A program made the position numbers and the translations under genes. This document shows positions 1 through 38,312 of a DNA stretch of 38,312 nucleotides, in pieces. The stretch spans positions 1-38,312 of the forward strand of contig JAFQBH010000027.1 in NCBI GenBank assembly GCA_017399765.1, written 5' to 3'. Numbering within the stretch: position 1 is the first letter of the stretch; every line of letters begins with the position of its first letter. The notes below the pieces were generated by a model. It saw only the letters and a list, made by a program, of their open reading frames with translations, had not been told where the DNA came from and did not search any database. Origin of the DNA: Oscillospiraceae bacterium. Its GTDB lineage: Bacteria > Bacillota > Clostridia > Oscillospirales > Ruminococcaceae.

Positions 1-141
1 GATAACTCGCTGCCTTGAAAAATGTGCATCGTAATTTCTCAAAAACTGATACCAAAGCTTGTTTTCCTCCGGTGTCATATTTTTGCGCAGCTCCCGGGAC
101 AGTTCCCTTAATTTCGGGTTTGCTTCAAAATTTCTCGGCAA
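1..141 (-). CDS. DUF559 endonuclease-like protein, N-terminal part (cut by window edge)
   Basis: Reading leftward from a TTG at 141-139 gives 47 in-frame residues running off the window. They contain MTPEENKLWYQFLRNY followed by FSRQRVI, the N-terminal signature of DUF559 proteins, which are small proteins related to very-short-patch-repair endonucleases. The catalytic region lies outside the window. The start is chosen because GGAGGG sits about six bases upstream of the TTG. That Shine-Dalgarno sequence is itself the end of an intergenic R1 repeat, so the repeat appears to supply the ribosome binding site. In many Firmicutes mnmG follows mnmE; here this gene does. Its cellular function is not known; a role with the repeats is speculation. 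Confidence 0.7.
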   Translation of the reverse strand, partial: MPRNFEANPKLRELSRELRKNMTPEENKLWYQFLRNYDAHFSRQRVI

Positions 142-144
142 AAC

Positions 145-194
145 TATCCCTCCTCCGTCATCGCTTCGCGATGACACCTCCTCCTCCGAGGAGG
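145..194. repeat. R1 hairpin repeat between mnmE and the DUF559 gene
   Basis: On the minus strand it reads CCTCCTC/GAGGAGG hairpin, GAGGTG, hairpin TCATCGC-GAA-GCGATGA, then GGAGGGAT. It begins directly at the mnmE stop codon and ends as the SD of the next gene. Confidence 0.85.
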
Positions 195-1559
195 TTATTT
201 TCCAACGCAGAATCTTTCGAATACCTTTTCAATAACAGCGTCGCTGGCTTTTTCGCCGGTGAGTTCATAAAGCGCATCAAGAGAAGTTTCGATGCAAATT
301 CCAACCGCGTCAAGGGTCATTCCAAAAGCGACCGCTTCCAGCGCTTCATCAATGGCTTTTTTTGCTCTGCGGACACAGTCCAGCTGGCGTTCGTTTGCCA
401 TAACAGGTTCCGCCGGGTCAAGGTCCGCGGTTTTGAGTACCTTTGCAAGGGCGCTTCGGAATTCTTCTTCCCCGTCGCCTTTTCTTGCGGAAATTGTGAC
501 CACGTTTTCAAAACCGGCCTTAACCGCGTCAACGTCCGCCTGAAGTTCAAGGTCGGATTTGTTGATAACCGCTACCGCCGGTCTGCCTTTGAGCTTTTCG
601 ATAAGCTCAAAGTCCGTTTCATCAAAAGGCCTGCTGGAATCGAAAACCGCAATTACTACGTCACAGCGGTCGATTTCCGTATTTGCCATATCAACGCCGA
701 TGCGTTCAACGGCGTCTTCGGTGTCCCGAAGTCCCGCGGTATCAAGAAGGCGAATCGGAATATCGCCAACGAGCACGCTTTCCTCAACAACGTCCCTGGT
801 CGTTCCGGCAATTTCGGTAACAATGCTTCTGTCCCTTCCGGAAATAAGGTTCATAAGGGTGGATTTTCCGACGTTGGGCTTTCCGGCAATAACGGTGGTG
901 GCGCCTTCGCGGATAATTTTTCCCGCATCATAAGTTTCCATAAGGCGTTTGAGCACAGCTTCGGTCTCTTTGAGCACACTTTCGAGATGTTCGTCCGAAA
1001 GTTCCTCAACGTCCTCTTCCGGATAATCGCTCCAGGCTGCAAGATGGGTTTCAAGCTCCGTAAGGCTTTCCGTAACGGAGCGGATTTTTCGATAAAGAGC
1101 GCCGTCCCTCATAACAAGGGCGGCTTTTCCGGCGCTGGCGGATTTTGAAGAGATAAGATCCATAACCGCTTCCGCCTGGGTAAGGGTAAGTTTTCCGTTG
1201 AGGAGTGCCCTTTTTGTAAATTCGCCCGGTCCTGCGAGATTTACACCGCAATCCAAAGCAGCCCTGAGCACCCTTTTCAAAAGCGCCGGACTTCCGTGGC
1301 ATGAAAATTCAACGGTGTTTTCGCCGGTATAACTTTTCGGCGCAACAAAAACCGTCGCAACCGCTTCATCAATGTCGCCTTCCCTGTCGAAAACCCTTCC
1401 GTAGGCGCAGGAATATCCCCCAAGGGTGGAAAGTTCCTTTCCGCCTTTAAAAGGGCGGAACATTTTTTCCCCAACGGAAATTGCTTCCTCTCCGGAAATT
1501 CTAATAACTCCAAGACCGGAAGCGGAAAGGGGCGTTGAAATTGCGGCAATGGTGCTCAT
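195..1559 (-). CDS. mnmE: tRNA modification GTPase MnmE
   Basis: MnmE works with MnmG to install the 5-carboxymethylaminomethyl (or aminomethyl) group on wobble uridine 34 of certain tRNAs, using a folate one-carbon donor and GTP. The 454-residue protein has the full family length. It has an N-terminal folate-binding domain (about 1-118), helical parts, and an inserted G domain: Walker A GKPNVGKS at 226-233, switch TTRD at 253-256, DTAG at 273-276 and NKSD at 333-336. It ends in FCVGK; the cysteine (C451) is the family's conserved C-terminal catalytic cysteine. A GGAGG lies seven bases before the ATG. It is the last of the jag-yidC group in synteny, but a terminator at 1751-1790 and repeats separate it from jag, so it may be transcribed on its own. 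MnmG is not in the window. Confidence 0.97.
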   Translation of the reverse strand: MSTIAAISTPLSASGLGVIRISGEEAISVGEKMFRPFKGGKELSTLGGYSCAYGRVFDREGDIDEAVATVFVAPKSYTGENTVEFSCHGSPALLKRVLRAALDCGVNLAGPGEFTKRALLNGKLTLTQAEAVMDLISSKSASAGKAALVMRDGALYRKIRSVTESLTELETHLAAWSDYPEEDVEELSDEHLESVLKETEAVLKRLMETYDAGKIIREGATTVIAGKPNVGKSTLMNLISGRDRSIVTEIAGTTRDVVEESVLVGDIPIRLLDTAGLRDTEDAVERIGVDMANTEIDRCDVVIAVFDSSRPFDETDFELIEKLKGRPAVAVINKSDLELQADVDAVKAGFENVVTISARKGDGEEEFRSALAKVLKTADLDPAEPVMANERQLDCVRRAKKAIDEALEAVAFGMTLDAVGICIETSLDALYELTGEKASDAVIEKVFERFCVGK

Positions 1560-1577
1560 TTGTTTTCCTCCTTCATA

Positions 1578-1731
1578 AGCCCCCCTTGCCTAAAGGGGGG
1601 TGGTTCTGACCTTTGGTCAGAACCGGGGGGATTCCTTTTTAAAAAAATCCCTTTGTTTTATAATGGAACCGTAAACGGAAAAAGAATCCCTCCACCGCTT
1701 CGCGGTCCCCCTCCCTTTAACAAGGGAGGCT
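1578..1731. repeat. Inverted pair of R1 repeats upstream of mnmE
   Basis: Left unit 1578-1634 has a CCCCCCTT/AAGGGGGG hairpin and a GGTTCTGACC/GGTCAGAACC hairpin ending GGGGATT. Right unit 1685-1731 is inverted: AATCCCTCC, ACCGC-TTC-GCGGT, then CCTCCCTTTAACAAGGGAGG. About 50 unrelated bases separate the two, giving a small element with inverted ends. Confidence 0.8.
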
Positions 1732-1750
1732 AATATCCTATTATATATTA

Positions 1751-1790
1751 TAAAAAGAGCCGGCACTGAAATCAAGTGCCGGCTAAACTT
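1751..1790 (-). terminator. Rho-independent terminator after jag
   Basis: A perfect 9-bp stem (GCCGGCACT at 1759-1767, AGTGCCGGC at 1775-1783) with a 7-base loop is followed, leftward, by TCTTTTTA. A T-run on the other side could also make it bidirectional. Confidence 0.85.
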
Positions 1791-1810
1791 TTTTTAATAT
1801 TTCCCAAATT

Positions 1811-1842
1811 TTAATGTAGGGCGGGGGCTTGTTCCCGCCGGA
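1811..1842. repeat. R3 repeat fragment
   Basis: Contains TTAATGTAGGGCGGGGGC and the complementary CCCGCC arm. It lies just downstream of the jag stop codon. Confidence 0.75.
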
Positions 1843-1851
1843 TTCTTAAAA

Positions 1852-2916
1852 TCAGTCAAGGTCGATTCTTCCGTAAAGAGAAAGGGAAGTTGCGTCGTTC
1901 TTGGGCGGTTCGTTGGAAGGCGGAACAATAACTTTCTTGCTCTCTCTGGGAGCGCGGTTACCTTTTCCGTTTCTTCTGTCGCCTTTGTTGTCGCGGAATT
2001 TTCTGTCGCCGCGGGGTTTTGCTCCTTCAATAGGGCTGATAACAACTCTTCTGTTGGGTTCGCTTCCAATGGATTTGGAAGTTGCGCCGGAAACGGTCTG
2101 AACGGTGGAATGAACGATTCTGCGTTCATAGGGGTTCATGGGTTCAAGAGTGATGGAACGTCCGGATTTTACTGCGTTTGCCGCGGTTTTTCTTGCATAA
2201 GCGCGAAGGCTTGCTTCACGTTTGCTGCGGTAATCGTCAATATCAAGAACAACGCGGACATAGCTTCCTTCGCTTTTGTTTGCAACAAGGGAAGCAAGGT
2301 ACTGCATTGCGTCAAGGTTATCGCCTCTTCTGCCAACAACGGCGCCCATTTCGTCGCCGGAAAGCTGAAGAACGATCATTCCGTCTTTCTGGGTGTAGGT
2401 TACTTCTGCTTCCGGATAACCGAGAGCGGTAAGAACTTCCTTGATATAGTTAGCAGCGTCGGAACCTTTTCTTTCAAGAACTTCCGGAGCAAGAACTTTT
2501 ACTTCCTCTTTGGGAGCTTCTTCGATTTTTGCTTCTGCGGATTTAACTTCTTTTTTGGGTTCCTGTTTTTTAGGCTGCTGGGGTTTCTGTTCTTTTTTAG
2601 GTTTTTCCTGTTTGGGTTCCTGCTTTTTGGGCTGTTCCTGAACCGGTTTTTCGGCTTTGGGTTTCTGCTCCTTGGTTTCTTTCTTTTTCTTGGGAGCTTC
2701 CGCCTTTTTCTCTTTTATGCCGAACATCTTGTTCCAATAATCTTCGTCAATAATTGCTTTTGCGGTTGCGGGAACAGTTTTAAGTCCAAAAAATTTTTTC
2801 TTCGGTCTTTCGATTATTTCAACAGTAACATATTCACGGTCAACGCCGGCCTTTTCATAGGCGGCTTCGATCGCTTCTTCCACAGTTTTGCCTGTGGCTA
2901 AAAACTCTCTTTCCAT
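1852..2916 (-). CDS. jag: Jag/KhpB RNA-binding protein
   Basis: Jag (KhpB) is a KH/R3H RNA-binding protein encoded beside yidC and, in streptococci, linked to cell elongation. The 354-residue product has a Jag-N domain (1-58, with KKKFFGLK at 39-46), a long Lys/Glu/Pro/Gln linker (about 65-145), a KH domain (about 150-222, with VVGRRGDN at 193-200), an R3H domain (about 223-295, with MNPYERRIVH at 260-269) and a basic C-terminal tail (298-354). Typical family members are about 200-260 residues; the extra length is the linker and tail. The start lies 19 bases after yidC, so the two are probably cotranscribed. A strong terminator follows the stop codon. Confidence 0.95.
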   Translation of the reverse strand: MEREFLATGKTVEEAIEAAYEKAGVDREYVTVEIIERPKKKFFGLKTVPATAKAIIDEDYWNKMFGIKEKKAEAPKKKKETKEQKPKAEKPVQEQPKKQEPKQEKPKKEQKPQQPKKQEPKKEVKSAEAKIEEAPKEEVKVLAPEVLERKGSDAANYIKEVLTALGYPEAEVTYTQKDGMIVLQLSGDEMGAVVGRRGDNLDAMQYLASLVANKSEGSYVRVVLDIDDYRSKREASLRAYARKTAANAVKSGRSITLEPMNPYERRIVHSTVQTVSGATSKSIGSEPNRRVVISPIEGAKPRGDRKFRDNKGDRRNGKGNRAPRESKKVIVPPSNEPPKNDATSLSLYGRIDLD

Positions 2917-2935
2917 TTTTCAAAAAGCCTCCTGC

Positions 2936-4024
2936 TTATTTAAGGTCTTCGTCGGTAACTTCTTCGTAAGTTTCGCCGTATTTTTCAGCGGCGCGTTTTC
3001 TTGCTTCCGCAAGTTTTCTCTTGTTGATTTCCCTCTGGGAAGGATCGTCGTTCTGAGCGTATTTTGCGTTTCTTTCTTTCTGAAGCTCTTTAAGTCTTTC
3101 TCTTGCTTCGGCTCTCTGCTGTTTTTTTGCTTCTTTAACAGCCTCTGCCTCTGCTTCCGCTTGTTCAGCAAGCTTTTTGGGGTTAAGGAAAATGTTGAAA
3201 GCAACGCTCTGGATAAACTGGAAAACAGCGGAAAGGGTCCAATAGAAACCTGCCGCAGCGGGAACAACAAATCCGATGTAAACGGACATAAGAGGCATGG
3301 TGTAGAGCATGATGTTCATGGCTCCGCCGCCCTGGTTTCCGTTGGGGTTGGATTTCTGCATATAGAAAGTCATTCCGAGCTGGAAAAGTCCGCAAAGGAT
3401 CGGAATAAGAAGATACCAGTTGAATCCGCCTTCATAAGTAAGGGCAAATTTCGGAACAACGCCAAGGTCAAGACCGAAAAGGGTCATGTCAAAATTGGCG
3501 ATTTTTGTAATGATTTCCTGGTCAAAATCCGCAAAAAGAGCGGTTTCTTCCTGGATAATGTTAAGAAGTTTAATTTCGTTGTAATAGGAATGTGCTTCAA
3601 AAGCATGTCCTGCCGCGGAAGCAACTTCGATCATTTCGTCGATAACAGTGTTGCTGACGCGGAAAATGTGATAGATAGGTTTATAAACAACGTCGATAAC
3701 ACCGAAAAGAATCGGGAACTGGATAAGGGAAGGAAGGCAGCCGCTCATGGGGTTATAGCCTTCTTCGGTATAAAGTTTTTGGATTTCTTCGTTATATCTT
3801 TCTTTGTTGTTGCTGTATTTTTCCTGAATTCTTTTAAGTTTCGGCTGGAAAACGGCCATTTTGGCCTGCTCTTTCTGCTGTTTTACAGAAAGAGGAAGAA
3901 GCGCAAGCTTTGTAACAAGGGTAAAAACGGTAATAGCAAGCGCATAGTTGTTTCCGGTAAGCAAATAACAGCCCAGCATTACAAAGCCGAGCGGCCAGCC
4001 GAAAATTTTCATGATAAACTGCAT
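2936..4024 (-). CDS. yidC: Membrane protein insertase YidC/OxaA (SpoIIIJ type)
   Basis: YidC inserts and folds inner-membrane proteins, alone or with SecYEG. The 362-residue protein begins with a hydrophobic segment rather than the large periplasmic domain of Gram-negative YidC, as in Gram-positive homologues. Conserved core pieces are FTLVTKLALLPL (about 34-45), KQQKEQAKM (48-56), GYNPMSGCLPSLIQFPI and the C-terminal membrane helices with VVPAAAGFYWTLSA. The hydrophilic-groove arginine of Bacillus SpoIIIJ corresponds to Lys39 here, a conservative change. A long charged tail (about 285-362) may contact the ribosome, as in other Gram-positive YidCs. Its ATG shares one base with the yidD stop codon (TAATG), and GGAGGAAGG precedes it, indicating translational coupling. 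Confidence 0.96.
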   Translation of the reverse strand: MQFIMKIFGWPLGFVMLGCYLLTGNNYALAITVFTLVTKLALLPLSVKQQKEQAKMAVFQPKLKRIQEKYSNNKERYNEEIQKLYTEEGYNPMSGCLPSLIQFPILFGVIDVVYKPIYHIFRVSNTVIDEMIEVASAAGHAFEAHSYYNEIKLLNIIQEETALFADFDQEIITKIANFDMTLFGLDLGVVPKFALTYEGGFNWYLLIPILCGLFQLGMTFYMQKSNPNGNQGGGAMNIMLYTMPLMSVYIGFVVPAAAGFYWTLSAVFQFIQSVAFNIFLNPKKLAEQAEAEAEAVKEAKKQQRAEARERLKELQKERNAKYAQNDDPSQREINKRKLAEARKRAAEKYGETYEEVTDEDLK

Positions 4025-4311
4025 TATTTACCTTCCTCCTGATTTTGGGAGAAGCGGTTTCTGTTTTTCTTTTGTTTTGAATAATAAAAAAGGTCAAATT
4101 TTTCCGGAACGGGGTCAAACCCGCCTTCGTGAAAAGGGTGACAGCGCAAAATTCTCAGAAAGCCAAGTAACCCGCCCCTCATCGCACCGAATCGACTGAT
4201 TGCAGTATATGCGTATGAAGAACAGGTGGGATAATACCGGCAACAAGGCCTTTTATAAGGAGAAATCGCCGTCTGATAAAAACGGATTATTAACAGAAAC
4301 AGCTTTTTCAT
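4024..4311 (-). CDS. yidD: Membrane protein insertion efficiency factor YidD
   Basis: A 95-residue protein with the family core [20 protein letters not shown], then [12 protein letters not shown] and [19 protein letters not shown]. YidD is a membrane-associated factor that assists YidC-dependent insertion. The three cysteines near 23-30 and the HPFHEGG motif are intact. The start overlaps the rnpA stop (ATGA) and the end overlaps the yidC start, so rnpA, yidD and yidC form one coupled unit. Confidence 0.96.
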
Positions 4312-4655
4312 AGTTCTTTTGTGCTCTGTAAGGCGCCCAATTTTCCTAATTGGGCGGTCAGGATGGGGGTCAGAGCGGTAGACTTGGTAAATGTTGTTTT
4401 TGTGCGCGCAACAAGGATAATGTCAAATCCCGGTTTGATCATGGGATAAACTTCCCTGAATGCGGCCCTTAAAACCCGCCGTGCTCTGTTTCTCGCAACG
4501 GCGTTTCCGATTTTTTTGCTGGTGGTTAAGCCAAGGCGAACTTTGCCAAGGCGGTTTGGGGAAGCATAACAAATAACGTGGCTGTCAGCAACGCTTTTTC
4601 CCCTTCTGTAGATTCGCAAAAAATCGTTGTTTCTTTTAATCGAAAGTGTTTTCAT
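4308..4655 (-). CDS. rnpA: Ribonuclease P protein component
   Basis: RnpA is the basic protein subunit of RNase P, which removes 5' leaders from pre-tRNA together with the rnpB RNA (not in this window). The 115-residue product has the expected length and the RNR signature [14 protein letters not shown] at 50-63. It starts 20 bases after rpmH. There is no good SD; the short palindrome CGGTTTTAACCG sits directly before the ATG, so translation is probably coupled to or limited relative to rpmH. Confidence 0.96.
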
Positions 4656-4675
4656 CGGTTAAAACCGCCGATCAA

Positions 4676-4810
4676 TTAGTAGCTGAGGTGTTTTCTGCCT
4701 TTAGCTCTTCTTGCTGCGAGAACTTTGCGGCCGTTTTTGGTTGCCATTCTTGCGCGGAAGCCGTGTACTTTCTGTCTGTGGAGTTTTTTGGGCTGATAGG
4801 TTCTTTTCAT
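4676..4810 (-). CDS. rpmH: Ribosomal protein bL34
   Basis: A 44-residue, very basic protein starting [19 protein letters not shown] and ending KGRKHLSY, matching bL34 end to end. It is a component of the large ribosomal subunit. The SD AAAGGAGGG lies about ten bases before the ATG. It is the first gene of the leftward rpmH-rnpA-yidD-yidC-jag transcript and lies behind the consensus promoter at 4852-4880. Position next to rnpA and dnaA is the standard arrangement. Confidence 0.98.
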
Positions 4811-4851
4811 CTCTGATTTTCCCTCCTTTCGAAATTGCCTTGCAAAATTAG

Positions 4852-4880
4852 ATTATAATGCCCTTTTTCAAAAATGTCAA
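4852..4880 (-). promoter_or_regulatory. Consensus vegetative promoter for rpmH
   Basis: Read leftward: TTGACA (4880-4875), a 17-base spacer, TATAAT (4857-4852). Both hexamers and the spacing match the sigma-A consensus exactly. It lies about 40 bases before the rpmH start. Confidence 0.93.
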
Positions 4881-4952
4881 TATTAAATTTATAATTATAA
4901 TTAATATATAAAGTAAAATAATTACATTTTTATAAAAATTTCTCCCGAATGG

Positions 4953-5131
4953 CAGCCTTCCCAGAGGGGAAGGTGGCAAAACCAAAGGTTTTGACGGATG
5001 AGGGATAAACCCTGTCCCATGAATAACGGGCGAACACATAGGTTCGCCCCTACCGTAATTTAATGTAGGGCGGGGGCAAGCTCCCGCCGTGATAAAAAAT
5101 CCGCCTCCCTTTAATAAAGGGAGGCTTTTTT
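4953..5131. repeat. Composite repeat R1-R2-R3-inverted R1 inside oriC region
   Basis: R1 at 4953-5006 (CCTTCCC..GGGAAGG hairpin, then AAAACC/GGTTTT hairpin, then GAGGGAT), R2 at 5028-5053 (GGGCGAAC/GTTCGCCC), R3 at 5055-5099 and a truncated inverted R1 at 5100-5131 (GCCTCCCTTT/AAAGGGAGGC plus T-run, terminator-like). The same order recurs at 17454-17629. Confidence 0.85.
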
Positions 5132-5230
5132 AATCTTATAACATCATAAAAATAAAACCGCTTTTTTCAACAATTCCTTTATAAATAATAATACATTTAT
5201 AAATATATCGCCAAAAATATGTGGAAAACC

Positions 5231-5259
5231 TTTTCTTTTATATTTTTTTGTGCTATAAT
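5231..5259 (+). promoter_or_regulatory. Likely dnaA promoter
   Basis: TATAAT at 5254-5259 lies about 80 bases before the dnaA ATG. The -35 at 5231-5236 (TTTTCT) is weak. A minus-strand DnaA box at 5220-5228 lies immediately upstream, suggesting DnaA autoregulation. Confidence 0.6.
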
Positions 5260-5337
5260 TTATTCTGTCCTAATTTATATTTTTCTTTTCTTCCATATAA
5301 AAAAAGACAAAAATTTATAATTAAACGGAGGAAAAAA

Positions 5338-6672
5338 ATGAATTCTTTTGATGAAATTCTGGATTTTGTAAAAGATTATTGTAAAACTCAGATGACAGAA
5401 GTTGCCTTTAATCTTTGGATTAAAGATATTGAACCGGTAAAACTTACAGGCGACGAAGCTCATATAAGAGTTAATTCCGAATTCAAAAAAAATATTGTCT
5501 CCGAAAAATACAAAGATCTTCTTTCAAGGGGTTTTGAAAATGTTCTTGGTTTTCTTGTTGAAGTAAAAATAGATTTCAGCACCGAAAATTCCGAAATCCA
5601 AAAACCTTCTTATTCCGTGCAAACTACCGAACCTGCAATAACTGTCGAACCCGGTGAATATGCTTATACATTCGACACTTTTATAGTCGGTTCTTCAAAC
5701 AAATTTGCCCATGCTGCGGCAATGGCTGTCGCAACCCATGATATAAGAAACTATAACCCTCTTTTTATTCACGGCGATTCCGGTCTTGGTAAAACCCATC
5801 TTCTTTTTGCAATAATGAACGAAGTAAAAAGAAGAAAACCCGAAGCAATCGTTGAATATGTAAAAGGTGAAGAATTCACAAACGAACTTATCGCAGCTAT
5901 CCGCAGCCAGACCACTCCCGAGTTCCGTGAAAAATACCGTAAAGTAGATTACCTTCTGGTCGATGATATTCAGTTCATTGCCGGAAGAGATTCCACCCAG
6001 GAAGAATTTTTCCACACTTTCAATGCTCTTTATGAATCCGGCAAACAGATAGTTCTTGTTTCCGACCGTCCTCCGAAAGAAATCAAAACTCTTGAAGACC
6101 GCCTTCGCAACCGTTTTGAAATGGGTCTTATGGCGGATATCCAGCCGGCGGATTTTGAAACAAGAATCGCTATAATTCAAAGAAAAGCCGACCTTCTTAA
6201 AATGGATATGCCCATAGAAGTTGCTGAATATATAGCAAATAACCTTAAAAGCAATATTCGTCAGCTTGAAGGCGCAGTAAAAAACATAAAAGCAAATTCT
6301 CTTATCTATGAAAACAAACCCATAACAATAATGATGGCTCAGACAGCAATCCGCGATATTCTTAATGATAATCAGCCGATTCCCGTCACAATAAGCAAAA
6401 TAATCAGCGAAGTCGGAAGAACTTTCAATATTTCCGAACAGGATATAAAAAGCAACAAGCGCGCCGCCAACATAAGCCGTGCCCGCCAGGTTGCAATGTA
6501 TGTTATCAAAGATATCACTCAAATGAGCATGGCCGCCATCGGAGAAGAATTCGGCGGAAGAGATCATTCAACTGTTGTCTACGCCATAAGCCAGACAGAA
6601 AAAATGATGAAAACAGATTCTCACCTTCGCGAAATAATCGAAGATATAACAAAAAACATAAAAGATATGTAA
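5338..6672 (+). CDS. dnaA: Chromosomal replication initiator DnaA
   Basis: DnaA is the AAA+ ATPase that binds DnaA boxes and opens oriC. The 444-residue protein has domain I (1-80), a short linker (81-108), the AAA+ domain with Walker A GDSGLGKT at 146-153 and Walker B LLVDD at 206-210, the RNRF arginine-finger region near 257-260, and the C-terminal helix-turn-helix with GGRDHST at 406-412 that reads DnaA boxes. The frame stays open 39 codons further upstream, but that segment includes the promoter; the ATG at 5338 has GGAGG seven bases before it and matches the normal DnaA N-terminus. Codon use is more AT-rich than in gyrA. The gene is flanked on both sides by DnaA boxes. Confidence 0.98.
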   Translation: MNSFDEILDFVKDYCKTQMTEVAFNLWIKDIEPVKLTGDEAHIRVNSEFKKNIVSEKYKDLLSRGFENVLGFLVEVKIDFSTENSEIQKPSYSVQTTEPAITVEPGEYAYTFDTFIVGSSNKFAHAAAMAVATHDIRNYNPLFIHGDSGLGKTHLLFAIMNEVKRRKPEAIVEYVKGEEFTNELIAAIRSQTTPEFREKYRKVDYLLVDDIQFIAGRDSTQEEFFHTFNALYESGKQIVLVSDRPPKEIKTLEDRLRNRFEMGLMADIQPADFETRIAIIQRKADLLKMDMPIEVAEYIANNLKSNIRQLEGAVKNIKANSLIYENKPITIMMAQTAIRDILNDNQPIPVTISKIISEVGRTFNISEQDIKSNKRAANISRARQVAMYVIKDITQMSMAAIGEEFGGRDHSTVVYAISQTEKMMKTDSHLREIIEDITKNIKDM

Positions 6673-6930
6673 ACTTTTCCACATGTTGAAAATTTATAAA
6701 ACAATGTTAATTTAACAGAGTTTTCACAATATAACATTTTTTATTCAACAAGGCAATTTTTACGTTTTTTTCTTTCAACTTTTCAAAATTTTTTCAAGAT
6801 TTCAAAACTGAAAACAAAAACATAAAAAAACGCATAAAAAAGCATGTCCGAAAAGTTTTCAACATTATCAACAACCCCTACTATTATTACTTAATAATAC
6901 TATTCTTTCTTTCTATCGGGAGGAGATTTT
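6673..6930. other. oriC right part: dnaA-dnaN intergenic region
   Basis: A 258-base AT-rich segment. DnaA-box-like 9-mers are seen at 6675-6683 (+, TTTTCCACA), 6684-6692 (-, TTTTCAACA; head to head with the first), 6742-6750 (+, TATTCAACA), 6856-6864 (+, TTTTCAACA) and 6865-6873 (+, TTATCAACA). The unwinding element lies at the right end (6856-6893). The dnaN SD GGGAGGAG is at 6918-6925. Confidence 0.85.
6856..6893 (+). promoter_or_regulatory. oriC basal unwinding element with DnaA-trios
   Basis: Two directly abutting DnaA boxes (6856-6873) are followed by ACCC and then CTA CTA TTA TTA CTT (6878-6892). On the complementary strand, read 3'-5', this is GAT GAT AAT AAT GAA. The order box, C-rich spacer, trios matches the Bacillus subtilis unwinding system described for DnaA-trios. 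Confidence 0.82.
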
Positions 6931-8034
6931 ATGAAATTTTCTTGCAGCCGCCAGGAACTTTCCGAAGCGCTCAACAACGTAACCCGTGCTGTCGCAGCAA
7001 AAACAACACATCCTGCAATGGAAGGCGTCTTAATTGTCGCAGAAGATGAAAGACTTACATTAAGCTGTTACAATATGGAACTTGGCATAACAACTTATAT
7101 GCCTGCCAGAATTTCCGAAAACGGTTCTATTGTTCTTAATGCAAAACTTTTCTTTGATATGGTTCGCCGTCTTGCTTCGGAAAAAATTGAAATTGAAAGC
7201 GATGAAAAATTTATTACAAAAATTCGCGGCGGCGCTGCGGAATATAATATCATCGGAATTGAAGCGGAAGAATTCCCTCAGGTTCCTTCTGTTGATGAAA
7301 AAATCAATTTCACCATAAAACAGGAAACCCTTAAGAGCATGATTGACCAGACAATTTTTGCTGTTGCGGTGAACGATTTCAAACCCGTTCACACCGGTTC
7401 AAAATTCATTATCAAAGACCATGTTCTTTCCGTTGTTTCCGTCGATGGTTTCCGCCTTGCGATCCGCCAGGAACAAGTTGGCTATGGCGACGAACTCGAT
7501 TTCATCGTTCCGGGAAAATCCCTTTCCGAAGTTGCAAAACTTCTTGAAGGCGATGAAGACGTTCTTATTGCTCTTTCCCAGAAACATATTATCTTCAGAG
7601 TTGGCAGATATGATGTTGTTTCCCGCCTTCTCGAAGGAGATTTCATTGATTTCCGCTCTTCAATTCCCGCTTCTTCCAACACTGTAGTTGAAGTAAAAGT
7701 AAGGGATTTTCTCAACTCCATCGACAGAACCAGCCTTCTCATAAACGACAGACTTAAAAGCCCAATTCGCCTTTCCATAGGTAACGGCGAAATTAAAATT
7801 TCCTGCTCAACCGCTCTCGGAAAAATCAGCGACGTTGTTGAGTGCGATATAAAAGGCGAACCCGTGGATATGGGCTTCAATAACAGATATCTTCTCGAAG
7901 CGCTCAGAGCCACCGGCTGCGATAAAGTAAAAATGATAATCAACAGCCCTCTTTCTCCGGTAAAAATCGTTCCGATGGAAGGCGAAAGCTTCCTCTTCCT
8001 TGTTCTTCCGGTAAGAATGAAAGCGGATATCTGA
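6931..8034 (+). CDS. dnaN: DNA polymerase III beta subunit (sliding clamp)
   Basis: DnaN forms the ring-shaped dimer that tethers the replicative polymerase and many repair proteins to DNA. The 367-residue product has the usual length and three repeated clamp folds. It starts MKFSCSRQELSEAL, contains SVVSVDGFRLAIR in the middle domain and ends with FLVLPVRM, the typical C-terminal strand beside the clamp-binding pocket. GGGAGGAG precedes the ATG. It follows dnaA, with the origin unwinding element between them, as in other Firmicutes. Confidence 0.98.
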   Translation: MKFSCSRQELSEALNNVTRAVAAKTTHPAMEGVLIVAEDERLTLSCYNMELGITTYMPARISENGSIVLNAKLFFDMVRRLASEKIEIESDEKFITKIRGGAAEYNIIGIEAEEFPQVPSVDEKINFTIKQETLKSMIDQTIFAVAVNDFKPVHTGSKFIIKDHVLSVVSVDGFRLAIRQEQVGYGDELDFIVPGKSLSEVAKLLEGDEDVLIALSQKHIIFRVGRYDVVSRLLEGDFIDFRSSIPASSNTVVEVKVRDFLNSIDRTSLLINDRLKSPIRLSIGNGEIKISCSTALGKISDVVECDIKGEPVDMGFNNRYLLEALRATGCDKVKMIINSPLSPVKIVPMEGESFLFLVLPVRMKADI

Positions 8035-8039
8035 AAAAA

Positions 8040-8178
8040 GCCCCTCGGAGGAGGGGCTGTCTGCGAAGCAGACTGAGGAGGGATAATATCCGACCGATAT
8101 ATGTCTTTGCTTTGTGTTTTTAATAATCCCTCCTCCGTCATTTTCTTACGAAAATGCCACCTCCTCCTCTGAGGAGGT
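8040..8178. repeat. Inverted pair of R1 repeats between dnaN and rlbA
   Basis: Left unit 8041-8092: CCCCTC/GAGGGG hairpin, GTCTGC-GAA-GCAGAC hairpin, TGAGGAGGGAT. Right unit 8125-8177, inverted: AATCCCTCCTCC, CATTTTC/GAAAATG hairpin, CCTCCTCTGAGGAGG. About 32 unrelated bases lie in the centre. The element sits within the dnaN-recF transcription unit. Confidence 0.85.
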
Positions 8179-8200
8179 AATAAAATAAAAGAGGTACACC

Positions 8201-8476
8201 ATGGCAAAAATTCAGCTTAAATTAGTAAGAAGACCTGTTTCTTCGGCGCCTGTTTCCGTAGAGATCCGCGATGAATTTATAAAGCTCGATTCTTTCCTTA
8301 AATTTGCCGGTGCGGTTATGACCGGCGGCGAAGCAAAAGAACTTATCCAGGGCGGAAAAGTAAAAGTAAACGGCGAAATCTGCGAAATGCGCGGGAAAAA
8401 AATGCGCCCCGGCGACGTTGCCGAAGTTTACGGAAAATCCTATATGGTAGCTTCCGCCGAACCTTTTGAAGAATGA
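8201..8476 (+). CDS. rlbA: S4-domain RNA-binding protein YaaA/RlbA
   Basis: A 91-residue protein whose centre (about 24-82) is an S4 RNA-binding fold: [12 protein letters not shown], then [18 protein letters not shown] and [12 protein letters not shown]. This small S4 protein sits between dnaN and recF in most Firmicutes and has been linked to ribosome biogenesis; its exact role is unsettled. The N-terminal 20 residues are more variable. The SD AAAGAGG lies before the ATG at 8201. Its stop overlaps the recF start (ATGA), so the two are translationally coupled. Confidence 0.9.
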
Positions 8477-9588
8477 TTTTCAGAAAAATTTATCTTAAAA
8501 ATTTTCGGAACATCGAAGAAATGAAACTTCTTCCCGGCGAAAAGGTAAATATAATCTGCGGCGAAAACGCCCAGGGAAAAACAAACCTTATGGAAGCCCT
8601 TTGGCTCTTCACCGGCGCAAAAAGTTTCCGCCAGACAAAAGATTCGGAATTTATACGCTTCGGTGAAGAAAAAGCAAACCTTAAGGCGGAATTCTTTTCA
8701 GAAAACCGGGAGCAAAACGCCGAAATTTCCTTTTCACCTTCAAAATCCATGAAGAAAAACGGAATCGATATAAAATCTTCCGCGGAATATGCCGGAACCA
8801 TCGGCGGAGTCGTTTTTTCTCCGAGCCATATGAACCTTTTCCGTGACGGCCCGAAGGAAAGAAGAAGACTTATAGATACTTCTCTCTGCCAGCTCTATCC
8901 GAAATATCTTTCGGTACTCGCGGATTATAAAAAAGTTCTTGACCAAAAGAACACCGTGCTCAAGGACGCAAGATATCATTCCGGTCTTATAGATATGATA
9001 GATATCTATGATGAACAGCTTGCCCGCCTTGGCGGAACAATTATCCGAACAAGGGTAAGCTATTGCGAAAGTCTCAATAAAAAGGCGGCGGAAATTTATA
9101 AAGGAATGTCCGGCGCAAGGGAAGAATTTTTTGCGGAATATATTACAACCGTTCTTTCGGAAGATGAGCACGCAGATTCTTCCATGAGCACCGCGGATTT
9201 TGCCCAAAAGTTTTATGATGCGCTCCAATCAAGCAGAAATTATGATTTTGAGCACGGTTCAACTTCCGTTGGCCCCCACAGGGACGACCTTGAAGTCACA
9301 CTTGATAAAATGCCGGTGCGTTCCTTCGGTTCCCAAGGGCAACAAAGAAGCTGTATTCTTTCGCTTAAGCTCGGTGAAGCAAAAATGCTCGGCGAAGCAA
9401 TGGGCGAACCGCCTCTTATCCTTCTCGATGACGTTATGAGCGAACTGGATTCTCTCCGGCGCGACTATATTCTCAATTCCATCGGCGAAAGCCAGATTTT
9501 CCTCACCTGCTGCGATAAGGAACTTTTTTCCGGCCTTGAGGACGGAAAAGTCTTTATCATGCAGAAAGGCAGAATAGAAGGAATCTGA
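8473..9588 (+). CDS. recF: DNA replication/repair protein RecF
   Basis: RecF is an SMC/ABC-like ATPase that helps load RecA at gaps, with RecO and RecR. The 371-residue product has the usual length. Walker A GENAQGKT is at 30-37, the signature motif [10 protein letters not shown] at 284-293 and Walker B LILLDD at 315-320, followed by the D-loop SELDSLRR. The ATG overlaps the rlbA stop. The gene is followed by an R2 inverted pair and then remB. Confidence 0.97.
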
Positions 9589-9596
9589 TTGAAAAC

Positions 9597-9660
9597 TTGT
9601 AGGGGCGATCCTGTGTGATCGCCCGAAAAAACGGTCGCACACATAGGTGCGACCCTACAA
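9597..9660. repeat. Head-to-head R2 pair forming a 64-base palindrome
   Basis: The segment begins TTGTAGGG and ends CCCTACAA. Each half is itself a hairpin with its own arms: GGGCGATC/GATCGCCC on the left and GGTCGCAC/GTGCGACC on the right. It fills the recF-remB gap. Confidence 0.85.
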
Positions 9661-9689
9661 AATAAAATAAAAAAGGGTGATACTTAAAA

Positions 9690-9941
9690 ATGTATCTCTT
9701 CCTCGGCGGCGATGTTTCCGTTTGGGAAAACGACGTTATCGGCGTTTTCGATATGGATAACACAACCGTTGCAAAATCCACCCGCGAATTTCTTTCCCGG
9801 AACCAGAAGGAAGGTTCCGTAATAAACGTAACCTATGACCTTCCGAAAAGTTTTTGTTTAACAACAGAAAACGGAAAGGAAAAAGTTTATATTTCCCAGC
9901 TTGCTCCTTCAACATTAAAGAAGAGAGGAACGGGACTTTAA
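9690..9941 (+). CDS. remB: Extracellular matrix regulator RemB (DUF370)
   Basis: An 83-residue protein starting MYLFLGGDVSVWENDVIGVFD, the RemB (YaaB) pattern. In Bacillus subtilis RemA and RemB are DUF370 proteins involved in biofilm matrix gene activation, and remB lies between recF and gyrB as here. RemA is a DNA-binding ring protein; RemB's biochemistry is less clear. The ATG at 9690 is preceded by AAAAGGGTGA. An R1 pair separates it from gyrB. Confidence 0.9.
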   Translation: MYLFLGGDVSVWENDVIGVFDMDNTTVAKSTREFLSRNQKEGSVINVTYDLPKSFCLTTENGKEKVYISQLAPSTLKKRGTGL

Positions 9942-9949
9942 TAAAAAAA

Positions 9950-10093
9950 CCTCCTCGGAGGAGGAGGTGGCATCGCGAAGCGATGACGGAGGAGGGATAA
10001 ATCCCATCCGTTTTTTGTCTGCGCTCCGCGTTCTTAAAAATCCCTCATCCACCATTGCCGTTCGGCAATGGTCCCCCTTCCCCTCTGGGAAGG
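9950..10093. repeat. Inverted pair of R1 repeats between remB and gyrB
   Basis: Left unit: CCTCCTC/GAGGAGG, CATCGC-GAA-GCGATG, GGAGGGAT. Right unit, inverted: AATCCCTC, CCATTGCC/GGCAATGG, CCTTCCCCTCTGGGAAGG. The two ends therefore carry different but internally paired arms. Confidence 0.85.
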
Positions 10094-10142
10094 TAATTTA
10101 AGAAAATCCACCGCAAAATGCGGAAAAATATTCAGGAGGTAA

Positions 10143-12095
<1,953 letters not shown>

Positions 12096-12115
12096 GAAAC
12101 AGGAGGAAATTTAAA

Positions 12116-12985
12116 ATGGCATTTAACATTTTCAGAAGAAAACCGAAACCGAAGCCCGAAATCAAAAGACTCGAAGTTTCCGCCTATGGCGAACCCAAAT
12201 ATGAATTCACCCATATCCCCACCCTTGAAGTTTACCGCGAATATAACGACACCGTTTCCGCTCCGGCAATTGCAAGGGATAAACAGCTCAAACGCGCTTT
12301 CGGTCTTATAATGGGTGTTATCACAATTGTTTTCGCCGTTCTTTCCGTAATCAATTTTGACTATTTTGATCCGATTTATGAAGGAAGAGGCTTCTTTGTC
12401 TGGATGAGCTACACAAGCTTTATGTTCTATTTCCTTGTAACCCTTATGTCCGCTTATCTCACCTATCATCTTCTCACCTATTATCATTATTTCCCGAAAC
12501 GCCTTGAAAAGGCAACCGCTGATTATTATAAATCCAGCAAATATCTCACCAACGAAATCGTTCTTGCCTGCTATGAAGACGGCGTTCTCGAAAAAGCCGA
12601 ACCCCGCGACGAATTTTTTGAATGGGGAATGTTCAACCGATGCTGGGAATCCGAAAACGTTGTTTATCTTGAATTCACCCTTGCAAACCAGCTTTTCGTA
12701 GCAAAAGAAGTTATGATCGAAGCCGGAGCAAACGTTGAGGAATTCATCGCCTGGGCAAACGAAAAAATTGAAGAAGGCAAAAAAATAATGGCTGAACGCG
12801 AAGCCGAAGAAGAAGCTTTGGAAGAAGCAGCCGAAGAAGAATATGAGGCAATCGAAAAAGAAATCGAAGCTCTTGAAGAAGAACTTGAAGAAATCGACGA
12901 CGATTCCCGCGAAGAAGAAATTGAAGAGAAAATAAAAGCTCTTGAAGAAAAAGCCGAAGAGCTTGAAGATAAACTCGACGACTGA
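12116..12985 (+). CDS. YcxB-like two-helix membrane protein with acidic coiled-coil tail
   Basis: A 289-residue protein of unproven function. A basic N-terminus (5-18) is followed by two membrane helices (about 62-81 and 95-120), a compact domain (about 125-215) and an extremely Glu-rich coiled-coil tail (216-289). The helix pair plus a segment like EFFEWGMFNRCWESENVVYLEF resembles YcxB-like proteins (a PH-like fold after two helices), but this is recognition by pattern only. It begins 20 bases after gyrB behind AGGAGGAA, so it is cotranscribed with gyrB. A YcxB-like gene between gyrB and gyrA is unusual. A membrane sensor or scaffold linked to gyrase expression is possible but unproven. Confidence 0.7.
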   Translation: MAFNIFRRKPKPKPEIKRLEVSAYGEPKYEFTHIPTLEVYREYNDTVSAPAIARDKQLKRAFGLIMGVITIVFAVLSVINFDYFDPIYEGRGFFVWMSYTSFMFYFLVTLMSAYLTYHLLTYYHYFPKRLEKATADYYKSSKYLTNEIVLACYEDGVLEKAEPRDEFFEWGMFNRCWESENVVYLEFTLANQLFVAKEVMIEAGANVEEFIAWANEKIEEGKKIMAEREAEEEALEEAAEEEYEAIEKEIEALEEELEEIDDDSREEEIEEKIKALEEKAEELEDKLDD

Positions 12986-13003
12986 AAGAATCCCTTTTAA
13001 AAA

Positions 13004-13128
13004 ACCTTCCCGGAGGGGAAGGTGGCAAAACCGAAGGTTTTGACGAAAGAGGGATAACCATATTTAACCGGAGGAAAAAAATCCCTCCTCCACCGTCTTC
13101 GACGGTCCCCCTCCTCCTCTGAGGAGGT
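13004..13128. repeat. Inverted pair of R1 repeats upstream of gyrA
   Basis: Left unit 13004-13056 has CCTTCCC/GGGGAAGG and AAAACC-GAA-GGTTTT hairpins; right unit 13080-13128 is inverted with ACCGTC-TTC-GACGGT and CCTCCTCTGAGGAGG. The gyrA SD lies 15 bases beyond. Confidence 0.85.
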
Positions 13129-13154
13129 AATTCAAAAGAACGGAGGAACCCGTT

Positions 13155-15689
13155 TTGGAAGAAAACGAAAAGAAAATTCCCGAACCGGCAATCGAACTTG
13201 AAGACGATATGCCCAAGGCAAAACTTATAACCGTGGATATCGAAAAGGAAATGAAAAAATCCTTCCTGGATTATTCCATGTCCGTAATCGTTTCCCGTGC
13301 TCTTCCGGATGTACGCGACGGTTTGAAACCGGTACACCGAAGAATCCTTTATACAATGTATGAAAACGGTCTTGAACCGACAAAAGCATATAAAAAATGC
13401 GCCGCAACCGTCGGCGACGTTCTCGGTAAATATCATCCCCACGGCGACGCTTCCGTTTATGACGCAATGGTCCGCCTTGCCCAGGATTTCTCCATGAGAG
13501 CGCCCCTTGTTGACGGTCACGGAAACTTCGGTTCAATCGATGGTGACCCGCCGGCAGCTTACCGTTATACCGAAAGCCGAATGAGCAAAATGGCAACCAA
13601 AATGCTCACCGATATCGATAAGGATACCGTTGATTTTATGGGAAACTATGACGACAGCCGAAAAGAGCCCGTCGTTCTTCCCTCAAAATATCCGAACCTT
13701 CTTGTAAACGGCTCCGTAGGTATCGCCGTCGGTATGGCAACAAACATTCCGCCCCATAACCTTCGCGAAACCGTTGAAGCCTGCTGCTGCCTTATCGATA
13801 ATCCGGAAGCAACCCTTGATGACCTTATGGAACATATCAAGGGACCCGATTTCCCCACCGGCGGTATCATTATGGGAAGAGCGGGAATCCGCGCAGCTTA
13901 TGCAACCGGAAGAGCAAAACTCATAGTCCGCTCCAGAGCCGAAATCCAGGAATGGAAAAACGACCGTTACCGCATTGTCGTAACCGAAATTCCCTATATG
14001 GTCAACAAAGCAAGACTTATCGAAAGCATTGCCGACCTTGTTAAGGAAAAGAGAGTCGAGGGAATTTCCGACCTTCGTGATGAATCCGACCGCGAAGGAC
14101 TTCGAATCGTTATCGAACTCAAACGCGACGCCAACGCCCAGGTCGTTCTCAACCAGCTCTATACCTATACCCAGCTCCAGGATACCTGCGGCGTAATCAT
14201 GCTCGCCCTTGTCAACGGCGTTCCAAAGATCCTTTCCCTTAAGGAAGTTCTTCAGAACTATATCGATTTCCAGCGCGAAGTTATAATCCGCAGAACAAAA
14301 TTCGAACTCAAAAAACTTCGTGAGCGCGAACATATCCTCGAAGGTCTCAAAATTGCCCAGGATAACATCGACGAAGTTATCCGCATCATCAGAAGCGGTA
14401 AGGACGATGCCGAAAACCGCCCCAGACTTATGGAGCGCTTCGGACTTTCCGAGATCCAGGCAAACGCAATTCTCCAAATGCGCCTCGGCCGTCTTTCTTC
14501 CCTTAACCGCGAAGCAATTGAAAACGAACTTGCCGAAATCCGCGCGGAAATTGCAAGACTCGAAGAAGTTCTCAAGGATATGCACCTTGTTGATGAAATA
14601 ATCAAATCCGAAATGCGCGAAATCGCCGAAAAATCCGGCGATGACCGCCGCACCGGAATTGAAACCATAAGCGGCGAAATGGATCTCGAAGACCTTATCC
14701 CCGTTGAGGACAGAGTTATCACCCTTACCCATTTCGGATATATCAAGAGCCAGCCGGTTGAAGCTTATAAGGCACAGCGCCGCGGCGGTCGCGGAATTTC
14801 CGGCATGACCCGCCGTGATGAAGACTATGTCGAAAGCCTCTTCACAGTTTCCACCCATGACTATATCCTCTTCTTCACCGATAAGGGCAAGGTTTTCCGT
14901 ATCAAAGGTTACGAAATTCCCGAAAGCCAGCGCGCCGCAAGAGGAACCAACATTGTCAACGTTCTTCCTCTTGAACAGGACGAAAAAGTTACCACCCTCA
15001 TCAAGCTCGGCGGAGTTATCGATGAGGAAGGAACTTACCTCACAATGGTCACCAAAAACGGCGTAATAAAACGTACCCGCCTTTCCCAGTACCGCAACGT
15101 CCGCAAGAGCGGTCTTAACGCGATCAGCCTTGATGAGGGCGATGAACTCAAATGGGTTCGCCTTACCGGCGGCGAAGATGAACTTATCGTCGCAACCAGA
15201 AAAGGCTACGCAATCCACTTCAAGGAAACCGACGCACGCGAACTCGGAAGAACAGCCCGCGGCGTAAGAGCAATTGAACTCCGTGAAGGCGACGAAGTAG
15301 TCGGTATGGAAATTGTTGAGGAAGGCAAAAAACTCCTCACTATAAGCGAAGGCGGAAAAGGCCGCAGAAGCGAATTTTCCGATTACAGCATCCAGAACCG
15401 CGGCGGTAAAGGTATTCAGAACTATAAGACCGATAACGTCGCCGGAATCAAGGCTGTTGCCGATGACGACGATATTATCGCAATCAGCTCCGACGGAATT
15501 ATCATTCGTCTTTCCGTCGATGAAGTCAACGTCCAGTTCAGAAGCGCTTCCGGCGTAAAAGTAATGCGCCTTGCTTCCGAAGAAAGCCGCGTCGTTTCCT
15601 TCACCGTTGCTCCGAAAGGCGAAGATGAGGAAGAATCTGAAGGCGAAACCGAGGAAACTTCCGCAGAAGAGAGCGAAACAACCGAATAA
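13155..15689 (+). CDS. gyrA: DNA gyrase subunit A
   Basis: GyrA is the DNA-cleaving and wrapping subunit of gyrase. The 844-residue product contains the winged-helix cleavage domain with catalytic Tyr138 (AAYRYTE), the coiled-coil and C-gate region, and the C-terminal beta-pinwheel with the GyrA box QRRGGRG. An acidic tail follows (about 822-844). The start is TTG at 13155 with CGGAGGA nine bases upstream. In the quinolone region the sequence is [10 protein letters not shown]: the position equal to E. coli Ser83 is Ala99, while the Asp87 equivalent (Asp103) is kept. Confidence 0.98.
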
Positions 15690-15690
15690 G

Positions 15691-15856
15691 CCTCCCTTGT
15701 GTAAAGAGCAAAGCTTGTGAAGCGCGTCCTGTGGACGAAACAGCGAACAGGGTTTGGTGCCGCGGTCAAAATATTCAAGGCGAATACCGCAGAATATTTT
15801 GGGCACCGCAAGAGTTGGGTGGCATTTTGGCTTTGCCAAAATGACGGAGGGATTGT
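15691..15856. repeat. R1 repeat interrupted by a second palindromic insert
   Basis: An R1 left arm (GCCTCCCTTGTGTAAAGAG) and an R1 second hairpin (CATTTTGGC/GCCAAAATG then GGAGGGATT) are about 110 bases apart. The insert carries its own long hairpin: GGTGCC at 15756-15761 pairs with GGCACC, and AAAATATTC with GAATATTTT. It is seen once in the window. Confidence 0.6.
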
Positions 15857-15877
15857 TAATCAAATCAAATTTAAAAC

Positions 15878-15907
15878 AAAAGGCAGAAGTTTTCTTCCGC
15901 CTTTTTA
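15878..15907 (+). terminator. Terminator after gyrA
   Basis: AAAGGCAGAAG, a TTTT loop, then CTTCCGCCTTTTT forms a stem with one mismatch followed by Ts, about 190 bases after the gyrA stop. Confidence 0.75.
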
Positions 15908-15910
15908 AAA

Positions 15911-15970
15911 AGCCTTCCCAGAGGGGAAGGTGGCAAAACCGAAGGTTTTGACGGAAGAGGGATAAACCCT
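15911..15970. repeat. R1 repeat
   Basis: CCTTCCC/GGGGAAGG hairpin and AAAACC-GAA-GGTTTT hairpin ending AGAGGGATAAACCC. Lies in the leader of the next gene. Confidence 0.85.
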
Positions 15971-16007
15971 TCCAAAACATAAAAAAGCTTTTAAGGAGGT
16001 ATTCTCC

Positions 16008-16355
16008 ATGCGCAGAAACAGAAGAAGAAGCGAACCCCAATCTCCCCTTGCGGCAATGCTCATCGGAATTTTTGTGGTCTGCTTCGGAATTTTCTGGACA
16101 ATAATGGCGGGTTCAATGTTCCCGCCAATGGCAATTTTCGGAATCCTCTTTACCGCAATCGGCGCGGTGAACGCATATAATACATATAAAACCATAAAGG
16201 AAAATGCGGAAAAACCGCATGAGCATCAGGATTTTTACGAAGATGAATATTCCGAAGAACCCCGTGCTCAAAAAGAAGAACTCCGCTGTCCTTATTGCGG
16301 CGCTCCCGTTCATCGTTTCGATTCCGAATGTGAATACTGCGGAAGCAGATTATAA
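16008..16355 (+). CDS. Small membrane protein with C-terminal zinc ribbon
   Basis: A 115-residue protein. A basic N-terminus (1-8) is followed by two hydrophobic segments (about 15-35 and 39-57), an acidic linker and a C-terminal CPYCG (C94, C97) with CEYCG (C108, C111), a four-cysteine zinc-ribbon pattern. I do not recognise a specific family. GGAGG nine bases upstream supports the ATG at 16008. It lies beyond the gyrA terminator and could have its own promoter, though none is clear. Membrane anchoring with a cytoplasmic ribbon is inferred from the basic N-terminus and the hydrophobic pattern. Confidence 0.8.
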   Translation: MRRNRRRSEPQSPLAAMLIGIFVVCFGIFWTIMAGSMFPPMAIFGILFTAIGAVNAYNTYKTIKENAEKPHEHQDFYEDEYSEEPRAQKEELRCPYCGAPVHRFDSECEYCGSRL

Positions 16356-16620
16356 GCTTCCTTTGCCTGAAGGTAACTCCCGACGAAGTCGGGTGAGGGA
16401 TTGTTAACCCTGTTCAACCCAAAATCGGGCAAACACATAGGTTCGCCCCTACATGAAAAAAGGATTCCCGAAGGGCAGGCTCCTCAGAGGTGACTCCCCT
16501 GTTAGGGGAGATGTCCTCGAAGAGGACAGAGGGGTCTGCCGTCTGCGGCGAGCAAGAGCTATCAGCGAAGCTGACTGAAGAGGGATTAATCCTATCCCAT
16601 TAAAAATGGGCGTATAATAA
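16356..16620. repeat. Nested R1 and R2 repeats
   Basis: R1 with CCCGAC-GAA-GTCGGG (16405-16420 region), then a degenerate R2 (16428-16453), then several overlapping R1 fragments including GTCCTC-GAA-GAGGAC and CAGC-GAA-GCTG, ending GAGGGATT and a half R2. One R1 seems to have been inserted into another. No gene is seen here. Confidence 0.75.
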
Positions 16621-16625
16621 ACAAA

Positions 16626-16653
16626 AAAAGGCGGGTTTACCCGCCTTTTTTTT
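16626..16653 (+). terminator. Rho-independent terminator
   Basis: GGCGGG-TTTA-CCCGCC followed by nine Ts; probably ends transcription from the zinc-ribbon gene. Confidence 0.85.
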
Positions 16654-16857
16654 TATAAAACCTGATTTTTTGCTTTAACCTATAAAACCGCTAAACTTTC
16701 GCCGCCGAAATTTTTAAAAATTGCAAAGAAAAAGAGATTGTTTTAAAAATCAATTGAAATAAATCTGTTTTTGCAAGTTTACATAAAAACTTCCTGCAAA
16801 ACGTGTGTTTGCTAATTTCAACTGTACGCAACAGAAAGACAGTTTTTTATAAAAAAA
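16654..16857. other. AT-rich gap between two terminators
   Basis: About 200 bases without an open frame that I would support. It ends with an AACTGT/ACAGTT hairpin plus T-run near 16818-16846. A small RNA here cannot be excluded, but I see no convincing promoter. Confidence 0.4.
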
Positions 16858-16887
16858 GACCGCCCGATCGAAGGCGGCTTTTTTTAT
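16851..16887. terminator. Bidirectional terminator
   Basis: CCGCC (16860-16864) pairs with GGCGG (16873-16877), with an A-run on the left and a T-run on the right. It lies just past the stop codon of the minus-strand small gene and would terminate it. Confidence 0.8.
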
Positions 16888-16895
16888 TACTACAT

Positions 16896-17081
16896 TTATT
16901 TTACAATGGAAAGAATAAGGGTCATAAGAGTTTTGGTAAGGTTAACGGATTTCTTTTCAGCTACGAGAGCGGAAAAACCTTCACAGTAAGCCATTTTTTC
17001 GTGTCTTTCCCAGTTTGCTTCGGAAGGAAGACGGCTTTCGAGCTGGCAGCGATAATCATTAAAAGAAATGTTGGAGAACAT
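16896..17081 (-). CDS. Small protein of unknown function (61 aa)
   Basis: The product begins MFSNISFNDYRCQLESRL and ends in a hydrophobic TLMTLILSIVK. I do not recognise its family. The frame is open to an ATG at 17171 (91 aa), but that ATG overlaps the -10 box of the only good promoter, so the ATG at 17081, with AAAGGA ten bases upstream, is the better start. A strong terminator follows the stop. Promoter, SD, frame and terminator together make this a real short gene. It stands alone between the gyrA region and mfd. The last ten residues could contact membrane, but one helix of this length is not certain. Confidence 0.65.
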   Translation of the reverse strand: MFSNISFNDYRCQLESRLPSEANWERHEKMAYCEGFSALVAEKKSVNLTKTLMTLILSIVK

Positions 17082-17169
17082 AAAATCAAGATCCTTTCGT
17101 TGTTTGTTAGGCGCAAGGCGTTCCCTTGCTGCCGGCAATTTATTAACAAACTGTCCGTTTGTCGAGTAC

Positions 17170-17199
17170 ATTATAGCGCAATAAATCCTGCAAAATCAA
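17170..17199 (-). promoter_or_regulatory. Promoter of the small minus-strand gene
   Basis: TTGATT (17199-17194), 18-base spacer, TATAAT (17175-17170), read leftward. It predicts a transcript start near 17162, leaving a leader of about 80 bases before the ATG at 17081. Confidence 0.75.
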
Positions 17200-17453
17200 G
17201 TGGCAACAACTGAGAAAACAAACGAAAATTGCTGTTGAAATTTGTGTAGTCTGCACAAAAATGAAAATTTCCAACATTTTAAAAAAGACTTTATGCAGGA
17301 TTTTCGGCATAAATCAGAAAGATATACAAAAAATGAATAAAAATTCTTTCGCAAAAATCGTCTGTCATGCCGTTTTTTCGCATAAATAAGCGCTTTTTCG
17401 CTTTATCAAACCAAAGTCTGTTTATTGAATAAAAACAACTGTCCACCGCAAAA
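17200..17453. other. AT-rich gap upstream of the small gene
   Basis: No gene supported. There is a short AAGCG/CGCTT hairpin near 17390-17403. A 38-codon frame on the minus strand lacks an SD. Confidence 0.4.
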
Positions 17454-17629
17454 AGCCTTCCCGGAGGGCAAGGCTCCCTTGTGTAAAGGGAGCTGGCAGC
17501 AAAGCTGACTGAGGGATTGTCAACCCTGTCCAATCAAAAACCGGGCGGATAATATCCGCCCCTACGGTAATTTAATGTGGGGCGGGGGCTTGCTCCCGCC
17601 GTGATAAAAAATTCCTCCTCTGATGAGGC
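17454..17629. repeat. Composite repeat R1-R2-R3-inverted R1
   Basis: An R1 whose first hairpin contains a second R1 start (17454-17520, CAGC..GCTG second hairpin), R2 GGGCGGAT/ATCCGCCC (17542-17565), R3 (17566-17608) and a truncated inverted R1 (17609-17628). Same module order as 4953-5131. Confidence 0.85.
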
Positions 17630-17661
17630 AAAAAGAACCGGGCTCCCGCCCGGTTCTTTTT
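17630..17661 (-). terminator. Terminator after mfd
   Basis: AAGAACCGGGC, a short loop, GCCCGGTTCTT: a perfect stem just past the mfd stop, followed leftward by TTTTTG. Confidence 0.85.
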
Positions 17662-17664
17662 ATC

Positions 17665-20600
17665 TTATTCATTATCATATCTCATCGCCAGAAGAACTTT
17701 TTTCATAAGTTCAATGGGACGTTCCGCGGTTTTAAGAACAACCGTAAGGTGGGGCTTGTTGCCCTTAAGATCCATCGCAAGCCTGCCCTGCATCTTCTGG
17801 GTGGCCATGCTGATTCGCTCAAGGTCAAGCTCCTTCGGATAGAACCGCATTTCCGAATCGAACTGGCGGATATCGGTGATTCCAAGATGGGAAGCCATGT
17901 TCCGAAGGGTCGCAACTTCGATAAGTCCCATAACGGAAACCGGCGGATCGCCGAAACGGTCGATAAGTTCGTCAATAACATCCGCCGCATCGTCCTGGTT
18001 GCGGATTGCCGCAATGCGTTTATACATATCAACTCGCTGGTTGAGGGAGCTGATATATTTTTCCGGAATGTGGGCGTCAAGAGCAATATCGATGGCGCAG
18101 TCTTCGGAACTGGGCGGCGGCGCTTCGCCCTTTTCTTCCGCAATTGCTTCCGAAAGAAGGCGAACGTACATTTCGTAACCGACGGATTCCATGTGTCCGT
18201 GCTGGTTCGCGCCAAGAATGTTTCCCGCGCCGCGGATTTCAAGGTCGCGCATGGCGATTTTAAAGCCGGAGCCGAACTGGGTGAAGTCGCGAATGGCGGA
18301 AAGCCTCTTTTGCGCAATGTCGCTTATGGATTTTCCCCGGGTGAAAGTGAAATACGCAAAAGCGTGGCGGCTGGAACGTCCGACCCTTCCCCGGAGCTGA
18401 TAAAGCTGGGAAAGACCGAGGTGGTCCGCGTTTTCGATGATAAGGGTGTTGCAGGAAGGAACGTCAACGCCGGTTTCGATAATGGTCGTGCAGACAAGGA
18501 TATCCGTTTCCTGGTCAACAAGACTTTTCCAGATATCCGAAAGCTGTTCCTCGCTCATTTTTCCGTGGGCGTAAGCAATTCTCGCGTCGGGCAAATCTTC
18601 CTGAAGCCTTGCGGCACAGCTCATAATGCTTTCGGTGTTGTTGTGGAGATAAAAAACCTGACCGCCCCTTCGGAGCTCTTTTTTGATAGCCTCAAGAACA
18701 ACTCCCCTGTCGTATTCCATAACGTAGGTCTGGACCGGGTGGCGGTCCGTCGGAGCTTCCTCAATGGTGGACATATCGCGGATCCCGCTCATGGCCATGT
18801 TGAGCGTTCTCGGAATCGGCGTTGCCGAAAGGGTCAGAACGTCAACCGAAGCCTTCATCTCCTTCATCTTTTCCTTATGGGCAACGCCGAAGCGCTGCTC
18901 CTCGTCGATTACGCAAAGACCAAGGTCCTTGAAGATAACGTCTTTCTGCAAAATCCGGTGGGTTCCGATTATAATATCGATTTCGCCGCTGCGAAGACGG
19001 GTAAGGATTTTTTCCTGCTGTTTCGGGGTGCGGAAGCGGGAAAGAAGTTCCACCGTAATTGGAAAACCGTCCATTCTCTGAAGGAAGGTCTGGTAATGCT
19101 GCCAGGCAAGAATGGTGGTAGGAACAAGGACCGCCACCTGCTTTCCGTCCATAACAGCCTTGAAAGCGGCCCGGAGAGCAACTTCCGTTTTTCCGAAACC
19201 GACGTCACCGCAAAGAAGTCTGTCCATTGGTCTTGCGGTTTCCATATCGTGCTTGATTTCCTCAATGCACCGGAGCTGGTCGTCCGTTTCCTCATAGGGA
19301 AAACGTTCCTCAAAATCCCTCTGCCAGTCCGTATCTTCGGAAAAAGCGTAGCCTTCGGTCCTCATTCGTTTTGAATAAAGTGCAATAAGTTCCTTCGCCA
19401 TATCCTTTACCGCGGCTTTTACCCTGCTTCGGGTCTTCTGCCAATCGGCGGAATTGAGCTTGTTGAGCTTAACGGATTTGTCGTCCCTTGGGCCGACATA
19501 TTTTGAAACAAGGTCAAGCTGTGTTACCGGAACATAGAGCATATCCGTTCCGGCATAGCGTATAGCGATATAATCCTTAACAACTCCCCGGATATCCTGT
19601 TTCACAATGCCCTGGAAAATTCCGATTCCGTTGGTGACGTGAACAACGTAATCTCCCGGGGTGATGTCCAAAAGAGATTTAAGGGGATTTTCCGCCTTTT
19701 TGAATTTTTTTCGCTTCCGTTCGGAAACGTTGGAACGTCCCTGGGTTATAACCGCAACTTTTCCGAGAGGAAATTCAAAACCGGTTGAAAGCGAACCTTC
19801 AAGAACGAAAACCGTTCCGGGAGAAATCTTCGCTTCCTTCGAAAAAGCGGCGTTTATGTTATGATTGAGAAGGTCGGTGGTAAGAGCATGGGCCGCTCTT
19901 TCAGTTCCGCAAAGGACCGCAACGGAAAATTTTCTGTCGGCGTAATCACGCAAATCTTCAAGAAGGGTTTCAAGGTCGCCGCTCCAATGGGAAAGAGAAA
20001 CGGCGCCGAAATCCGCAAGCGTTCTGATATGAAGGTCGTTCATGCTCCTTATGAAGGAATCCATGAGCACCGTTGTTCCTTCGTCGAGGAGTGAAACGTA
20101 TTCGGAAAAATCAAGGCTGAATTTTTCACAGCCGGCGAAAAGGATTCCTTCCTCAAAAAGCTGGGAAATATCCTCGTTCTGCTGGCTCTGAAGATTTTTG
20201 AGCACCTCTTTTTGTTTGATGAATTCCGAGGAAACAACAACTCCTTCGGAAAGATAGTCAAAAAGGGTCGCAGGGAACTTATAAACAAGGGGAATGTATC
20301 TGTCCGGGGCGGAAACGGAAAGTCCCGCCTCGATTCTCTCAAGGTCCTTTTCAATGTTCTGCTTTACGAGCACGCCGTGCTTTCCGCGCTGTTTTGCGTG
20401 AGCATCTTTGAGAATCTTAACAAGCGCTTCTGTGGAATCCGGAAGAACTTCCCTTGCGGGGGCAACAAAAGCTTCATCAATTTCCTTTGTTCTGCGCTGG
20501 GTTTCAAGGTCAAAATATGCTACCGAATCCGCTTCGTCACCCCAGAATTCAATTCGGACCGGGTCTTTGGATTGGGGAGAGAAAAAGTCCAAAAATCCGC

Positions 20601-21129
20601 CGCGGACGGAAAACTGGCATGGCCCGTCAACCTGGCTTCTTCGCTCATAACCCGCGCGGGAAAGCCTTTTTGCAAGTTCATCAAGGTCATAACTCTGTCC
20701 GCGCTCTATGGAAAAAGTGTTATATTTAAAAATCCCCGGCGGAATTGTGAACTGCAAAGCCGCCTCGACGGAAGTTACTGCAATTCTGCAGGAACCGTCG
20801 ATTATCCTTCCGAGCACCGCAAGGCGTTTTTGTTCATATTCGGCGGAAGAACTTTCCGCCATTCTGAACCGAAGGTCGCGGATAGGATATAACGAAACAG
20901 CCCCCGGTTCACAAAGCTGGGCAATATCTTCCGAAAGTTTTGTGGCGGAAGCTTCGTCCGGTGTTATTACGAGCACCGGTTTTCCGTACCTCTTTTCGAT
21001 TCCGGAAATGAGCAGGGCTTTTTCCGAACCGGAAACTCCGGCGGCAAAAATGGGTATGTCAAAACTCCGCCCAAGCGCGGAAAGCACCTGTCGGAACTGC
21101 GGTACGCTGTCCAAAAAGTTCTGTAACAT
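17665..21129 (-). CDS. mfd: Transcription-repair coupling factor Mfd
   Basis: Mfd is an ATP-driven translocase that removes RNA polymerase stalled at DNA damage and recruits UvrA. The 1154-residue product has full family length: a UvrB-like N-terminal module (SVRGGFLDFFSP near 174-185), the CarD-like RNA polymerase interaction domain (ITPGDYVVHVTNGIGIFQG, 489-507), a RecG-like helicase (Walker A GDVGFGKT 641-648, DEEQ 742-745, SATPIPRTL 768-776), a TRG-like region with RGRVGRS and the C-terminal regulatory domain. GAGGTG precedes the ATG. It is on the minus strand, so on this arm it is transcribed against the replication fork coming from oriC. pth lies 283 bases upstream, with repeats between. 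Confidence 0.98.
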   Translation of the reverse strand: MLQNFLDSVPQFRQVLSALGRSFDIPIFAAGVSGSEKALLISGIEKRYGKPVLVITPDEASATKLSEDIAQLCEPGAVSLYPIRDLRFRMAESSSAEYEQKRLAVLGRIIDGSCRIAVTSVEAALQFTIPPGIFKYNTFSIERGQSYDLDELAKRLSRAGYERRSQVDGPCQFSVRGGFLDFFSPQSKDPVRIEFWGDEADSVAYFDLETQRRTKEIDEAFVAPAREVLPDSTEALVKILKDAHAKQRGKHGVLVKQNIEKDLERIEAGLSVSAPDRYIPLVYKFPATLFDYLSEGVVVSSEFIKQKEVLKNLQSQQNEDISQLFEEGILFAGCEKFSLDFSEYVSLLDEGTTVLMDSFIRSMNDLHIRTLADFGAVSLSHWSGDLETLLEDLRDYADRKFSVAVLCGTERAAHALTTDLLNHNINAAFSKEAKISPGTVFVLEGSLSTGFEFPLGKVAVITQGRSNVSERKRKKFKKAENPLKSLLDITPGDYVVHVTNGIGIFQGIVKQDIRGVVKDYIAIRYAGTDMLYVPVTQLDLVSKYVGPRDDKSVKLNKLNSADWQKTRSRVKAAVKDMAKELIALYSKRMRTEGYAFSEDTDWQRDFEERFPYEETDDQLRCIEEIKHDMETARPMDRLLCGDVGFGKTEVALRAAFKAVMDGKQVAVLVPTTILAWQHYQTFLQRMDGFPITVELLSRFRTPKQQEKILTRLRSGEIDIIIGTHRILQKDVIFKDLGLCVIDEEQRFGVAHKEKMKEMKASVDVLTLSATPIPRTLNMAMSGIRDMSTIEEAPTDRHPVQTYVMEYDRGVVLEAIKKELRRGGQVFYLHNNTESIMSCAARLQEDLPDARIAYAHGKMSEEQLSDIWKSLVDQETDILVCTTIIETGVDVPSCNTLIIENADHLGLSQLYQLRGRVGRSSRHAFAYFTFTRGKSISDIAQKRLSAIRDFTQFGSGFKIAMRDLEIRGAGNILGANQHGHMESVGYEMYVRLLSEAIAEEKGEAPPPSSEDCAIDIALDAHIPEKYISSLNQRVDMYKRIAAIRNQDDAADVIDELIDRFGDPPVSVMGLIEVATLRNMASHLGITDIRQFDSEMRFYPKELDLERISMATQKMQGRLAMDLKGNKPHLTVVLKTAERPIELMKKVLLAMRYDNE

Positions 21130-21139
21130 AAGGACACCT

Positions 21140-21411
21140 CTATAAAATGCAGAATGCAGAATGCATAGTGCAAAATTAAACAGTTTATTTCCTCATCGGG
21201 TTTTCCCGGAGGGATTCTTCCCCTGTTTCGCTTCGTCAAGCTTTCCCGAAGGAAAGGCTCCCCTGTGTAAGGGGAGCTGTCAGCGAAGCTGACTGAAGGG
21301 TTGTAATAAGCCAAACCGGGCGGATAATATCCGCCCCTACAGTAGCACACCGATATGATTTCGGTTCCGTAGGGGCGAACCTATGTGTTCGCCTGCAAAG
21401 TTTCGGGAAAA
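21140..21411. repeat. R4, R1, R2 and R5-R2 repeats between pth and mfd
   Basis: R4 near 21142-21180 (tandem TGCAGAA units, then AGTGCAAAATTAAA), R1 near 21245-21302 (CTCCCCTGTGTAAGGGGAG then CAGC-GAA-GCTG), R2 with GGGCGGAT/ATCCGCCC at 21318-21342, and R5 followed by R2 with GGGCGAAC/GTTCGCC near 21346-21396. Nothing else is seen in the gap. Confidence 0.8.
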
Positions 21412-21412
21412 A

Positions 21413-22033
21413 TCAGTTAAATTTATTCATCGCCTCGTCGAGTTTTCCGGAAACCATAAGTTTCGCCGCCTCGAAGGAATTTTCATACATTCCCTGAAGG
21501 GTCTTAAGGTCTTCTTCGGAATATTTTCCCAAAACCCAGTCCGCAAGGTCCCAGCCCTCGGGCTTTTTTCCGATTCCTATTTTGATTCTCGGAAAATCGT
21601 CTCCGCCGCAATTTGCGATTATGCTCTTAAGACCGTTGTGACCGCCGGCGCTTCCCTTTTTGCGGATACGCATTTTTCCAACGTCAAGGGTGGTGTCGTC
21701 AAAAACAACGATAACGTGGTCAAGAGGGATTTTATAAAAATCCATCGCGGCAAAAACCGCTTCGCCGGAAAGATTCATAAAAGTCTGGGGTTTCATAAAA
21801 AGAACGTTGTGTCCGCAAAGTTCGGAAGTTGCGGTAAGCGCCTTGAACTTAAGCCGGTCGATGTGGAACCCAAGTTTATCGGAAAAAAGGTCAAGCGCCA
21901 TAAAACCGGTGTTGTGGCGGGTTTTTTCATAATCTTTTCCCGGGTTTCCAAGACCGACTATAATATATTCCGGCGGACCGGAAACTTTTTCAGTTTTTTT
22001 GATTTTATCGAACAAACTCCAGATGTCGCTCAT
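21413..22033 (-). CDS. pth: Peptidyl-tRNA hydrolase
   Basis: Pth cleaves the ester bond of peptidyl-tRNAs dropped from the ribosome, recycling tRNA. The 206-residue protein contains GLGNPGKDYEKTRHNTGF with N30 and catalytic H40, FMKPQTFMNLSG (79-90), the D113 region and GSAGGHNGLKSI with N133. A segment of about 20 residues precedes the usual start (YIIVGLGNPG), so the N-terminus is longer than in most family members; the ATG at 22033 has GAGG at suitable distance. It lies between polA and mfd on the same strand. Confidence 0.97.
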   Translation of the reverse strand: MSDIWSLFDKIKKTEKVSGPPEYIIVGLGNPGKDYEKTRHNTGFMALDLFSDKLGFHIDRLKFKALTATSELCGHNVLFMKPQTFMNLSGEAVFAAMDFYKIPLDHVIVVFDDTTLDVGKMRIRKKGSAGGHNGLKSIIANCGGDDFPRIKIGIGKKPEGWDLADWVLGKYSEEDLKTLQGMYENSFEAAKLMVSGKLDEAMNKFN

Positions 22034-22039
22034 AGTTTC

Positions 22040-22176
22040 CTCATAAGGCCCCCTTGCCTAAAGGGGGCTGTCTGCGAAGCAGACTGGGGGATTCCTTTTG
22101 GATTTTCCGGAATTTCGGAAAGAATCCCTCCGTCATTTCCTTACGGAAATGCCACCTCACTTATTAAAGGGAGGAT
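22040..22176. repeat. Inverted pair of R1 repeats between polA and pth
   Basis: Left unit: CCCCCTT..AAGGGGG and GTCTGC-GAA-GCAGAC hairpins, then GGGGGATT. Right unit, inverted: AATCCCTCC, CATTTCC/GGAAATG, then CCTC..AAAGGGAGG with a damaged arm. Confidence 0.8.
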
Positions 22177-22181
22177 TTTTA

Positions 22182-24788
22182 TCAATGCGCCAGAAGCCAT
22201 GTTTTCCCGATTCCGACGTCAACTTCCATCGGGACAGAAAGCTTTGCCGCGTTTTCCATTTCGTATTTAAGAATTTCCGCAACCTTTTCCGCGCAGGTTT
22301 CGTTTGCTTCAACGATAAGTTCGTCGTGAACCTGCATGATAAGTTTTGCGTCGAGTTTTTCGGCCAAAAGGCGGTTTTCAACCTTTACCATCGCAAGCTT
22401 TATGATATCCGCCGCCGTTCCCTGAATGGGCATGTTTCTCGCAACCCTTTCGCCAAAGGAACGGAGATTGAAGTTGCTGGAAGAAAGCTCCGGAAGATAT
22501 CTTCTTCTTCCGTAGGAAGTTACCGCAAAGCCGCATTTTTTCGCCGTTTCAATGCTTTCCTTCATAAAACGGTCAACGCCGCTGTAATGGTTAAGATAGC
22601 TGTCGATATATTGCTGTGCTTCCTTTGTGGAAACGCCGATGTTTTCCCCAAGGCTCCAGGCGCCGATTCCGTAAACGATTCCGAAGTTAACGGCCTTCGC
22701 GCTGCTTCTCATCTGAGAAGTAACGTAATCTTCCGGAACGCCGAAAACCTGGGAAGCGGTCTGGGTGTGGATATCGGTTCCGCCGGTGAAGGCGGAAATC
22801 ATGTTTTCGTCCTTTGCAAGATGCGCCAGAACGCGTAGTTCGATCTGGGAATAGTCCGCGTCAACAAGGGTGTAACCTTCCTTCGCGGTGAAAAATCCGC
22901 GCATTTTTGCGCCCAGTTCCGTGCGTATCGGAATGTTCTGAAGGTTCGGTTCAAGGCTGCTTATCCTTCCGGTTCGGGTCTCCTTCTGGTTAAAACGGGT
23001 GTGAACCCTTCCGTCCGGAGCAAGAGCATTGAGAAGCCCCTCAACATAAGTGGAATTGAGCTTTGTGAGCTTTCTGTATTCAAGAATTTCGTCAATGGCC
23101 GGGTGATATGTGCGTAGATCCTCAAGAACGTCCGCGCTTGTTGAATAACCGCTTTTGGTCTTTTTCTTTGCAGGGAGTCCAAGATGCTCAAAAAGAACCA
23201 CCCCAAGCTGTTTCGGCGAAAGAATGTTGAATTTTTCGCCGCAAAGTTCATAGATGCGCTCTTCCGTTTCCTTAATGGTGCTCAAAAGTTCGTCGCCGAA
23301 ACTGCGGATTCCTTCCGGGTCGATTTTGAATCCCCGAAGCTCCATTGAAGCAAGAATTTTCGCAAGCGGAAGCTCGATTTCATCAAGAATTTTTTCCTCG
23401 CCGTGGTTTTTGAGTTCGCTCCGGAGCTTTTCACAAAGGTCGGAAAAAACAGCCGCTTTTTCAAGAATGTCTTTATGAGCACCGATATCTTCCGCTTTGC
23501 CGGAAAGTTCGCGGCTTTTTGCATGATAAAGCGCCGCAAGCCTTTCGGAAGAATAATCGTCGCCGGAAACGTTGAGGATATATCCCGCAAGAGATGTATC
23601 CATAACGCAGTTTTTAACTTCGCCGCCGTGGTTTTCCGCCCAGCGGGAAAGGAATTTTAAGTCATCGGTGCGCTTTTCGGCCTTTGAGCATAAAAATTCC
23701 GCAAGGGCGGCATCGAAAAAGAACCCGTCGTTCTCAATGAGCACCGCATATTCGCCGTTTATAAGGCAGCAGCAGGTGATGTCGTCCCCTTCGCTTTCGA
23801 AAAGAAAATCCACCGGCTTAAAATCTTCCGTACCCTTAAAATCCGAAACGTCACCGAGCACAACTTCAAGCTTTTTCTTCGGTTCGGTGCTCGTTTCTTC
23901 CGGTTTCGGAACTTTGGCCGCGTCGAGTCCGAGTCTTTCTATCATCTTATACATTTCGAGCCTGCTCAAAAGAGCAACCGCCGACGCTTCGTCCCGGTTT
24001 TTGAGCATATAATCCTCAAGGTTTTCGGAAATTGGCGCAAAGCGGTTAATTTCGCCAAGGCGGCGGCTCAGATATGCCGAATCCTTGCCCTCTTCGAGCT
24101 TTCTTCTCTGGGCGGGTTTAAGCTCAAGTTCATCAAAATGCTCATAGATATAATCAACGCTGTGATATCTCTGAATAAGGTCAAGGGCGGTCTTTTCACC
24201 GATTCCGGGAACGCCCGGAATGTTGTCGCTGGTGTCGCCCATAAGCGCCTTGACTTCGATAAGCTGAAGCGGTTCAACGCCGTATTTTTCATGCACCGCC
24301 GGAATATCCATCATGGTGGAAACCGGCGCGCCCATTTTCGTTGTTGCAAGGCGGACGGAAGTGTGCTCGCCGATAAGCTGAAGGCTGTCCCGGTCACCGG
24401 TGGAAATAACGCAGTCCGCGCCTTTTTCCTCACAGATTCTCGAAACGGTTCCGAGAATATCGTCCGCTTCCCAGCCTTCTATAGCGATAACAGGGTAACC
24501 GAGATAACCGAGAAGTTCTTTCATAACCGGGAACTGGTCGATAAGTTCCTGGGGTGTGGCGTGCCTTCCGGCTTTATATTCTTTATAAAATTCATGGCGG
24601 AAAGTGGGCGCATGAACGTCAAAAGCAAAAACTATTGCGTCCGGCTTTGTTTCGGAAATTGCGGTCAGCAAAATCGAAAGAAAACCGTAAATTGCGTTTG
24701 TAAAAAAACCGTCCTTTGTCGTAAGAACCTTTATTCCGTAAAAGGCGCGGTTCATAATGCTGTTGGAATCCACAGCGAGTATCTTCAT
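22182..24788 (-). CDS. polA: DNA polymerase I
   Basis: Pol I removes RNA primers and fills gaps. The 868-residue protein has the 5' nuclease (1-290; GDRDSLQL at 131-138, GDTSDNIPGVPGIGEKTA at 184-201), an exonuclease-like domain and the polymerase with motif A DYSQIELR from D645, the O-helix with R694, K698, F702 and Y706, and motif C HDE at 821-823. The proofreading motifs are lost: the first reads FLFES (328-332, Leu for Asp355 of E. coli), Asp424 is replaced by Leu380, and the YxxxD motif is missing, so 3'-5' exonuclease should be inactive, as in Bacillus and Thermus enzymes. The SD lies in the self-complementary GGAGGTTCCTCC just before the ATG. Confidence 0.97.
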   Translation of the reverse strand: MKILAVDSNSIMNRAFYGIKVLTTKDGFFTNAIYGFLSILLTAISETKPDAIVFAFDVHAPTFRHEFYKEYKAGRHATPQELIDQFPVMKELLGYLGYPVIAIEGWEADDILGTVSRICEEKGADCVISTGDRDSLQLIGEHTSVRLATTKMGAPVSTMMDIPAVHEKYGVEPLQLIEVKALMGDTSDNIPGVPGIGEKTALDLIQRYHSVDYIYEHFDELELKPAQRRKLEEGKDSAYLSRRLGEINRFAPISENLEDYMLKNRDEASAVALLSRLEMYKMIERLGLDAAKVPKPEETSTEPKKKLEVVLGDVSDFKGTEDFKPVDFLFESEGDDITCCCLINGEYAVLIENDGFFFDAALAEFLCSKAEKRTDDLKFLSRWAENHGGEVKNCVMDTSLAGYILNVSGDDYSSERLAALYHAKSRELSGKAEDIGAHKDILEKAAVFSDLCEKLRSELKNHGEEKILDEIELPLAKILASMELRGFKIDPEGIRSFGDELLSTIKETEERIYELCGEKFNILSPKQLGVVLFEHLGLPAKKKTKSGYSTSADVLEDLRTYHPAIDEILEYRKLTKLNSTYVEGLLNALAPDGRVHTRFNQKETRTGRISSLEPNLQNIPIRTELGAKMRGFFTAKEGYTLVDADYSQIELRVLAHLAKDENMISAFTGGTDIHTQTASQVFGVPEDYVTSQMRSSAKAVNFGIVYGIGAWSLGENIGVSTKEAQQYIDSYLNHYSGVDRFMKESIETAKKCGFAVTSYGRRRYLPELSSSNFNLRSFGERVARNMPIQGTAADIIKLAMVKVENRLLAEKLDAKLIMQVHDELIVEANETCAEKVAEILKYEMENAAKLSVPMEVDVGIGKTWLLAH

Positions 24789-24851
24789 AAGGAGGAACCT
24801 CCCTCAAAAAAATATGATTTAATGGAATATTTAATAATATTATATTAACTT

Positions 24852-24884
24852 ATTATAGCATATAAAATTTCCTTATGCTATAAT
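24852..24884. promoter_or_regulatory. Symmetric divergent promoters for polA and the M23-dusB operon
   Basis: An 11-bp perfect inverted repeat (ATTATAGCATA at 24852-24862, TATGCTATAAT at 24874-24884) places an extended -10 (TGCTATAAT) on each strand, facing outward. No clear -35 hexamer is seen on either side. The leftward copy would drive polA and the rightward copy the M23 gene. Confidence 0.7.
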
Positions 24885-24905
24885 ATTATAATAAAATTCC
24901 TTATA

Positions 24906-24965
24906 AGGCTCCCTTGTGTAAAGGGAGCTGGATTTTGCCGCAGGCAAAAGACTGAGGGATTGTAA
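24906..24965. repeat. R1 repeat in the leader of the M23 gene
   Basis: GCTCCCTTGTGTAAAGGGAGC hairpin, a TTTTGCC/GGCAAAA hairpin, then ACTGAGGGATTGTAAACC. Lies between the promoter and the SD. Confidence 0.85.
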
Positions 24966-25000
24966 ACCTGTTCCATAAAAATTTTTCCCCGGAGGACAAA

Positions 25001-26035
25001 GTGACAAAATCCAGAAAATTTCTTACAGCATTGATTCTTTCCGCAATAATAATATCCTCTTCCGGATGCGAATTTTCGGAAAATTCCCCGGCAATTTCGC
25101 CGGAAGCTTCTTCAGAAGTTTCTTCCGAAAGCTCTTCCCTTCCGGAAAGCGTGCCGGAAGTTATAATAACTCCCGAATCTTCCGAACCGGAAGAAATTAT
25201 CGAAGCGGAACCGGTTATCGAACCGGCAATAAGCTTCCTTTCCCAAACCGCCGAAAGGGGAAGCTATTTCGTCCTTTCCGCGGAAAATATCGACCTTACG
25301 GATTTTTTCTTCACCGATCCCTTCGGATATAACCGCCGCTTTTTCGAAAAAGACGGAATCTGGTATTGCTTTATTCCCGTTGATCCTTCAACAGATGCCG
25401 GATATTATCCGCTCAAAATTTCCTGCGGCGATTTTGAGTTTAAAACCACAATAACCGTCGCGGACAGAAAATTCAAAAAACAATATCTTGTGGTTGAACA
25501 AGCCACTCTTGACGCAACTCTTGAGGATGCCGCCGTTCGTGAATCTTTTGCCGCTTTCTTCGAAGAAAAGCGCTGGAACTTCACCGAAGAAAAACTTTGG
25601 GAAGGTGAATTTCTTCCTCCCCTCGGCGATTCCTGGTATAGGGAAACGACTTCTTACGGAACTTTCAGAACCTTTTCAAGCGGAAGGACCGAATGGCATA
25701 ACGCGACGGATATGGCCGTTGGCGGCGGAACTCCGATTTTTGCAACGAACAGCGGAAAAATCCTTTTTGCGGATTGGCTCGGTTTAACCGGCAACACAAT
25801 TATCATCGACCACGGCTGCGGAATTATGAGCTGGCATTATCACCTTCATAAAATAAACGTTGCCGAGGGAGATTTTGTTGAAAAAGGAACAAAAATCGGA
25901 ACAGTCGGAACAACCGGACTTTCCACCGGAAACCACCTACATTTCGGAATAACCGTCGGCGGAATTTTCACCGACCCGATGGCTATGATAGGAACGGAAC
26001 CGAATTTTGATTTTGAAAAGGTGAAAACAGAATGA
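25001..26035 (+). CDS. Lipoprotein M23 family zinc endopeptidase
   Basis: M23 (LytM-like) enzymes cut peptide bridges in peptidoglycan. The 344-residue protein begins with a lipoprotein signal; the lipobox ends SSGC with Cys23 as lipid anchor. A Ser/Glu/Pro-rich linker (24-75) and an immunoglobulin-like region (about 76-155) lead to the C-terminal M23 domain, with HNATD (H233, D237), H281 in SWHYHLH and HLHFG (H312, H314), the full set of zinc and catalytic residues. It should act outside the membrane. Start is GTG at 25001 behind GGAGGA. The stop overlaps the dusB ATG (ATGA), which couples a cell-wall enzyme to a tRNA-modification gene. Confidence 0.92.
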   Translation: MTKSRKFLTALILSAIIISSSGCEFSENSPAISPEASSEVSSESSSLPESVPEVIITPESSEPEEIIEAEPVIEPAISFLSQTAERGSYFVLSAENIDLTDFFFTDPFGYNRRFFEKDGIWYCFIPVDPSTDAGYYPLKISCGDFEFKTTITVADRKFKKQYLVVEQATLDATLEDAAVRESFAAFFEEKRWNFTEEKLWEGEFLPPLGDSWYRETTSYGTFRTFSSGRTEWHNATDMAVGGGTPIFATNSGKILFADWLGLTGNTIIIDHGCGIMSWHYHLHKINVAEGDFVEKGTKIGTVGTTGLSTGNHLHFGITVGGIFTDPMAMIGTEPNFDFEKVKTE

Positions 26036-27012
26036 AAATAGGAAACATCGAACTTCCTAAATATGCGGCTCTTGCGCCTCTTGCGGGTGTCGGCGACAGA
26101 GCAATGCGCGAAATAAGCCGTGAATATGGTGCAGTCTGGACCGTCGGGGAAATGACCAGCTCAAAAGGCCTTTCCTACGGAAGCAAAAAATCCGCCGAAC
26201 TTCTTGAAATAAACGAAGCGGAAAGACCCTGCGCGGTCCAGCTTTTCGGAAGCGAACCGGAAGTTATGGCGGAAGCCGCAAAAATGGCTCTTGAATATAA
26301 ACCGGACGCAATAGATATAAACTTCGGCTGCCCCGTTCCGAAAGTTGCGGGAAACGGCGGCGGCTCCGCCCTTATGAAAGACCCGGAACTTGCGGGAAGA
26401 ATCGTCCGGGCCGTTGTTGATGCGGTTGATATTCCCGTAACGGTAAAATTCCGCGCCGGCTGGGATAACGAACACCTCAACGCCGTGGAATTTGCCTGCA
26501 TCTGCGAAGCAAACGGCGCTTCCGCCCTTACCGTTCACGGAAGAACAAGGACACAGATGTATGCGCCTCCGGTCAACTGGGATATTATTAGACAGGTGAA
26601 AGAAGCGGTTTCCGTTCCGGTAATCGGAAACGGTGACGTAACTTCCCCGGAAACGGCAAAGGCTCTTTATGACCAGACCGGCTGTGACCTTGTAATGGTC
26701 GGTCGCGGCGCAATGGGAAATCCCTGGGTCTTCAGGCGCATCGCCCACTATATGGAAACCGGCGAACTTCTTCCGGAACCGACCCCGGAAGAAAGAATGG
26801 CCGTCCTCAAAAAACACATTGAGCTCCTCTGCGAATACAAAGGGGAATATACCGGAATGCGCGAAGCGCGAAAACATTCCTCCTGGTATATAAAAGGAAT
26901 GCGCGGCGCCGCCGAATTCCGAAGGGAATGCGGCGCTCTTGAAACTCCGGAAGACCTTGAAAATTTAATCGATCGGGTGCTCCTTGCTTCCGAAAATGAA
27001 GGAGATTTTTGA
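26032..27012 (+). CDS. dusB: tRNA dihydrouridine synthase (DusB type)
   Basis: Dus enzymes are FMN-dependent and reduce uridine to dihydrouridine in tRNA. The 326-residue TIM-barrel protein shows APLAGVGDRAMR near the N-terminus, INFGCPVPKVAGNGGG with active-site Cys100, VKFRAGWD, LTVHGRTRTQMY and IGNGDV, then the MVGRGAMGNPW phosphate-binding part. Assignment to the DusB subgroup follows from Firmicutes gene habits and overall pattern, so the exact target uridine is inferred. Translation is coupled to the M23 gene. The gap behind it holds the DnaA-box cluster. Confidence 0.94.
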   Translation: MKIGNIELPKYAALAPLAGVGDRAMREISREYGAVWTVGEMTSSKGLSYGSKKSAELLEINEAERPCAVQLFGSEPEVMAEAAKMALEYKPDAIDINFGCPVPKVAGNGGGSALMKDPELAGRIVRAVVDAVDIPVTVKFRAGWDNEHLNAVEFACICEANGASALTVHGRTRTQMYAPPVNWDIIRQVKEAVSVPVIGNGDVTSPETAKALYDQTGCDLVMVGRGAMGNPWVFRRIAHYMETGELLPEPTPEERMAVLKKHIELLCEYKGEYTGMREARKHSSWYIKGMRGAAEFRRECGALETPEDLENLIDRVLLASENEGDF

Positions 27013-27056
27013 GCATCTTTCAAAGCTTTGTGAATAGAAAAAACACCCTATACAGG

Positions 27057-27319
27057 TTATCCAAAAATTTCCAAATCCGCAGAAAAATATACCCGAAAGT
27101 ATGAAAAAACCGTTTTCAACAAAAAAATTATGAATAAACGGCATATTTAAGCCATTTGGTGGAGTACTCGGTGGAAAACGTTGAAAACTTTATGATTTTC
27201 ATAAGAAATCATAACAAAAACCCAAGTTTTCAACATAGCGAATGTTGAAAATGTTGAAAAGTGCTCAAAAAAACCGCTTTTTAAAGCCGTTTTAGCCCAA
27301 AAGTTTTCCATGTGGACAA
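27057..27319. promoter_or_regulatory. Intergenic DnaA-box cluster (dusB-hemW)
   Basis: Within 263 bases: TTTTCAACA at 27113-27121 (+), 27227-27235 (+), 27243-27251 (-) and 27252-27260 (-); one-change variants TTTTCAACG at 27179-27187 (-), TTTTCCACC at 27170-27178 (-) and TTGTCCACA at 27311-27319 (-); weaker TTATCCAAA at 27057-27065 (+) and TTTTCCATG at 27304-27312 (+). Two boxes form a 10-bp inverted repeat around AGCGA. The same TTTTCAACA form is used in oriC. No R1-R5 repeats occur here. A DnaA titration or regulatory site is inferred; hemW could also be controlled from it. Confidence 0.7.
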
Positions 27320-27393
27320 ATTTCTTCGGGTTAAAAACCAAAAATGAGCACCGTTTTTTCCAAAAAAACCAAAAGAAAAAGGGAGGGAGCATA

Positions 27394-28509
27394 TTGAATA
27401 AAAAACCCGATGCCGGACTGTATATTCATGTTCCCTTCTGCGCCCAAAAATGCAGGTACTGCGATTTTTATTCCTTTCCGAAAGGCGAAGAATTTTTTGA
27501 AATTTATAAAAACCGCGTTATCGAAGCCATCGATTTTTACGGAAAAAGGTATGCAAGGCGTTATAACTCTTTGTATTTCGGCGGTGGAACTCCCCTGCTC
27601 CTCGGAGAAAAACATCTTTGCGATATAATGGAAGGGGCAAAACCCTTTCTGACTTCCGATGCGGAAGTTACCGCCGAAGGCAACCCGGGAATTTCCGAGC
27701 GGGTCGATTTTTCCGTTTTAAAAAATGCCGGAATTAACCGTCTTTCCTTTGGTCTCCAAAGCAGTGACGAGCGGGAACTTTCCGCCCTCGGAAGGATACA
27801 TTCCGCAAAAGAGGCGGCGGAAACAGTAAAATCCGCCCAAAAGGCAGGTTTTGATAACATCTCTCTCGATTTGATGCTGGGAATCCCCTATCAGACGGAA
27901 GAAAGCCTTCTCAGAAGCATAGATTTCTGCGCTTCTCTCGGCGTTTCGCATATTTCTTCCTATATGCTTAAAATCGAGGAAGGAACACCCCTTTCGAAAA
28001 GCGAACTTCGCTTTCTTTGCGCCGATGAGGAAAAAGTTTCCGATTTTTATCTCCTTGCCTGCGAGGAACTTGAAAAACGCGGCTTTATGCAGTACGAAAT
28101 TTCAAATTTTGCGAAGGACGGAAAACGCTCCTTCCATAACACCCGCTATTGGCTGGACGATGAATATATCGGAATCGGACCTTCCGCCCATTCCTTTATG
28201 GAAGGCCGCCGCTTTTATTTTGACCGGAGCATAAAGGATTTTCTCGAAAAGCCTTTTGATGAAATTGAAAAAGAGGAATCTTCCGGCGGCGGCTGGGAAG
28301 AATTTTCAATGCTTCGCCTTCGCCTTACCGATGGTCTTGATGTTTCGGAACTTAAAAAACGCTTTCCGGAAGTTTCCGGAGAAAAAATCCTCGAAAACGC
28401 AAAACCTTTTGAAGCGCCGGGACTTCTTAAAATTTCCGGCAGCAGAATTTCCTTTACCCCAAAGGGCTTTCTTCTTTCCAACGCCCTCACCGCGGAAATT
28501 TTATATTAA
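27394..28509 (+). CDS. hemW: Radical SAM heme chaperone HemW
   Basis: HemW is a radical SAM protein related to coproporphyrinogen III oxidase HemN but acting as a heme carrier. The 371-residue product begins with IHVPFCAQKCRYCDF, giving the cluster cysteines C16, C20 and C23, followed by FGGGTP (62-67) for SAM, the radical-SAM barrel and a C-terminal HemN-like region. The frame is open upstream to 27310, but that segment overlaps a DnaA box; the TTG at 27394 behind GGGAGGG is the natural start. Whether it acts in heme metabolism in this organism cannot be seen from the window. Confidence 0.93.
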   Translation: MNKKPDAGLYIHVPFCAQKCRYCDFYSFPKGEEFFEIYKNRVIEAIDFYGKRYARRYNSLYFGGGTPLLLGEKHLCDIMEGAKPFLTSDAEVTAEGNPGISERVDFSVLKNAGINRLSFGLQSSDERELSALGRIHSAKEAAETVKSAQKAGFDNISLDLMLGIPYQTEESLLRSIDFCASLGVSHISSYMLKIEEGTPLSKSELRFLCADEEKVSDFYLLACEELEKRGFMQYEISNFAKDGKRSFHNTRYWLDDEYIGIGPSAHSFMEGRRFYFDRSIKDFLEKPFDEIEKEESSGGGWEEFSMLRLRLTDGLDVSELKKRFPEVSGEKILENAKPFEAPGLLKISGSRISFTPKGFLLSNALTAEILY

Positions 28510-28900
28510 GCCTCCCCTATCAGGAGAGCTGGATTTCGCCGGAGGCGAAAGACGAATTCATAGTTCAAAATGCATAATGCAAAATTAAGGGTCGGATAAT
28601 ATCCGCAACCACCGTAATTTAATGTAGGGCGGGGGCTTGCTCCCGCCGTAAAAGGGGTAAGGCTCCCTTGCCTAAAGGGAGCTCCCGCCGAAGTCGGGTG
28701 AGGGATTATAACTCTGTTTTGCTGAGACCGGTCGTATAATATCCGCCCCTACAAATAAAAAAGCCTTCCCTACCAGGGGAGCTAGATTTCGCCGAAGGCG
28801 AAAGACGGAAGGGTGAAACCAACATCAACTCCCACCGTAATAAAAAATCCCTCCTCCACCATCTTCGATGGTCCCCCTCCTCCTCTGAGGAGGTAAAAAC
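28507..28900. repeat. Dense array of R1-R4 modules
   Basis: In order: R1 (28510-28552, TTTCGCC/GGCGAAA hairpin), R4 (28553-28588), degenerate R2 (28588-28613), R3 (28613-28655), R1 (28660-28712, CCGCC-GAAG-type), half R2 (28728-28753), and an R1...inverted R1 unit of about 140 bases (28760-28900). The last unit recurs nearly unchanged at 31358-31497 and 34142-34306. No gene is seen in this gap of 445 bases. Confidence 0.85.
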
Positions 28901-28954
28901 GCAGTCGTTCAATATCTTTAATTAAAAAATTTTCTCTCCAAAAGGAGGTTTCCC

Positions 28955-29677
28955 ATGAAAAAAATAAAAATCCTCGGAATAATCACAATGATTTTTCTCG
29001 TTCTGATAATCGTTGCTTTCACTGTTCTCGCTCTTTTTGGAATTTTAAAAATCGAAACCGGCGAAGACGGAAAAACCGAAATTTCTTTCGCTCCCCTTGA
29101 GGAAAAAAACGAATTTTTTGAATGGCAGACTTCCGAAACCGAAGGTGACAGAACCGCCGTTATAAAAACCGAAAAAGGCGAAATAAAAATAAAACTCAGC
29201 GAAACCGCCGCCGCGGAAAAATTCATCGAACTCAAAAATTCCGGCGCTTTTAAAAATGCGGAATTTTCCGTCCTTGCGGAAAATATGTTTATCCAAAGCA
29301 CCGTTCCCGGCGAAAATTTTGAAGCGGAACAAAATGAATTCGCCGCAATAAGCGGCGCCGTCGCTTTCGTTATGGAAAAAGAAGAAGCCGCCCCTTCCTT
29401 TATCATAATAACCGCCGAAAAACTTTCCGGAAATTCTTCCGCCTTCCTTAAAAACGGCGCTTTTGATTCTGAAAGAGCCGAAGTTTATGAAAAATTCGGC
29501 GGAATTCCGGAATATGAAGGAAAAATCCTTGTTTTCGGCCAGGTCGTTTCCGGAATGGAAACGGTTCTTGAAATTGCGGAAAAAGAAAATTCCGGCTATA
29601 CCGGCGGATATCTTGCCGCCGAACCGGAAAAAATAATTTCCATTGAAATTTCCGAACCTCTTCCGGATGAACAGTAA
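28955..29677 (+). CDS. Membrane-anchored cyclophilin-like peptidyl-prolyl isomerase (divergent)
   Basis: A 240-residue protein with an N-terminal membrane helix (about 5-30) that reads as an uncleaved anchor. The rest resembles cyclophilin-type isomerases: AVIKTEKGEIKIKL (about 68-81), the EKFIELKNSGAF segment, SGAVAFVMEKEEAAPSFIIITAE in the core and a C-terminal FGQVVSGMETVLEIA like the family's VFGKVVEGMDVV. The usual active-site FHRVI.. and GxGTGG.. segments are replaced by AEFSVLAENMFIQS and altered loops, so catalysis is doubtful; a chaperone or binding role outside the membrane is possible. SD AAAGGAGG precedes the ATG. Confidence 0.75.
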   Translation: MKKIKILGIITMIFLVLIIVAFTVLALFGILKIETGEDGKTEISFAPLEEKNEFFEWQTSETEGDRTAVIKTEKGEIKIKLSETAAAEKFIELKNSGAFKNAEFSVLAENMFIQSTVPGENFEAEQNEFAAISGAVAFVMEKEEAAPSFIIITAEKLSGNSSAFLKNGAFDSERAEVYEKFGGIPEYEGKILVFGQVVSGMETVLEIAEKENSGYTGGYLAAEPEKIISIEISEPLPDEQ

Positions 29678-29700
29678 ATTCAAAAACTATCCTAAAATAA

Positions 29701-29818
29701 AATGGGCGAACACATAGGTTCGCCCCTACAACGTTCCTCTGACCAACCGTAGGGAAAATTGCCTTCCCCTGGGGGAAGGTGGCAAAACCGCAGGTTTTGA
29801 CGGATGAGGGGCAACCCT
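29701..29818. repeat. R2 and R1 repeats
   Basis: R2 with GGGCGAAC/GTTCGCCC at 29703-29730 and R1 at 29762-29812 (CCTTCCCCTGGGGGAAGG, then AAAACC-GCA-GGTTTT). The second hairpin is an exception with GCA in place of GAA in the loop. Confidence 0.85.
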
Positions 29819-29868
29819 TTTTGCTGAAACCGTGCTGAAAGACAGAGCCGTTTCGAACAAAAAACACA

Positions 29869-29895
29869 TTGACTTTATCATTTGATTATTATAAT
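29869..29895 (+). promoter_or_regulatory. Probable promoter of the DUF1292 cluster
   Basis: TTGACT at 29869-29874 and TATAAT at 29890-29895 with a short 15-base spacer, about 45 bases before the first DUF1292 start. Confidence 0.6.
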
Positions 29896-29937
29896 ATATT
29901 AATGTAAATATAACCCCCGAAAAGGAGATTTTAAAAA

Positions 29938-30255
29938 ATGAGCAAACAGAACAACAATCTTCCCGAAACCGAAGATTACGGCAACGATATCGTAACCCTT
30001 GTTGACGAAAACGGAAAAGAAACCGAATTCGAAATTGTAGATTCCCTCGTTACCGATAACAACGAATATTTTGCCCTTATCCCCACCGAAACCGCAGAAA
30101 ATCTTTCCGAAGATGACGGCGAACTCGTTATCCTCAAAGTTGTTGAGGATAACGGCGAGGAATTCCTTGAACCCATCGAAGATGACGAAGAATATGAAAG
30201 CATCGCCGAAATTTTCATGGAACGCCTTGAAGATCTTTACGATTTCGAAAGCTGA
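29938..30255 (+). CDS. DUF1292 family protein, copy 1
   Basis: A 105-residue, strongly acidic protein with the DUF1292 pattern: IVTLVDENGKETEFEIVDSL, then a YFALIP segment, a VILKVVEDNGEEFLEPIEDDEEYESI segment and FMERLEDLYDFES. The family (YrzB in Bacillus) is small, conserved in Firmicutes and has no established function. SD AAAGGAG lies before the ATG. It opens a run of three paralogues; copy 2 starts at the base after its stop codon. Confidence 0.9.
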   Translation: MSKQNNNLPETEDYGNDIVTLVDENGKETEFEIVDSLVTDNNEYFALIPTETAENLSEDDGELVILKVVEDNGEEFLEPIEDDEEYESIAEIFMERLEDLYDFES

Positions 30256-30540
30256 GTGAATAAAATGGAAGATAAGGAAATCGAACTTCTCACCCTTACC
30301 GATGAAGAAGGAAACGAACACGAACTTGTTATAGTGGATTCCGTTGTTGCCAACGGAACTGAATATCTTGCTCTTGTTCCCGCCCAGGAAAGCGAGGAAG
30401 ACGGTCTTTATATCTATAAAGTTATCAAAGAAGGCGAAGAAGAATATATCGAGCCCATCGAAGACGATAAGGAATTTGAAGAAATTTCCGAAACCTTTGA
30501 GGACCGCCTTTCCGAACTTTATGATTCCGAAGAAGACTGA
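30256..30540 (+). CDS. DUF1292 family protein, copy 2
   Basis: A 94-residue acidic protein aligned with copy 1: IELLTLTDEEGNEHELVIVDSV, YLALVP, LYIYKVIKEGEEEYIEPIEDDKEFEEI. There is no good SD. A GTG at 30256 directly follows the stop of copy 1, and an ATG follows at 30265; either would be translated by coupling to copy 1. The more conservative start is the ATG, giving 91 residues. Confidence 0.87.
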   Translation: MNKMEDKEIELLTLTDEEGNEHELVIVDSVVANGTEYLALVPAQESEEDGLYIYKVIKEGEEEYIEPIEDDKEFEEISETFEDRLSELYDSEED

Positions 30541-30567
30541 TTTTTTTAAAGAAAGAGGAAAAAACCA

Positions 30568-30846
30568 ATGCCGCAGGAATTTGAAGAATATAACACCGTT
30601 ACCTTGACCGATGAAAACGGAAACGATATTGAATTCGAACTTGTTGACGCCATCGAGCATAACGGAAAAAAATATTGCGTCCTCTATCCGGAAGGTCTTT
30701 CCGAAGAAGAAAGGGAACTTGAAGAACCCGTTATCCTCGAATATATAATCGACGGCGACTGCGATTATCTCGAGGAAATCGTCGATGAAGACGAATATGA
30801 CGAAATTTACGGAATTTATTTCGGCGAAGAGGGCTATGAGGCATAA
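30568..30846 (+). CDS. DUF1292 family protein, copy 3
   Basis: A 92-residue acidic protein: YNTVTLTDENGNDIEFELVDAI, KYCVLYPEGLSEEERELEEPVILEY split by its own variable part, then a C-terminal DEDEYDEIYGIYFGEEGY. It differs most from the other two, has two cysteines that the others lack, and has its own SD (AAAGAGGA). It ends 26 bases before the predicted 5' end of 6S RNA. Confidence 0.87.
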   Translation: MPQEFEEYNTVTLTDENGNDIEFELVDAIEHNGKKYCVLYPEGLSEEERELEEPVILEYIIDGDCDYLEEIVDEDEYDEIYGIYFGEEGYEA

Positions 30847-30872
30847 TTTCCGCCGGAAAAAATAATAATAGT

Positions 30873-31070
30873 AAAACACCCTGCTTTGTGCGAGAATCGT
30901 CCGTTTTTTTAATCCAACAAATCGTTAAACGGGAGTCCTTCTCCGGCTTTGTAATGTAGGCCCTGCCTTTATGGATCGGGGGAACGTGAACCAGCCGGGA
31001 GAACTTTACCCACCCTTGTCATCAGACCGGGTTTCAACGATGGACTGTTCGGCAACGCGGGGTATTTTTT
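30873..31070 (+). ncRNA. ssrS: 6S RNA
   Basis: 6S RNA binds the housekeeping RNA polymerase by imitating an open promoter. The 5' AAAACACCCTGC pairs with the 3' GCGGGGTATTTT over 12 positions with one mismatch, closing a long rod; the middle carries the TGAACCAGCCGGGAGAAC and ACCCAC segments and the TTTCAACGATGGACTGTTCGGC part near the 3' end that I recall from Firmicutes 6S RNAs. The T-run at 31064-31070 would end transcription. In Bacillus the 6S-1 gene lies next to yrvM (tcdA), as here. No strong promoter is seen directly upstream, so it might be processed from the DUF1292 transcript. Confidence 0.82.
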
Positions 31071-31075
31071 TAATT

Positions 31076-31622
31076 AATAATGCAAAGTGCATAGTGCATA
31101 ATGCAAAATTATAAAGACGGATAAAAACCGAAAAAAAGTATTCCCGGAGGGCGGGCTCCCTTGTGCAAAGAAGATTCCCCTATCAGGGGAAATGTCGTCG
31201 AAGACGACAAAAGGGTGGCTAAGCTGGCAGCGAAGCTGACTGAGGGATTGTCAACCCTGTCTCATTAAAACTGGGCGTATAATATCCGCCCCTGCCGTAA
31301 CACACCGATATCAATTCCGGTTTCGTAGGGGCGAATCTGTGTGTTCGCCCGAAAAAAGCCTCCCCTATCAGGGGAGGTGGATTTCACCGAAGGCGAAAGA
31401 CGGAAGGGTGGAAATCAACATCAACTCCTACCGCAATAAAAAATCCCTCCTCCACCATCTTCGATGGTCCCCCTCCTCCTTCGAGGAGGTAAAAACAGGG
31501 GCGGATAATATCCGCAACCACCGTAATTTAATGTAGGGCGGGGGCTTGCTCCCGCCGTAAGGGTAAGGCTTCCTTGCCTAAAGGGAGCTCCCGACGAAGT
31601 CGGGTGAGGGATTGTAAAACCC
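31076..31622. repeat. Long array of R1-R5 modules between 6S RNA and tcdA
   Basis: R4 (31079-31112), two overlapping R1s (about 31141-31250, with GTCGTC-GAA-GACGAC and CAGC-GAA-GCTG), half R2 (31271-31295), R5 plus R2 (31297-31350), the R1...inverted R1 unit (31358-31497), degenerate R2 (31500-31522), R3 (31522-31562) and R1 (31563-31620, CCCGAC-GAA-GTCGGG). The gap of about 580 bases holds no gene that I can support. Confidence 0.85.
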
Positions 31623-31652
31623 TACCCCCAAAAAACAAAACCGAAAGGAGCA

Positions 31653-32366
31653 ATGCCAAAAATGTCAAGGCTCGAGCGAACAGAACTTTTCCTCGGAAAA
31701 GAAGCTCTTGAAAAACTTAAAAACGCAAGGGTCGCGGTAATCGGTCTTGGCGGAGTCGGCGGCTCTGCCGCCGAAGCTGTTTTAAGAGCGGGCGTCGGAA
31801 ATTTGCTCCTCGTCGATGGCGATGAGGTTGACGAAACCAACCTTAACCGCCAGCTTCTTGCAACCTATGAAACGGTCGGAATGGATAAAACCGCCGCCGC
31901 AAAGCTCCGTTTCGAAAAAATTGCGCCGGATTGCAACGTTACCTATAAAAAAGAATTCTATCTTCCGGAAAATTCCGCTTTTTTATATGATTGGAAGCCG
32001 GATTATATAATCGACGCAATCGATACCGTCACCGCAAAACTTCATATTGCGGAAGAATGTAAAAACCGGGGAATAAAGCTCATTATGTGCCTCGGAACGG
32101 GAAACCGCCTTGATCCGGAAAAACTCCGCATCGGCGATATTTCCGAAACCGCCGGAAGCGGCTGCCCTTTGGCAAAGGTTATCCGCAAGGAACTTAAAAA
32201 ACGCGGAATCGAAAAACAAACGGTTCTTTTCAGCACCGAAGAAGCAAAGAAAGCCGCACTCGATTCCGAAAACGGCCGCCATTCCCCGGGAAGCATCTCC
32301 TTTGTTCCGCCGGTTGCCGGCTATATCCTTGCGGGAAAATGCGTCCGTGATATAATCGGAAAATAA
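31653..32366 (+). CDS. tcdA: tRNA threonylcarbamoyladenosine dehydratase (TcdA/YrvM type)
   Basis: TcdA is an E1-like enzyme that uses ATP to cyclise t6A at position 37 of tRNA. The 237-residue protein has RLERTELFLG, the nucleotide-binding GLGGVGG (31-37), VDGDEVDETNLNRQ (54-67), IDAIDTVTAK and a C-terminal SISFVPPVAGYILAG, matching this family rather than the larger ThiF/MoeB. The ATG at 31653 is only two bases from GGAG; the second ATG at 31662 has an 11-base spacing and may be the real start. It follows 6S RNA, as in Bacillus. Confidence 0.92.
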   Translation: MPKMSRLERTELFLGKEALEKLKNARVAVIGLGGVGGSAAEAVLRAGVGNLLLVDGDEVDETNLNRQLLATYETVGMDKTAAAKLRFEKIAPDCNVTYKKEFYLPENSAFLYDWKPDYIIDAIDTVTAKLHIAEECKNRGIKLIMCLGTGNRLDPEKLRIGDISETAGSGCPLAKVIRKELKKRGIEKQTVLFSTEEAKKAALDSENGRHSPGSISFVPPVAGYILAGKCVRDIIGK

Positions 32367-32369
32367 CAT

Positions 32370-32406
32370 TAATTCACTGTAGGGCGGGGGGCTTGCTCCC
32401 GCCGTA
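32370..32406. repeat. R3 repeat
   Basis: ACTGTAGGGCGGGGGG, then GCTTGCTCCCGCC and GTAATAAAA. It lies between tcdA and the DUF1653 gene. Confidence 0.8.
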
Positions 32407-32446
32407 ATAAAACAAGCAGCAATACATAAAAAAGGAGCCAAAGCCA

Positions 32447-32665
32447 ATGATAAAACCCGGGCGCTACCGCCATTTTAAAGGAAATGAATACGAAGTGATC
32501 GGAACCGCAAAGCACAGCGAAACCCTTGAGGAAATGGTGGTCTATCGCGCCCTCTATGGAGAATTCGGGCTTTGGGTCCGTCCCGCAAAAATGTGGGAAG
32601 AAACCGTCGAAAGGGACGGAAAAACTTATCAGCGCTTCACTTATATCGGAGATTCGGAAGAATAA
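32447..32665 (+). CDS. DUF1653 family protein
   Basis: A 72-residue protein that starts MIKPGRYRHFKGNEYEVIGTA and contains EEMVVYRALYGEFGLWVRP and FTYIGDSEE, matching DUF1653 over its length. The family is a small beta-rich domain of unknown function. AAGGAG precedes the ATG. The next gene begins 27 bases later, so the two are probably cotranscribed. Confidence 0.9.
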   Translation: MIKPGRYRHFKGNEYEVIGTAKHSETLEEMVVYRALYGEFGLWVRPAKMWEETVERDGKTYQRFTYIGDSEE

Positions 32666-32692
32666 CCGACCAACCGTTTTTGAGGAAAAACA

Positions 32693-33526
32693 ATGAATAA
32701 AAAATTTATTGCAATCGTGCTCACAATCTTGCTTTCACTTGGCCTTGCGGTGTTTGCTATCGATTCAAGATTAAAAACCGTCTGCTATACCATCGAAAAT
32801 CCGAAAAGCGAAACCCCTTTAAGAATCGCTTTTATCTCCGATCTTCATTCCTGCCTCTATGGCGGAAGCGACCAAAGCGACCTTTTGGAAGCGGTCCGTG
32901 CTCAAAATCCGGATATGGTGCTCCTCGGCGGAGATATCTTCGACAGCCGAAGAATGCCCGATGACGGCGCGATAACCGCGCTTAAAGCTCTCGGAAGTGA
33001 ATATACCTGTTATTATGTTTCCGGAAACCATGAAGTAAGGCACGGAAAACTTGATTATTATAAGGAAATAGTTGCTTCCTGCGGAATAACTGTTCTTGAC
33101 GGTTTTAACACAAAAATTACAATTTCCGCCACAAGCGGAACTCCGGATATCTATGGTTTTGACGATACCACCGCCTATAAAAATCTTGACGAACAGCTTG
33201 CTCATATAAAACAAACAACGGAAAATTTCCATTTTGAAGAATCCTTCAACGTCCTTCTTATCCACCGCCCGGAAAATTTTGAGCACTATGTCGACCTTGG
33301 TTTTGACCTGGTGCTCGCCGGCCATGCTCACGGCGGCCAATGGAGAATACCCGGGATACTCAACGGACTCTATTGCCCCGGCGAAGGGCTCTTCCCGAAA
33401 TATGCCGGCGGCCTTTATCAAAAAGACGGCACAACGATGATAGTAAGCCGCGGTCTTGCAAAAGAATCGAACTTTGTTCCCCGGATTTTCAACCGCCCGG
33501 AACTTGTTATAATTGATATCGTTTAA
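32693..33526 (+). CDS. Membrane-anchored calcineurin-like metallophosphoesterase
   Basis: A 277-residue protein with an N-terminal hydrophobic segment (about 4-23), a signal anchor that places the enzyme outside. The metallophosphoesterase motifs are complete: ISDLHS (D50, H52), GGDIFD (D81), GNHE (N112, H113), LLIHRPE and GHAHGGQ. It resembles YkuE-type and similar phosphoesterases; the substrate is unknown (phospholipid headgroups such as UDP-diacylglucosamine are known for relatives). SD GAGGA lies before the ATG. The DUF6054-like gene follows 15 bases later. Confidence 0.9.
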   Translation: MNKKFIAIVLTILLSLGLAVFAIDSRLKTVCYTIENPKSETPLRIAFISDLHSCLYGGSDQSDLLEAVRAQNPDMVLLGGDIFDSRRMPDDGAITALKALGSEYTCYYVSGNHEVRHGKLDYYKEIVASCGITVLDGFNTKITISATSGTPDIYGFDDTTAYKNLDEQLAHIKQTTENFHFEESFNVLLIHRPENFEHYVDLGFDLVLAGHAHGGQWRIPGILNGLYCPGEGLFPKYAGGLYQKDGTTMIVSRGLAKESNFVPRIFNRPELVIIDIV

Positions 33527-33541
33527 AAAGGAGGAATCCCA

Positions 33542-33874
33542 ATGGCAAAATATGAACGCAGATTGAGCGGGGATTTTGATGAAATTTCATTGAAAATCGA
33601 AAACGAAATTCTCTCCGCAAGTTCTACCGCAACCCTTGAGGACGAAACCCATTTTCGCAGTACGGATTCCCGCTGCGCCGTAAAAGTTTTCGAAAAATAC
33701 AGCGCCTTTGGCGGAAACAGGGTTAGCCTTACGGTAACGATTTTTGAAGATAAGGACACAATAACCGTTTCCGGAATAACTTCCGGCGGAAGCCAGGCTG
33801 TTTTCTGGAAGGTGAACACCCTCGGTGAAGAAACCTTCCTCGGCCTTTTCCAAAAAATAGTCGATTCACTCTGA
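33542..33874 (+). CDS. Small conserved protein, DUF6054-like
   Basis: A 110-residue protein: MAKYERRLSGDFDEISLKIE, then STDSRCAVKVFEKYSAFGGNRVSLTVTIFED split by variable residues, and ITSGGSQAVFWKVNTLGEE. I recall this pattern from DUF6054 proteins of Firmicutes, without certainty. No membrane helix and no catalytic motif is visible; the fold looks alpha/beta. GGAGG precedes the ATG. It ends the tcdA-DUF1653-phosphoesterase run, with a clear terminator following. Confidence 0.7.
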   Translation: MAKYERRLSGDFDEISLKIENEILSASSTATLEDETHFRSTDSRCAVKVFEKYSAFGGNRVSLTVTIFEDKDTITVSGITSGGSQAVFWKVNTLGEETFLGLFQKIVDSL

Positions 33875-33876
33875 TA

Positions 33877-33906
33877 AAAAAGCACCCGCAAGGGTGCTTT
33901 TTTAAT
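33877..33906 (+). terminator. Rho-independent terminator
   Basis: AAAAAAGCACCC-GCAA-GGGTGCTTTTTT, a perfect stem directly after the stop codon. Confidence 0.93.
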
Positions 33907-34306
33907 GCAAAATTCAAAGTGCATAATGCAAAATTAAACGGGCAGAAAAAAGCCTCCCTTGCCTAAAGGGAGGGGGACCGCCTTTGGCGGTGGAGGGATT
34001 CTTTTAATTCATAATTCAAAGTGCATAATGCAAAATTAAACAGGCGGAAAAAAACCACCTGCCGCAACGCACCGACATTAGTTTCGGCTCCGTAGGGGCG
34101 AACCTGTGTGTTCGCCCGAAAAAAGGATTCCCGGAGGGTAAGCCTCCCCTATCAGGGGAGGTGGATTTCGCCAAAGGCGAAAGACGGAAGGGTGGAAACA
34201 AAATCTCTCTTTTAACTGTAGGGCGGGGGTTTACTCCCGCCGTAATAAAAAATCCCTCCTCCACCATCTTCGATGGTCCCCCTCCTCCTCTGAGGAGGTA
34301 AAAACA
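33906..34306. repeat. R4, R1, R5-R2 and R1-R3-R1 modules
   Basis: Two R4 copies (33905-33937 and 34009-34041) flank an R1 (33951-34003, with ACCGCC/GGCGGT). R5 plus R2 follows (34073-34123), then an R1...inverted R1 unit (34142-34306) that contains a complete R3, unlike its relatives at 28760-28900 and 31358-31497. No gene is seen between 33875 and 34413. Confidence 0.85.
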
Positions 34307-34382
34307 CGGGTGGATAAAATCCTCCCCCGCAATATTTCGGCAAAATTTACAAACCGTCTTTATTTTCGCCTTTGTTTTATTA

Positions 34383-34388
34383 TATAAT
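34383..34388 (+). promoter_or_regulatory. Possible -10 box of the M50 gene
   Basis: TATAAT 26 bases before the TTG start. The -35 region is poor (TTTATT), so this is a tentative call. Confidence 0.45.
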
Positions 34389-34413
34389 ACATTTATAAAA
34401 GGGGGCGTTTTTC

Positions 34414-35538
34414 TTGAAGAACATAAAACGTGATAACGCCATTGCGCGTTTTCTTTATATAATCGTTGGCGCCGTTTGCGGAATTTTTATGATTTTTGCT
34501 TCGGACCCGGAAAAACTCTTCGGCAAAAGCCCAAGGGATTTTGCTTTGCAAATGGCTTTTTGCATGATAATGGTCTTCGTGGCGTTTTTTGTCCAGGCGG
34601 TTATCCATGAATTCGGCCACCTTCTTTTCGGACTTCTCACCGGTTATAAATTCATTTCTTTCCGCATAGGAAACGTAATGTTTATAAAAGAAGGCGGAAA
34701 GCTCCGGATAAAGCTTTATAACATTGTGGGAACCGGCGGCCAGTGCCTTATGATGCCCCCGCCCTGGAAAGAAAATCTTCCGACAGCTCTTTATAATTTC
34801 GGCGGCTGTATTCTCAACTTCATAACTTCCGCGGTTTTCCTTATAATTTTTATTTTTATGGAAAAAGGCACCTTCTGGGCGGTTTTTGTGGGAATGCTTT
34901 CCGCCGTCGGCTTCGGTAACGTTCTTCTGAACGGAATTCCGCTTCAGGTGGGCGGAATTTCCAACGACGGAAGAAACGCCTTCCTTCTGGGAAAAAATCC
35001 CGTTGCCCTGCGTTCCTTCTGGCTCCAGCTTTATGTAAACGGCCTTATTTCCGAAGGCGAAAGAATGAGAAATATGCCCGGTGACTGGTTTTTCCTTCCA
35101 AGCGGCGAAGACCTTTTTGACCCGATGGTCTGCACCGTTGGCGTTATGAAGTATAACTATTTCTATGATATCCACGATTTCAAAAGTGCGGAACTTACCG
35201 CAGAATATATGCTCCGTGCGCCGGGTCTTTTGGGACTTCACCGGAACGAACTTCTTTGCGAGCTTTTGTTCCTCAAAATTTTCCGCGGCGCGGAACCTTC
35301 CGAAATAGAGGCGCTTTATACAAAAGAACTTGATAAATATATCAAAGCCACAGCAAACTATGTTTCCCGCCGCCGCCTTGCCTATGCTTACCAGCTCCTT
35401 TATCTCAAAAATATAACCATGGCGCAAAAATGCCTTGAAGTTTTTGAAAAAACCGTTAAAAGCTACCCCTATTCCGCTGAAATCGAAAACGAAAAAGAGA
35501 TAATCGAACTTATCAAAGAACGGGCGGAAGTTTTTTAA
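34414..35538 (+). CDS. M50 family membrane metalloprotease with helical C-terminal half
   Basis: A 374-residue integral membrane protein. HEFGH at 65-69 within a hydrophobic helix gives two zinc-binding histidines and the catalytic glutamate; SNDGR near 183-187 (D185) is the third-ligand motif of site-2-type proteases. Membrane helices lie about 12-29, 48-75, 130-150 and 155-175. The C-terminal 170 residues are soluble and helical, TPR-like in appearance. Relatives cut substrates within the membrane; the target here is unknown. Start is TTG at 34414 behind AGGGGGC. It appears to be a single-gene unit between two repeat blocks. Confidence 0.85.
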   Translation: MKNIKRDNAIARFLYIIVGAVCGIFMIFASDPEKLFGKSPRDFALQMAFCMIMVFVAFFVQAVIHEFGHLLFGLLTGYKFISFRIGNVMFIKEGGKLRIKLYNIVGTGGQCLMMPPPWKENLPTALYNFGGCILNFITSAVFLIIFIFMEKGTFWAVFVGMLSAVGFGNVLLNGIPLQVGGISNDGRNAFLLGKNPVALRSFWLQLYVNGLISEGERMRNMPGDWFFLPSGEDLFDPMVCTVGVMKYNYFYDIHDFKSAELTAEYMLRAPGLLGLHRNELLCELLFLKIFRGAEPSEIEALYTKELDKYIKATANYVSRRRLAYAYQLLYLKNITMAQKCLEVFEKTVKSYPYSAEIENEKEIIELIKERAEVF

Positions 35539-35700
35539 TTCATAATTCAAAGTGCATAATGCAAAATTATAAGGTCGGATAATATCCGTAACCACCATAT
35601 TTTAATGTAGGGCGGGGGCTTGCTCCCGCCATAAAAGGGTGACTAAGGGATTGTAACTCTGTCAAACCTAAAACCGGGCGGATAAAATCCGCCCTTTTCT
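35538..35700. repeat. R4, R2, R3 and a terminator-like R2
   Basis: R4 begins at the M50 stop codon (35538-35570), then degenerate R2 (35572-35600), R3 (35600-35636), an R1 remnant, and R2 at 35676-35697 with GGGCGGAT/ATCCGCCC followed by TTTTCTTTTT, which should work as a terminator. Confidence 0.8.
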
Positions 35701-35716
35701 TTTTATAACAAAAACC

Positions 35717-35744
35717 TTGACCTTGACCGAAAAACGGTTATACT
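35717..35744 (+). promoter_or_regulatory. Promoter of the PepV-like gene
   Basis: TTGACC (35717-35722), 16-base spacer, TATACT (35739-35744). A second TTGACC directly follows the first. The predicted transcript start falls near 35751, which excludes the upstream ATG at 35751 as a start codon. Confidence 0.75.
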
Positions 35745-35780
35745 TTAACTATGAACAAACCGAAAGGAGATTTTAAAAAA

Positions 35781-37166
35781 ATGGAAATCAACCTTAAAGA
35801 CATAGACCTTTTCATTGAGGAAAACAAAGATAATATCCTCCGCGATATCGGAAGACTTGTTGCCGTTCCCAGCATCGAAGGTGAACCGGAAGAGGGCGCA
35901 CCTTTTGGCAAAGAACCGAAAAAAGCTCTTGAACTGGGTCTTGAAATTGCCGAAGAACTTGGCCTCGGAACCCGCAACTGCGAAAACTATATCGGCTATG
36001 CCGAACTTCCCGGCGAAGATAAGGAAAAATATATCGCCACCGTAACCCATCTGGACGTTGTTCCCGTCGGTGAAGGCTGGACAAAATCTCCTTTTGAAAT
36101 GTGGGAAAAAGACGGTTATATAATCGGCCGCGGCGTTATGGACGATAAAGGCCCGAGCGTTGTCTGCCTCTATGCCCTCAAATATCTTAAAGAGAAAAAC
36201 GTTCCCCTTCGCTATTCTGTCCGCGCTCTTCTCGGCGCAAACGAAGAAACCGGAATGGGCGACGTTCAGTATTATCTCAAAAACTATCCCGCACCTGCTT
36301 TTGCATTCAGCCCGGATTCCGATTTCCCGGTTTGCAACGGAGAAAAAGGAATTTATCAGGGTATGATATATTCAAAATGCGCACCGGAAAGAATTGTGAG
36401 TATCGAAGGCGGAATGGCCTTCAACGTAATCCCGGATAAAGCCACAGCGGTGCTCAAATGCGAAGGCAAACTTCCGGAAGAAACCGAAAGCGTAAAAATT
36501 TCCGCAAAAGACGGCCTTATCACCCTCAATGCAACAGGAAAAGCCGGCCATGCTTCCATGCCGGAAGGCAAGATCAATGCCATCGGCGTGCTCGTAAACT
36601 ATATCCTTGATAACAACCTTTGCTCTGAAGCGGAAGCTGAATATCTCTCTGTGCTCAAAGCTCTTCATTCCTGCCCTTATGGCACCGGAATCGGCGTTGA
36701 CGCAGACGACAAAAAGTTCTCTCCCCTTACCATTGTCGGCGGAATCATCGGAATCAAGGACGGAAAATTCTTCCAGAGCCTTGACAGCCGCTATCCCACC
36801 AACACCTCCGGTGCTCAGATTACCGCAACCATCAACGAAAAATTCGGAGAGCATTGCGTCTGCGAAACCGTTGCGGAAATGGAACCTTTCTATATCGAAC
36901 CGGATTCTCCGGAGATCCAGACCTGTATCAACACCTATAACGAAATTACCGGCGAAAAGGCCGAACTTTATACCATGGGCGGCGGAACCTATGCCCGCGA
37001 TTTCCCCAACGCTGTTTCCTTCGGCCCCGAGCATCCGGAAAGACCCATGTCTGAATGGGTGGGTGCAGTTCATTGCGTGGATGAAGGCGCTTCCGTCGAA
37101 TTCCTGCTCGAAGCCCTTAAAATCTATATTGCAACCCTCATCCGTCTCCAGGAAGTCGAATTTTAA
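35781..37166 (+). CDS. M20 family dipeptidase (PepV/Sapep type)
   Basis: PepV-like enzymes are cytoplasmic zinc dipeptidases. The 461-residue protein has THLDVVPVGEGW (H90, D92), GRGVMDDKGP (D121 as bridging ligand) and ANEETGMGD (catalytic E155, E156), then an inserted dimerisation-type lid domain and a C-terminal region with GGGTYARDFPNAVSFGP. The length fits PepV rather than the shorter ArgE group. The frame extends ten codons upstream to 35751, but the promoter lies directly before that point, so the ATG at 35781 (AAAGGAG upstream, spacing 11) is chosen. Confidence 0.92.
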   Translation: MEINLKDIDLFIEENKDNILRDIGRLVAVPSIEGEPEEGAPFGKEPKKALELGLEIAEELGLGTRNCENYIGYAELPGEDKEKYIATVTHLDVVPVGEGWTKSPFEMWEKDGYIIGRGVMDDKGPSVVCLYALKYLKEKNVPLRYSVRALLGANEETGMGDVQYYLKNYPAPAFAFSPDSDFPVCNGEKGIYQGMIYSKCAPERIVSIEGGMAFNVIPDKATAVLKCEGKLPEETESVKISAKDGLITLNATGKAGHASMPEGKINAIGVLVNYILDNNLCSEAEAEYLSVLKALHSCPYGTGIGVDADDKKFSPLTIVGGIIGIKDGKFFQSLDSRYPTNTSGAQITATINEKFGEHCVCETVAEMEPFYIEPDSPEIQTCINTYNEITGEKAELYTMGGGTYARDFPNAVSFGPEHPERPMSEWVGAVHCVDEGASVEFLLEALKIYIATLIRLQEVEF

Positions 37167-37175
37167 TTCCTAAAA

Positions 37176-37208
37176 GTAGGGGCGGTCCTGTGTGACCGCC
37201 CGTTTTTT
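37176..37208 (+). repeat. R2 repeat acting as a terminator-like hairpin before the M28 gene
   Basis: GGGCGGTC (37180-37187) and GACCGCCC (37194-37201) form an 8-bp stem; GTTTTTT follows and runs into the ATG at 37209. It is the only sequence between the dipeptidase gene and the M28 gene. Confidence 0.8.
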
Positions 37209-38135
37209 ATGAAAAGAGATGATTTTGTGACCCAGATTTCAGAAGAAATCCTTGAAAAATACCAGATTCGAAAAACCAGAAAGCAGAAAACCGCATTTAT
37301 CGAATATATGCGTGCTCATTTTCCGGAACTTAAGGTGGAAGAGGATGCCATAGGTTACAGCCGCAACATAGTTATAGGAAATCCGGATACCGCAAAAGCG
37401 GTCATCGGCGCCCATTATGATACTTGCGCCGTAATGCCGATACCCAATTTCATAATGCCGAAAAGTGTTTTGGTATCCGTCCTCTATGCGTTCGTGCTCG
37501 TAATTCCGATGCTGTTCATCGGTTCGGTGACCGGCGGTTTTGCAGGCTGGATTTTCGATGATTCAAGCGCCACCTCCCTGTTCACTCTCATCACCTACTG
37601 GGCAATTTTGTTCCTGATGATATTTGGCCCGGCCAACAAACATACAGTTAACGACAATACTTCCGGAGTCATAACCCTTATCGAACTTATGAATAAAATG
37701 TCGGAGGAAGAGCGTGCTCAATATTGCTTCGTTTTCTTCGATAATGAGGAAAAGGGACTTTTCGGTTCCGCAACCTTTGCAAAGGAACATAAGGCAGTCA
37801 TGAAAGATAAGCTTCTCATCAACTTCGACTGCGTTTCCGACGGCGATTATTTAATGCTTATCCTGAACAAAAGAGCCTTCCCGGAACATTTTGAAAATAT
37901 TAAAGCCGCCTTCGCTGACGTTACGGAGAAAAACGTGCTCGTCGAGAGTGAAAAAGGCGTTTATTATCCTTCCGACCAGAAAAACTTCAAGAAAAACATC
38001 GGCGTCGCTTCCTTCAAAAAATCAAAGTTCGGACTTTATATGGACCGAATACATACACCCCGTGACACCGTTATGGACGAACGCAACATCGCGGTGCTCA
38101 CCGAAGGAATCATAAAATTTTTAAAATCAATTTAA
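37209..38135 (+). CDS. Membrane-inserted M28 family zinc peptidase
   Basis: A 308-residue protein with the M28 aminopeptidase ligands in order: GAHYDT (H69, D71), VNDNTSG (D149), FFDNEEKG (E180, E181), FDCVSDGD (D207) and RIHTPRDT (H282). Two membrane helices (about 85-110 and 122-143) are inserted between the first two motifs, which are contiguous with only a short loop in soluble relatives. The substrate is unknown. No SD precedes the ATG at 37209; a GTG at 37227 is an alternative. It may be read through from the dipeptidase gene, giving two peptidases in one unit. Confidence 0.85.
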   Translation: MKRDDFVTQISEEILEKYQIRKTRKQKTAFIEYMRAHFPELKVEEDAIGYSRNIVIGNPDTAKAVIGAHYDTCAVMPIPNFIMPKSVLVSVLYAFVLVIPMLFIGSVTGGFAGWIFDDSSATSLFTLITYWAILFLMIFGPANKHTVNDNTSGVITLIELMNKMSEEERAQYCFVFFDNEEKGLFGSATFAKEHKAVMKDKLLINFDCVSDGDYLMLILNKRAFPEHFENIKAAFADVTEKNVLVESEKGVYYPSDQKNFKKNIGVASFKKSKFGLYMDRIHTPRDTVMDERNIAVLTEGIIKFLKSI

Positions 38136-38138
38136 TAC

Positions 38139-38172
38139 AAAAAAAGACCGCCTTCCGGCGGTCTTTTTTTTA
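38139..38172 (+). terminator. Rho-independent terminator after the M28 gene
   Basis: GACCGCC-TTCC-GGCGGTC stem (38146-38163) flanked by an A-run and nine Ts. It could work in both directions. Confidence 0.93.
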
Positions 38173-38175
38173 TTA

Positions 38176-38312
38176 TGCTATTAGCATGTACCCGAAACGC
38201 TTTACCGTTTCGGGTACAACAAACCACCCGCTATGCGGGTGAGTTTCCAAACTTACAGAAAAAAGACATCAGCTTTCTGATATAATGACAGGTGTTCAAG
38301 CCGTCAAATAAA
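38176..38312 (+). mobile_element. Possible left end of an IS200/IS605-like element (truncated by window)
   Basis: Two hairpins differ from R1-R5: GTACCCGAAACG/CGTTTCGGGTAC (38188-38217) and ACCCGC-TAT-GCGGGT (38226-38240). They are followed by an extended -10 promoter. Such subterminal hairpins upstream of a small transposase gene are typical of IS200/IS605 elements, but the gene itself lies outside the window. Confidence 0.35.
38278..38286 (+). promoter_or_regulatory. Extended -10 promoter at the window edge
   Basis: TGATATAAT at 38278-38286 with no clear -35; it points to a gene beyond the right edge. Confidence 0.55.

Follow-up and report, generated by a model that had tools for sequence, protein, structure and literature searches.

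Clusters of DnaA boxes outside oriC of Bacillus subtilis were reportedly described by Okumura et al. in 2012. When six B. subtilis clusters are deleted, initiation occurs early, and restoring one of them partly relieves the effect (PMC5295017, PMC13220808). DnaA binding at some B. subtilis regions needs the protein Rok (PMC4447404). The organism is without Hda, SeqA and IHF (PMC13220808), and DnaA limitation in such bacteria is unsettled. One description of a cluster is that of Mackiewicz 2004, as quoted in PMC7561715: at least three boxes that are on average less than 100 bp apart. Evidence for extra-oriC clusters in the literature that we covered comes from B. subtilis, and a genus-fixed array is an independent, testable case. 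We found no report of such a cluster at dusB or hemW in a literature search that covered few subscription papers, in agreement with a preliminary description of this DNA that knew of no described cluster at dusB-hemW.

The dusB-hemW gap and its boxes

The window (the whole stretch of DNA that was analysed, 38,312 nucleotides) belongs to the draft genome of an uncultured gut bacterium, which totals 1.83 Mb and is 88% complete. Its dusB and hemW genes are co-directional and are separated by a gap of 381 bp with 33% G+C, directly downstream of which lies hemW. An array of DnaA boxes spans about 260 bases of this gap. We take hemW to start at the TTG behind AGGGAGGGAG, a ribosome site; an alternative in-frame ATG at 27310 gives a longer ORF. 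Boxes that match TTWTCMACA are called strict, and the standard forms scored are TTTTCAACA, TTTTCCACA, TTATCCACA and TTATCAACA. The features are as follows.

5164..5228, oriC boxes upstream of dnaA (reference)
5338-6672, dnaA
6675..6892, oriC boxes between dnaA and dnaN, including abutting boxes 6856/6865 and the DnaA-trio CTACTATTATTACTT (reference)
26032..27012, plus strand, dusB, tRNA dihydrouridine synthase B (TIGR00737, 402.5 bits, cut-off 293.3)
27057..27065, plus strand, weak DnaA-box-like TTATCCAAA, one change from the standard form, as read from the sequence
27089..27108, conserved non-box 20-mer ATACYCVAAAGTATNAAAAA with ATAC/GTAT inverted ends
27113..27121, plus strand, forward box b1 of module 1, exact TTTTCAACA
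27170..27178, minus strand, box A1 of pair A, module 1, TTTTCCACC, one change from the standard form
27179..27187, minus strand, abutting box A2 of pair A, module 1, TTTTCAACG, one change from the standard form
27189..27221, variable linker between the modules, 58% column identity
27227..27235, plus strand, forward box C of module 2, exact TTTTCAACA
27243..27251, minus strand, box B1 of pair B, module 2, exact TTTTCAACA
27252..27260, minus strand, abutting box B2 of pair B, module 2, exact TTTTCAACA
27253..27271, conserved GTTGAAAAGTGCTCAAAAA, consisting of box B2 and non-box GTGCTCA, found in 13 of 61 genomes, all of the same genus, one copy each
27304..27312, plus strand, weak box D, TTTTCCATG
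27311..27319, minus strand, box E, TTGTCCACA, one change from the standard form; TTATCCACA or TTATCAACA in four relatives
27394..28509, plus strand, hemW, radical SAM heme chaperone (TIGR00539, 249.8 bits, cut-off 205.4)

The preliminary description had listed four exact TTTTCAACA boxes plus near matches on both strands, a perfect 10-bp inverted repeat, and a position about 20 kb from oriC between dusB and hemW. The exact boxes are present at 27113(+), 27227(+), 27243(-) and 27252(-), the repeat is formed by 27227-27236 and 27242-27251, and the measured distance from the cluster to the dnaA start is 21.8 kb.

Chance arising from AT-richness is ruled out by dinucleotide shuffles of the 381-bp gap, none of which (0 of 20,000) matched the four exact boxes; the shuffle mean was 0.04 and the maximum 2. 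The 1.83-Mb draft holds 174 exact boxes, compared with 57 for a reversed-pattern control. At the genome's own box rate, four exact boxes in 148 bp have P = 1.6e-9, or approximately 4e-5 when corrected for all windows. The mean start-to-start spacing of these four boxes (27113-27260) is 46 bp, well inside the Mackiewicz 2004 spacing, and the array sits outside the origin.

Elsewhere in the window, a 6S RNA gene (RF00013, 57.9 bits) is located at 30875-31067 on the plus strand and is the window's sole Rfam match. Three small ORFs precede it, and the one that was tested is DUF1292.

Conservation and layout within the genus

Our set of 61 genomes comprises 15 of the same genus, the source genome included, and 46 from outside it. 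dusB is present in 60 of the 61. It is followed by hemW in 14 of the 15 same-genus genomes, including our own, and in G009 the contig stops inside dusB. The preliminary description had named conservation in relatives as a check, and each of the 14 same-genus genomes whose gap can be read keeps both the array and the dusB-hemW order. Between the protein matches, the gap measures 383-413 bp in 13 of these and 476 bp in G011, the most distant of them, which keeps dusB-hemW and the geometry and has two boxes exact. In the seven genus genomes measured, our own among them, the array and dnaA are separated by 21.4-23.0 kb. The nearest named DusB relatives are 12 loci with 93-99% DusB identity in Oscillospiraceae assemblies, for 10 of which a ruminant hindgut source is given.

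Across the 14 gaps, box C has an exact form in every genome, B1 in 13 (one change in 1), and A2 and B2 in 10 each (one change in the other 4 in both cases). Box b1 is exact in 5, with one change in 8 and two in 1; E is exact in 4, with one change in 7, two changes in 2 and loss in 1; and A1 is exact in 3, with one change in 11. Weak box D carries two changes in 12 genomes and four in 2. The number of strict boxes in the cluster ranges from 2 to 8 across the genus.

Column identity, compared over 13 genomes without G011 and over seven boxes (b1, A1, A2, C, B1, B2 and D), is 95.8% in the boxes versus 77.3% in the rest of the gap, and among 361 shifts of the box mask the true register alone reaches 95.8%. 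Differences in C (3 of 3) and B1 (9 of 10), together 12 of 13, are swaps between TTTTCAACA and TTTTCCACA, both of which are used at origins in the genus; therefore, the DnaA-box form itself is kept at these two sites. Differences in b1, A1, A2 and B2 fall for the most part on terminal positions of the box, and frequently leave the site a single change away from a standard form.

The array reads as two rigid modules with a fast-changing linker between them; in each module, a forward box faces two abutting reverse boxes. Pair A is 82 bp from the core of the 20-mer ATACYCVAAAGTATNAAAAA in 14 of 14 genomes, and the distance from forward box C to pair B scores as 17 bp in 13 of 14; in L020, the remaining one, an extra forward box just before C was scored first. 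Pair B is 56 bp from AAAGTTTTC in all 12 genomes that have AAAGTTTTC. The two pairs are 72-74 bp apart in 13 genomes and 105 bp apart in G012, which has one large linker insertion. Spacings of 73 and 105 bp are both near whole helical turns, a weak indication drawn from a single insertion.

The 20-mer ATACYCVAAAGTATNAAAAA occurs as a single copy in each of 14 genus genomes and in 0 of 46 other relatives (61 genomes searched). Likewise, 13 genus genomes have a single copy of GTTGAAAAGTGCTCANAAA each, and the rest of the 61 have none. The constant spacings point to a complex of defined structure, and the rigid two-module layout combined with a conserved non-box motif suggests more than a passive sink. 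Repeats of the GAGCA[CT] type are found in or beside the gap, at 27010, 27261, 27345 and 27386, and are conserved across most of the genus.

The recognition loop of DnaA is an identical GGRDHSTVVYA in 13 of the 15 genus genomes, with VVYS in G004 and IVYA in G011, and all 15 have Ser and Tyr at the positions of E. coli T435 and H439. Residues at these positions make base contacts that are conserved in the Firmicutes compared, according to a study of C. difficile (PMC7561715). At the dnaA loci of the genus, some of which end at contig ends, two of the 15 contain a single TTATCCACA, 14 contain TTTTCAACA and all 15 contain TTTTCCACA. This distribution fits TTTTCMACA as the DnaA box of the genus, and we infer that the change in the loop caused the change in box form. 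The loop survey also extended to other genera, where a Ser/Tyr loop is present in 9 of 15 and the loop pattern is unmatched in the other 6; TTTTCMACA is commoner than TTATCCACA among boxes near dnaA in the genus and other genera together.

Box clusters at oriC, in the genome and near dnaA

In the dnaA-dnaN origin, abutting boxes at 6856 and 6865 are followed by ACCC and then by five DnaA-trios, at 6878-6892. Next to the cluster boxes, trio runs reach at most 2, versus 5 at oriC. Because a DnaA-trio is found at dnaA-dnaN, with none beside the cluster, the cluster is not the main origin on this evidence. The preliminary description had likened the cluster to oriC in density and box form, and both points are borne out: 4 strict boxes per 300 bp are found in the cluster and in the best window around dnaA, and the dnaA-dnaN origin has the same forms as well as an abutting pair.

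Scans for pairs of strict boxes (0-30 bases between them for convergent pairs) in the 88% complete draft place convergent pairs at two locations, oriC and the dusB-hemW cluster, with 0 in the reversed-pattern control. Direct pairs occur at three, namely oriC, the cluster and C29:16050 (control 0), and divergent pairs at 0 places genome-wide (control 1 on each strand). The cluster is thus nearly unique in the draft genome outside oriC.

Among the matches listed for the 46 non-genus genomes, dusB and hemW are close only in G040, where hemW is upstream of dusB (L037). No three-box cluster was detected in other genera at 15 dusB or 16 hemW loci with flanks of approximately 1.5 kb, which contain at most one strict box per 300 bp. 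Among 80 named dusB loci, 12 have an adjoining hemW and at least three strict boxes per 300 bp, and these are not independent because they are the same as genus genomes already counted. The remaining 68 are without an adjoining hemW and have at most two strict boxes per 300 bp; one of them, L178, is a same-genus contig that ends inside dusB.

Box pairs in other genera are found near dnaA. In 32 non-genus genomes with dnaA and listed pair loci, 16 of 79 listed non-oriC loci, spread over 12 genomes, fall 4-45 kb from dnaA versus 2.9 expected (P = 8e-8, with limits chosen post hoc, after the positions had been seen). This count covers the genomes in the upper part of two tables of pairs and leaves out G016 (coding repeats, 31 pairs), G023, G029 and G040 (all three with no usable dnaA) and G031 (a single row listed). 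The other 20 of the 32 genomes have no listed pair 4-45 kb from dnaA. Neighbourhoods of dnaA totalling 1.52 Mb in 27 genomes contain 298 strict boxes, compared with 46 for the reversed pattern.

We also scanned non-genus dnaA regions of 15-80 kb each, joining the ends of the single-contig genomes G034 and G044 as circular (G034 with a one-base offset). In 6 of 20 regions, three or more strict boxes cluster 9-25 kb from dnaA, all six of these regions having been known beforehand to hold pairs there and five having been chosen for that reason; the other 14 are without a cluster of three strict boxes away from oriC. Seven near-dnaA clusters are distributed among various contexts. They lie inside genes in G027 and G033 (28.2 kb of the contig) and between genes in G024, G036 and G048; a further one in G033, at 32 kb, is partly in a gene, and that of G026 is under a 126-codon ORF that looks spurious.

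Several other box pairs were observed. At L243 (G006:C20), two or three TTTTCAACA-type boxes at 48615-48654 are just upstream of a strong promoter-like sequence. As read from the sequence, the leader that follows looks like the start of an rRNA operon, and the contig is without rRNA. A similar box-pair pattern is listed for 8 of the 15 genus genomes and is near a contig end in at least five. DnaA boxes at an rRNA operon, if that is what these are, would link initiation and growth. Box pairs at L244 (G006:C17, 3575-3985) and L261 (G036:C43, 75641-76139) are upstream of a gene for a protein of 94-98 amino acids with the motif RGxNKxIIEIN. The G006 and G036 proteins have 40% identity over 48 residues, the G036 gene is approximately 10 kb from dnaA, and the G006 copy has no Pfam match. 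Finally, many convergent TTTTCMACA pairs with a recurrent spacer of 14-15 bases are found in G022 and other genera, G022 having 13 convergent pairs of all spacings. Pairs with the 14-15 base spacer could be the site of another regulator or a phased DnaA site.

Possible roles and comparison with known systems

We consider it probable, at roughly 0.58, that the gap holds a cluster of DnaA boxes of the oriC-proximal type known from B. subtilis, and that it would restrain initiation by binding DnaA. DnaA would bind the two modules cooperatively, with each forward box opposed to its pair of reverse boxes. Replication reaches the cluster within its first 22 kb, soon after the origin, and the second copy would then take up free DnaA and lower the amount remaining after initiation. 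Re-initiation might in turn be delayed, a mechanism that has been proposed for the extra-oriC clusters of B. subtilis. The titration role put forward in the preliminary description fits the near-origin position and the B. subtilis precedent, and it stands here as a proposal. The few extra boxes (2 to 8 strict) would titrate little unless bound cooperatively, because the genome already has 174 exact boxes. In addition, neither constant spacing nor a single-copy 20-mer is required in a pure sink, which counts against the titration reading.

The position of the gap immediately upstream of hemW makes promoter control possible. We therefore weigh, as a tentative and somewhat unlikely alternative, that DnaA is mainly a transcription factor at the hemW upstream region that ties hemW expression to the replication cycle, in which case the spacings would be promoter geometry. 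In B. subtilis, DnaA serves as a transcription factor besides being the initiator (PMC4447404), the conserved blocks outside the boxes could belong to a promoter or operator, and elsewhere in the genus a box pair is just upstream of a gene in at least one case (G006:C17). However, scanning with a simple consensus detected no sigma-70-like promoter directed toward hemW, the single hit (1.1 expected) being on the opposite strand, and the array is missing around hemW at the 16 loci of other genera, while near-origin clusters in other genomes are at other genes. Since box pairs of other genera are enriched near dnaA, at various genes where the context was read, a role tied to the origin-near position is favoured over one tied to hemW. 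If the order-wide enrichment near dnaA is upheld by a pre-planned test, it would suggest that selection keeps an origin-near position and not a particular target gene.

A more elaborate idea, which we regard as unlikely, is a composite DnaA-handling site in which a lineage-specific protein on the 20-mer and two phased DnaA modules would assemble into a definite structure, and this would inactivate or recycle DnaA shortly after the fork has passed. Such a site would be a Firmicutes analogue of datA and DARS, and one case of an order-wide tendency to keep a DnaA-box cluster within tens of kb of dnaA, whatever genes are there. Rok may be one model for the partner protein. Distinctly doubtful is the related proposal of a DARS/datA-like element whose fixed arrangement of boxes, together with a partner protein on the 20-mer, would change the nucleotide state of DnaA and not only its free amount. 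It draws on the opposed polarity of one box and two tandem boxes in each module, as in the DARS core (PMC5742627), on constant spacings within and beside the modules (82, 17 and 56 bp) around a variable linker, and on the single-copy 20-mer beside them. The near-whole helical turns before and after the 73 to 105 bp change also agree with it, although that argument depends on one insertion. The mixed box directions, unlike those of datA, speak against this proposal, as does the description of the partners IHF and Fis for proteobacteria in the same source.

That the gap is conserved as an RNA or a small gene, with incidental boxes, seems very improbable. GTGCTCA and TGAGCAC could pair across approximately 80 bases, yet the alignment fold gives a covariation term of 0.08 kcal/mol with no double change in this helix, and there is no Rfam match in the gap; both results rule against a structured RNA. 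A reverse-strand ORF of 45-47 codons is present in 5 of 14 gaps, whereas no ATG ORF of at least 25 codons is common to all 14, so a hidden small gene was rejected as well. Least credible of all is that the gap is, or once was, another replication origin, despite the oriC-like box density and the AT-richness of the gap, as no DnaA-trio adjoins the cluster boxes. AT skew changes sign near 5 kb, is negative at 18-25 kb, where genes are on the minus strand, and becomes positive after 25 kb, where genes also switch strand; because the skew follows gene strand, it gives no verdict on an origin.

The likely DnaA-binding cluster resembles known systems to different degrees. Box forms and an abutting pair are common to the cluster and the genome's own dnaA-dnaN origin (oriC2), and the DnaA-trio is found at the origin only. 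The parallel with datA and DARS drawn in the preliminary description is a loose one, in which the DARS half stands better than the datA half. The three-box core polarity of E. coli DARS1 and DARS2 (box I opposite II and III, in a fixed arrangement) is present as + - - at 27227/27243/27252 and is kept in relatives; the likeness is one of box polarity as read from DNA. Similar to E. coli datA, the array groups DnaA boxes at fixed distances in non-coding DNA that lies away from oriC, whereas the essential boxes of datA share one direction and need an IHF site (PMC5742627), and the boxes here are of mixed direction. The extra-oriC clusters of B. subtilis, as described in reviews, also consist of several boxes in oriC-proximal positions outside oriC of a Gram-positive bacterium with a dnaA-dnaN origin. 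Compared with these, the dusB-hemW array occupies another locus, uses the box form TTTTCMACA, and combines two fixed modules with a genus-specific single-copy motif.
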